Assembly (NCBI GenBank): GCA_947479755.1
Contig: CANKAM010000027.1
Span: 1 to 45,451 of the forward strand
Length of the DNA: 45,451 bases
Direction of reading: 5' to 3'
Source of the DNA: Bacteroidota bacterium
GTDB lineage: Bacteria > Bacteroidota > Bacteroidia > SXHM01
Shown here in pieces: positions 1-45,451 of the stretch. Under the pieces are notes generated by a model. The model worked only from the letters and a program-made list of their open reading frames with translations, did no database searches and was not told the DNA's origin. Numbering within the stretch: position 1 is the first letter of the stretch; the number at the start of each line of letters is the position of its first letter. Position numbers and translations under genes: made by a program.

Positions 1-45
1 AAAACGGCAAAACAAAAGTTGACGGCTTGAAAAAGAGGAAAAAAT

Positions 46-119
46 GCCGATGTAGCTCAGTTGGCCAGAGCAGCTGATTTGTAATCAGCTGGTCGGGGGT
101 TCGAATCCCTCCATCGGCT
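46..119 (+). tRNA. tRNA-Thr (anticodon TGT)
   Basis: Cloverleaf with a 7-bp acceptor stem (GCCGATG with CATCGGC), a D arm with AGCTCAGTTGG, anticodon arm GCTGA-TTTGTAA-TCAGC with anticodon TGT, and a T arm with GGTTCGAATCC. CCA is not encoded. It is the first of four tRNAs before tuf. The order Thr-Tyr-Gly-Thr with these anticodons matches thrU-tyrU-glyT-thrT upstream of tufB in E. coli. Confidence 0.97.
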
Positions 120-158
120 CTCGTTCTTTAAAAGATTGAATTAAAACAGGGTATCGTA

Positions 159-241
159 GGGGAGATAGCCAAGTGGCCAACGGCAACAGACTGTAAATCT
201 GTCCTCTTCGGAGTTCATAGGTTCAAATCCTATTCTCCCCA
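159..241 (+). tRNA. tRNA-Tyr (anticodon GTA)
   Basis: Class II tRNA with an extended variable arm (CCTCTTCGGAG). The acceptor stem is GGGGAGA with TCTCCCC. Anticodon arm ACAGA-CTGTAAA-TCTGT reads GTA. The T arm carries GGTTCAAATCC and the discriminator base is A. It is second in the tRNA cluster upstream of tuf. Confidence 0.97.
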
Positions 242-292
242 CAAAGGAATTAGGGGATTGAGGGTTTAAATCCGAAATCCTGAATAATAAAA

Positions 293-368
293 GCGGAAGT
301 AGCTCATTTGGTAGAGCGTCAGCCTTCCAAGCTGAGGGTGGCCGGTTCGAGCCCGGTCTTCCGCTCCA
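293..368 (+). tRNA. tRNA-Gly (anticodon TCC)
   Basis: Acceptor stem GCGGAAG with CTTCCGC. Anticodon arm TCAGC-CTTCCAA-GCTGA reads TCC. T arm has GGTTCGAGCCC. The discriminator T365 is followed by C-C-A (366-368), so this is the only tRNA here whose CCA end appears to be encoded; this could be chance. Third tRNA of the pre-tuf cluster. Confidence 0.97.
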
Positions 369-371
369 AAA

Positions 372-402
372 GGGGATGGTTCCTTTAAACAGAACCATCC
401 CC
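372..402 (+). other. Hairpin between tRNA-Gly and tRNA-Thr
   Basis: A perfect 11-bp inverted repeat (GGGGATGGTTC and GAACCATCCCC) with a 9-nt loop lies in the spacer between two tRNA genes. No T-run follows, so a role in precursor processing is likelier than termination. This is inference from structure only. Confidence 0.6.
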
Positions 403-421
403 GATTAAAAATACCCCAAAA

Positions 422-493
<72 letters not shown>

Positions 494-518
494 CTTCAGA
501 TTTAGGAAGGGCACAAGG

Positions 519-575
519 ATGATGAATAAGAGTAAACGAGTACCTGTTTTAAGAGATAAAAAGAAGAAAGATTAA
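519..575 (+). CDS. Possible 18-residue leader peptide upstream of tuf
   Basis: A tiny frame ATG-ATG-AAT... reads MMNKSKRVPVLRDKKKKD and stops with TAA. A purine stretch (AGGAAGG, 504-510) sits just upstream, which is notable in a genome where the main genes lack such sites. The product would be very basic. It lies between the last tRNA and the A-rich tuf leader, where a translated leader could act in regulation. Its short length makes a chance frame quite possible, and I do not recognise it. Confidence 0.25.
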   Translation: MMNKSKRVPVLRDKKKKD

Positions 576-631
576 AACTAACAATAACAATCAGAAAACT
601 AAAACTAACAAAACAATAACAATTAACTAAC
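573..631 (+). promoter_or_regulatory. A/C-rich unstructured leader of tuf
   Basis: The bases before the tuf ATG are almost free of G and contain AAAACTAACAA twice and ACAATAACAAT. There is no Shine-Dalgarno motif. The same words occur immediately before rplL (4669-4700). Such A-rich leaders are known to favour initiation in Bacteroidota, where ribosomes rarely use the anti-SD. Confidence 0.55.
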
Positions 632-1819
632 ATGGCAAAACAAGATTTCGACCGTTCCAAACCACACGTAAACATCGGCACTATTGGTCACGTTGACCAC
701 GGTAAAACTACCTTAACTGCAGCTATCACTACGGTGTTGGCTTCTAAAGGTCTTTCTGAACTACGTTCGTTCGACTCAATTGATAATGCTCCCGAAGAAA
801 AAGAAAGGGGTATTACTATCAACACATCACACGTTGAATATTCTACGGCAAACCGTCACTATGCTCACGTTGACTGTCCGGGCCACGCTGACTATGTAAA
901 AAACATGGTAACAGGTGCTGCGCAAATGGATGGAGCTATTCTTGTGGTTGCTGCAACTGATGGTCCAATGCCTCAGACCCGCGAGCATATCCTGCTTGCC
1001 CGTCAGGTAGGTGTTCCTAAAATCGTTGTGTTCATGAATAAAGTGGACATGGTTGACGATCCTGAATTGTTGGAGCTTGTTGAAATGGAGATCCGTGACT
1101 TGCTTACGTTCTACCAATTTGATGGTGCAAACACACCTATCATTGCAGGTTCAGCACTTGGAGGTTTGAACAACGAGCCTAAATGGGTTGATAAAATTAT
1201 GGAACTGATGGATGCAGTTGATACCTTTATTCCAATTCCTTTGCGTGAAATTGAAAAACCATTTTTGATGCCTGTTGAGGACGTGTTCTCAATCACAGGT
1301 CGTGGAACAGTTGCAACGGGAAGAATTGAAAAAGGAATCATCAACACAGGTGATGAGGTTGAAATCGTTGGTATGCAACTTGAAAAATTGAAATCAGTTA
1401 TTACCGGAGTAGAGATGTTCCGTAAAAATCTGAACAGAGGTGAAGCAGGTGACAACGCAGGTTTGTTGCTTCGTGGTATCGATAAAAAAGATATTCGCAG
1501 AGGTATGGTAATCGCGAAACCGGGTTCTATCACTCCTCACACCGATTTCAAAGCTGAGATTTATGTATTGAAAAAAGAAGAAGGTGGACGTCACACTCCA
1601 TTCCATAACAAATACCGTCCTCAGTTCTACCTGCGTACAACAGACGTAACAGGAGAAATTGAATTGCCAACAGGACAGGAAATGGTTATGCCTGGTGATA
1701 ACGTTACCATCACTGTAAAACTAATTTTCCCTGTAGCGATGGACAAAGGATTGCGTTTCGCTATCCGTGAAGGTGGAAGAACAGTTGGAGCAGGACAGGT
1801 TACTGAAATCATTAAGTAA
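632..1819 (+). CDS. tuf: Elongation factor Tu
   Basis: A 395-residue translational GTPase that delivers aminoacyl-tRNA to the ribosomal A site. The G motifs are all present: GHVDHGKT at residues 19-26, the ERGITI switch I region, DCPGH near 81, NKVD near 136 and SAL near 173. Domains 2 and 3 follow ([13 protein letters not shown], and a C-terminus ending [11 protein letters not shown]). Length is normal for the family. The start is the ATG giving [14 protein letters not shown], directly after an A-rich leader. It lies downstream of four tRNAs and upstream of tRNA-Trp and secE, as in many bacteria. Confidence 0.99.
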
Positions 1820-1843
1820 TAAAATAAATAAAGTGGATGTTGT

Positions 1844-1873
1844 CAAGGTGTTTCGGGAAACCGGAACACCTTG
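1844..1873 (+). terminator. GAAA-capped hairpin after tuf
   Basis: A 13-bp stem (CAAGGTGTTTCGG with CCGGAACACCTTG, one T-G wobble) closed by a GAAA tetraloop follows the tuf stop by 25 bases. No T-run follows, so it may be an attenuator, an RNA-processing site or a stabilising 3' end rather than a simple intrinsic terminator. Confidence 0.55.
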
Positions 1874-1953
1874 ATTGCCCTAATAAAGTAGCATAATTAA
1901 TGCAAAAATAAACACGGTAAGGGCGCATCCGGAAGAGAAAAAGAGAACAAGAA

Positions 1954-2026
1954 ACGGGTGTAGCTCAATTGGTAGAGTAGCGGTCTCCAAAACCGTTGGC
2001 TGGGAGTTCGAGTCTCTCCACCCGTG
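1954..2026 (+). tRNA. tRNA-Trp (anticodon CCA)
   Basis: Acceptor stem ACGGGTG with CACCCGT. Anticodon arm GCGGT-CTCCAAA-ACCGT reads CCA. D arm TAGCTCAATTGG and T arm GAGTTCGAGTC are present; discriminator G. The position between tuf and secE is conserved in many bacterial genomes. The secE start codon is only 19 bases downstream, so they are probably co-transcribed. Confidence 0.97.
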
Positions 2027-2044
2027 CAAAAAAAGAAAATTAAC

Positions 2045-2269
2045 ATGTCACAACTGAAAACATACTTAGAAGAATCATACAATGAGTTGGTGAGCAAAGT
2101 AACCTGGCCCAGCTGGGGTGAATTGCAGGGAAGTGCTATTATAGTTGCAGTTGCAGCCATCATTTTTTCATTATTGGTTTGGGTAATGGATGTTACAGTG
2201 GGAATTACGGGAACAGCCGACTCTGCATGGAGAGGTATTCTCGGATTTTTTTATGACATGGTAAAATAA
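2045..2269 (+). CDS. secE: Preprotein translocase subunit SecE
   Basis: A 74-residue single-span inner-membrane protein that clamps SecY in the Sec translocon. An amphipathic N-terminal helix (KTYLEESYNELVSKV) leads to the conserved TWPSWGEL motif and one transmembrane segment (about residues 30-52). Length is typical of the short bacterial form. The frame is open back to a GTG in the tRNA tail (2024), but the ATG at 2045 (MSQLKTYLEE) is preferred because the upstream start would overlap the mature tRNA. nusG follows 6 bases later. Confidence 0.96.
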   Translation: MSQLKTYLEESYNELVSKVTWPSWGELQGSAIIVAVAAIIFSLLVWVMDVTVGITGTADSAWRGILGFFYDMVK

Positions 2270-2275
2270 TTAGAA

Positions 2276-2836
2276 ATGGCAACAGCAACAACCGAACAGG
2301 TAAAAAAATGGTATGTAGTACGTGCCATCAGCGGTAAGGAGAAGAAAGTAAAAGAGCAGATTGAAATGGAAATCGGTCGTCTTAAACTGACTGATTTTGT
2401 TTCGCAGGTGCTTATTCCTACTGAAAAAATTTACCAGATCCGCAACGGAAAAAAAGTGAGTAAAGAGCGCAACTTTTATCCCGGTTATGTAATGGTTGAA
2501 GCAGTTTTGGTGGGTGAAATTCCACACATTCTGAAAAACATTTCAAACGTAATCGGATTTTTAGGAGAAACAAAAGGCGGAGAGCCTGTTGCAATGCGTC
2601 AAAGCGAGGTGAACAGGATTTTAGGTAAGGTTGATGAGTTAGCAGAGAGCAATGAAGAAATCAATATTCCATACATCGTTGGTGAAAGCGTTAAAATTAT
2701 TGACGGTCCTTTCAACAGTTTCAGCGGAATAATTGAAGAAATGAATGAAGAAAAGAAAAAATTAAAGGTAAGCGTGAAAATTTTCGGCAGAAAACAACCT
2801 GTTGAATTGAGTTTCATGCAAGTGGAGAAGGAGTAA
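2276..2836 (+). CDS. nusG: Transcription termination/antitermination factor NusG
   Basis: A 186-residue RNA polymerase-associated factor that affects pausing and couples transcription to translation or Rho. The N-terminal NGN domain (about residues 10-115) begins KKWYVVRAISGKEKKVKEQI and carries FYPGYVMVE. The C-terminal KOW domain (about 130-186) has GESVKIIDGPFNSFSGIIEE. Length is normal. It follows secE closely, the classic pair. A 96-base AT-rich gap to rplK has two copies of GTTTGCAGTTT and an A/C-rich stretch before the rplK ATG. Confidence 0.98.
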   Translation: MATATTEQVKKWYVVRAISGKEKKVKEQIEMEIGRLKLTDFVSQVLIPTEKIYQIRNGKKVSKERNFYPGYVMVEAVLVGEIPHILKNISNVIGFLGETKGGEPVAMRQSEVNRILGKVDELAESNEEINIPYIVGESVKIIDGPFNSFSGIIEEMNEEKKKLKVSVKIFGRKQPVELSFMQVEKE

Positions 2837-2932
2837 TATAAACAAACCCGTTTGCAGTTTATAGTTTGCAGTTTTTTAGCTTCCATAAAAAACCCAAATG
2901 AAAAACAAACAAACATTTAAACAAACAAACAA

Positions 2933-3382
<450 letters not shown>

Positions 3383-3387
3383 GAGCG

Positions 3388-4083
3388 ATGGCAAAACTAA
3401 CTAAAAACAGAAAAAAGGCACTGGAGAAATTCAACCAGACTGCTCCTTATGATGTTGCTAAAGCATCAGAAATTCTTAAACAGATTACGTCTACAAAATT
3501 TGATTCATCAGTTGATTTAAGCATACGTTTGGGTGTTGACCCGCGTAAAGCCAACCAAATGGTGCGTGGAATTGTAACACTTCCGCACGGAACAGGAAAA
3601 ACCGTTCGTGTGTTAGTGCTTTGCACTCCCGACAAAGAAGCTGAGGCAAAAGCTGCCGGAGCTGAATTTGTAGGATTGGATGAGTATGTGGACAAAATCA
3701 AAGGCGGATGGACAGATGTTGATGTAATCATCACCATGCCCAGCGTAATGGCAAAAGTAGGTGCTTTAGGACGTGTACTCGGACCTCGCGGTTTGATGCC
3801 AAATCCTAAAACAGGAACTGTTACCAACGATGTTGGAAAAGCAGTTACTGAAGTAAAAGGTGGTAAAATTGATTTTAAAGTTGACAAAGCAGGTATCATT
3901 CAGGCTTCAATCGGCAAAACTTCTTTTGAAAAAGAGAAAATTGCAGAGAATGCTAATGAGCTTATCAGCAGCATCATCAAATTGAAACCATCTTCGGCAA
4001 AAGGCGCTTACATCAGAAGTATCTACATGTCAAGCACCATGAGCCCAAGCATTCAGATTGACACCAAATCGTTAAACAATTAA
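3388..4083 (+). CDS. rplA: 50S ribosomal protein L1
   Basis: A 231-residue protein of the L1 stalk, involved in release of E-site tRNA, and a translational repressor of its own operon in many bacteria. The signature [14 protein letters not shown] (about residues 132-145) and the [13 protein letters not shown] region are intact. Length matches the family. It sits between rplK and rplJ with short gaps. No convincing L1-binding mimic was seen in the leader by eye. Confidence 0.99.
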
Positions 4084-4094
4084 TCGTATCCAAA

Positions 4095-4616
4095 ATGAAC
4101 AGAGAAGAAAAAAATAAGGCGATTGATGAGTTGGTGGAAAGCCTTGCAAAAACACCGCACTTTTACCTTACCGATATAGGCGATCTTACAGCAGAAAAAA
4201 CATCACAACTTCGTAGAATATGCTTTGCAGAAGGCATTGAACTGAAAGTGGTGAAAAGCTCTTTGCTGCAAAAAGCTTTTGAACGTTCTGAGAACAAATA
4301 TGCTGAATTACTGCCTGCTTTGAAAGGCGCTACATCCATCATGTTTACTCAAACAGGTAACGGACCGGCAAAACTCATTAAAAAATTCCGTGTTAAAAAT
4401 CCAAAACCACTTTTGAAAGCGGCTTACGTTGAAGAAAGTGTTTATCTGGGCGACAGCCAACTTGATCTTTTAGAAAAAATAAAGTCGAAAAACGAATTAA
4501 TCGCAGACTTGGTGGCTTTACTGCAATCACCTGCGAAAAACGTTATTTCTCAGCTTCAGAGCAGCGGACAAAAACTTTCAGGTGTGTTAAAAACACTGGG
4601 CGAAAGACCGGAATAA
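4095..4616 (+). CDS. rplJ: 50S ribosomal protein L10
   Basis: A 173-residue base of the ribosomal stalk; its C-terminal helix carries the L7/L12 dimers. It begins MNREEKNKAIDELVESLAKT, has the conserved KVVKSSLLQKAFE segment and ends in a stalk-binding helix (ALLQSPAKNVISQLQSSGQK). Length is normal. It lies 11 bases after rplA. The 84 bases to rplL contain the A/C-rich rplL leader. Confidence 0.98.
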   Translation: MNREEKNKAIDELVESLAKTPHFYLTDIGDLTAEKTSQLRRICFAEGIELKVVKSSLLQKAFERSENKYAELLPALKGATSIMFTQTGNGPAKLIKKFRVKNPKPLLKAAYVEESVYLGDSQLDLLEKIKSKNELIADLVALLQSPAKNVISQLQSSGQKLSGVLKTLGERPE

Positions 4617-4668
4617 TAATCTTTAAAAAAATAATGCTTCCAACATTACATAATCAATCAATCCAAAT

Positions 4669-4700
4669 CTAAAAACTAACAATTTAAAACAACAATAACA
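4669..4700 (+). promoter_or_regulatory. A/C-rich leader of rplL resembling that of tuf
   Basis: AAAACTAACAATTTAAAACAACAATAACA immediately precedes the rplL ATG in split form (words AAAACTAACAA and ACAATAACAAT). Both words also occur before tuf. No Shine-Dalgarno motif is present. L7/L12 and EF-Tu are made in excess over other ribosomal components, so a shared strong initiation leader is plausible. Confidence 0.5.
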
Positions 4701-5078
4701 ATGGCAGACTTAAAAGCATTTGCAGAACAATTAGTAAACCTTTCAGTGAAAGACGTTAATGAACTTTCAAAAATTCTGAAAGATGAATATGGTATTGAAC
4801 CAGCAGCAGCAGCAGTTGCAGCAGCACCTGCAGCAGGTGGAGGCGGAGGCGCTGAAGCAGCAGCTAAAACTACTTTTGATGTAATCCTGAAAAGTGGCGG
4901 ACAAGCTAAATTAGGTGTAGTGAAAATCGTAAAAGAAATCACCGGACTTGGTTTGAAAGAAGCTAAAGACTTAGTTGATGGCGCACCAAAAGCAGTTAAA
5001 GAAGGTGTTTCTAAAGAAGAAGCAGAAGGTATTAAAGCACAATTGACAGAAGCAGGAGCGGAAGTTGAAGTTAAGTAA
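4701..5078 (+). CDS. rplL: 50S ribosomal protein L7/L12
   Basis: A 125-residue stalk protein that recruits translational GTPases. The N-terminal dimerisation domain ([20 protein letters not shown]) is followed by an Ala/Gly hinge (about residues 34-55) and the globular C-terminal domain with [20 protein letters not shown] and the [15 protein letters not shown] helix. Length is normal. An A/C-rich leader precedes it and a strong hairpin follows before rpoB. Confidence 0.99.
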
Positions 5079-5096
5079 GCTCTCGGTATAGTATCT

Positions 5097-5129
5097 CAGG
5101 TATAGTCTGCCTTAGGCGGACTATACCTG
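5097..5129 (+). terminator. Hairpin between rplL and rpoB (attenuator candidate)
   Basis: CAGGTATAGTCTGCC and GGCGGACTATACCTG form a 15-bp stem (one T-G wobble) around a 3-nt loop. A second GGTATAG lies just upstream (5084-5090). The following bases are TTTAATGTTCTTT, only moderately T-rich. In E. coli the rplL-rpoB gap also holds an attenuator and processing site. A similar role here is inference. Confidence 0.6.
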
Positions 5130-5176
5130 TTTAATGTTCTTTGATTCTTTTTACATTTCAATTAAAACATACTACC

Positions 5177-8100
5177 GTGGCTCAACCTAAAAAACAACAA
5201 CGCATAAATTTTGCTTCTATTAAAAACCCGATTGATTATCCGGATTTTCTGGATATTCAGTTGAAATCCTTTCAGGATTTTTTCCAGCTGGAAACTACTC
5301 CTGAAAATCGTAAACACGAAGGATTATTCAGGGTATTTGCAGAAAACTTCCCGATCTCTGATGCGCGAAATAATTTCGTACTCGAGTTTTTGGATTACTT
5401 TATTGACCCTCCACGTTATTCACTCGAAGAGTGTATTGAAAGAGGGCTGACTTACAGCGTTCCGCTGAAAGCCAAACTAAAACTTTATTGCACCGACCCC
5501 GAGCACGAAGATTTCGAGACCATCATTCAGGATGTGTATCTCGGAACCATTCCCTACATGACACCGAAAGGAACGTTTTGTGTAAATGGCGCTGAACGTG
5601 TGGTTGTATCGCAATTGCACCGTTCTCCTGGCGTGTTCTTCGGACAAAGCTATCACCAGAACGGAACAAAACTTTACTCTGCAAGGGTAATTCCTTTCAA
5701 AGGTTCGTGGATTGAATTCGCGACCGACATCAACAACGCGATGTATGCATACATCGACCGTAAGAAAAAATTACCTGTAACCACGCTTTTGCGTGCTATC
5801 GGTTATGAAAGTGATAAGGACATCCTTAACATTTTTGATCTTGCGGAAGAAGTAAAAGTGAGCAAAGCCGGCTTGAAGAAAGTAGTTGGTCGCAAACTTG
5901 CTGCCCGTGTTTTGAAAACATGGATTGAAGATTTTGTGGACGAGGATACCGGTGAGGTGGTTTCCATTGAGCGTAATGAGGTTATCATTGACCGCGAAAC
6001 CCTTCTGGAAGATGCTCACATCGATACCATCGTTGATGCTGGCGTAAAAGCCATTATTCTTCACAAAGAAGATGCAAATGCAAATGATTTCGCCATCATC
6101 TACAACACGCTTCAGAAAGATACTTCTAACTCTCAGAAAGAGGCTGTGGAGCATATCTACCGTCAGTTGCGTAACGCTGAACCGCCTGATGAAGCAACTG
6201 CAATGGGTATCATTGACAAGTTGTTCTTCTCAGACAAACGTTACGATTTGGGAGAAGTTGGTCGTTACCGTATCAACAAAAAACTGAATATGGACACGCC
6301 TGCGGACACAAAAGTCCTCACCAAGCCTGACATTATTCAGATCATAAAATACCTCATCCAGCTTATCAATTCAAAAGCGATTGTGGATGATATTGACCAC
6401 TTAAGTAATCGTAGAGTTCGTACCGTTGGCGAGCAATTGTATTCTCAGTTCGGAGTTGGTCTTGCACGTATGGCAAGAACAATCCGTGAGCGTATGAACG
6501 TTCGTGATAACGAAGTGTTCACACCTACAGACTTGATCAACGCGAAGACTTTATCTTCCGTTATCAATTCATTCTTCGGAACCAACCAGCTTTCACAGTT
6601 CATGGATCAAACAAATCCGTTGGCTGAGATTACTCACAAGCGTAGGTTATCTGCCCTTGGCCCAGGAGGTCTTTCACGTGAGCGTGCCGGTTTCGAGGTT
6701 CGTGACGTTCACTTTACGCACTACGGAAGACTTTGTACGATTGAAACTCCTGAGGGACCAAACATCGGACTTATTTCTTCATTGTGCGTTTACGCGAAAA
6801 TCAATCACCTTGGTTTCATTGAAACTCCTTACCGTAAAGTAACAGACGGAAAAGTGAATGTGAAAGAAGCTGTGATTTACCTGAGTGCTGAGGAAGAAGA
6901 AAAAAATACAATTGCACAGGCTAATGCTCCTTTTGATGAAAAAGGAAATTTCCTGAGCAAGAAAATCAAAGCACGTTTTGAAGGTGACTTCCCGCTAGTG
7001 GAGCCTGAAAAACTAACCTTGATGGACGTTGCACCTAACCAGATTGCATCGATTGCGGCTTCGTTAATTCCATTTTTGGAGCATGACGATGCCAACCGTG
7101 CGCTGATGGGATCAAACATGATGCGCCAGGCTGTTCCGCTAATGCGCCCTGAAGCTCCTATTGTAGGAACAGGGCTTGAAGCAAGAGTAGCAAGCGATTC
7201 ACGTGTGTTGTTTAACGCAGAAGGTGATGGAGTTGTTGAATATGTAGATGCTGAAACAATCACTATCCGTTACAGCAGAACTGATGACGAAAAGCTGTTG
7301 AGCTTTGAAGATGATGTTCGCACATATCAACTGATTAAATTCCGTAAAACCAACCAGAACACTTCTATCAATTTGAAGCCAATCGTTGTAAAAGGCGAGA
7401 AAGTTTTTAAAGGACAAGTGCTTTGCGAAGGTTATGCAACTCAAAAAGGTGAGCTTGCTTTGGGTCGTAACCTGAAAGTGGCATTCATGCCATGGAAAGG
7501 GTATAACTTTGAGGATGCGATTGTAATTTCTGAGCGCGTAGCAAAAGAAGATATTTTCACTTCGGTTCACATTGACGAGTATTCACTGGAAGTCCGCGAT
7601 ACAAAACGCGGATTGGAAGAGTTAACCTCTGATATTCCTAACGTAAGTGAAGAGGCAACCAAAGATTTAGATGAAAACGGTTTGATACGCATCGGTGCTG
7701 AAGTAAAAGCAGGTGATATTCTTATCGGAAAAATTACTCCAAAAGGAGAAACTGATCCTTCACCTGAGGAAAAACTGTTAAGAGCCATCTTTGGTGACAA
7801 AGCCGGTGATGTGAAAGATGCATCGCTTAAGGCGCCCCCATCATTGAAAGGTGTGGTAATCGACAAAAAATTGTTCTCAAGAATTATCAAAGACAAAAAA
7901 TCAAAATCTGAAGAAAAAGGATTGTTGACCAAAGTTGATGATGAGTTTGAAAAGGAGTCGGTTAAACTAAAACAGAAATTAGTTGACAAACTGTTTGATT
8001 TAGTTGATGGCAAAAAAGCACAGAACGTCTCAACAAACTTCAGAGAAGTTGTAATTCCTAAAGGAACCAAATTCACACAGAAGTTATTGGGTTCTATCAA

Positions 8101-8986
8101 CTATAACGACATCAGCCCGAGCGGATGGACAACTGACAAAGAAACCAACGACAAGATTAAAATCCTGTTGCACAACTACACTATTAAGGCAAATGACCTG
8201 ATGGGTATTTACAAACGTAAAAAGTTTGCGATTACTATCGGTGATGAATTACCTGCCGGTATTGTTCAGTTGGCTAAAGTTTATATTGCTAAAAAACGTA
8301 AACTGAAAGTGGGTGATAAAATGGCTGGTCGTCACGGAAACAAGGGAATTGTAGCGCGTATTGTTCGTGAAGAAGATATGCCATTCCTTGAAGACGGAAC
8401 ACCTGTTGACATTGTATTGAATCCGCTGGGTGTACCTTCGCGTATGAACCTTGGTCAGATTTACGAGACCGTTCTTGCATGGGCAGGACAAAAATTAGGT
8501 GTGAAATTTTCTACACCAATTTTTGACGGAGCTACGAATGATGAAATCCTGAAATACACACAGGAAGCAGGACTTCCCGAATACGGAAGAACCTACCTGT
8601 ATGATGGAGGAACCGGTGAGAAATTTGACCAGCCGGCAACCGTTGGAATTATCTACATGCTGAAACTCGGACACATGGTGGACGATAAGATGCACGCACG
8701 TTCTATCGGTCCATACTCACTGATTACGCAACAACCATTGGGCGGTAAAGCTCAGTTCGGAGGTCAGCGTTTTGGAGAGATGGAGGTTTGGGCATTGGAA
8801 GCATTCGGTGCAGCCAACATTCTGCAGGAGATTTTGACCATCAAATCGGATGACGTAATCGGAAGAGCAAAAGCTTATGAAGCGATTGTGAAAGGTGATC
8901 CGATGCCTTCTCCGGGTATCCCTGAATCGTTCAACGTATTGTTGCACGAGTTAAGAGGACTTGGTCTGAATATCACGCTTGACTAA
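5177..8986 (+). CDS. rpoB: DNA-directed RNA polymerase subunit beta
   Basis: About 1269 residues; forms the catalytic core with RpoC. Seen: the N-terminal [19 protein letters not shown] typical of Bacteroidota, the rifampicin pocket ([20 protein letters not shown], then LSALGPGG, near residues 470-500) with the sensitive-type residues, [34 protein letters not shown], and a C-terminus with [18 protein letters not shown]. The frame is open back to a TTG at 5141. The GTG at 5177 ([13 protein letters not shown]) is preferred because it gives the family-typical N-terminus. There is no ATG, which is unusual for such a gene. rpoC follows after a hairpin. Confidence 0.97.
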
Positions 8987-8999
8987 ATTAATCTGTAAT

Positions 9000-9030
9000 C
9001 CCGGAAAAAGTTCAATGAGCTTTTTCCGGG
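9000..9030 (+). other. Hairpin between rpoB and rpoC
   Basis: CCCGGAAAAAG and CTTTTTCCGGG pair perfectly over 11 bp around a 9-nt loop, 14 bases after the rpoB stop codon. No T-run lies beyond the stem (GTAACACAG follows). As rpoBC should be co-transcribed, an RNA-processing or pausing role is more likely than full termination. Confidence 0.6.
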
Positions 9031-9072
9031 TAACACAGAAAGAAGAAACCATTTAATAATCCAAATTCAAAA

Positions 9073-12000
9073 ATGGCTTACAAAAAAGAAACAAAAATTA
9101 AAAGTAATTTCACCAGAATTACTATCAGCCTTGCCTCTCCTGAGTCAATTCTGGAGCAATCAAGAGGTGAAGTTCTGAAACCCGAAACCATCAACTACAG
9201 GACATATAAGCCTGAGCGTGACGGTTTATTCTGCGAACGTATTTTTGGTCCGGTAAAAGACTGGGAATGTCATTGCGGTAAATACAAACGCATCCGTTAC
9301 AAAGGCATTATCTGCGACCGTTGCGGTGTGGAAGTAACCGAGAAAAAAGTAAGAAGAGAACGTATGGGTCACATTCAACTGATTGTGCCTGTTGTTCATA
9401 TCTGGTATTTCCGTTCACTGCCAAACAAAATCGGTTATTTGTTAGGCCTTCCTACAAAGAAGCTTGACACCATTATCTATTATGAAAGATATGTGGTAAT
9501 CGCACCGGGTATTGCTAATAACTCTGCTGGGGAACCATTAAAACAATTGGATTTCTTAACAGAAGATGAATACTTAGATATTCTGGATAAGCTTCCGAAA
9601 GACAACCAACATTTAGATGATACAGACCCAAGCAAGTTTATTGCTAAAATGGGAGCTGATGCTTTGCACATGTTGCTGAGCCGCATCAACCTTGATGAAC
9701 TTTCTTTTGACCTGCGTCACAAAGCAAACACTGAAACTTCACAGCAACGTAAAAATGAGGCGTTAAAACGTCTTCAGGTTGTGGAAGGCTTCCGTGGTTC
9801 ATTGCAAAATATTGATAACAAACCCGAGTGGATGATAGTGAAAGTTATTCCTGTTATTCCACCGGAACTGCGCCCGCTCGTTCCACTGGATGGTGGCCGT
9901 TTTGCTACATCGGATTTGAATGACTTATACAGACGCGTTATTATCCGTAACAACCGTTTGAAACGTTTGATCGAGATCAAAGCGCCTGAAGTTATCTTGC
10001 GTAACGAAAAACGTATGTTACAGGAAGCGGTTGATTCACTTCTTGACAACTCACGTAAATCAAATGCGGTTAAAACAGATTCAAACCGTGCGCTGAAATC
10101 ACTTTCAGATTCATTAAAGGGTAAACAAGGACGTTTCCGTCAGAACCTGTTAGGGAAACGTGTTGACTATTCTGCCCGTTCGGTAATTGTTGTAGGTCCT
10201 GATTTGAAATTGCACGAGTGCGGTCTGCCAAAAGATATGGCAGCAGAACTTTACAAACCATTTATCATCCGCAAAATGCTGGAGAGAGGTATTGTAAAAA
10301 CTGTAAAATCTGCTAAAAAGATTGTTGACAGAAAAGACCCGATCGTTTGGGATATTCTGGAGAATGTATTGAAAGGACATCCTGTTCTACTGAACCGTGC
10401 CCCAACATTGCACAGGCTCGGTATCCAGGCTTTCCAGCCAAAACTGATTGAAGGAAAAGCTATCCAACTGCACCCGCTCGTTTGTACAGCCTTTAACGCT
10501 GACTTTGACGGTGACCAGATGGCGGTGCATTTGCCGCTTGGCAATGCTGCCGTATTGGAAGCCCAACTGTTGATGCTTGCTTCACACAATATCTTGAACC
10601 CTGCGAATGGTGCACCTATCACTGTTCCTTCTCAGGACATGGTGTTGGGTCTGTATTACATGACCAAAGGTTACAAGAGCGATAAAGCAAGAACCGTAAA
10701 AGGTGAGGGCATGACCTTCTATTCTGCAGAAGAAGTTACTATTGCTAACAACGAAGGCAAAGCTGATATCCATGCTTTTATTAAAGTAAGAGCAAAAGTG
10801 AAAGAAGACGGGAAGTTGGTTACCAAACTGATTGAAACTACTGTTGGACGCGTGTTGTTCAATAAAGTGGTTCCTGAACAGGTTGGTTATATCAACGAAC
10901 TGTTGACTAAAAAATCATTGCGCGATATCATCGGAAATATTATGAAAGAAACCGGAATGGGTGCTACTGCTCAATTCCTGGATGATATTAAAGGTCTTGG
11001 ATTTAATATGGCTTTCAAAGGCGGTCTTTCATTTAACCTGGGCGATGTAATTGTACCACCTGAAAAAGAAATTCTTATTGCTGCTGCCAACAAACAGGTT
11101 GACGAGGTAATGGAGAATTACAACATGGGGGTTATTACCAACAACGAGCGTTACAACCAGATTATTGACATCTGGACACATACTAACTCTAAGCTTACAA
11201 AAACCCTGATGGATAAACTCATCAGCGACAAGCAAGGATTTAACTCAGTGTATATGATGCTTGACTCAGGTGCAAGGGGTTCTAAAGAGCAGATCCGTCA
11301 GCTTTCAGGGATGAGAGGTTTGATGGCGAAGCCACAAAAATCAGGAGCTTCTTCACAGGAGATTATCGAGAACCCTATCCTTTCTAACTTTAAGGAAGGT
11401 CTTTCGATCCTTGAGTATTTCATTTCAACACACGGTGCGCGTAAAGGTCTTGCCGATACGGCTTTGAAAACTGCCGATGCGGGTTACTTAACACGTAGGT
11501 TGGTTGACGTATCACAGGACGTAATTATTTCTGACGAAGACTGTGGAACTTTGCGCGGACTGATTGCAACGCCATTGAAAAACAACGAAGAGATTGTTGA
11601 ATCGTTATATGACCGCGTTCTTGGTCGCACTTCGGTTCATGATGTTTACCACCCGCTTACAGGCAAACTTATTGTAACTGCCGGTTCGGAAATCGTTGAA
11701 GAGTGTGCACAAATCATTGAAGATTCACCTATTGAATCGGTTGAAATTCGTTCAGTATTAACTTGCGAATCGAAGAAAGGTGTTTGTACCAAATGCTATG
11801 GTCGCAGTCTTGCATCAGGCAGGATGGTTCAGAAGGGTGAAGCTGTGGGCGTAATTGCTGCACAGTCAATCGGTGAGCCGGGAACACAGCTTACGCTGCG
11901 TACCTTTCACGTGGGTGGTGTTGCGGGTAACGTAACTCAGGAATCAAAAATTGAGGCAAAATATGGCGGTGTTACTGAGATTGACGAGCTGCGTACCGTT

Positions 12001-13365
12001 CCAAGCCCTGAAGGTAAATTTGATGTTGTAACAGGTCGTTCTGCTGAGCTTCGCATCATTGATGTGAACACACGCATTGTTCTGTCAACTGCCAATATCC
12101 CTTATGGGTCTGAGCTTTATATTAAAGCAGGAGCTAAAGTGGAGAAGGGACAACTGATTTGTAAATGGGATCCGTTCAACGCGGTTATCATTTCTGAATT
12201 ACCGGGTAAAGTGAAGTTCGATCAGATTGAGGAAGGTATTACGTTCCGTCTTGAGTCGGATGAGCAAACCGGTTTCAGTGAAAAAGTAATTATCGACAGC
12301 AGAGATAAAACCAAAAATCCGGTTATCCAGATTGTCGGTAAAGACAAAGAGGTGATGCGTAACTACAACATCCCTGTTGGCGCTCACGTTGTTATTGAAG
12401 AAGGAAAAACAATTCCTGCGGGAACAATTCTAGTAAAAATTCCACGTGCAACCGGAAAATCGGGTGATATCACGGGTGGTCTGCCAAGGGTAACTGAGTT
12501 ATTCGAGGCACGTAACCCATCAAACCCTGCGGTTGTATCGGAGATTGACGGTATTGTTACTTTCGGAAAAATAAAACGCGGTAACCGTGAGGTTGTTGTT
12601 GAATCAAGAACAGGTGAGATTAAAAAATACCTTGTTTCTTTATCTAAACACATTCTTGTTCAGGAGAACGACTTTATCCGCGCAGGCGATGCCCTGAGCG
12701 ATGGAGCTATTACTCCTTCAGACATTCTTGCGATTAAAGGTCCTACTAAAGTTCAGGAGTATTTGGTGAACGAGGTTCAGGAAGTATATCGTTTGCAGGG
12801 TGTAAAAATCAATGACAAACACTTTGAAGTAATTGTTCGTCAGATGATGCGTAAAGTTGAAATCGTTGATCCGGGCGATACTACATTCCTGGAAAGAGAG
12901 TTAGTGAACAAACTTGAATTTGGTCAGGAGAATGATGAAATCTTTGACAAAAAGGTTGTTATTGATCCGGGAGATTCGGCTACATTGAAAGCAGGACAAA
13001 TTCTGAATGCACGTAAACTGCGCGATGAAAACTCTATGCTGAAACGCAAAGACTTGAAGACAGTTGAATCGCGTGATGCAATTCCTGCAACATCTAATCA
13101 GATTTTGCAAGGTATTACCAGAGCATCGTTGCAAACCGAAAGCTGGATGTCTGCGGCATCGTTCCAGGAAACAACAAAAGTATTGAATGAAGCTGCTGTG
13201 AAAGGAAAGAGAGATAGCTTATTAGGACTAAAAGAAAACGTAATTGTTGGACACCTGATACCGGCCGGAACAGGCTTGAGAGAGTACGACAAATTGGTTG
13301 TAGGCTCACGTGAAGAATACGAAAGACTGATGGCTGCTAAACAAGAGGCAGAAGTAGAAGAGTAA
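9073..13365 (+). CDS. rpoC: DNA-directed RNA polymerase subunit beta'
   Basis: A 1430-residue catalytic subunit. Near the N-terminus is the zinc-binding [20 protein letters not shown] (about residues 66-85). The absolutely conserved [12 protein letters not shown] with the three Mg-binding aspartates is near 475-486. Later come the second zinc cluster ([13 protein letters not shown]), [19 protein letters not shown] and the C-terminal [18 protein letters not shown]. Length and domain order are normal for Bacteroidota. The ATG start ([16 protein letters not shown]) follows an A-rich stretch. A strong terminator lies just downstream. Confidence 0.99.
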
Positions 13366-13383
13366 GCACGTAATAAGTAATAT

Positions 13384-13436
13384 GTAAGATGTAATATTTG
13401 GTGGATAAACCATCAAAATATTACATCTTACTTTTT
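13384..13436 (+). terminator. Intrinsic terminator after rpoC
   Basis: A perfect 16-bp inverted repeat (GTAAGATGTAATATTT with AAATATTACATCTTAC) is followed at once by TTTTT. It lies 18 bases after the rpoC stop and before the DUF3467 gene, closing the large operon. Read-through into DUF3467 is possible because that gene has no obvious promoter of its own. Confidence 0.8.
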
Positions 13437-13452
13437 AAATCTTACATATAAA

Positions 13453-13779
13453 ATGGCAGAGCAAAAACCCAACCCACAGCAAGGACAAATCAATATTGAA
13501 CTGAGCGAAGAAATTGCTGAGGGACAATATTCAAACCTTGCCATTATCACGCATTCAACTTCTGAATTTGTGGTTGATTTTATACGTGTGATGCCGGGCG
13601 TGCCCAAAGCCAAAGTAAAATCACGTATTGTTCTTACACCGGAACATGCCAAGCGTTTATTAAATGCCTTGGAAGACAATATCGAAAAATTTGAGCAGCA
13701 ACACGGGGTTATCCGTTTTACTGAAAATCCTCCTAACGTTCTTCCAATGAACTTTGGCGGACCTACTGCGCAAGCGTAG
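13453..13779 (+). CDS. DUF3467 family protein
   Basis: A 108-residue soluble protein with no signal peptide or membrane segment. It reads QINIELSEEIAEGQYSNLAI, then FVVDFIRVMPGVPKAKVKSR, VLTPEHAKRLLNALEDNIEKFE and a Pro-rich tail, which fits the DUF3467 family. Members of this family commonly sit directly behind rpoC in Bacteroidota. Its function is unknown; context suggests a link to transcription or translation. It begins 17 bases after the rpoC terminator. Confidence 0.85.
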   Translation: MAEQKPNPQQGQINIELSEEIAEGQYSNLAIITHSTSEFVVDFIRVMPGVPKAKVKSRIVLTPEHAKRLLNALEDNIEKFEQQHGVIRFTENPPNVLPMNFGGPTAQA

Positions 13780-13857
13780 GGATTTTTCTCACACACTATT
13801 TTCAATTAATGCCTATTACGAGCTTAGCAACTTGCTTGCTGAGTTAAAATTGACATG

Positions 13858-14129
13858 TTTTGCACCTAAAATAGGGTAATTTAAAATTGAATGATGGTGT
13901 TTTGCATACAAAACACTAAACAAGAAATTAAAACAGTGTAGTTTGACATGCAAAACTGCATGAATTGAAAATGAAATACATGGTTTTACATGTCAAACTG
14001 CACACATTGAAAAACAATAGCCCACTTTTGCATGTCAAACTACATGAATTGAAAAACAGAGTCGCACTTTTGCATGTAAAAGTGAATGGATTAGAATTTA
14101 AATCTGTGTTTTTGAGTGTGAAGCCCTAC
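13858..14129. repeat. Degenerate 42-bp tandem repeat (two 21-bp half-units)
   Basis: Six full units start at 13858, 13900, 13942, 13984, 14026 and 14068, and a partial one at 14110. Each is exactly 42 bp; most open with TTTTGCATGT-like bases and carry AATTGAAAAACA at mid-unit. The half-units share a TTG at positions 3-5 and CA near position 11, so the base period is 21 bp. The array fills the convergent gap between DUF3467 and tadA and runs into the tadA 3' end by a few bases. A small hairpin (13823-13843) precedes it. The Lys/Leu-rich frame crossing it is read as a by-product of the periodicity. Confidence 0.8.
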
Positions 14130-14572
14130 CGCTTCCCCTTAAAAAACTCTTTAACTATAGCAGAACATTCTTCGTGCAGAATACCCGGCAGTATTTTGGT
14201 TTTGGGATGCAGAATTTTCCCTTGAACAGAAGTATAGCCTTTCTGCTTATCAAAGGCTCCGTAAACTAATCTTCCTAGTTGAGTCCAGCCGCAGGCACCT
14301 GCACACATAATGCAGGGTTCCAGCGTAACGTAGAGTGTGCATTCGTCCAGGTATTTTCCGCCAAGGAGGTTGGCAGCAGAGGTAAACGCCTGCATTTCGG
14401 CATGGGCTGTTACATCGGTAAGCGTTTCGGTAAGGTTATGTGCCCGCGCAATAATCTGGTTGTTACAAACTACGATGGCGCCAACAGGAACTTCATCGGC
14501 ATCAAAGGCCTTTTGCGCTTCCTTCAGGGCTTCGCGCATAAAATATTCGTCAGAGTAAACACTTAGTTGCAT
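14126..14572 (-). CDS. tadA: tRNA-specific adenosine deaminase
   Basis: A 148-residue zinc deaminase that converts A34 to inosine in tRNA-Arg(ACG). The cytidine-deaminase fold motifs are intact: HAEM (His57 zinc ligand, Glu59 proton shuttle) and PCIMCAGA (Cys87, Cys90). The upstream EVPVGAIVV segment is typical of TadA. Length is normal. It is transcribed divergently from yidC. Its C-terminus (EFFKGKR) ends at the edge of the 42-bp repeat array. A TATATTTG box lies only 5 bases before the ATG, which would give a very short or absent leader. Confidence 0.96.
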   Translation of the reverse strand: MQLSVYSDEYFMREALKEAQKAFDADEVPVGAIVVCNNQIIARAHNLTETLTDVTAHAEMQAFTSAANLLGGKYLDECTLYVTLEPCIMCAGACGWTQLGRLVYGAFDKQKGYTSVQGKILHPKTKILPGILHEECSAIVKEFFKGKR

Positions 14573-14576
14573 GGGG

Positions 14577-14584
14577 CAAATATA
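14577..14584 (-). promoter_or_regulatory. Candidate -7 box for tadA
   Basis: TATATTTG on the minus strand fits the Bacteroidota TAnnTTTG consensus and ends 5 bases before the tadA ATG. If used, the transcript would start at or next to the start codon (leaderless). A chance match is possible in this AT-rich gap. Confidence 0.4.
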
Positions 14585-14610
14585 AGACCTAAGGAGGAGA
14601 TGGAAAATAC

Positions 14611-14618
14611 TATCTTTG
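14611..14618 (+). promoter_or_regulatory. -7 promoter box for yidC
   Basis: TATCTTTG fits TAnnTTTG exactly and lies 26 bases before the yidC ATG, a usual distance for short leaders in this phylum. No clear -33 element was identified by eye. Confidence 0.6.
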
Positions 14619-14643
14619 CGCGCCTTTTAAAATTACAGGAAAA

Positions 14644-16509
14644 ATGATGGACAGGAATTCGCTTATCTGTATGTTTTTAATTCTTCTTATTGTATTGGGA
14701 TATGGTTACTTGACCATGCCCAACGAAGAAGAACTGAAAGCGCTGAAACACAAACAGGATTCAATTGCACTGGATGATTCACTCAGCAAAATAAAACACG
14801 TAGAAATTAAAAAAGCTGCTACGGATACCATTGCAAAAATTCAGGAGTTGCCCGACTCATTGCGCGATGAAACTGCAAAAAAATTATTCGGTTCATTTTA
14901 CAAAGGTGCAATAGGCACAGAACAATTTACCACACTTGAAAACGAAAAAATAAAAGTAACACTGAGCAACAAAGGCGGAAAAATTTATTCCGTTGAGTTG
15001 AAAGAATATACAACCTACGATTCGCTTCCCGTTGTTTTATTTAAAGGTGATAGTGCTGTTTTTGCTCTGCGTTTTCCGGGACAGAATAAAGAGATCAATA
15101 CGTCAGAATTTTATTTTGCACCACAGGGAACTTCAGCTTCTGTTAAAGGAGATGAAACTGCATCGGTTGCCATGCGTCTTGCAGATGAAAACAGTAACTA
15201 CGTTGAATTTGCTTACAAACTGAAAGGCAACAGTTATGTGGTGGATGTGGATGTAAATGTTTCGGGCGGACAAAACATGATTGCTGCCGGCACCAAAGAA
15301 CTTGCTTTTGATTGGTCATACAAAGCCAAACAGATGGAGAAAAGCAGAGAGAACGAGGCCAACGTTACCAGTATTGAATACATGAACACCGAAGAGGAAT
15401 ACGATTACCTCTCCCCTACTTCGGATGATGAAGAAAAGCTGGAAGAAAAACTAAAATGGTTTGCATTTAAACAACAGTTTTTCAGTTCTGTTCTTGTTTC
15501 AAAAGATGGTTTTAGTAATCCAACTTTAAAAGTTACCAAAGAACCTGAAACCAGCCGAAACCTGAAAACTCTTTCTGCTTCACTTACGTTGCCTTACAGC
15601 GGAAAATCAAGTGAAACAAATTCGTTCTCGTTTTATTTTGTTCCGAATCATTACAGCACGCTTAAAAGCTATGAGTTGGGAATGGAAAAATTAGTTCCGC
15701 TCGGTTGGGGAATTTTTGGTTGGGTAAATAAGTTTGTGGTAATTCCTGTCTTCAATTTCCTTGGACAATTTATTTCCAACTACGGAATTATTATTCTGCT
15801 GCTCACACTCATTTTCAAAATAGGATTGCTGCCATTGACTTATAAAGCCTATATGTCAACCGCCAAAATGCGCGTGCTGAAACCGGAGATTGATGAATTA
15901 AACAAGCAGTATGAAAACAAAGATGCGATGGAAAAGCAACAGGCTACCATGGCGCTGTATAAAAAAGCTGGAGTAAATCCGCTGGGTGGTTGTTTGCCAA
16001 TGGTTTTGCAAATGCCAATTTTGATTGCATTGTTTCGCTTCTTTCCCGCTTCTATTGAGTTACGTCACAAAGCATTTTTGTGGGCAGATGATTTATCAAG
16101 CTACGATTCTATTTTCAATCTGCCGTTCACCATTCCATTCTATGGTGATCACGTGAGTTTATTTACGCTGCTAATGACTGTTACCACCATCATCTACACC
16201 AAAATGAACAGCGACCTGCAAGGCAGCAACCCGCAAATGGCACAGATGAAATGGATCATGTACCTGATGCCGATTATGTTTCTTGGCTTCTTCAACAGCT
16301 ATGCTTCAGGATTGAGTTATTATTATTTCCTTGCCAACATGGTTACGTTCGGACAACAGTTCTTGTTCAAATACATGGTAGATGAAAATGCTATTCACGC
16401 CAAAATGCAGGAGAACAAAAAGAAACCGGTAACCAAATCTACCTTTCAGAAAAAACTGGAAGACATGACCAAACAAGCGCAGGCGCAGCAAAAGGCGAAA
16501 AAGAAATAA
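14644..16509 (+). CDS. yidC: Membrane protein insertase YidC
   Basis: A 621-residue inner-membrane insertase (Oxa1 superfamily). An N-terminal anchor (about residues 8-25, ICMFLILLIVLGYGYL) is followed by a large periplasmic domain. The conserved C-terminal bundle follows: WGIFGWVNKFVVIPVFNF, IILLLTLIFKIGLLPLTYKA with its groove Lys/Arg region, GCLPMVLQMPILIALF, and MKWIMYLMPIMFLGFF. The tail is Lys-rich (KKKPVTKSTF to AKKK), as expected for ribosome contact. Length is typical for Bacteroidota. ATG at 14644 or 14647 would both serve. It converges on the glycosyltransferase with a 6-base gap. Confidence 0.98.
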   Translation: MMDRNSLICMFLILLIVLGYGYLTMPNEEELKALKHKQDSIALDDSLSKIKHVEIKKAATDTIAKIQELPDSLRDETAKKLFGSFYKGAIGTEQFTTLENEKIKVTLSNKGGKIYSVELKEYTTYDSLPVVLFKGDSAVFALRFPGQNKEINTSEFYFAPQGTSASVKGDETASVAMRLADENSNYVEFAYKLKGNSYVVDVDVNVSGGQNMIAAGTKELAFDWSYKAKQMEKSRENEANVTSIEYMNTEEEYDYLSPTSDDEEKLEEKLKWFAFKQQFFSSVLVSKDGFSNPTLKVTKEPETSRNLKTLSASLTLPYSGKSSETNSFSFYFVPNHYSTLKSYELGMEKLVPLGWGIFGWVNKFVVIPVFNFLGQFISNYGIIILLLTLIFKIGLLPLTYKAYMSTAKMRVLKPEIDELNKQYENKDAMEKQQATMALYKKAGVNPLGGCLPMVLQMPILIALFRFFPASIELRHKAFLWADDLSSYDSIFNLPFTIPFYGDHVSLFTLLMTVTTIIYTKMNSDLQGSNPQMAQMKWIMYLMPIMFLGFFNSYASGLSYYYFLANMVTFGQQFLFKYMVDENAIHAKMQENKKKPVTKSTFQKKLEDMTKQAQAQQKAKKK

Positions 16510-16513
16510 TCAG

Positions 16514-16545
16514 CGTCATTGCGAGCGAAGCGAAACAATCTGACG
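16514..16545. repeat. REP-like palindrome (GTCATTGCGAGCGAAGCG type)
   Basis: CGTCATTGCGAGCGAAGCG then AAACAATCTGACG is a well-known dispersed palindromic repeat type (GTCA...TGAC ends, ATTG/CAAT inner arms, GCGAAGC centre). It lies between the convergent yidC and glycosyltransferase genes and contains the stop codon of the latter. A related copy (GTCATTGCGAGGCACGAAG) is at 23481-23510. Confidence 0.75.
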
Positions 16546-17571
16546 AAATAGATTTACATATTCCTTAATATTTTTCTCGACTGAATACTTTTCGGCAACA
16601 CGTTGTTTTGCTTTTGCTGTAAGTGATTTTCGCAAACTTTCATCGTTCAATAACTGATTAATGTTTGCTGCCAGCGATTTAAAATCCTTAACAGAAGAAA
16701 GTAATCCAAATCCTTCTACCGTTTCTTTTAATCCTCCTGCATCAGTTGATACCACAGGCACTCCGTGAAGAAAAGCGTCCAGCACACTGCTGCCCAAACC
16801 TTCTTCCTGCGAACTCATTACAAATGCATCCATCACTGAAAAGAAGTCTTCAGCATCCTCTCTGAAGCCCATGAAAATATACTCCTGTTGTAAGTTCAGT
16901 TTCTGAACTTCCGCTTTTATTTCTTCCATTAATTCGCCTTCTCCAAAATGAAGAAACACAAAATCAGTTCGCAATTTCTTCAACGCTACAATAGTGCGAA
17001 CCATTGTGTACGGGTCTTTGTGCGGAACAAAAGCTGCAGTGGTAGCAATGATTTTCTTTCCTGTAAAGCCTGATTGTTGAATTGTGTTTAGTGCATTTTC
17101 TTTGTTCAGCAGTTGCTGCTTTATCATTGACGGAATAACCTCTACCTGCTGAATACCCTGTGTTTTCAGTATTTCTCGTATTGCCTCCGAAATAGCAACG
17201 ACTTTATTTAGTTGTTTGTATTTCCACAACGTAAGAAAACCTTTAGGCACAAAATCAACTCTGCGTGTATAAACAACCGGTGTTGTATGAAACAGTTTTG
17301 ACAGCACCACCCATATCAGCGCTTTTGAATTCTGCACATGAATTACATCGTATTTTTTTGCATTGAAAACGAGATAAAAAAATACTGCAGATTGAGAACC
17401 TGACTCAATCAATTTGATTCCGCTTTGTTTTGCTTTTATTGCCAGCAAGCTGTTTTGGAGACATAAAAGAGAAACGCTAATTCCTTTCTCTGACAGACCT
17501 TCCACGGTGTAAAGCGTTTGCCGCTCGCCACCCCGCCATGTTTTTTCTGTATTTATTTCAAGGATGTTCAT
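16516..17571 (-). CDS. GT4-type glycosyltransferase
   Basis: A 351-residue GT-B fold retaining glycosyltransferase, likely acting on cell-surface polysaccharide or LPS at the cytoplasmic face. It begins MNILEINTEKTWRGGERQTL, with the glycine-rich acceptor loop. The donor-binding C-terminal half has HKDPYTMVRTIVALKK, HFGEGELMEEIK and SSQEEGLGSSVLDAFLHG. The usual E-x7-E pair reads Glu257 and Asp265, a conservative change. The last ten residues (FRQIVSLRSQ) and the stop codon are encoded by a REP-like element, so the C-terminus has been replaced or extended. Its start overlaps the ligase-like gene by 14 bases, indicating one operon. Confidence 0.9.
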   Translation of the reverse strand: MNILEINTEKTWRGGERQTLYTVEGLSEKGISVSLLCLQNSLLAIKAKQSGIKLIESGSQSAVFFYLVFNAKKYDVIHVQNSKALIWVVLSKLFHTTPVVYTRRVDFVPKGFLTLWKYKQLNKVVAISEAIREILKTQGIQQVEVIPSMIKQQLLNKENALNTIQQSGFTGKKIIATTAAFVPHKDPYTMVRTIVALKKLRTDFVFLHFGEGELMEEIKAEVQKLNLQQEYIFMGFREDAEDFFSVMDAFVMSSQEEGLGSSVLDAFLHGVPVVSTDAGGLKETVEGFGLLSSVKDFKSLAANINQLLNDESLRKSLTAKAKQRVAEKYSVEKNIKEYVNLFRQIVSLRSQ

Positions 17572-19153
17572 CTGCTTTCAACAACGTGTTACAGAAAAGA
17601 AAGAATGAATTGAAAAAAGCAAAAAATGTAAGTCCTGCCTGCGATTCTAAAGTGTCTTCGCTGATGAAAGAAAGCAATGTAATAATCAAAAATACCAAGT
17701 AGATATAGCCAGGTTGAAAACGATATGCAACCAAGGGATATAGAAGTGAAAATAGAAACCACAGAAAACCAAAAATGCCGAAAGTCACACCAATAGTAAG
17801 GTATTGGTTATGTGCACGCTTCCTGAAATTTTCTGACAGTGGTGAATTCATTTTATTGTATTGTTCCTTATAAGAGAGTGCTACATCTCCTGTTCCAACT
17901 CCAAAAAATTTGTTCTCTTTAATAATATTTACCGCAGCTTTCCAGTATTCGAAACGTTGCATAACAGAATGCCCACTTGGGTTTCCTTTTGTGCGGTAAT
18001 CTTCGAATTCCCAGAGTATTTCGTAAATCCTGTCACTGAAACTCAGCTTGTCTAAATAGAGGTAATTGGCAACACCACTTTGTATTGCTGCAATATCTTT
18101 GTCTGTAAGTTGCGCAACTCCTCCCGCATCTTTGCGATAGCCTTTTGAGGTAAGAAAACGTTCGAGTGTGAAGCAAACCAGACTTCCGTTTTTATCTTTT
18201 TCATCAAATTTTAAATCGCTTCGTTTGTTCCAGGCTTGTTCCAGTTCTTCCCATGAAACATAAACACCTACACGGTTTCCGTTTTCAATTCGTGTATCCT
18301 TCATGTTGTGTTTATAAGGATTTCCAAGTGTTGTAAGGGAATCCAGTTCGGCAACATTCACCTCATTTACATGATAAAAATTCTTAACAATGCTGCCCAG
18401 CCAAAGGCCTGCAGCAACAATAGAAAGAATAATAACAGAGAAAAATGAAATCTTCAACACTCTGTTTTTTGTTTTTATAATGCCATAAAAAATGGAAAAC
18501 AACGATGCAATGAAAAAGATAATCAACCCGTTTGCGCTTTGCAGCACAAAAAGAAAAAACATAAACCACAGGGCAAGTGAGCCCATCATTATTTTTTGTT
18601 GCTGACTGTATTCGTCCTTCCATTTTGTAGTCAGGTAGGTAACAGAAAATATTCCAAGACATAACATCAGACTGAAACGAATGTGTGAAACATGTGAAGT
18701 CATTTCACGCATGTTGGTTATTATCTTTCCTGAAAAACCATACAGATTGTAAACACCCACCATGGTTTCGCAGAAAAGTGCAAACAGAAAAATATGCAAC
18801 ACCGTTCTGAAGTTTTTTTCGGAAAGAACAGGGGTGCTTGATAAAATGAGCGGAAGCAGGAGCAACGGCAGTTTTGTTTTCAGGTCTTTCAGTGCATAGG
18901 TAAAATTAGTGGTCCAGAGTAAGCCGATGAGATGCAGCAGATAAAGTGAAGCAACAGCTACTGCTATTTTATTGCTGAAAAAGAGATTCATCTTTTCTTT
19001 CAACCCACCTTCCACTAACCAGTTAGCAAAAAGTAAAATCATAGAAATGCTTATCAGCACCTTTGAAAGCGGCATACCAAGAACAGCCATTGCCAGTGCG
19101 GCAACATAAACCTGCGGATGATACGGCCTTATAAAGCCAAGCACTTTATTCAT
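17558..19153 (-). CDS. O-antigen ligase/polymerase-like membrane protein (copy 1)
   Basis: A 531-residue polytopic protein with about ten to twelve hydrophobic segments and a long extracytoplasmic loop (about residues 270-425). The Wzy/WaaL-type signature is present: FEYWKAAVNIIKENKFFGVG followed by TGDV and, in the same loop, RAHNQYL with the family histidine. Such proteins join or polymerise undecaprenyl-linked glycans at the periplasmic face. The frame extends to a GTG at 19177, but the ATG at 19153 is preferred: it overlaps the upstream stop as ATGAATAA. The C-terminal motif EDTLESQAGLTFFAFF matches ESMLERQAGVIFYSFF of the next gene upstream, so the two are paralogues. The loop is about 120 residues longer here. 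Confidence 0.85.
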   Translation of the reverse strand: MNKVLGFIRPYHPQVYVAALAMAVLGMPLSKVLISISMILLFANWLVEGGLKEKMNLFFSNKIAVAVASLYLLHLIGLLWTTNFTYALKDLKTKLPLLLLPLILSSTPVLSEKNFRTVLHIFLFALFCETMVGVYNLYGFSGKIITNMREMTSHVSHIRFSLMLCLGIFSVTYLTTKWKDEYSQQQKIMMGSLALWFMFFLFVLQSANGLIIFFIASLFSIFYGIIKTKNRVLKISFFSVIILSIVAAGLWLGSIVKNFYHVNEVNVAELDSLTTLGNPYKHNMKDTRIENGNRVGVYVSWEELEQAWNKRSDLKFDEKDKNGSLVCFTLERFLTSKGYRKDAGGVAQLTDKDIAAIQSGVANYLYLDKLSFSDRIYEILWEFEDYRTKGNPSGHSVMQRFEYWKAAVNIIKENKFFGVGTGDVALSYKEQYNKMNSPLSENFRKRAHNQYLTIGVTFGIFGFLWFLFSLLYPLVAYRFQPGYIYLVFLIITLLSFISEDTLESQAGLTFFAFFNSFFLFCNTLLKADEHP

Positions 19154-20369
19154 TGTCAGCGAAGATAAGTATTGCACTGAAAAAGGAATAGAAAATAACG
19201 CCTGCCTGTCGCTCTAACATTGATTCGGTAAAAAAGCTGATGGCAATGATTATAAAAAATGCAGCAGCAAGAAATTGCTTTTTCTTTAGAGAATAGCTAA
19301 TTCCTATGATGATTGAAAACAGCAAAGCAAACAAACCGGGCAGGCCGATGGCCGCCCATGTCTGCATAAACTGATTGTGATAGTTCAGATTTTTTTTAAC
19401 GATGCTATCATACTTTTTTTGTTGTGCTTTTTTTACCAGCTCATCTTTTGCATCACCTGTTCCAACACCGGAGAGCGGGTGCTCACGAATAACTTCAACG
19501 CCTGTTTGCCAGATAGCCAAACGCAGATAAGAAGAATAATCTTCTGCATTTTTATCATTTAAAAAGTGGTTCAGCTCATTTTGTGTGGTCATAAACCGCT
19601 GGCGGGTGGCAGGAATAAAATAAAGAGAAACAACACCTGTTATCAGCACTAAAAATAAAATGAGTAGTCCTTTCCATCTGTTTCCATTTTTAAACAAATA
19701 GAACATTGCCCCACAACTTATAACCGCAAAATAAGCAACAATCTGAGCACGTGCAGAGAGTAAAATAATTACAAGAGTTAAAAAAAGGAATGTGAAAATG
19801 TAAACTGCTTTCACATTATTTTTCTCTTCCCTGAATAAAAAATACAACGCTACAAAAGCCGCGAATACAAGATACATGGCGTAATGACCCACATGAAAAA
19901 ACCAAGAGAGTTTGTAGTAATAAAAATAATTTTCACCAGTAGTGTAGGTGAGATAGCCCGAACGAACAACGCTGACAACGGCTGAAAGTAATGCTGCAAT
20001 CAAAAATGTTTGAAGAATAAAATCTGTTTTGCCCTTCAATGCAGATGATGCAATTACCAAAGGAAAAAGCAGCAAAGGAACTTTAAGTAAAAGATCGGTT
20101 TGCGCATAAGCTGTATTTGATGAATAGAAAAAACCCACGCAATAAAACAGATACAGCGCTGAAAAGATTATTGCCTTTCCGTTTGCCAGAAACAGTTGAA
20201 CTTTTGTTTTCAGATTTCCGGAAAATAACCAGACAGCAACCATTAGTGCAATGCCTGGCCAAACAGGAACAGCCTGCTTCTGAAAAGGCATTACTGCTGT
20301 TGTATACAGCAGTGAAATAAGCAGCAATGTTTCAGTTGTATTACCGAAATATTTCCGGGCTTGCTGCAA
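19146..20369 (-). CDS. O-antigen ligase/polymerase-like membrane protein (copy 2)
   Basis: A 407-residue polytopic protein with about ten to twelve transmembrane segments. The ligase signature RLAIWQTGVEVIREHPLSGV then GTGD is followed by YHNQFMQTWAAIG with the conserved histidine. It is a paralogue of its downstream neighbour. The start is a TTG (MQQARKYFGN); the first in-frame ATG lies at Met27 inside the first hydrophobic segment, and an in-frame stop lies a short way upstream. It precedes copy 1 with an 8-base overlap, then the GT4 gene. A REP doublet lies just upstream of its start. Confidence 0.85.
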   Translation of the reverse strand: MQQARKYFGNTTETLLLISLLYTTAVMPFQKQAVPVWPGIALMVAVWLFSGNLKTKVQLFLANGKAIIFSALYLFYCVGFFYSSNTAYAQTDLLLKVPLLLFPLVIASSALKGKTDFILQTFLIAALLSAVVSVVRSGYLTYTTGENYFYYYKLSWFFHVGHYAMYLVFAAFVALYFLFREEKNNVKAVYIFTFLFLTLVIILLSARAQIVAYFAVISCGAMFYLFKNGNRWKGLLILFLVLITGVVSLYFIPATRQRFMTTQNELNHFLNDKNAEDYSSYLRLAIWQTGVEVIREHPLSGVGTGDAKDELVKKAQQKKYDSIVKKNLNYHNQFMQTWAAIGLPGLFALLFSIIIGISYSLKKKQFLAAAFFIIIAISFFTESMLERQAGVIFYSFFSAILIFADNE

Positions 20370-20392
20370 GTTGTTATTGTTTAAAGTTTAAA

Positions 20393-20453
20393 CGTCATGC
20401 TGAACTTGTTTCAGCATCTTATAATAGAGACCCTGAAACAAGTTCAGGGTGAC
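20393..20453. repeat. REP-like doublet of two inverted hairpins
   Basis: First hairpin: ATGCTGAA-CTTGT-TTCAGCAT within GTCATGCTGAACTTGTTTCA. Second, inverted: CCCTGAA-ACAAG-TTCAGGG ending in GTGACG. They are about 10 bases apart, between the S41 peptidase and ligase-like copy 2. The two hairpins are the same element with compensating stem changes (TG/CA versus CC/GG). The same pair recurs at 22885-22963. Confidence 0.8.
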
Positions 20454-20467
20454 GAATTACTGTCTAT

Positions 20468-22147
20468 TTATTTCTTTACCGGAGCTGCAAGCAGTGCTGT
20501 ATATCTTGCTTTATCAGCCAATACACTCAATGCTTCTTTAATGTCAGGGTCATTGTCTAACAACGATTCAACACGACCTTTCTGGTAATAGTAGCGCGAA
20601 ATAATTTCTGATTTCATCAGGTCTTTTATTTCTTCTTTAAATGTTTCGAGGTCTTCGGTTTTATTGTGGCTGAGTTTTGCTTTCAGTGCTTCGTATTCAG
20701 TTTCCACTTCCTTAAAATACTTTTCTTTTTCAGCAGTTTCTTTAAATGCTTTAACCACATCTTCGCTCTTGGTAGAGTATTCATACTCTTTATCAGCAAT
20801 AAAGGCAATGAACTGATTCGTGATTTCATCGGTAATCTGAAAATCTTTTACCGCAGCAATTGTCGGGTTCTCACGTTTGTACTTTGTTGCAAAATCAAAG
20901 ATGAGACTCTTGTTACTCAATGCTCTTACAATCTGTGAATACGAAACAGCTTCGAGCACTATATCCGGCAACACGCCACCACCATCAAAAACAGGGCGTC
21001 CGTTTTTAGTTGCAAATTGTTTCATCAGCGAGTCTGGAACTTTGCCTACGCTGCCATCTTCATTGCGATGAGCATAATCCAATGCCTGTATGCAGCGGCC
21101 ACTGGGGATATAATATTTTGCGGTAGTAACTTTCAGTTGTGTGTTGTAAGAAAGCGGGCGTGTGGTTTGTACCAAACCTTTTCCGTAGGAACGTTGTCCT
21201 ATGATTACACCTCGGTCAAGATCCTGAATAGTACCCGACACAATTTCTGATGCAGAAGCCGAACCGCTGTTTACCAAAACCACCAATGGAATATCTAAAT
21301 CTAAAGGAGTGTTTGCAGCTTTGTAGGTTTTTTCCCACTCTTTTACTTTTCCTTTTGTGCTTACTACCAGTTGTCCTTTTTCAACAAACAGATTACACAG
21401 ACTAACTGATTCATTCAGCAGTCCGCCCGGATTGCCACGCAAGTCTAATACAAGCGCTTTCATTCCTTTTTTCTCTTTCAGTTCTTTAAATGCCGCTTCA
21501 ACTTCATCGGTGCATTTATCGGTGAACTGGTTGAGTTTGATGTAGCCCACTTCATTGTTCAACATATCGTAGTGCGGAACAGATTTTACTTTTATCTCTT
21601 CGCGCATGATTGTTTTTTCAATCGGCTTGTCAACGCCATCGCGTTTTACAACCAGCTTCACTTCTGTGTTAGGTTGACCTTTTAAAATCTTGCTGATGTC
21701 TTCGGTGTTTTTACCTTCGGTTGATTTTCCGTCCACCTGAATAATTTCATCACCTGCTTCCAGTCCTGCTTTTTGTGCAGGAGAACCTTCATACGGTTCG
21801 GCAATCAAAATCTTTTTTTCTTTGGTACGGATGAGTGCACCAATGCCTCCGTATTGTCCGGTTTGCATGAAACGGAAATCTTCAATGTCCGATTCAGGAA
21901 TGTAATTGGTGTAAGGATCCAGCGATTCCAACATGCCTTCAATACCTGTTTTCATCAGGTCGCCCGGCTTTGTTTCGTCAACGTAATAAAGGTTGAGTTC
22001 TTTGAAGAGCGTTACAAAAATGTCGAGGTTCTTGGTTATCTCAAAGTAGTTGTCAACGTAGGACGAGTTAAGAAATGCAATACCCGAAAAGGTGATTGCA
22101 AGAATAAGGCCTTTGGTTCTGAGTGATAAATCTTTTAGTCTTTTCAT
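20468..22147 (-). CDS. S41 family carboxyl-terminal processing peptidase
   Basis: A 559-residue periplasmic Ser/Lys protease of the Prc/CtpA type, anchored by an N-terminal hydrophobic segment (about residues 11-28). A PDZ domain (about 95-175, GGIGALIRTKEKKILIAEPY and AGLEAGDEIIQVDG) precedes the S41 catalytic domain (about 190-375). The catalytic pair is seen as Ser298 in NSGSASASE and Lys323 in SYGKGLVQ, the 25-residue spacing of E. coli Prc. LDLRGNPGGLL is intact. A charged C-terminal extension (about 430-545) follows. It lies 13 bases after yidD in the rnpA operon, an arrangement seen in Bacteroidota. Confidence 0.95.
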   Translation of the reverse strand: MKRLKDLSLRTKGLILAITFSGIAFLNSSYVDNYFEITKNLDIFVTLFKELNLYYVDETKPGDLMKTGIEGMLESLDPYTNYIPESDIEDFRFMQTGQYGGIGALIRTKEKKILIAEPYEGSPAQKAGLEAGDEIIQVDGKSTEGKNTEDISKILKGQPNTEVKLVVKRDGVDKPIEKTIMREEIKVKSVPHYDMLNNEVGYIKLNQFTDKCTDEVEAAFKELKEKKGMKALVLDLRGNPGGLLNESVSLCNLFVEKGQLVVSTKGKVKEWEKTYKAANTPLDLDIPLVVLVNSGSASASEIVSGTIQDLDRGVIIGQRSYGKGLVQTTRPLSYNTQLKVTTAKYYIPSGRCIQALDYAHRNEDGSVGKVPDSLMKQFATKNGRPVFDGGGVLPDIVLEAVSYSQIVRALSNKSLIFDFATKYKRENPTIAAVKDFQITDEITNQFIAFIADKEYEYSTKSEDVVKAFKETAEKEKYFKEVETEYEALKAKLSHNKTEDLETFKEEIKDLMKSEIISRYYYQKGRVESLLDNDPDIKEALSVLADKARYTALLAAPVKK

Positions 22148-22160
22148 CTGTTAAAATAGT

Positions 22161-22382
22161 TTATGGTACCGGGTCATATCCATGTCCTCCCCAGGGATTA
22201 CAAGATACAACGCGTTTGATGGTAAGCCACAATCCTTTGAACGGACCGTGTTTTTGTAGCGCCTCAACACCGTATTGCGAACAGGTAGGTGTGTAGCGGC
22301 AGGCAGCACCCAGCAATGGTGAAATGGCTGCCTTGTAAAAGCGGATAAGAAAAATAAAAAAATTACTGAGCAGTTGCCTCAT
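22161..22382 (-). CDS. yidD: Membrane protein insertion efficiency factor YidD
   Basis: A 73-residue protein with an amphipathic or membrane-associated N-terminus ([20 protein letters not shown]). The DUF37 core follows: [19 protein letters not shown] with conserved cysteines, and [14 protein letters not shown] at the C-terminus. It assists YidC/Sec-dependent insertion in E. coli. It overlaps the end of rnpA by 20 bases, the usual rnpA-yidD pairing. yidC itself is about 6 kb away rather than next door. Confidence 0.96.
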
Positions 22383-22773
22383 TCTGTTTACTTAAACGTT
22401 GTAAAATTAGAATTATTTTATCCTCTGCTAATTTATATTCGGGCAGCTCGGCACCTACGTAAATAAGCATGATTGCCAGCTTTTTATTTTGTTCAGTCAG
22501 CGCTGTGTAAAGTGTGTATTTATTTTTGCGGTAGGCTTCGCGCATCAGGCGTTTTATGCGGTTGCGGTCTACTGCGCGCGGAAATCTTTTCTTTGGCGCA
22601 GTCATCATTACCTGTGCGGGAAATGCTGTTGTGAATGTAGTTTCCAATGCAATTACTTTAAAGGGATGCACCAGAAATGATTTACCTTCTTTTGCCACTT
22701 GCTCAATAAGCTTGCGGCTGCTCAGGCGTTCGTCTTTAGAGAAGGTTTGCTTTTCTTTTACCACAGATTTCAC
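22363..22773 (-). CDS. rnpA: Ribonuclease P protein component
   Basis: A 136-residue protein subunit of RNase P, which matures the 5' ends of tRNAs. The signature [17 protein letters not shown] (about residues 67-83) contains the RNR motif. [16 protein letters not shown] and FKVIAL match the family N-terminal half. The start is a GTG ([11 protein letters not shown]) lying in an AATCTGTG repeat; a second GTG at codon 4 is equally possible and there is no ATG. A TATCTTTG box about 55 bases upstream is a convincing promoter. It overlaps yidD. Confidence 0.95.
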
Positions 22774-22788
22774 AGATTAACACAGATT
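22762..22788. repeat. AATCTGTG-type short direct repeat at the rnpA start
   Basis: On the minus strand the bases read AATCTGTG-TT-AATCTGTG-AA-ATCTGTGG: three copies of ATCTGTG at 9- to 10-base intervals. This string is a known dispersed repeat type. The last two copies supply the candidate GTG start codons of rnpA. Confidence 0.65.
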
Positions 22789-22828
22789 AGTTATGGGCTT
22801 TAATTAAAGTATGTGTGTTTCTACTGAA

Positions 22829-22836
22829 CAAAGATA
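22829..22836 (-). promoter_or_regulatory. -7 promoter box for the rnpA-yidD-S41 operon
   Basis: TATCTTTG on the minus strand fits TAnnTTTG exactly. It lies 55 bases before the rnpA start, giving a leader of roughly 50 bases. The same octamer precedes yidC. Confidence 0.6.
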
Positions 22837-22884
22837 TAGGGAATGCGGGATGGTTGGTTGTTAAAAAATGTTAGTGGTGTTTCC

Positions 22885-22963
22885 GTCACCCTGAACTTGT
22901 TTCAGGGTCTTGTTGTTAGGAGCATCGTCATGCTGAAACAAGTTCAGCATGACGATGCTCCTA
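22885..22963. repeat. REP-like doublet with a 21-bp perfect palindrome
   Basis: A first hairpin (CCCTGAA-CTTGT-TTCAGGG, 22889-22907) is followed by a perfect 21-bp inverted repeat (arms 22917-22937 and 22943-22963, loop ACAAG) with ATGCTGAA/TTCAGCAT at its core. This is the doublet of 20393-20453 in the opposite order. The second arm includes the stop codon of the 164-residue gene, so the hairpin could also terminate it. Confidence 0.8.
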
Positions 22964-23455
22964 CTTCTCCTTCTTCTCCCACACCTTAGCGCCAAAAACA
23001 GTAAACCCGTAAAACGGTTTTTCTTTAGGGGTTTGTTCTGTAACCGTAAGCGGCTTTTTTACCTGCGTTAGTGTATCGGGCGGGGCAGCAATAAAACGGT
23101 AAACAGGTATTTTTGTATTGGCATCTTTTTTCAATACTCCCGAAAAATCTTTTGCATAAAAGGTAATGCTGTCGCGGATTAAAAATCCGTTTTCCTGAAT
23201 TGTTTTAGTCAATGTAGTATCGTTTTGTGCCCACCAGTAAAATCCTTTGCATCGTTCATTACCATCAAAATCAATGGTGCAAAAAACGCTGTCGTGAAAG
23301 GCATAAACCGTTTTATCGCTTTGATACAAATCAATTTTTGCACTGCCCATAACAGTTTGCACCGTGTTGCGCCTCATGCCTAACCCCAGTTTGCTTGATT
23401 GCGCCAAACTTGAAACGACAGAAAAAAAGAAACAAAAGAAAAGGGATGATTTCAT
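22961..23455 (-). CDS. Hypothetical secreted protein
   Basis: A 164-residue protein with a clear signal peptide (MKSSLFFCFFFSVVSSLAQS, cleavage near residue 19). The mature part begins KLGLGMRRNTVQTVMGSAKI, which loosely recalls the start of SmpA/BamE-like or PepSY-like small folds, but I do not assign a family. A Trp/Phe pair (GFYWWAQ) and a Pro/Lys-rich tail (VKKPLTVTEQTPKEKPFYG) are visible. It stands alone on the minus strand. Its stop codon lies within the REP-like palindrome. Confidence 0.75.
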   Translation of the reverse strand: MKSSLFFCFFFSVVSSLAQSSKLGLGMRRNTVQTVMGSAKIDLYQSDKTVYAFHDSVFCTIDFDGNERCKGFYWWAQNDTTLTKTIQENGFLIRDSITFYAKDFSGVLKKDANTKIPVYRFIAAPPDTLTQVKKPLTVTEQTPKEKPFYGFTVFGAKVWEKKEK

Positions 23456-23480
23456 CGGGGGTAAAATTACGGAATTGGTT

Positions 23481-23510
23481 CGTCATTGCGAGGCACGAAG
23501 CCATCTCCTG
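23481..23510. repeat. REP-like palindrome (GTCATTGCGAGGCACGAAG type)
   Basis: CGTCATTGCGAGGCACGAAG then CCATCTCCTG is a copy of the dispersed GTCATTGCGAG family, related to 16514-16545. It abuts the truncated IS3 relic and probably marks the breakpoint. Confidence 0.7.
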
Positions 23511-23516
23511 TATGAA

Positions 23517-23600
23517 CTACGTTTGATGCTCTTTTAATGCCTTAATTACTACTTTGCTTTTGAATTCTGAGCTGAATTTCCTTTTCTGATTTGTTTCCAT
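23517..23600 (-). pseudogene. Remnant of an IS3-family transposase OrfA
   Basis: Minus-strand codons read METNQKRKFSSEFKSKVVIK then ALKEHQT and a TAG stop: 27 residues matching the extreme N-terminus of IS3-family OrfA (helix-turn-helix start KFSSEFKSKVV...ALKE). The continuation expected in such proteins (LSELA...) is absent; the reading frame ends and a REP-like palindrome begins 7 bases beyond the stop. The remaining gap (23601-23737) is AT-rich with no gene. CTGTCCTAAGTTTAAGG near 23661-23677 may be the old IS end, but that is a guess. Confidence 0.75.
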
Positions 23601-23737
23601 TTTAATAGTTTATTGTTGTTAAAATTATTACTTTTCATAACTTTTATCAACTTAACTAACTGTCCTAAGTTTAAGGAGTATTATATTTATAAATTAGTTC
23701 TAAAACCAGACCAAATCTAAAAGGTTTATTCGATAGC

Positions 23738-24727
23738 ATGTTCATCAGCTTTTTTAAAACAAACCAGCCTGCTTTCTTTATAGCATTGCCTTTATTTGCA
23801 GCATTGTTCTGGTTGATGTCCTGGTTAAATCCGCTAACTCCTGCAGGCGTTTTTGTTATGCCGTTTTATTCAGGCTTTGATTTTATTAATGGAGTTCCTT
23901 TTTTATCCGAAGTCATTGCATTTTTTCTCGTGCTTGCCCAAGGTTTTTATCTGAACTATCTGATTAATAAATATGATTTACGCGAATCGCGTGAACGGAG
24001 TAATTTTCTTGCAGCGCTGTTCGGTATAGTGTTATTGTCTGTTTTCCCTGCTTTCAGAACATTGTTGCCACAGCATTTTTCAGGAATTTTTTTATTGCTG
24101 ATGTTAGACAGGGTGTTTGATTCGTATCGTAAAGATTCTGCCTTTTCACATTGTTTTGATGCAGGGCTTTTTGCAAGCGTGGCTTCACTTTTTTATTTTC
24201 CAACTGTTATTTTCTTCTTTCTGGTGTGGACAGGATTCGTTTTGCTGCGCGCATTTAACTGGCGCGAATGGGTAATCTCGTTTTTAGGATTTGTAATTCC
24301 CTGGCTGATGGTGCTTACTTATTATTTCTGGTTCGACAGACTTGATTATTTTTTTATAAACCATATTGGTTCCGGCTTTTCCGCTTCTTACTTTGATTTT
24401 GGCAAGCCTGATAATGCTGTGCTTCTATTTGTTTTCATCGGATTATTTCTCTTTCCTGCCATGATGAATTTTGTAAAAATGATGTCATCAGGGAAAATAA
24501 AAGTCAACAAATTTCTGTTGCTGTTTCTGTGGTTTTTATTTTTTGCAATTGTATCAGGATTGGTTTTTCCGGTCGCATCTTACACACATTTTACATTGGC
24601 GGCTATTCCACTGGCAGTGATATTTTCTAACTGGTTTTTGTCGCTTAAAAAAGCGTGGATAGCAGAATCTCTTTTCCTGATTTTGCTGGGTGCTTTTATT
24701 TATGCGGAGCTAATGAGCAAGGTGTAA
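23738..24727 (+). CDS. Polytopic membrane protein, DUF6427-like
   Basis: A 329-residue hydrophobic protein with about eight to ten transmembrane segments and very short loops. It starts MFISFFKTNQPAFFIALPLF. A conserved-looking cytoplasmic loop reads NKYDLRESRERSNFLAALFG, then FPAFRTLLPQHFSG and LLMLDRVFDSYRK. This layout resembles the DUF6427 family of Bacteroidota, but I cannot confirm it without a profile search. Function is unknown. It is transcribed alone, head to tail with the IS relic region, and converges on the methyltransferase with a 10-base gap. Confidence 0.8.
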   Translation: MFISFFKTNQPAFFIALPLFAALFWLMSWLNPLTPAGVFVMPFYSGFDFINGVPFLSEVIAFFLVLAQGFYLNYLINKYDLRESRERSNFLAALFGIVLLSVFPAFRTLLPQHFSGIFLLLMLDRVFDSYRKDSAFSHCFDAGLFASVASLFYFPTVIFFFLVWTGFVLLRAFNWREWVISFLGFVIPWLMVLTYYFWFDRLDYFFINHIGSGFSASYFDFGKPDNAVLLFVFIGLFLFPAMMNFVKMMSSGKIKVNKFLLLFLWFLFFAIVSGLVFPVASYTHFTLAAIPLAVIFSNWFLSLKKAWIAESLFLILLGAFIYAELMSKV

Positions 24728-24737
24728 AACCTTGCAA

Positions 24738-25601
24738 TTAAATTTTCCTGAATCTTCCAAAGACTCCAAGCGGCAACTTGTTTCCTGTTGTGGCTTGCAG
24801 GTAAAGTTCACCTGTTTCCAAATCAGGTTTCTGTTTAAAATTATTGTAGATCAAATTCTCAATTATCATGGATGAAAATCCAAGAGAATAGGTGTTGAGA
24901 ATGAGGAAATGTTTTTCTTCGTCTAAAAGCAGAGTAACATTTTTTATCATCTCGTCAATCATTTGTTCTAATTGCCAACTTTCACCATTAGGACCATGAC
25001 CGTAAGCAGGAGGGTCAAGGATAATTCCGTGATATTTTTTTCCTCGCTTTACTTCACGCTTTACAAATTTCATAGCATCTTCCACCACCCAGCGGATATT
25101 ATCTAAACTGCTATGTTGCATGTTTTCATTTGCCCATGTAACAACCTGTTTAATAGAATCAACATGGGTAACATCTGCTCCTGCCGCTTTAGCTGCAATG
25201 GATGCTGCGCCTGTATATGCAAAGAGATTTAGAAATTTCGGTTCGTTAACATTCAACATTCCTATTGATTCGGTAATATAATCCCAGTTCACAGCCTGTT
25301 CAGGAAAAATGCCAACGTGTTTAAATGATGTTAAAGCCAGACGAAATTTCAAATTCCCGTATTGGATATTCCAGCGGTCGGGAACATTTTTCAACTTATC
25401 CCAATTTCCTGATGAACTTGATTTGGCAACAAATTTTACGTGTGCTTTTTCTCGCCATTGTTGTGCACTCAGCTTTGGTTCCCACACTGCCTGCGGCTCG
25501 GGACGGATTGTTATATATTGTCCGAAACGTTCTAATTTTTCAAAATTTCCGACATCAATCAGTTCGTAATCGCTGAAATTCTTGGGAGAGAGGAGTAGCA
25601 T
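24738..25601 (-). CDS. Class I SAM-dependent methyltransferase, RlmI-like
   Basis: A 287-residue Rossmann-fold methyltransferase of the group that modifies 23S rRNA cytosines (RlmI/RlmK-type C-terminal domain). Seen: the SAM-binding FLNLFAYTGAASIAAKAAGA (about residues 124-143), VTHVDSIKQVVTWANEN, a VEDAMKFVKRE segment and the catalytic-region LDPPAYGHG (about 196-204). It lacks the N-terminal PUA domain and is shorter than RlmI, as is common in this branch. Substrate is not certain. It lies 9 bases downstream of the 192-residue gene, so they may be co-transcribed. Confidence 0.85.
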   Translation of the reverse strand: MLLLSPKNFSDYELIDVGNFEKLERFGQYITIRPEPQAVWEPKLSAQQWREKAHVKFVAKSSSSGNWDKLKNVPDRWNIQYGNLKFRLALTSFKHVGIFPEQAVNWDYITESIGMLNVNEPKFLNLFAYTGAASIAAKAAGADVTHVDSIKQVVTWANENMQHSSLDNIRWVVEDAMKFVKREVKRGKKYHGIILDPPAYGHGPNGESWQLEQMIDEMIKNVTLLLDEEKHFLILNTYSLGFSSMIIENLIYNNFKQKPDLETGELYLQATTGNKLPLGVFGRFRKI

Positions 25602-25610
25602 AATTTTTTG

Positions 25611-26189
25611 TTACTTACTCTTTTTAGGCCAGTTATTCTGCCAGGTGCGGCCAAAACTTATACCTGCCCAGGGAACAAAAAATGGTGTGCTTGAAAAAAC
25701 ATTCATTCCTAAAAGCGGAGTAAACGTGGCGCGTATCATAAACTGTTCGCCATACTCGTTGGGTTTAGAGTTCCAGCGGTATCCAAGAACGGGAGCCATA
25801 AAAATACGTGTTGGAGGATTGGTAAGGTAATATCCTTCGCCACCAATATTGTTGGGTGAAAAATCTAAACGAAATAAAGCGCCAAAACCTATTTCTAATT
25901 TACTGCGTTTTTTTCCGAGTAACAGATTTGCCGCAAGCGGAAAATGAATCATGCGGTCGGCATCACGGATGGGAAGATATTCAAATCCTATTCTTCCAAA
26001 CAACGCTGTGGAGCTTGATTTTACAATCAATAATTCGTAATTTATCGAGTAATAATAACCTGTACCGCCCAGTTCCAGATAAACATTGTTGCGGTTAATA
26101 TTCCGGTTTTTATCCTGCAACGAAATTTGTGCAAGACCCGAAAATGAAAAAGTAAACGCGAAAAAAAAGACGAGCCAACCTGATTTCAT
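25611..26189 (-). CDS. Putative outer-membrane beta-barrel protein
   Basis: A 192-residue protein with a signal peptide (MKSGWLVFFFAFTFSFSGLA, cleavage after AQ near 21). The mature part has alternating hydrophobic/aromatic strands with Gly-rich turns (VYLELGGTGYYYSINYELL, KLEIGFGALFRLDFSP, FMIRATFTPLLGMNVF, WAGISFGRTW), as in small eight-stranded barrels. No named family is assigned. It precedes the RlmI-like gene and is divergent from the T9SS protein gene; no clear promoter box was seen in the 87-base gap. Confidence 0.7.
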   Translation of the reverse strand: MKSGWLVFFFAFTFSFSGLAQISLQDKNRNINRNNVYLELGGTGYYYSINYELLIVKSSSTALFGRIGFEYLPIRDADRMIHFPLAANLLLGKKRSKLEIGFGALFRLDFSPNNIGGEGYYLTNPPTRIFMAPVLGYRWNSKPNEYGEQFMIRATFTPLLGMNVFSSTPFFVPWAGISFGRTWQNNWPKKSK

Positions 26190-26276
26190 TTTGCTTTTGT
26201 TAATTTTAAGGGCTTAAAAATAGAAAATAATAAGCACAGCAGCATCTCTTGCTTCTGTGTTAAAAACAAACAGCAC

Positions 26277-28151
26277 ATGAAAAAACTCCTACTCCTGCTT
26301 CTTACATCTTGTTTCCTGCATCTGAATAATAAGGCCCAAACCAGTGGCGGACCTGATGCTTTTGGTTATACATGGATGCATTCCAACGCTATTGGCGGAC
26401 CGGTTTATAATTGGATTGACATACTTCCTGTGGCAACCGAAATAAATGGATTTGCCGATGATAACTCAGTAGGCTGGGTGCCTATGGGTTTTGATTTTCA
26501 TTATTACTGGACTGATTATAATCAGGTGCGTGTGGGCAGCAACGGATGGATTTCGTTTAATAACGTGGGAAATATTGCTCACAGTTTTCCGCTGATTCCT
26601 TCACCGGGTGGAAATGCCGATAATTATGTAGCGCCCTTTATGGTGGATCTTAATTTTGATACAGAATCCAATCCCGGCAGAGTTTATTATTGGAGTAATA
26701 ATGTGGACTCTTTTATTGTTACCTATTACCAGGCTCCATTCTGGGTTAACGCACAGCCTGATTTTACAGGTTCTAATACCTTTCAGGTTATTTTTACGAA
26801 TACCGATAGTTCGATCACTTTTCAGTATGCCGAACAAACAGGTGTAGTGCAAAATACAGGGCTTAACGATATTGTAATAGGTATTGAAAATGTCAGCGGT
26901 GCCATAGGTTTGCAATGCACTCTAAATAATTATCCGGTGGCTCCGGCTGCTATCAAATTTTATTATCCAGAAACGATTACGCTTGCAATTCCTGATCTGA
27001 AACCGGCATGGAATCAGAATGATGAGAATGCAGGATTATTCTTTTTTAAAGGCAGCGCAACGTATTTGCAAAGCAATATCACCAACGTTGGAAATACTAC
27101 GGTTGATGCACCTTCCAGTGCTATTGCCAATTTTCTTGATGCGCAAAATATTTCGAGTTATTCAGCATCAAATGAACTGGATGCAATAGCACCCGATGCT
27201 GACACTACCATCAATTTTGATGGTGTGCTTTCATTAGATAATCCGGGTGATTTCACCTATCGTGTTTCAGTAAGTAACAGCACTGATTTGAATACGTACA
27301 ATAATAACAATGACTTTGAAATAGTGGTGGTTGACAGCGCCAACGGTGAAGTGGTGTTGAGTTATGTGCCCGAAGATTCAACCATGTTGACCTTTGTTTC
27401 GTGGAATGGTGGAGGTAATACCAGTGGCGCTGCTATTAAAGTTATTCCGCCTTATTATCCTGCAACCATTGTGGGTGCAGAGTTTTTTGTGATGTCTAAT
27501 CTGGGTGGTTTCAATCCTATTCCGAATGGGTTTACCACCAATGTTGTAACGGAAAATGTGCAGAATCAACCCGCAGTTATTCAAACAAGTGAATCGGTTA
27601 GTAATGCCGGCTTGTTTCCTTCGCAGTGGAACAGGGTTGATTTTACAAATCCATATACCGTTACTTCAGGTCCTGTTTATATAAGCTGGATTATGGGTGA
27701 CGATTCCATTGCATTGGGAACGCACCCTGTGACACCAATCTCAAACCGCAGCTACGAAATATTGGATGGCGACTGGGCAGAATACCGTCAGGGAGCTAAC
27801 GAAGATCTGGGCATTCGTGTTATTATTTCTTCGGGTGGTGCGCATCCGGATACTACTGTGTTAGGAATTGGTGATGTTGTTTTTGAAAACGATGTTATAC
27901 TTTTTCAGAATTATCCTAATCCTGCAGAAAATACTACTACTGTTGAGTTTTACATTCCTTCATCAACTGCCGGTGATTTTAATCTTTACAATGCTCCGGG
28001 CAGTTTGGTAAACACCATTTCATTCAGTTCACTAAGTCAAGGCAAACATCGTGTTGATATCAATACCGCCAAACTTGCGGCAGGAATTTATTACTACACG
28101 CTTGCTGTAAAAGACAAGCTGTATTCAAAGAAAATCGTGGTTAGTCGATAG
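26277..28151 (+). CDS. Secreted protein with T9SS C-terminal sorting domain
   Basis: A 624-residue protein with a signal peptide (MKKLLLLLLTSCFLHLNNKA). The C-terminal type A sorting domain (about residues 540-624) has QNYPNPAENTTTVEFYIPSS, LAAGIYYYTLAVKDKLYSKK and ends IVVSR. The N-terminal third (YVAPFMVDLNFDTESNPGRV, then FIVTYYQAPFW and NTFQVIFTNTDSSITFQY) resembles the extracellular nidogen-like or galactose-binding-like modules found in T9SS cargo. The middle part (PDLKPAWNQNDENAG..., about 240-350) looks like a CARDB-type beta sandwich. No catalytic motif was recognised. It is likely exported to the cell surface or medium. The next gene starts 3 bases after its stop. Confidence 0.85.
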   Translation: MKKLLLLLLTSCFLHLNNKAQTSGGPDAFGYTWMHSNAIGGPVYNWIDILPVATEINGFADDNSVGWVPMGFDFHYYWTDYNQVRVGSNGWISFNNVGNIAHSFPLIPSPGGNADNYVAPFMVDLNFDTESNPGRVYYWSNNVDSFIVTYYQAPFWVNAQPDFTGSNTFQVIFTNTDSSITFQYAEQTGVVQNTGLNDIVIGIENVSGAIGLQCTLNNYPVAPAAIKFYYPETITLAIPDLKPAWNQNDENAGLFFFKGSATYLQSNITNVGNTTVDAPSSAIANFLDAQNISSYSASNELDAIAPDADTTINFDGVLSLDNPGDFTYRVSVSNSTDLNTYNNNNDFEIVVVDSANGEVVLSYVPEDSTMLTFVSWNGGGNTSGAAIKVIPPYYPATIVGAEFFVMSNLGGFNPIPNGFTTNVVTENVQNQPAVIQTSESVSNAGLFPSQWNRVDFTNPYTVTSGPVYISWIMGDDSIALGTHPVTPISNRSYEILDGDWAEYRQGANEDLGIRVIISSGGAHPDTTVLGIGDVVFENDVILFQNYPNPAENTTTVEFYIPSSTAGDFNLYNAPGSLVNTISFSSLSQGKHRVDINTAKLAAGIYYYTLAVKDKLYSKKIVVSR

Positions 28152-28154
28152 AAC

Positions 28155-28583
28155 ATGAACCTTCTCCAAAGCCTTTATTGCAATCAATATCTTGACCTGA
28201 AAAAGCAGGGTAAAGAATATGCCGCCAACAAAAACGGAAATGTTACGGCTACGGTTTCTTTGTTCTGCAATGTGATTACGGTTTTATTCCTGCTCTCGGT
28301 TTTGTCAAATGTGTTTGCCGATTATATGGGCGATACGATTAAGAATGTTTTTCACGGCAGTAGCGGCAGAATGACTGGACGACTGATTGCCTTACTAGGT
28401 TTAGCACTGATTTTTCCCATTGTAAAATTCACCATCGGCAAAAAAGAAAACTTTGATGCAACCATTGCCGCCTTTGAAGCCTTGTCCGAAGAGCAGCAAA
28501 AAGCAGTGTCGAAACGCGGTTTGATTTATTTCTTCGGAAGCATTGGTGCGGCTGTTTTAAGTGGGTTGTTGCTTGCCCTGTAA
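28155..28583 (+). CDS. Hypothetical membrane protein
   Basis: A 142-residue protein with three predicted membrane segments: about residues 33-52 (TVSLFCNVITVLFLLSVLS), 78-96 (LIALLGLALIFPIVKFTI) and 124-142 (LIYFFGSIGAAVLSGLLLAL). A cytoplasmic-looking N-terminus (YCNQYLDLKKQGKEYAANKN) precedes them. I do not recognise the family. It starts 3 bases after the T9SS cargo gene and is probably co-transcribed with it. Confidence 0.75.
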   Translation: MNLLQSLYCNQYLDLKKQGKEYAANKNGNVTATVSLFCNVITVLFLLSVLSNVFADYMGDTIKNVFHGSSGRMTGRLIALLGLALIFPIVKFTIGKKENFDATIAAFEALSEEQQKAVSKRGLIYFFGSIGAAVLSGLLLAL

Positions 28584-28628
28584 TGCACCATTAACAATTG
28601 ATTAAGAAACAGGCGTAAATTAAATACC

Positions 28629-28636
28629 TACTTTCG
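28629..28636 (+). promoter_or_regulatory. Candidate -7 box for the cyclophilin gene
   Basis: TACTTTCG differs by one base from TAnnTTTG, a variant often seen in Bacteroidota. It lies 27 bases before the ATG, the same spacing as the box before yidC. No convincing -33 element at the expected distance. Confidence 0.45.
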
Positions 28637-28662
28637 CTGCTCAATTTCAAAAATCAATAGAT

Positions 28663-29214
28663 ATGAAACGCATACTAACATTATCATTAATCATTTTTTC
28701 AACCTTAAACATTATGGCACAAAACCCCAAAGTATTTTTTGATATGACTGCAGATGGCGAAAAGCTGGGTCGTATAGTATTTGAACTTCGTCCGGATGTG
28801 GTTCCTAAAACAGCCGAAAACTTCCGTGCACTGTGCACAGGCGAAAAAGGTTTTGGCTACAAAGGCTCACCTTTTCACCGTGTTATTACTAACTTTATGT
28901 GTCAGGGTGGAGATTTTACCAACCAAAACGGTACGGGCGGCAAAAGTATTTATGGCGATAAATTTGCTGACGAAAATTTTACCCTTAAACATACCGAACC
29001 CGGTTTGCTGAGTATGGCTAACGCAGGGCCTAACACCAACGGTTCACAGTTTTTTATTACTACTGTTGTTACAAGCTGGTTAGATGGCAAACACGTTGTT
29101 TTCGGTAAAGTAATAGAAGGCATGGATGTGGTAAGAACAATTGAAAAATTGGGAAGCCAAAGCGGTGCTACTTCTAAAAAAGTTATTGTAGCTGATTGCG
29201 GAGAGTTGAAATAA
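28663..29214 (+). CDS. Secreted peptidyl-prolyl isomerase, cyclophilin A-like
   Basis: A 183-residue protein: signal peptide ([20 protein letters not shown]) plus a complete single-domain cyclophilin that accelerates proline isomerisation in exported proteins. All cyclophilin A active-site residues are present without indels (offset 18): Arg73, Phe78, Met79, Gln81, Phe131, Trp139, Leu140, His144. The stretches [52 protein letters not shown] and [12 protein letters not shown] are the eukaryotic-type signature, unlike the shorter E. coli PpiA/PpiB. Alone on the plus strand, with a strong terminator behind it. Confidence 0.96.
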
Positions 29215-29234
29215 CATGTCCTGATATAATTTGT

Positions 29235-29266
29235 AAAAAAGCCCCGTTTTGCGGGGCTTTTTTTTT
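29235..29266 (+). terminator. Intrinsic terminator after the cyclophilin gene
   Basis: AGCCCCG-TTTTG-CGGGGCT hairpin (7 GC-rich bp, extended by A/T pairs) followed by a run of nine T. It is 20 bases after the stop codon. The A-run on the left could make it work in both directions. Confidence 0.92.
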
Positions 29267-29277
29267 AAAATTTGGTT

Positions 29278-29568
29278 ATATCAAGGGTGTTGTTTAAAAC
29301 TGTTTCTCATCTGTTTGAAATTATTTCTCTGATGTCAGCAATTGTTTCTGCAATGTCTGTAATTGTTTCTTTACTGTCTGCAATCATTTCTAGGGTGTCT
29401 GTAATTGTTTTTCACACGTCAGTAATTAATTCTGCGGTGTCTCAAATTGTTTCTTGAGAAATGATTGCAAACAGACAAGTTTTAATTGCAAACAGACAAG
29501 AAACGATTACAGACGCTCCTGTTTTAATTGTAAACAGACTGGAAGTAATTGCAAACACCTCGGATTTT
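29278..29568. repeat. Inverted pair of 21-bp-period repeat arrays
   Basis: Left array: nine units start at 29278, 29299, 29320, 29341, 29362, 29383, 29404, 29425 and 29446, exactly 21 bp apart, with consensus ATTGTTTCT-NNNN-TGTCTGTA (first and last degenerate). Right array: five units start at 29464, 29485, 29506, 29527 and 29548, also 21 bp apart, with consensus ATTGCAAACAGAC then 8 variable bases, essentially the reverse complement. GTCTGTAATTGTTTCT (29355) pairs with AGAAACGATTACAGAC (29499) except for one T-G. The array fills the convergent gap between the cyclophilin terminator and the PKD gene, ending at that gene's stop codon. Confidence 0.85.
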
Positions 29569-32500
29569 ACTCCACCACCACCTTACTCACCACCACCTCA
29601 TCACCCGCGCGGACTTTAAAGAGGTAAAGCCCTTTTGAAAAACCTTCAAGATTTAGTTTTTCGGTAAAGTATTTTGTTGTGCCGGGTCGGTTAAAGTAAA
29701 CGCGTTGTCCAAGGGTATTGGTCAATTCCAACTCTAATGCAACAGGCTTCTCGGTTTCAAAGGTTATAGTAAAGACTCCCGAATTCGGGTTAGGATAAAT
29801 TGTCAATTCTCCATTGTCCATTGTCAATTCATTAAAGCCTACTCCAAATTCAACCACTATAATAGTCTGGCTTACCGAAGTAGTGCAGTTGTAATTAATG
29901 GAAGTTTGCGTAATGGTATAAATACCCGGCTCGGTATAAGCATGCACAGGATTTTCGGCTGTCTCCACAAAACTGCCGTCACCAAAATCCCAGAACCATT
30001 GTTCAGCATTTACCGAAGTATTAGTAACCGTAACTGTTCCCAAACCGGAGAGAACAACGGTATCGGTATTGGTTGTAAACCCTGCCTGCAAACCAAGGCT
30101 GGTGCAGTTCCATTGCACATCAATAATATGGATGGCAGTATCAGAACAGGTTGCATTGGCAGCAATCAGAAACACAGGATGCGTTCCCACTTCGGTAAAA
30201 GTATAAACAGGATTTTGCACAAAAACATTGGGGCTGCCATCACCAAAATTCCAGTTCCAGGTGTTGGGTGCGGGAGCGGTGAGGTCGGTAAAACTTACCG
30301 GATTATTTATTTGGGTTGTATTGGGTGCGCTGAATTGTGCATTGATAGTTGGCAACACGGTAACTGTCATGTTATCAGTTGCAACGCAACCATAAGGATC
30401 GGTCATAATTACATCATAACTTCCGGCTTGCAGAGTCTGGTAGGTTTGTGCGGTTTCACCGCTCAAACTAATGCCGTTCCACTTCCATTGAAAAGTTGCT
30501 CCGGGGTTACCGGCATTCAATAAAGGATCCGCTTCGTTGGTACACATCACCACATCAAAACCAACATTTACCGAAGGGTCACTTACAAATAAGTTCATGG
30601 TATCAACTCCTCTGCAACCTTCACGAGAAGTAATGGTGATGGCATAATCGCCCGGCAAAATAGTTTGCAGAAACTGTGAGTTTTGCCCGATTGGGTTGTC
30701 GTTAAAAGTCCATGCATAGGTTGTTGCATTTGGAATTCCTGCATCCAAAATAGGGAAGCTGGCATTTACACAAACGGCATCATCAGCACCTAAATCAACA
30801 GGCAATACAATAAATACTTCCAGAGCAATATCATCTGTACCGGAACAGCCGCTGCCGTAATCAACCGTAACGCTGTAATTTCCCTCACCAACAGCCTGAA
30901 CAATTTGTATGTTATCCGTAATCGGACTTCCATCCAATGTCCATACATAGGTTGCGCCCGGATTTCCGCCAGCATTTAAAAAGGGCATATCCTGCAAATA
31001 ACAGATAGCAGTATCAGGACCTAAATCAATAACTACCGCATCTAAAACATGAATGGTATCAACAGCTTTTGAAGTTCCGCAACAACTGGTTGTTATTAAT
31101 TCAACAATATAATCACCTGCTGTTGCAAATGAAACCGTTCCGGGATTTTGGTCAGTTGAGGATGTAATAGAACCTCCGGGAATATTCCATTCATAAGTAA
31201 GTGCGGTTGAAGAAGCACTCAGGTCAGTGCTTTGTCCTGCACACAAAGTTGTTTTGGTAGCAACAATTTCAGGAGGTGTAAAGTCGGTTGTGATGTCAAT
31301 AAAGTTGGCATAAAAAAAAGGAACACCATCTACAATCAATGAAATATTTCTGAAGCCGAGCGGGCCTGTATATTGCACGCTGTCTGTGTTTTCCTCGCTT
31401 CCTGCAGGTGTAGCACCGTAACCAAAAATCCAGTTGATAATACCGGTTGTGTCGGTTTCAACCACTACGTTGGAGTTGGTACAGCCATAATATTCAACCC
31501 TGATCTCGGGCTCAAACCGGTTGTAATTATAAGGACGCAAAACCTGAGCAGTACCACCAAATTCATAAAAAGCTGCGCTCATACCATCTGAACCTTTTCC
31601 GCCTTCGCCACCGGTTCCGCCTTGCCCACCGGTTCCGCCATCACCACCTTCACCGTTGTTGCAACTGTGGTCAGGACCAAAGTCACCAAGGTTTCCGCCT
31701 TGCCCGCCTACACCACCTGCACCTCCTTGTCCGCCTGCTCCACCGGGACCACCTTGTCCTCCATCACCGGGCGTTAAATAACAATCCTGTACAATTCCGT
31801 TAATACCATTATTGAAAACAAAAACGCAGAACGAGCCACCTGCACCATTGCCACCCAATCCGCCACCACCGGCTTGTCCGCCTTCGCCACCGCCACCGCC
31901 ACCGCCACCGCTTCCGGCATTGTGATAAGCAGTATCACCGGGATAAGGAATTGGATTTGGTGTTGGAAAATAGGGTTGCAAAGCAGCAGGCTCGCAGCCT
32001 TTTGCTCCGCCACCACCACCACCACCACCACCGGCTCCGTTGGTTTGTCCGGGGTCGCCTTGCTCCCCAATTCCGGGAACATAATATCCTCCTGCAAATG
32101 TTGCAGTGCCTTGTAATCCGTCAAAACCTTCTATACCATCTGCGCCATCAGTTCCGGGTACACCGTGATTGAGGCTCTGCGCAAGACATTGGGTATTCTG
32201 GTAAGTTACTTCACACATTCCAATTCCACCGTTTCCGCCTTGTCCGGGTGCATAGCCCAGACCGTTTTCGCCATCAAGCCCGTTATTGGTATAATCACTG
32301 CCGGGTGATACTATCCACTGACAAAATCCAAGAATACATTGCTCTTCTACTTCAAAGCCGCCCCATTCAGCACCAAATCCGCCATTACCTCCGGCATTGC
32401 TTCCCGGAAAAGAACCGGAAGCGCCCACTCCGGGTTGTCGGCAGCAATTTCCAACATCTTCACCGGTCTCACCATCAGTTCCAGGTGCGCCATCTAATCC

Positions 32501-33037
32501 GGTTGTGCCCGAATCGCCTAGTAATCCGTCAGAGGCATCACCAACTGTAACGTAGCAACGCGATATGGTATATTCGCTGCAACCTGAAATATAAATTCCG
32601 TAAACAGAAACACCATTACCTGTTGCATCTTCAACTTCCAGTCGCAAATCAAGCAAACGAAAGTTACTGATGTTGACACAATTTATCCCAATCAGTGCAG
32701 GGGGCACAGCTTGTATGTTTGAATTATCGCGCAGAATTTTTGTGATGTTGCGGTTACTTTTTATCCAGGTTGTTACATCAAAACCGCCTTCAATAGTAAG
32801 GTCGGCCTGCATCTGCAAAGGCGAGGTAATAGGATAATTTCCTTCAGCCATCCGTATCTTTTTGTTGGCAGGACTAACCAGTGTTAACCCGTAATCCAAT
32901 GATGCAGGATTAGCTTTTGTGCCTGTTGTTCCGCTGCTTGCGCCACTAGGAGAAACATAGATAACACCACATTCCTGCGAAAAAATAAAAACTGATTGTA
33001 GTGAAAAGAGGAGAAAGAGGAGTAAGCTGCGCACCAT
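29567..33037 (-). CDS. Large T9SS-secreted protein with Gly-rich region and PKD domains
   Basis: A 1156-residue protein with a signal peptide (MVRSLLLFLLFSLQSVFIFS). The N-terminal 170 residues look like the start of a parallel beta-helix (ECGVIYVSPSGASSGT, IRMAEGNYPITSPLQMQADL). Residues about 180-505 are strongly Gly-rich with collagen-like and GGxGG runs (GGQGGPGGAGGQGGAGG) and dispersed cysteines. Several Ig/PKD-like modules follow: repeated LxLGPD/LGAD...CxxxxxPxLxAGxPxATxxW units (about 680-890), then two classic PKD domains with WNWNFGDGSPN and WFWDFGDGSFVE (about 905-1070). The C-terminal sorting domain (about 1085-1156) has IYPNPNSGVFTITFE and GFSKGLYLFKVRAG. A surface adhesin or matrix protein is plausible; no enzyme motif was seen. 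Confidence 0.88.
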   Translation of the reverse strand: MVRSLLLFLLFSLQSVFIFSQECGVIYVSPSGASSGTTGTKANPASLDYGLTLVSPANKKIRMAEGNYPITSPLQMQADLTIEGGFDVTTWIKSNRNITKILRDNSNIQAVPPALIGINCVNISNFRLLDLRLEVEDATGNGVSVYGIYISGCSEYTISRCYVTVGDASDGLLGDSGTTGLDGAPGTDGETGEDVGNCCRQPGVGASGSFPGSNAGGNGGFGAEWGGFEVEEQCILGFCQWIVSPGSDYTNNGLDGENGLGYAPGQGGNGGIGMCEVTYQNTQCLAQSLNHGVPGTDGADGIEGFDGLQGTATFAGGYYVPGIGEQGDPGQTNGAGGGGGGGGGAKGCEPAALQPYFPTPNPIPYPGDTAYHNAGSGGGGGGGGEGGQAGGGGLGGNGAGGSFCVFVFNNGINGIVQDCYLTPGDGGQGGPGGAGGQGGAGGVGGQGGNLGDFGPDHSCNNGEGGDGGTGGQGGTGGEGGKGSDGMSAAFYEFGGTAQVLRPYNYNRFEPEIRVEYYGCTNSNVVVETDTTGIINWIFGYGATPAGSEENTDSVQYTGPLGFRNISLIVDGVPFFYANFIDITTDFTPPEIVATKTTLCAGQSTDLSASSTALTYEWNIPGGSITSSTDQNPGTVSFATAGDYIVELITTSCCGTSKAVDTIHVLDAVVIDLGPDTAICYLQDMPFLNAGGNPGATYVWTLDGSPITDNIQIVQAVGEGNYSVTVDYGSGCSGTDDIALEVFIVLPVDLGADDAVCVNASFPILDAGIPNATTYAWTFNDNPIGQNSQFLQTILPGDYAITITSREGCRGVDTMNLFVSDPSVNVGFDVVMCTNEADPLLNAGNPGATFQWKWNGISLSGETAQTYQTLQAGSYDVIMTDPYGCVATDNMTVTVLPTINAQFSAPNTTQINNPVSFTDLTAPAPNTWNWNFGDGSPNVFVQNPVYTFTEVGTHPVFLIAANATCSDTAIHIIDVQWNCTSLGLQAGFTTNTDTVVLSGLGTVTVTNTSVNAEQWFWDFGDGSFVETAENPVHAYTEPGIYTITQTSINYNCTTSVSQTIIVVEFGVGFNELTMDNGELTIYPNPNSGVFTITFETEKPVALELELTNTLGQRVYFNRPGTTKYFTEKLNLEGFSKGLYLFKVRAGDEVVVSKVVVE

Positions 33038-33072
33038 TAAATAGCCGTATTATTAGTGATTGAAAAGGATTA

Positions 33073-33080
33073 CAAATTTA
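33073..33080 (-). promoter_or_regulatory. Candidate -7 box for the Gly-rich/PKD gene
   Basis: TAAATTTG on the minus strand fits TAnnTTTG and lies 36 bases before the start codon. The rest of the 172-base divergent gap shows no clear box for the beta-helix gene on the plus strand; CACATTTG at 33168 is a poor match. Confidence 0.5.
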
Positions 33081-33209
33081 GAAAAGATTCGTCAGGGGTT
33101 GTTTCTAAATTATTGAATCGGATGAAATTTATTACATCAAACACTTCACATTCTGCAAATTAAATCACACATTTGCAATCCTCATAAAAAACCAACCCCC
33201 TTATCAACT

Positions 33210-34433
33210 ATGAATTTCCGCACACTTTTAATGGCAGTACTGATTTGTTCAATCGCTGCATGTGGTGAAAAAACCGCACAGAAAATTACCGACTGGCAGG
33301 ATATTGAAAAAGATATTCAGACAAAATTCATCATGGCCGAAGATGGTGCTGTGATTGACATTCCCGAAGGGCATTACAAATTTAAAGGCAGTCTTTCATT
33401 AGAAGGAAAGAAGAATGTTACCATAAAAGGCGCGGGATTGGACAAAACAATTCTTTCGTGGGAAGGACAAACAGAAGGTGCAGAAGGTTTTAAAATAAAT
33501 AACTGCGAGAACCTTGTTATGCTTGACCTTACTGTTCAGGATACAAAAGGTGACGGAATAAAAACACAAAAAATAAAACGTGTAACGTTTAAGAATCTAA
33601 GAGTTGAGTGGACAGGCGAGCCTCAGGAAAAAAACGGAGCGTATGGTTTTTATCCTGTTGATTGCGATTCGGTGTTATTGGATAATTGCATTGCCATTGG
33701 CGCTTCGGATGCCGGCATTTATGTGGGGCAATCACGCGGTGTGATTGTAAAAAACTGCGAAGCGTATCACAATGTTGCAGGTATTGAAATTGAAAACTGC
33801 ATCCGTGCAGATGTTTTTGATTGCTATGCACATGAAAATACCGGAGGATTATTGGTATTTGATATGCCGGGCTTAACACAGAGCGGGTCAAAAGTACGCT
33901 TGTATCACAACAAATGCATAGAAAACAATTTCCGCAATTTTGCTCCTAAAGGCAATGTTGTTGGTGAGGTTCCACCGGGCACAGGAGTAATGATTATGGC
34001 AACTAAAGAAGTGGAAATTTTTGACAACACAATTGAAAATAATAAAACCATGGGCATTGCCATTGTGAGTTACAAATTAGTGCAAAAACCATATGACGAT
34101 GTAAAGTTTGATCCGTATCCTAAAAGCGTTTGGGTGTATGACAATCGCATCAGCAGAAAAGCACTAAGCACTCCGGCACTTGAATATGATTTGGGTAAAT
34201 TGTTGATGTATAAGTTTCCGGTAAACCGCCCCGACATTATTTTTGATGGATACCTTGACCCTGCGCTAGAACAGGCAAACGGCAATTACACCGAACCGAA
34301 TATGATTTGTGTTGGAGATAATAACGGAGCAAAATTTGCAGTAATAGATGCTCCAAATGAATTTAAGAATCCTAACACCGACCGCACACATTTTGATTGC
34401 TCAAAAACAAAACTTACTCCGGTAACACTTTAA
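33210..34433 (+). CDS. Lipoprotein with right-handed parallel beta-helix
   Basis: A 407-residue protein with a lipobox (SIAAC, Cys18), so probably anchored in the outer or inner membrane. From about residue 55 it shows successive beta-helix rungs: KKNVTIKGAGLDKTILSWEG, NCENLVMLDLTVQDTKGDGI, KRVTFKNLRVEWTG, DSVLLDNCIAIGASDAGIYV, RGVIVKNCEAYHNVAGIEIE, RADVFDCYAHENTGGLLVFD. This fits the NosD/pectate-lyase-like repeat families; no catalytic triad can be named. Its stop codon directly abuts the ATG of the acylase gene, so the two are translationally linked. Confidence 0.88.
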   Translation: MNFRTLLMAVLICSIAACGEKTAQKITDWQDIEKDIQTKFIMAEDGAVIDIPEGHYKFKGSLSLEGKKNVTIKGAGLDKTILSWEGQTEGAEGFKINNCENLVMLDLTVQDTKGDGIKTQKIKRVTFKNLRVEWTGEPQEKNGAYGFYPVDCDSVLLDNCIAIGASDAGIYVGQSRGVIVKNCEAYHNVAGIEIENCIRADVFDCYAHENTGGLLVFDMPGLTQSGSKVRLYHNKCIENNFRNFAPKGNVVGEVPPGTGVMIMATKEVEIFDNTIENNKTMGIAIVSYKLVQKPYDDVKFDPYPKSVWVYDNRISRKALSTPALEYDLGKLLMYKFPVNRPDIIFDGYLDPALEQANGNYTEPNMICVGDNNGAKFAVIDAPNEFKNPNTDRTHFDCSKTKLTPVTL

Positions 34434-36533
34434 ATGAAAAGGTTTGCGCTGTTTGTTTTTGCGTTAGCGTCTTTCTCTTTTGCCAATGCACAGAGCATCG
34501 ACCCGAGCAAAATTGAAATCGTTCGCGATACGTTTGGAGTTCCGCATATTTTTGCAAAAACAGATGCCGAGGTTGCTTATGGTTTAGCTTGGGCAACATT
34601 AGAAGACGATACGGCAAACGCTCAATTTCTCTTGCTTGCTGCCAAATCACAATTGGCAAGACATCTGGGTATTGAAGGCGCAAAAATAGATTACGCTGCT
34701 CAATTAATGGGTGTGATGGATTTTGTGGAAGAGCACTACGAAAAAGATGTCCCCGAAGATTATAAACGTGTGCTGGAAGGTTATTGCGCAGGTGCAAATG
34801 CCTATGCAAAAGCACATCCAAAAGAGATGTTTGTAAAAGAGAAATTTTTCAGAGTTCGTCCGCAGGATGCACTTGCGGGCTATATGCTGGGTCTGGCATT
34901 GATGGGCGGAGTGGACGGAACAATAAATGACATTCTTAACGGAAATATTCTTACACGAATTCCCGAAAACTTTGATGAAGGTGTTGGTTCTAATGCCATA
35001 GCATTCAGTCCAAAAATGACAACTGATGGCAATACATATTTAGATATTAATTCACATCAGCCGCTGGAAGGATTACTCTCGTGGTACGAGGCACATGTTT
35101 GCAGTGAGGAGGGCTGGAATATTACCGGTTCACTTTTTCACGGAGGTATTTCCATTTTTCACGGAACTAATGAAAACCTAGGGTGGGCGCATACTACCGG
35201 ACATGTTGACGGTCTGGATGTATACAAATTAACAATGCACCCTCGTAAAAAGAATTTTTACAAGTTTGATGGAAAGTGGTTGAAGCTGGAAACCAAACGC
35301 GCCAAGCTTCGCGTGAAAATCGGCAAGAAAGAAAAGAAAGGTTTTATTCTTGCTATTGGAAAAAAATACTGGAAAAGTATTTACGGGCCAACCCTTAAAA
35401 CCAAGCACGGAACATTTGCTTTCCGCATGCCGGCCTTGCTAACACTAAAAGCAGGTGAGCAATGGTACCGCATGAACAAGGCAAAAAACTTTACAGAGTT
35501 TATGAGTGCTTTGAAAATTCAGGGCATCGCACATCAGAATGTAACCTATGCCGACAAAGAAAATAACATCATGTTAATAGCTAACGGATTATTTCCTGTC
35601 CGCAATTTAAATTACAACTGGAACATGGTGGTGCCGGGCGATACCTCTGCCACACTTTGGGATTCATATTATCCTGTTGAAGGACTTGCCAGTTTTATTA
35701 ATCCCGATTGCGGTTATGTGTTCAACGTAAATAATTCTGCTTTTGACGGAACAGGAAAAGATTGTAATCTGGATGGTACCTGCTACAGTCCTACCATGGG
35801 TTATCAGCTTGAAGTAAACAACCGCAGTCTGCGCTTTTATGAGCTGATGGAACAATATAAAAGCGTGAACTACGAAGATTTCAAACGCATAAAATTTGAC
35901 CACACTTATCCGCAAAAAATAAAATTTCTGCGCGATTTTCCGTTGGATGAGTTTATGACGTTGGATGAAGAAAAATATCCCGACATAGCTGATGCAATAA
36001 AAAAGATAAAAGCATTTGACCGCAGTGCCGACAGTCTGGATATGAATTTTTCAATCGTGTTGCTTTCAATGTGGAAGCTTTATGAAAACACAGGTGGCAA
36101 AGAAGACAGTTTGCGAAAAAGCAAAGAATACAGAATTGAAATGGCTGTGAAAAGTATTCGCGAAGGGAAGGAGCATTTGGTAAAAAATTTCGGCAGCATT
36201 GATATTCCACTTTCAAAAGTTCAGGTGCTGGAGCGTGGCGGAAAAGCATTAGCTATTAATGGTTGTCCTGATTGCATTCGCGCTGCGTATTCAAGTCCTA
36301 TGCCTGACGGCAGCATGCGTCTTTGGGTAGGCGATAGCTTTGTACAACTGGTAAAATTTACCAAAGCAGGACCTGAGATTGAGAGTATAAATTCCTATGG
36401 TGCATCAAACCGCCCTTACAGCAAACATTATAATGACCAGATGGAATTATTTGTGGCGCAAAAACTAAAAAAACGTTCGCTCAATAAAGAGGAAGTTTAC
36501 AAAAGCGCTGAGCGGATTTATCATCCCCAATAG
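34434..36533 (+). CDS. Penicillin acylase family Ntn hydrolase
   Basis: A 699-residue secreted or periplasmic N-terminal-nucleophile hydrolase (S45, penicillin/acyl-homoserine-lactone acylase group). Signal peptide MKRFALFVFALASFSFANAQ. The alpha-chain has IEIVRDTFGVPHIFAKTDAE. The autocleavage site is Gly185-Ser186-Asn187 in DEGVGSNAIAFSP, with Ser186 the nucleophile of the beta-chain. DINSHQPLEG and ENLGWAHTTGHVDGLDVYKL match the conserved beta-chain start. Length is near that of AHL and aculeacin acylases. Substrate cannot be read from sequence; N-acyl amide hydrolysis is expected. It starts immediately after the beta-helix lipoprotein stop codon. Confidence 0.93.
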   Translation: MKRFALFVFALASFSFANAQSIDPSKIEIVRDTFGVPHIFAKTDAEVAYGLAWATLEDDTANAQFLLLAAKSQLARHLGIEGAKIDYAAQLMGVMDFVEEHYEKDVPEDYKRVLEGYCAGANAYAKAHPKEMFVKEKFFRVRPQDALAGYMLGLALMGGVDGTINDILNGNILTRIPENFDEGVGSNAIAFSPKMTTDGNTYLDINSHQPLEGLLSWYEAHVCSEEGWNITGSLFHGGISIFHGTNENLGWAHTTGHVDGLDVYKLTMHPRKKNFYKFDGKWLKLETKRAKLRVKIGKKEKKGFILAIGKKYWKSIYGPTLKTKHGTFAFRMPALLTLKAGEQWYRMNKAKNFTEFMSALKIQGIAHQNVTYADKENNIMLIANGLFPVRNLNYNWNMVVPGDTSATLWDSYYPVEGLASFINPDCGYVFNVNNSAFDGTGKDCNLDGTCYSPTMGYQLEVNNRSLRFYELMEQYKSVNYEDFKRIKFDHTYPQKIKFLRDFPLDEFMTLDEEKYPDIADAIKKIKAFDRSADSLDMNFSIVLLSMWKLYENTGGKEDSLRKSKEYRIEMAVKSIREGKEHLVKNFGSIDIPLSKVQVLERGGKALAINGCPDCIRAAYSSPMPDGSMRLWVGDSFVQLVKFTKAGPEIESINSYGASNRPYSKHYNDQMELFVAQKLKKRSLNKEEVYKSAERIYHPQ

Positions 36534-36549
36534 TTTTTTTATTCCAGTA

Positions 36550-37239
36550 ATGAAACATCACGCGATTCAAAAATCGACTTTTAAATATCTGAGCGACTTA
36601 TCTGCAAAGAATAACAGAGATTGGTTTAATGCAAATAAAGAAAACTATCTGGAAGCACATCAGAACATGATTTCTTTTGTTGATGATTTAATTTTGGAGA
36701 TGAATAAGCATGATGTGTTGGAAAACGATTCGGGAAAGAAAAGTTTATATCGTATTTATAATGATGTACGCTTCAGCAAAAATAAAGCACCTTACAATCC
36801 GCGTTTCGCTTTTGGTTTTCAGAGGGCAAGTAAACTGCGCAGAGGAGGTTATTACTGCAGTCTCAAACCGGGCAATAGTTTTCTTGCATGTGGTTTTTTT
36901 TCACCAAACCCTGCCGACCTTAAAAGAATTCGTGAAGATATAGCAGTCAATTACCATGACTGGAACAAAATATTAAAGCTGAAGAGCATCAAAGAAAATT
37001 TCGGAACATTAACCGGTGATACCGTTGTAACTGCGCCACGCGGTTTTCAAACAGATCATTCTGCAATTGAGTTATTGCGTCACAAACAATTTATTTTCCG
37101 TCATCAATTCACTGATAAGGAAGTGTTGTCAGATAATTTTGTTGCAGAGGTAAACCGCATTTTCAAATCCGTTAGACCTTACTTTGATTATATGAGTGAG
37201 GTTTTAACTACTAATGCTAACGGAGAATCGATAGTGTAA
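36550..37239 (+). CDS. DUF2461 family protein
   Basis: A 229-residue soluble protein. It carries the DUF2461 features: TFKYLSDLSAKNNRDWFNAN near the N-terminus, YRIYNDVRFSKNKAPYNPRF (about residues 67-86), GGYYCSLKPGNSFLACGFFS and a C-terminal RPYFDYMSE segment. No signal peptide. Function of the family is unknown. It begins 16 bases after the acylase stop and may be in the same transcript. It converges on the mla operon with a 38-base gap and no clear terminator. Confidence 0.88.
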   Translation: MKHHAIQKSTFKYLSDLSAKNNRDWFNANKENYLEAHQNMISFVDDLILEMNKHDVLENDSGKKSLYRIYNDVRFSKNKAPYNPRFAFGFQRASKLRRGGYYCSLKPGNSFLACGFFSPNPADLKRIREDIAVNYHDWNKILKLKSIKENFGTLTGDTVVTAPRGFQTDHSAIELLRHKQFIFRHQFTDKEVLSDNFVAEVNRIFKSVRPYFDYMSEVLTTNANGESIV

Positions 37240-37277
37240 TTCAGCAACAATTTGGCGGAATTTCTTATTCTGTAGTT

Positions 37278-37520
37278 TTACTTTCCCTCTTCTTTCTTTT
37301 TCATGGGTCCCCGCTTATAGATAATAAGTCCCTGCAAAAAGTTGCGCAGTAGTTGGTCGCCACAGGCAACATAATTGGGATGATCGTCTTTGCGAAACAG
37401 AGCACTCAGCTCGCTTTTTGAAACGGTAAAATCAGCCAGCTTCAGAATATGAATAATATCATCGTCTTTTAGTTCAAGGGCGATGCGCAGTTTTTTAAGT
37501 ATGTCGTTGTTGGTTAACAT
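37278..37520 (-). CDS. DUF1456 family protein
   Basis: An 80-residue protein: MLTNNDILKKLRIALELKDD then DIIHILKLADFTVSKSELSA and LFRKDDHPNYVACGDQLLRN. This is one DUF1456 unit; the E. coli relative YehS carries two in tandem. The tail is Lys-rich (RGPMKKKEEGK). Family function is unknown. It starts 6 bases after mlaF, so it is the last gene of the mlaE-mlaF operon here, in the position where an MCE (MlaD) protein might have been expected. Confidence 0.85.
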   Translation of the reverse strand: MLTNNDILKKLRIALELKDDDIIHILKLADFTVSKSELSALFRKDDHPNYVACGDQLLRNFLQGLIIYKRGPMKKKEEGK

Positions 37521-37526
37521 GGATGT

Positions 37527-38288
37527 TTATTTTCCCGAAAATTCTTTCTTAATCCGCTTCATATAGTTCGAAGCATAAACAAAATCATTGATTTCCTGGT
37601 TGTCGGTGCGCAAAATTTCTTCGTTGCTGCCTTCCCACCATTTCTGTCCTTCGTAAATGAAAATAATGTTGTCACCAATTTCCATAACAGAGTTCATGTC
37701 GTGGGTAATCACAACAGTGGTGATATTAAACTCTTCCGTAATTTCTTTAATCAGGTTATCAATTACGATGGATGTTTTCGGGTCAAGTCCCGAGTTAGGT
37801 TCATCGCAGAAAAGATACTTTGGGTTCATGGCAATGGCGCGGGCAATGGCTACGCGCTTTTTCATTCCACCGCTAATCTCTGATGGGTAAAGTTTATTAG
37901 AGTTAACAAGGTCTACACGGGTAAGGCAAAAGTTGGCGCGCTCTATTTGTTCTTCATGGCTCATTGCCGAAAAAATGCTGAGCGGAAACATCACGTTTTG
38001 CTCAACGGTAAGCGAATCGAATAACGCACCGCCCTGAAAAAGCATTCCCAGTTCCTGACGTATTTCTTTCTTTTCTTTAAAATCCATGGAAAGAAAATCG
38101 CGTCCGTCAAATTCTACATGCCCTTCATCAACGGGCATAAGACCTACCATGCACTTGGTTAAAACTGTTTTTCCCGAGCCGCTTTGTCCGATAATAAGAT
38201 TGGCTTTTCCGGGATAAAATTTTGCTGAAATATTTTTCAGCACATGATTATCGCCAAAGGTTTTCGAAATATTTTTTATCTCTATCAT
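37527..38288 (-). CDS. mlaF: Lipid-transport ABC ATPase, MlaF-like
   Basis: A 253-residue ATPase driving the MlaE-type permease in phospholipid trafficking across the envelope. Walker A is GQSGSGKT, the signature ISGGMKKRVAIARAIA and Walker B YLFCDEPNSGLD, followed by the VVITHD switch histidine. The frame is open 19 codons further upstream (to 38345), but the ATG at 38288 (MIEIKNISKTFGDNHVLKNI) is chosen: it gives the normal N-terminus and overlaps the permease stop codon as ATGA. Confidence 0.95.
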   Translation of the reverse strand: MIEIKNISKTFGDNHVLKNISAKFYPGKANLIIGQSGSGKTVLTKCMVGLMPVDEGHVEFDGRDFLSMDFKEKKEIRQELGMLFQGGALFDSLTVEQNVMFPLSIFSAMSHEEQIERANFCLTRVDLVNSNKLYPSEISGGMKKRVAIARAIAMNPKYLFCDEPNSGLDPKTSIVIDNLIKEITEEFNITTVVITHDMNSVMEIGDNIIFIYEGQKWWEGSNEEILRTDNQEINDFVYASNYMKRIKKEFSGK

Positions 38289-39028
38289 ACCAGTAAAAGC
38301 TGTGTGAGAAAGAAATTGGTAAGCAGCACCAGTACAATGCTCCACACCACGGCACGGGTGCTGGAGATACCTACTTCCAATGCACCACCTTCTGTAAAAT
38401 ATCCCTGATAAGCCGATACAGATGAAATAACAAAAGCAAACACTACTGTTTTTTCCAATGCGTATTGCACGTAGTAAGGTGTGAAGGCAAACTGAATTCC
38501 GTAAACATACTCGTAGCTGGTTACTACTCCTGCTAATATGCCAAACAACCAGCCGCCAAAAATGCTCAGAAACATACTCATCAGAATAATGAATGGGTTG
38601 ATGATAACAGAAGCAACAATTTTAGGAAGTATAAGGTGTGTGGATGGATTTACGCCCATAATTTCCAACGCATCAATCTGGTCGGTTACGCGCATGGTGC
38701 CAATTTCAGAGGCAATGTTGGAGCCTACCTTGCCCGCCAGAATAATGCTGATGATGGTGGGCGCCAATTCCAATATGGTGGTATCGCGTGTTGCCAAACC
38801 TACGGCATATAAAGGTATCCAGGGACTGGTGAAACTGTAAGCACTTTGTATCGTGATTACCGCACCCATAAAAATAGAAACCAGCGCAACAATACCCACG
38901 CTGCCCCAGCCAAGGTTATCCAACTCTTCAAACAAACGTTTGCGGAAAATGCTCCATTTTTCGGGTACGCTGAAGGTTTGCTTCATCAGCATAAAGTAGC
39001 GCCCGGTGTGGAAGAGAAGTTTCAGCAT
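38285..39028 (-). CDS. mlaE: Lipid-transport ABC permease, MlaE-like
   Basis: A 247-residue integral membrane protein with an N-terminal interfacial helix and about five transmembrane segments. The MlaE/TrmE-family core is intact: ELAPTIISIILAGKVGSNIASE, then EIGTMRVTDQIDALEIMGVN (about residues 105-126), and ISSVSAYQGYFTEGGALEVG near the C-terminus. It overlaps mlaF by 4 bases. No gene for the substrate-binding MCE protein is in the window downstream; it may be encoded elsewhere. Confidence 0.95.
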   Translation of the reverse strand: MLKLLFHTGRYFMLMKQTFSVPEKWSIFRKRLFEELDNLGWGSVGIVALVSIFMGAVITIQSAYSFTSPWIPLYAVGLATRDTTILELAPTIISIILAGKVGSNIASEIGTMRVTDQIDALEIMGVNPSTHLILPKIVASVIINPFIILMSMFLSIFGGWLFGILAGVVTSYEYVYGIQFAFTPYYVQYALEKTVVFAFVISSVSAYQGYFTEGGALEVGISSTRAVVWSIVLVLLTNFFLTQLLLV

Positions 39029-39067
39029 TTAGGGCTGCTAAAATACAGATTTTAATATGCGTTAACT

Positions 39068-39100
39068 AAAAAGTCCCTCGCCTTTTGCGCGGGACTTTTT
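39068..39100 (-). terminator. Terminator between the carboxypeptidase-regulatory gene and mlaE
   Basis: On the minus strand, AAAAAGTCCCGCGC...GCGAGGGACTTTTT forms a 9-bp stem with one mismatch, flanked by A5 and T5, and so could work in both directions. It separates the upstream minus-strand gene from mlaE. Confidence 0.75.
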
Positions 39101-39103
39101 TAT

Positions 39104-39152
39104 GCCTTCCCCCTCCTTTTTTCAAGGAGGGGGTGTCCGAAGGACGGGGGTG
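39104..39152. repeat. REP-like element (CCCCCTCC...GGAGGGGG type)
   Basis: CCCCCTCC-TTTTTTCAA-GGAGGGGG (8-bp stem) is followed by GTCC-GAA-GGAC and then GGGGGTGGTC. This compound hairpin is a familiar dispersed repeat in Bacteroidota genomes. It ends at the stop codon of the carboxypeptidase-regulatory-domain gene. Confidence 0.75.
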
Positions 39153-39153
39153 G

Positions 39154-40344
39154 TCACAATATCGTAATCTCAAACACCTGTGCATTCGGTCCCTGCACAT
39201 ACCCGTTCATAAACGCTTTAAACTCTGCAACAGTAACAGTATGTATCACTTCCTGTCCGGGCAATATCGGTGTGCCCGACCCGTTCCAGCCTTCAACCGC
39301 GCTGTCAGCAGGATAAAAATGCCCCCCTCCAATACTCGGTCCTTGGGTGATATTTTTAATTTTCACCATTTCACCAACAGCCCATCTTAGGTTACTTGGC
39401 CCAAAGATGTTCAGCACCTGCCCACCGTTAATAGTTACAATAACTACCTCACGTTCCAGCTCAACATCAAGCACCAAATGCTGACCCGGACTTACATGCA
39501 CGTTCGCAATCGTTTTTGTAACAAAACCATCTTTCTCCACCGTTACCGTAAAATCCCCCGGTATAAAAGGTTTAAATAAATACTCGCCAGCTGCATCCGT
39601 TACCTCCTCAAGGTCGGTCTCATCAGCCCTTACCAAAACACCTTCAAGTGGATTTCCTTCACTGTCTGTAACCGTTCCTCCTAACCGTGTATGCTGTGTC
39701 CCTAAGTCTATTATTATTCGGTTGTTAAAATAATTCAGAAAAAAATCATTGTTCGTTGTCTTAAACTGAACTATCAGGTTATCTAAGTTATCATTCAGCA
39801 ACTCATCAGTATCCGAAAACTGTGTTATCAATTGTTCAGTTGCACTCTTCTTATCGCTGATAACATTTCTTGGTCCTGAAACTGCCGTTCCATACTGTGT
39901 TATCAGCGTCAGCAGGTCTCCCAGCATCACAGCAGTTATACCCTTACTCAGGATATTCGCAGCGTTCGTGTTCGCTATTCCTAAAATAAGGTTCGCTCTG
40001 TCAATCAGCAGACTGTCACCTAAATGCTCAAGGTCGCTTTCTGTAAAATTAACATTGCTGTAAAGTTCCTCATCATTCACATCTTTGGCGTATGATTTTA
40101 TCCCGCCTATAACAACTAGCAGCAATTCTATTAACGCTAACCGCTTTTCCTTTTTCGTGCTCGTTGCACCCTTGCTGCTCTTCTGCTGCCGGTTCTCAGT
40201 GTTCTGTATCAGCGTAATCTTCGAAAAGAAAAGCGTTACAACGCTCGCTATTCCTGCTAAGGCAGCCCATACCGCGTTGTTATCGGTCAGGCATTTTTTC
40301 ACTGCTAAGTACATGCTTAGCTTGTTTTCTTGTCTCGTATTCAT
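39154..40344 (-). CDS. Protein with carboxypeptidase regulatory-like domain
   Basis: A 396-residue protein with no cleavable signal peptide; a hydrophobic stretch at about residues 25-45 (VWAALAGIASVVTLFFSKIT) may be a membrane anchor. An alpha-helical region (about 65-215) is followed by a CarboxypepD_reg/TonB-plug-like beta sandwich (about 222-300: RLGGTVTDSEGNPLEGVLVR, DAAGEYLFKPFIPGDFTVTV, KDGFVTKTI). The last 90 residues (GGQVLNIFGPSNLRWAVGEM... to the end) form a separate, possibly beta-rich domain that I do not recognise. Function unknown. It sits 384 bases downstream of the HTH-protein gene on the same strand. Confidence 0.75.
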   Translation of the reverse strand: MNTRQENKLSMYLAVKKCLTDNNAVWAALAGIASVVTLFFSKITLIQNTENRQQKSSKGATSTKKEKRLALIELLLVVIGGIKSYAKDVNDEELYSNVNFTESDLEHLGDSLLIDRANLILGIANTNAANILSKGITAVMLGDLLTLITQYGTAVSGPRNVISDKKSATEQLITQFSDTDELLNDNLDNLIVQFKTTNNDFFLNYFNNRIIIDLGTQHTRLGGTVTDSEGNPLEGVLVRADETDLEEVTDAAGEYLFKPFIPGDFTVTVEKDGFVTKTIANVHVSPGQHLVLDVELEREVVIVTINGGQVLNIFGPSNLRWAVGEMVKIKNITQGPSIGGGHFYPADSAVEGWNGSGTPILPGQEVIHTVTVAEFKAFMNGYVQGPNAQVFEITIL

Positions 40345-40489
40345 TTTTTCTACGTGTTGCGTTAATCTGTCCGCCCTACTATGCAGGTGTTTTTTTGACG
40401 ACCAACTTGTTAATACTAATTGTTTAAAATTCTTGTAGAAATCAATTCATTTATTTTTTCTTTTTATTACCCGTCCGCTTTGGCTGTCT

Positions 40490-40516
40490 GTCACCCTGAG
40501 CGTAGTCGAAGGGCTA
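40490..40516. repeat. REP-like element (GTCACCCTGAGCGTAGTCGAAGGG type)
   Basis: TGTCACCCTGAGCGTAGTCG then AAGGGCT is a common dispersed palindromic repeat with outer CCCT/AGGG arms. It lies in the 384-base gap between the HTH and carboxypeptidase-regulatory genes (40345-40728). That gap otherwise holds three copies of TTCGTTATTC (40533-40560), the palindrome AATCTCGAGATT (40710-40721) and no gene. Confidence 0.65.
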
Positions 40517-40728
40517 TTTTTACTTTTTACTTCGTTATTCGTTATTCCTTGTTCGTTATTCTATATTCCCTTTCTTGCCTCCATCCTATTGCATCTTTTT
40601 CAAAATCAAAGGTAGCCTCCTTTTCTCCCTTCAAAACGGCACAAGTGTTCCGTTTTCGTTCGTGTGTTTTTCAACTCCAAACCCTTTGCTCACAAGCCTT
40701 TCAATAAAAAATCTCGAGATTAAAATTT

Positions 40729-41190
40729 CTAAAGCAGGTGCCGCTTCACCATCCACTCACGCAAAGTTGCAGGGCTTCCTACTCCTAAATGCTTGTAAAC
40801 AGCACTGCGTATCTTCCGCACTTTGCCGTAATCAATTCCGGTCATATCCGAGATAATTTTACCCGCATACCCTAAGGCCGTTAAAACAGCAACAGTCATA
40901 TATTTTCTCTTTATTACTTTCTCTTTGGCGGGCTTGGCTTGGTGTCTCGCAGCTTCCTTTAGTTTTTTTAGCTGCTCGTCATAATCCATTTTAGGCAGGT
41001 AAATAACAACCTCAATATCGCTTTCGTTGTCCGAGCAAATTTGTTGGTCTAAAAAAGGGCGTTCCACCGAAATTATTTCCTCCGGCTGCAAACCCTTCTC
41101 AGGCAAAGCAGGATGTATCGTTTGCTCATAAAGCTCCTTGGTGTCCTTGCACTCCAGTTTAATTCTAAAATATTTTCTCTTGGTAGCCAT
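40729..41190 (-). CDS. Small protein with C-terminal LuxR-type HTH
   Basis: A 153-residue soluble protein. The N-terminal half (KRKYFRIKLECKDTKELYEQ, ISVERPFLDQQICSDNESDI) is unfamiliar. The last 60 residues read VAVLTALGYAGKIISDMTGI then DYGKVRKIRSAVYKHLGVGS and PATLREWMVKRHLL. This matches the LuxR/GerE helix-turn-helix (recognition helix VRKIRSAVYKHLGV) without an attached receiver domain. It is a DNA-binding candidate; targets are unknown. The downstream carboxypeptidase-regulatory gene is 384 bases away. A weak TATATTG box is visible upstream. Confidence 0.7.
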   Translation of the reverse strand: MATKRKYFRIKLECKDTKELYEQTIHPALPEKGLQPEEIISVERPFLDQQICSDNESDIEVVIYLPKMDYDEQLKKLKEAARHQAKPAKEKVIKRKYMTVAVLTALGYAGKIISDMTGIDYGKVRKIRSAVYKHLGVGSPATLREWMVKRHLL

Positions 41191-41380
41191 ACCAGAAAAG
41201 GGTTAATACAATATAGATAACGAAGATTTCGCCCTATTAGTGTGTTAACAAATGTTTATAGTATAATAATTTAAAAAAATTCGCGCTTCGCGCAATTAAA
41301 TAATTCGGAAAACCGAAACTTATATGCAAAATGCGCAGAGCGCAAGCCTCTTTTTTGCGGGGGTAAGCCGAGATGTGTTA

Positions 41381-41512
41381 GCTAACGGTTTCGGGCTTGG
41401 CGAAGGTGGCGATTTTCACTACAAATGTTGATGCGGAGAACCAAACTTTGATTAACTACAAATGTGTCTGCGGAGCACTGAACCGCCACTTTTGCCAAAC
41501 CCGTGTTAGCGG
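41381..41512. other. attC-like imperfect palindrome downstream of the 154-residue gene
   Basis: Read on the minus strand, it opens CCGCTAACACGGGTTTGGC, AAAAGTGGCG and closes CGCCACCTTCGCCAAGCCCG, AAACCGTTAGC: about 28 bp of interrupted pairing with GCTAAC/GTTAGC outer boxes. The centre holds a direct repeat of about 22 bp (ACTACAAATGTTGATGCGGA at 41418, ACTACAAATGTGTCTGCGGA at 41455). It begins 20 bases past the stop codon of the minus-strand gene at 41533. Layout resembles an integron attC site, but the outer box departs from GTTRRRY. The rest of the gap (41191-41380) holds only two small hairpins (near 41281 and 41305). Confidence 0.55.
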
Positions 41513-41532
41513 ATCGGCTTTCACTTTCTTAT

Positions 41533-41997
41533 TTAATGTTTAACTTCAAACTCCAATTGTCGTCCCTCATTAAAAGCTTTTTTGTCCATACTGGAACCTA
41601 CAACAATTCCAATCCCCATTCCAATTGGTAGACCAGTACCTAAAAGACCCATATTTCCGGAAGCAGAACCTAGTGCAACTCCAATAGGTAATCCAAATGC
41701 ACCAATTCCAAGAGCAAGCCATCGCTTTCTGTAATAATTTTTAGGAACAAGATTGATTTTTTTCTCGATATGCTTTATGATTTCATTTTCATTTTCTTTT
41801 ATTGTTTTCGCAAAATATTTTTCAGAATCTGAAACTGAATTCAAAAGCTCAATATGTTGATTGATGAAGTCAATAATTTCATTTGGCAATTCTCTTTTTT
41901 TCAAAGCTTTTAAAAGCTCGCCAAGTTGATGATATCGACTTAATACTTTTGTGTTTTCTAAAATATGTTGTCTTTCAATTAGTTTTTTCATAATCAT
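41533..41997 (-). CDS. Hypothetical membrane protein with glycine-zipper region
   Basis: A 154-residue protein. The N-terminal 95 residues are charged and helical, with coiled-coil character (LIERQHILENTKVLSRYHQL, KYFAKTIKENENEIIKHIEK). Two short hydrophobic, Gly-rich segments follow (about residues 95-132: LGIGAFGLPIGVALGSASG, GTGLPIGMGIGIVVGSSM), a glycine-zipper pattern seen in small membrane-active proteins. I do not recognise the family. Met1 or Met3 may be the start. It is a lone gene flanked by GTTAGC-bearing palindromes, as in a mobile gene cassette. AT content is higher than in neighbouring housekeeping genes. Confidence 0.7.
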   Translation of the reverse strand: MIMKKLIERQHILENTKVLSRYHQLGELLKALKKRELPNEIIDFINQHIELLNSVSDSEKYFAKTIKENENEIIKHIEKKINLVPKNYYRKRWLALGIGAFGLPIGVALGSASGNMGLLGTGLPIGMGIGIVVGSSMDKKAFNEGRQLEFEVKH

Positions 41998-42013
41998 GAT
42001 TTTGTTTTAAGCT

Positions 42014-42140
42014 ATCCGCTAACATGGGTGCTATTGCAGCCTATTCTGTCTTCTCTAAAAAGCCGTCTATCAAAAAAGATATTTAAGGAACTAATCCTAA
42101 ACTTGTTCATCTCATCAATCAACAACTTTTGTTAGCCGCT
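42014..42140. other. attC-like element upstream of the 154-residue gene
   Basis: On the minus strand it runs from GCGGCTAACAAAAGTTG, 3 bases after the stop of the T9SS relic, to CACCCATGTTAGCGGATAGC, about 14 bases before the start of the 154-residue gene. The outer GCTAACA/TGTTAGC boxes pair over 7 bp; inner pairing is weak. The end CCCATGTTAGCGGATAGC matches CCCGTGTTAGCGGATCGGC of the other element, so the gene lies between near-identical boundary sequences in inverted orientation on the plus strand. Confidence 0.45.
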
Positions 42141-42244
42141 TATCTAAGGTTATTAATAATTATTTTCTTATTTACAATTCCGTCTCTTGTTTGTATGCTT
42201 ATGAAATAAACACCATTAGACTGAGAGAAAAGCTTTAAGAAATA
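42140..42244 (-). pseudogene. Fragment of a T9SS C-terminal sorting domain
   Basis: After an in-frame TAG, the minus strand reads YFLKLFSQSNGVYFISIQTR then DGIVNKKIIINNLR and TAA: 34 residues matching the end of a type A sorting domain (GVYFISI...KKIIIN). No start codon or cargo domain precedes it, since the CheB-fusion gene ends 34 bases upstream. It is the 3' stub of a lost secreted-protein gene, ending 3 bases before the attC-like element. Confidence 0.75.
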
Positions 42245-42277
42245 CTATACTCAATTTGTCCGAAATCCACACATACA

Positions 42278-44104
42278 TTAGAATTTAAGACCCATAACTA
42301 ATATATCATCAATTTGATCGAACCCTAATTTCCAATTAAGTATAGAGTTTTCAATAATTTCTTTTTGTTCAGTCATAGTTAAATTTGAACAAGAAGCTAG
42401 AACGTGAGCAAATCTTTTTGTAGTAAATCTTTTATCTTTAGGACCTCCAAACTGGTCCACAATGCCATCAGAATATAAATAGATTTGATCCCCTTCATCT
42501 ATCATGAATTCCTTTAAAGTAAATTTAACGTTTTTGGAAATATGCGCATTAATACCAGTAGAATTACCTTTCAAAAATTCCATAATGCCTTGTTTAACAA
42601 TAAAAATTGGTCTACCGGCTCCTGCATATTGCATTTTTTTTTCTTTTTTATAATAGGTACAAACAGCCAATTCTAAACCATCTTGAATGGTAATGTTAGA
42701 AATTTCATTTTTGAATGCTTTTATATACTCATTCGCGATATCCTCTAATATTAAATTTGGAACTACTTTTTTATTATTATCGATAATGTTATTAATTATA
42801 TTATGGGTAATCATAGTCATCATGGCCCCTGGCACTCCATGACCTGTGCAATCGCCACAAATAAAAATAATTTTATTTCCAATTTCCTTAACGAGGTAAA
42901 AATCTCCTCCAATTGACTCTTTAGGCCGAAAGATTACAAAGTTATCTTTGAATAAATAATTCAATACTTCTGCTGCTGGTAATATAGCTTGTTGTATATT
43001 TTGAGCATATCGTAAACTAGCGGCAAAATCACTATTAACTTCTTTAAGCGAAGAATGCTCTTCTTTAATTGTATTAAATAAAATTTTACTATTCTTATAC
43101 TTTGAACTTAATTTTATACATAATTTCAGTTTTGCTTTTATAAGAGGCGGATCAACTGGTTTTGCTAAAAAATCTATGGCTCCCGAATCCATTCCTTCCA
43201 AAACCTTTTCTTTATCTGAACCTAATGCTGAGAGAAAAATGAAAGGAATATTTTTAGTAAAATCATTTTGACTCAGAATATTTGCCACTTCAAAACCATC
43301 CATTTTTGGCATTTGAACATCAAGAACGATACAATCATACTGCTGTTTCATTGCCATTTCTATTGCCAGAGCACCAGAATTTGCTAAATGTATAATATAA
43401 CCTTCAAATTTTAATACAGCGTTTAAGGAGAATAGATTATCCTCCAAATCATCTACTATTAAAATAATTGGCAAACTATTATTTAACTCATCGCCATGCT
43501 TTATTTGACTAATATAATGGGATATAGGATATTTTGAAGCTTCTAAAAGCATACCCGAAATTTCAGGAATATCAGCAATTACATCCGGACTAAATAAATT
43601 TATAGCAGACATTGGCATGATTGCAACTTTAGCAGATTCTGGTGATTGAACTATTGTTAAACCTCCATTATCCTGAATTATTTTTAAACTTTTAGCTCCG
43701 TCAGAATTTGCGCCTGAAAGCAAAACAGCAATACAACGATTACCAAAAGCATTTGCAAAGCATTCAAAAGTTAGATCAATACTTGGTCGTGAGAAATTTA
43801 TTTTTTCAGAATAATCTAAAGTAAATAACCCAGTATCATCAACAAGCAAATGGTAATCGCCTGGCGCAATATAAATATGCGCTGGTTTAAGTTGCATTTT
43901 ATCCTGTATTTCTATCACCGGAATATTTGAATTCCGACTTAAAACATCTTCTAAATGATATTCCGCTGTATTTTTTCGATGAAGCACTACAACAATTGCA
44001 AAAGGATAATTTGCAGGGATAAAAGGAAATATATTCATAATTACTTCAATACTTCCTGCGGAACCACCAAATATAATTACACCTTCTTTTTCCATATTTT
44101 CCAA
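42278..44104 (-). CDS. CheB methylesterase - receiver - PP2C phosphatase fusion
   Basis: A 608-residue cytoplasmic signalling protein with three domains. CheB-type methylesterase (about residues 7-190): catalytic Ser15 in GGSAGS, His42 in VVLHRK, Asp135 in SGANSDGA. Receiver (about 212-330): acidic pair Asp218/219, phospho-acceptor Asp262 in IVLDVQMPKMDG, Ser292 and Lys315. SpoIIE/RsbU-type PP2C phosphatase (about 365-608) after a helical linker: IGGDFYLV, CGDCTGHGVPGAMMTM, YSDGIVDQFGG and a C-terminal DDILVMGLKF. Classical CheB has its receiver at the N-terminus and no phosphatase. The gene overlaps cheR by 28 bases. It may couple phosphorelay input to Ser/Thr dephosphorylation of a partner such as an anti-sigma antagonist. 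Confidence 0.92.
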   Translation of the reverse strand: MENMEKEGVIIFGGSAGSIEVIMNIFPFIPANYPFAIVVVLHRKNTAEYHLEDVLSRNSNIPVIEIQDKMQLKPAHIYIAPGDYHLLVDDTGLFTLDYSEKINFSRPSIDLTFECFANAFGNRCIAVLLSGANSDGAKSLKIIQDNGGLTIVQSPESAKVAIMPMSAINLFSPDVIADIPEISGMLLEASKYPISHYISQIKHGDELNNSLPIILIVDDLEDNLFSLNAVLKFEGYIIHLANSGALAIEMAMKQQYDCIVLDVQMPKMDGFEVANILSQNDFTKNIPFIFLSALGSDKEKVLEGMDSGAIDFLAKPVDPPLIKAKLKLCIKLSSKYKNSKILFNTIKEEHSSLKEVNSDFAASLRYAQNIQQAILPAAEVLNYLFKDNFVIFRPKESIGGDFYLVKEIGNKIIFICGDCTGHGVPGAMMTMITHNIINNIIDNNKKVVPNLILEDIANEYIKAFKNEISNITIQDGLELAVCTYYKKEKKMQYAGAGRPIFIVKQGIMEFLKGNSTGINAHISKNVKFTLKEFMIDEGDQIYLYSDGIVDQFGGPKDKRFTTKRFAHVLASCSNLTMTEQKEIIENSILNWKLGFDQIDDILVMGLKF

Positions 44105-44910
44105 TTAGCATTTACAACTTGCATCTTACTTTCAATTGGAGAAAACATCAACGTTTCTTTTGAACCGATTGCTAAAATACCATTTTCAGTAAGGCTATCA
44201 TAAAACAGTTGCAGTACATTATCTTGCAACGATTTATTAAAATATATCAATACATTTCTACAAACTATTAAATCAAAGTGATTAAATACTTTATCTGAAA
44301 CTAAATTATGAGTACTAAAAATAATTTTAGATTTCAAATCATCATTCATCAATACTTCCCCATTTAATACTGTATAGTAATCCGATAATTTTTTATTCCC
44401 TGTACTTTCTATATAATTAATTTCGTTTTCCTTAAAAGATTCGATATTATATTTACCAGATTTAGCAATATCTAAAACGGTTTGATTAATATCTGTTGCA
44501 TAAATAATACTTTTATCAAACAAATTATATTCTTTTAGTAATATAGCCATTGAGTAAACCTCTTCACCGGTAGAACAGCCAGCATGCCAAATCTTAATTA
44601 GTGGCAGCTTGTTTAATTGTGGTACTAATTCACTTCTAACAGCCGCAAAAAAACTAGGATCTCTAAATATTTCAGTAACATTTACTGTCAACTCTTCAAT
44701 TAAATTGTTAAGCATTGGAGAGTCATTCATTAAATCTTGCAACAATTGCTTAAAATCCGCAATTTTATTTAAATCAACATAACGTTGAAATCTTCGATGC
44801 AAAGATTGCATTGAATAATCAGAAAAATCATAACCGCTATAATCGTTGATGAGCATAATAAGTTCATCTACTTCACTAGGTCCAATTTTTAAAGTAGAAA
44901 TTGATGTCAT
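44077..44910 (-). CDS. CheR-type protein-glutamate methyltransferase
   Basis: A 277-residue SAM-dependent O-methyltransferase. The N-terminal helical domain includes YSMQSLHRRFQRYVDLNKI, and NVTEIFRDPSFF matches the family TxFFRD region (here EIFRD). The SAM site is KIWHAGCSTGEEVYSMAILL (about residues 105-124); ATDINQTVLDIAKSGKY and VCRNVLIYFNK are the other family motifs. Partner of the CheB-like esterase encoded next. No chemoreceptor is visible in the window, so its substrate may be a kinase or receptor encoded upstream or elsewhere. It overlaps the response regulator by 4 bases. Confidence 0.94.
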   Translation of the reverse strand: MTSISTLKIGPSEVDELIMLINDYSGYDFSDYSMQSLHRRFQRYVDLNKIADFKQLLQDLMNDSPMLNNLIEELTVNVTEIFRDPSFFAAVRSELVPQLNKLPLIKIWHAGCSTGEEVYSMAILLKEYNLFDKSIIYATDINQTVLDIAKSGKYNIESFKENEINYIESTGNKKLSDYYTVLNGEVLMNDDLKSKIIFSTHNLVSDKVFNHFDLIVCRNVLIYFNKSLQDNVLQLFYDSLTENGILAIGSKETLMFSPIESKMQVVNANWKIWKKKV

Positions 44911-45287
44911 TCTTTATTTATTAGGACATTTATTTTATTAACTAATACATCAATATCAATAGGTTTAGTGCAATAATCATCTGCACCCGCTTCCATACAC
45001 CGTTCCATATCGCCTTTCATGGCTAGTGCAGTAAGTGCAATTACTTTATTGTTTTTTAATTGTTCATCGTTTCTTAATATGCCTAATGTTTCAAAACCAT
45101 CCATCACGGGCATCATCATATCTAACAATACAACATCTACTGTTAGCTGTTTCAGTTTCTCTAAACAGTCTCTACCATCAATTGCTGTTTCAACTTTAAT
45201 TTTTTTTGCTTTGAGGTACGCAGATAATGCGAAAATATTACGCTCATCATCATCTACTAATAATACTTTTATTTGTTCAGTCATCAT
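44907..45287 (-). CDS. Stand-alone response regulator receiver protein
   Basis: A 126-residue single receiver domain: VLLVDDDERNIFAL with the acidic pocket, phospho-acceptor Asp56 in VVLLDMMMPVMDG, IALTALAM with the switch Thr, and DDYCTKPIDIDVL with the conserved Lys. No output domain. It likely shuttles phosphoryl groups between the hybrid kinase upstream and downstream partners. The stop codon overlaps the cheR start as ATGA, and its own start lies 2 bases after the preceding gene's stop, so translation of the operon is coupled. Confidence 0.93.
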   Translation of the reverse strand: MMTEQIKVLLVDDDERNIFALSAYLKAKKIKVETAIDGRDCLEKLKQLTVDVVLLDMMMPVMDGFETLGILRNDEQLKNNKVIALTALAMKGDMERCMEAGADDYCTKPIDIDVLVNKINVLINKE

Positions 45288-45289
45288 AT

Positions 45290-45451
45290 TTATTTTTTGT
45301 CGCTATTTAAAATCCAAATTTTAGTTAACGAAATTAGTAAATCAGCATCAATAGGTTTAGATGCATAATCGGAAGCGCCACTATTAATACATTTTTCCCG
45401 CTCATCAGCCTGTGTTTTTGCGGTTAACGAGATAATAGGAATATTTTTTCC
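45290..45451 (-). CDS. C-terminal receiver domain of a longer protein (partial)
   Basis: Only the last 53 codons are in the window. They read GKNIPIISLTAKTQADEREK, CINSGASDYASKPIDADLLI and SLTKIWILNSDKK: the second half of a receiver domain with the switch Thr and the KP motif. The aspartate pocket lies outside the window. Given its position at the head of a CheR/CheB operon, a hybrid histidine kinase ending in a receiver is the likeliest full protein, but that is inference. Confidence 0.8.
   Translation of the reverse strand, partial: GKNIPIISLTAKTQADEREKCINSGASDYASKPIDADLLISLTKIWILNSDKK

Follow-up and report, generated by a model that had tools for sequence, protein, structure and literature searches.

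Plasmid iterons combine a rep gene with directly repeated sites of 17–22 bp, which are located about two helical turns apart and have plasmid-specific words. Centromeres of the sopC/ParB type are built of 43-bp direct repeats with a palindrome in each. Arrays resembling both systems were found in the genome of a Bacteroidota bacterium, including one at positions 29278–29568 of a 45,451-nucleotide stretch of DNA, which was analyzed as a whole and is hereafter called the window. As in iterons, directly repeated sites follow each other at approximately two helical turns, the word is specific to the system, inverted copies occur, and an array can lie directly 5′ of a gene. However, tens of copies are present on one chromosome, and a Rep gene does not adjoin them: the genes of the family described below match no Rep, and the array 29278–29568 is flanked by genes for a peptidylprolyl isomerase (PPIase) and a T9SS-sorted protein. 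Moreover, the words change within one protein subfamily, and some arrays are orphans (without an adjoining family gene) in gaps between convergent genes. The sopC/ParB centromeres, with tandem units of about four turns and a dyad in each, are closely resembled by the 42-bp class of our arrays, but the latter occupy around a hundred loci per genome with a different word at every locus, and their neighbors are not partition genes, with the exception of a parA-like gene beside the orphan array C6:71350–71854 (L057:11351–11853).

BrickBuilt and 464/PgRS MITEs of Porphyromonas gingivalis contain internal tandem repeats of 23 and 41 nt (PMC4596501). They are likewise intergenic, have periods of about two and four turns and belong to the same bacterial class, but BrickBuilt copies share one unit, a leader and tail, and terminal inverted repeats, while the arrays studied here share neither words nor flanks, and no unit with leader and tail common to all copies was found. 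Other elements that are abundant, intergenic, partly palindromic or tandem and often located in convergent gaps include REP/BIME palindromes and repeats of heptamers, e.g., TAACTGA (PMC3733652, PMC4679880). These consist of a 7-bp unit or of a single sequence or a small number of sequences spread over the genome, whereas our arrays have no common sequence; a single high-copy palindrome was not found in the genome, nor was a 7-bp sub-period inside the 21-bp unit. The 21-bp unit is degenerate with a 4-bp variable core, unlike the near-identical repeats and unique 25–40-bp spacers of CRISPR. A search limited to open-access papers revealed no description of such arrays.

Organization of the Array

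The array 29278–29568 consists of 13 degenerate 21-bp units without a single indel (Table 1). When the units are aligned in one orientation, both arms correspond to the same sequence, ATTGCRRACA-NNNN-AGAAAYA, placed in mirror orientation. The original prediction described two inverted arrays with separate words, of nine units on the left and five on the right. The inversion and the five right units were reproduced, but the arms represent one unit on opposite strands, and only eight left units are clear, the ninth being weak. The exact 21-bp spacing of two opposed arms held: the self-match at lag 21 in the gap was 0.71 over 84 bp, whereas 2000 base shuffles of this gap gave no value above 0.49, and the best 120-bp stretch in the whole window reached 0.69 (mean 0.28, SD 0.05).

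Table 1. Coordinates of the array, its neighbors and related features in the window.
Feature	Position	Strand	Description
Cyclophilin-type peptidylprolyl isomerase gene (left neighbor)	28663..29214	+	Upstream of the terminator-like hairpin
Terminator-like hairpin and T run	29238..29267	+	After the PPIase gene; AAAGCCCCGTTTTGCGGGGCTTTTTTTTT; the array starts ~10 bp beyond
Left arm	29278..29463	-	ATTGCRGACA-NNNN-AGAAACA, exact 21-bp register; 8 clear units at 29299–29463, a weak outer one from 29278
Right arm	29464..29568	+	5 units of the left-arm 21-bp unit, ATTGCAAACA-GACA-AGAAACG type
Gene for a large secreted glycine-rich protein (right neighbor)	29567..33037	-	C-terminal T9SS-type sorting domain, recognized by eye
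Second orphan array	13883..14146	.	Word TTTTGCATGTCAAA repeated with a period of 42; flanked by the convergent DUF3467-like and tadA genes
Array-associated family gene (the only one found in the window)	39154..40344	-	Helical N part, CarboxypepD_reg-like C part

As proposed earlier, the array fills the space between the terminator and the convergent gene, whose stop codon lies at 29567 and abuts the right arm. The array is non-coding: in the left arm, three TGA codons interrupt the unit frame, and none of the six frames is open across it, so that the possibility of a gene, named at the outset as a refutation, was dismissed. A DNA search of the same genome found no second copy of the array, and no exact match to its unit was found in viral contigs.

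Two-Turn Arrays in the Genome

The census was performed on 1.24 Mb in stretches, i.e., one third of the 3.9-Mb genome, by scanning lags from 12 to 89, with genes predicted by a simple codon-usage caller. Only lags 21 and 42, their multiples, and 41 rose above the background: 28 self-match regions were found at lag 21, 39 at lag 42 and 4 (three loci) at lag 41, with none at lags 19, 20, 22, 23, 40, 43 and 44. Arrays of 31/32 or 52/53 bp (three or five turns) were absent from the sample, and five Markov resamples of 1.24 Mb each gave zero arrays, which answers the concern that the periodicity is no commoner than in shuffled sequence. The two-turn phasing suggested for the array is thus strongly supported at the genome level. 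About 35 distinct intergenic arrays were present in the sample, which extrapolates to ~110 per genome, in a genome with only ~12% non-coding DNA. Each locus has its own word, and most pairs of arrays, with few exceptions, are no more similar than expected by chance. Therefore, the notion of one conserved word on one face of DNA is valid within a single array but not between loci, and in a search of the genome and its relatives it is the 21/42-bp period that recurs, the consensus being locus-specific. At homologous loci in other genomes, the periods are sometimes 20/40/60–61 or 22/44 bp, and some arrays in distant genomes have periods such as 43/61 bp.

The array 29278–29568 is one member of this large class of chromosomal DNA elements, sharing its 21/42-bp period, non-coding state and locus-specific word, though no family gene adjoins it. 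Intergenic heptamer microsatellites mimicking the 21-bp period were observed in other Bacteroidia (L118:7930–8040, L168:12530–12625, L191:361–460 and L193:10250–10330), with the units CCCAAAA, GGGTTTC, AAGTTCA and GGTATAG. A heptamer origin was rejected for the arrays themselves, as the mean profile autocorrelation was −0.03 at shift 7 and 0.44 at shift 21; helix-phased A/T content was rejected as well, no 10.5-bp excess being detected at the nucleotide level.

A period that is a multiple of three, together with short open frames in both arms, could indicate that the array encodes, or once encoded, a coiled-coil protein with heptad repeats (I-A-D/N-x-x-E-T), and one 42-bp array of like geometry (L049:8227–8576) is truly located inside an open reading frame, where it encodes the 14-residue repeat ETQMATISTEMATA. 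However, besides the TGA codons in the left arm, 25 of the 36 intergenic arrays contain no open frame, and a frame would be broken by arrays of 41, 20 and 22 bp. The 41-bp arrays in this genome and those of 20/40/60 and 22/44 bp elsewhere are compatible with a helical phase but not with a reading frame. The coding explanation is largely refuted and hardly credible.

Symmetry of the Arrays

As a whole, 28 of the 36 intergenic arrays resembled their reverse complements more closely than did column-shuffled versions, i.e., they are dyad-symmetric. The two dyad centers of a palindromic 42-bp unit are separated by 21 bp, and therefore both classes, 21 and 42 bp, are built on a common lattice, in which a dyad or site occurs every two helical turns.

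Such palindromic units would be expected to form hairpins, and on each strand the array 29278–29568 gives a better fold than shuffled sequences (z −5.0 and −7.0). Because its arms are inverted, the fold-back of the two halves in RNA, proposed earlier, is possible for this array, and tandem hairpins or a long fold-back could act post-transcriptionally as a leader RNA, terminator or dsRNA. Across all arrays, though, there was no covariation at the dyads (1752 pairs observed and 1806 after permutation) and no G-U strand bias (440 G-T against 383 A-C mismatches), which suggests that the symmetry is a property of DNA and not of RNA. Given the absence of covariation, an RNA hairpin in each unit was rejected, and no curated Rfam covariance model matched the arrays. 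An RNA-level role is therefore quite improbable, and less likely than a recombination role or passenger minisatellites, both of which are considered below.

A Gene Family Adjoining the Arrays

Inspection of the array neighbors revealed an unnamed multi-copy family of 160–400-aa proteins, which was assembled by single-sequence and small-profile searches. The proteins have a predicted helical N part and a beta-rich C part, sometimes fn3- or CarboxypepD_reg-like; beyond this C part, the family gave no match in Pfam or NCBIfam. No recognizable DNA-binding domain and no PADLOC (defense system) match were found, only weak tail-fiber-like matches were obtained in PHROGs, and family genes were not found in viral contigs or plasmids. 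The predicted pI varies from 4.4 to 9.9 across the family.

In the 1.24-Mb sample, 20 of the 21 detected members adjoin an array, which in 17 cases is on the 5′ side, and about half of the sample arrays are located directly 5′ of family genes. The only member without a detected adjoining array is the gene 39154..40344 of the window. The single-sequence structure prediction for its product was unusable (pLDDT 36), and no solved structural relative was found.

Since the family seeds had been picked by adjacency to arrays, the link was tested independently in the congener G003 and in other genomes. All eight family genes found by similarity in G003 adjoin an array, seven according to the script (p = 2.4e-8) and the eighth by eye, its array having been miscalled as an ORF. 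The other genomes, hundreds of Bacteroidia, were searched blind. For subfamily A (149 genomes queried), a phased array was present within 800 bp 5′ of the gene at 22 of 23 loci with enough upstream sequence, including other bacterial families. For subfamily B, an upstream array was found at 20 of 29 loci, and arrays with periods of 20/40/60 or 22/44 bp occur at several of the remaining ones. In subfamily C (345 genomes), 24 of 27 loci have an upstream array, compared with 5 of 24 having a downstream array of any period. The YidC control gave 3 of 14, all three being an orphan array of the present genus (p = 9e-6 for the difference between family loci and YidC). A distant array (L097) was found first by its period and only later seen to lie 85 bp 5′ of a family gene.

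Two further observations concern the surroundings of the arrays. In L286–L289, a conserved leader, CCCGCACAAAGCGGGAAAGGCGACACCGGGCGCATCCCGGCAAC, is located between the array and the start codon of subfamily B genes; it could form two hairpins and has no Rfam match. Also, genes encoding XRE-type HTH proteins adjoin the arrays C3:71232 and C6:19759, as well as one array in G003.

Period and Turnover of Words

The period of the array follows the subfamily of the adjoining gene. It was 21 bp in 19 of 21 subfamily A arrays and in none of 19 subfamily C arrays, which always have a period of 42 or 41 bp without 21-bp similarity (p = 1.6e-9); 16 of these 19 are dyad-symmetric. Words, on the other hand, are common only to orthologues with approximately 97–98% identity and can be unrelated at 92% or less: between paralogues with 92% identity, the word similarity was 0.27 against a background of 0.25. 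We therefore rejected the idea that the word is set by protein identity. The geometry of the arrays is conserved, and their sequence is not.

Comparison of homologous gaps illustrates this turnover. In the gap between the DUF3467-like and tadA genes, L082 carries the array of the window with one extra 42-bp unit, it is replaced in L087 by an unrelated 41-bp array, and L083, L085 and L086 have none, the distance from stop to stop being only about 6–15 bp. In the RodA/SurA gap, one array is shared by G000 and G006 and another by G001 and G004, while the RodA proteins are 98–100% identical. The arrays of G000 and G001 in the carbonic anhydrase gap (L206 and L207) are identical base for base beside differing flanking coding DNA, which suggests a recent exchange by recombination. 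One word was also observed, in inverted orientation, in two arrays of G000 located 33 kb apart, C1:123236 (L020) and C1:156050 (L021), one of which lies 5′ of a subfamily C gene.

Locus-specific words, the loss and replacement of arrays, and a change in unit number by 42-bp steps, as between L082 and the window, might also be explained by replication slippage that favors helically phased duplications and so makes and remakes functionless passenger minisatellites. For such passengers, one would not expect a period specific to the subfamily or a location that, in many genera, is almost always 5′ of the genes of one family, and the sample contains no arrays of 31/32 or 52/53 bp. We regard this explanation as rather unlikely.

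Orphan Arrays

The array 29278–29568 is an orphan, located between convergent genes neither of which belongs to the family. There are ~15 such arrays in the sample, and 7 of 15 lie in convergent gaps, compared with a baseline of 30/195 (p = 0.007). The expectation that arrays might be confined to convergent gaps failed, since arrays are found in gaps of every orientation, about half of them preceding family genes; only the orphans are enriched there.

In the same PPIase/T9SS gap, the congeners G003, G004 and G006 have 21-bp arrays with other words (a different middle), and G001 has none. The copy in G003 is split by an IS1595-like transposon (L225:9000–12950). The closest array in the same genome is located upstream of the family gene C14:28774; it is of the TTTGCGGACANNNNAGAAATA type, and its arms are also inverted. 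Thus, the unit of an orphan recurs at a family gene, and the gap in G003 carries the very word of the C14:28774 array. A general rule by which orphans and family arrays would be word-mates was not significant (5 of the 9 top pairs were mixed, with 51% expected), so only the specific match with the C14:28486 array is retained. No family gene is present in the PPIase/T9SS gap, either here or in four congeners; consequently, the loss of such a gene does not by itself explain the array.

It could be supposed that the arrays are sites recognized by structure, as attC is for integrons, and serve for the gain, loss and shuffling of family genes, with the orphans being empty sites. The presence or absence of an array in one gap (6–15 bp between the stops when it is absent), wholesale replacement between congeners, the recurrence of one word in inverted arrays 33 kb apart, and the persistence of geometry and dyads under differing words are consistent with this explanation. 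However, a family gene never occurs in the orphan gaps of congeners, the arrays sit 5′ of the gene as the upstream and downstream counts for subfamily C demonstrate, and an unsystematic look revealed no integrase beside them. In our opinion, a recombination or mobility role is unlikely.

Proposed Function

Based on the above results, we tentatively favor the following reading. The arrays may represent a gene-linked lattice of mostly dyad-symmetric two-turn sites, and we infer that their dyads would be occupied cooperatively, along one face of the helix, by a protein that is the family product itself or a partner shared by the family members. The repeat of the lattice, 21 or 42 bp, would be set by the subfamily, with two alternating dyads in the 42-bp case. 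A lattice in front of a family gene would control its promoter, and one in a convergent gap may be a detached site of like kind that serves for insulation, anchoring or titration. If only phase and symmetry are selected, words could drift, and whole units could be gained and lost.

A connection with the encoded protein is favored by the position of the arrays and by the dependence of their period on the subfamily. At the same time, the rapid turnover of words, the varied pI and the absence of a recognizable DNA-binding fold argue against simple recognition of a word by the family protein, and differing words beside 92% identical paralogues are hard to square with sequence-specific recognition. 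A more far-reaching proposal, which is possible but doubtful, is a Bacteroidia system in which each protein of a diverse multi-copy family would assemble on its own lattice and shape its evolution. In such a system, recognition would depend on phase and dyad geometry and not on sequence, the two- or four-turn repeat would be characteristic of the subfamily, and detached lattices would be located elsewhere between convergent genes.

The link between the arrays and the family across many related bacteria points to an undescribed DNA-based system. Geometry conserved without conserved sequence and tied to one family across genera distinguishes it from REPs, iterons, MITEs, CRISPR and microsatellites. 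The arrays would account for a sizeable share of the intergenic DNA in these genomes. They also provide the first functional lead for an unnamed multi-copy protein family and raise a testable question of whether the phase of DNA is read by the family protein or by a partner.
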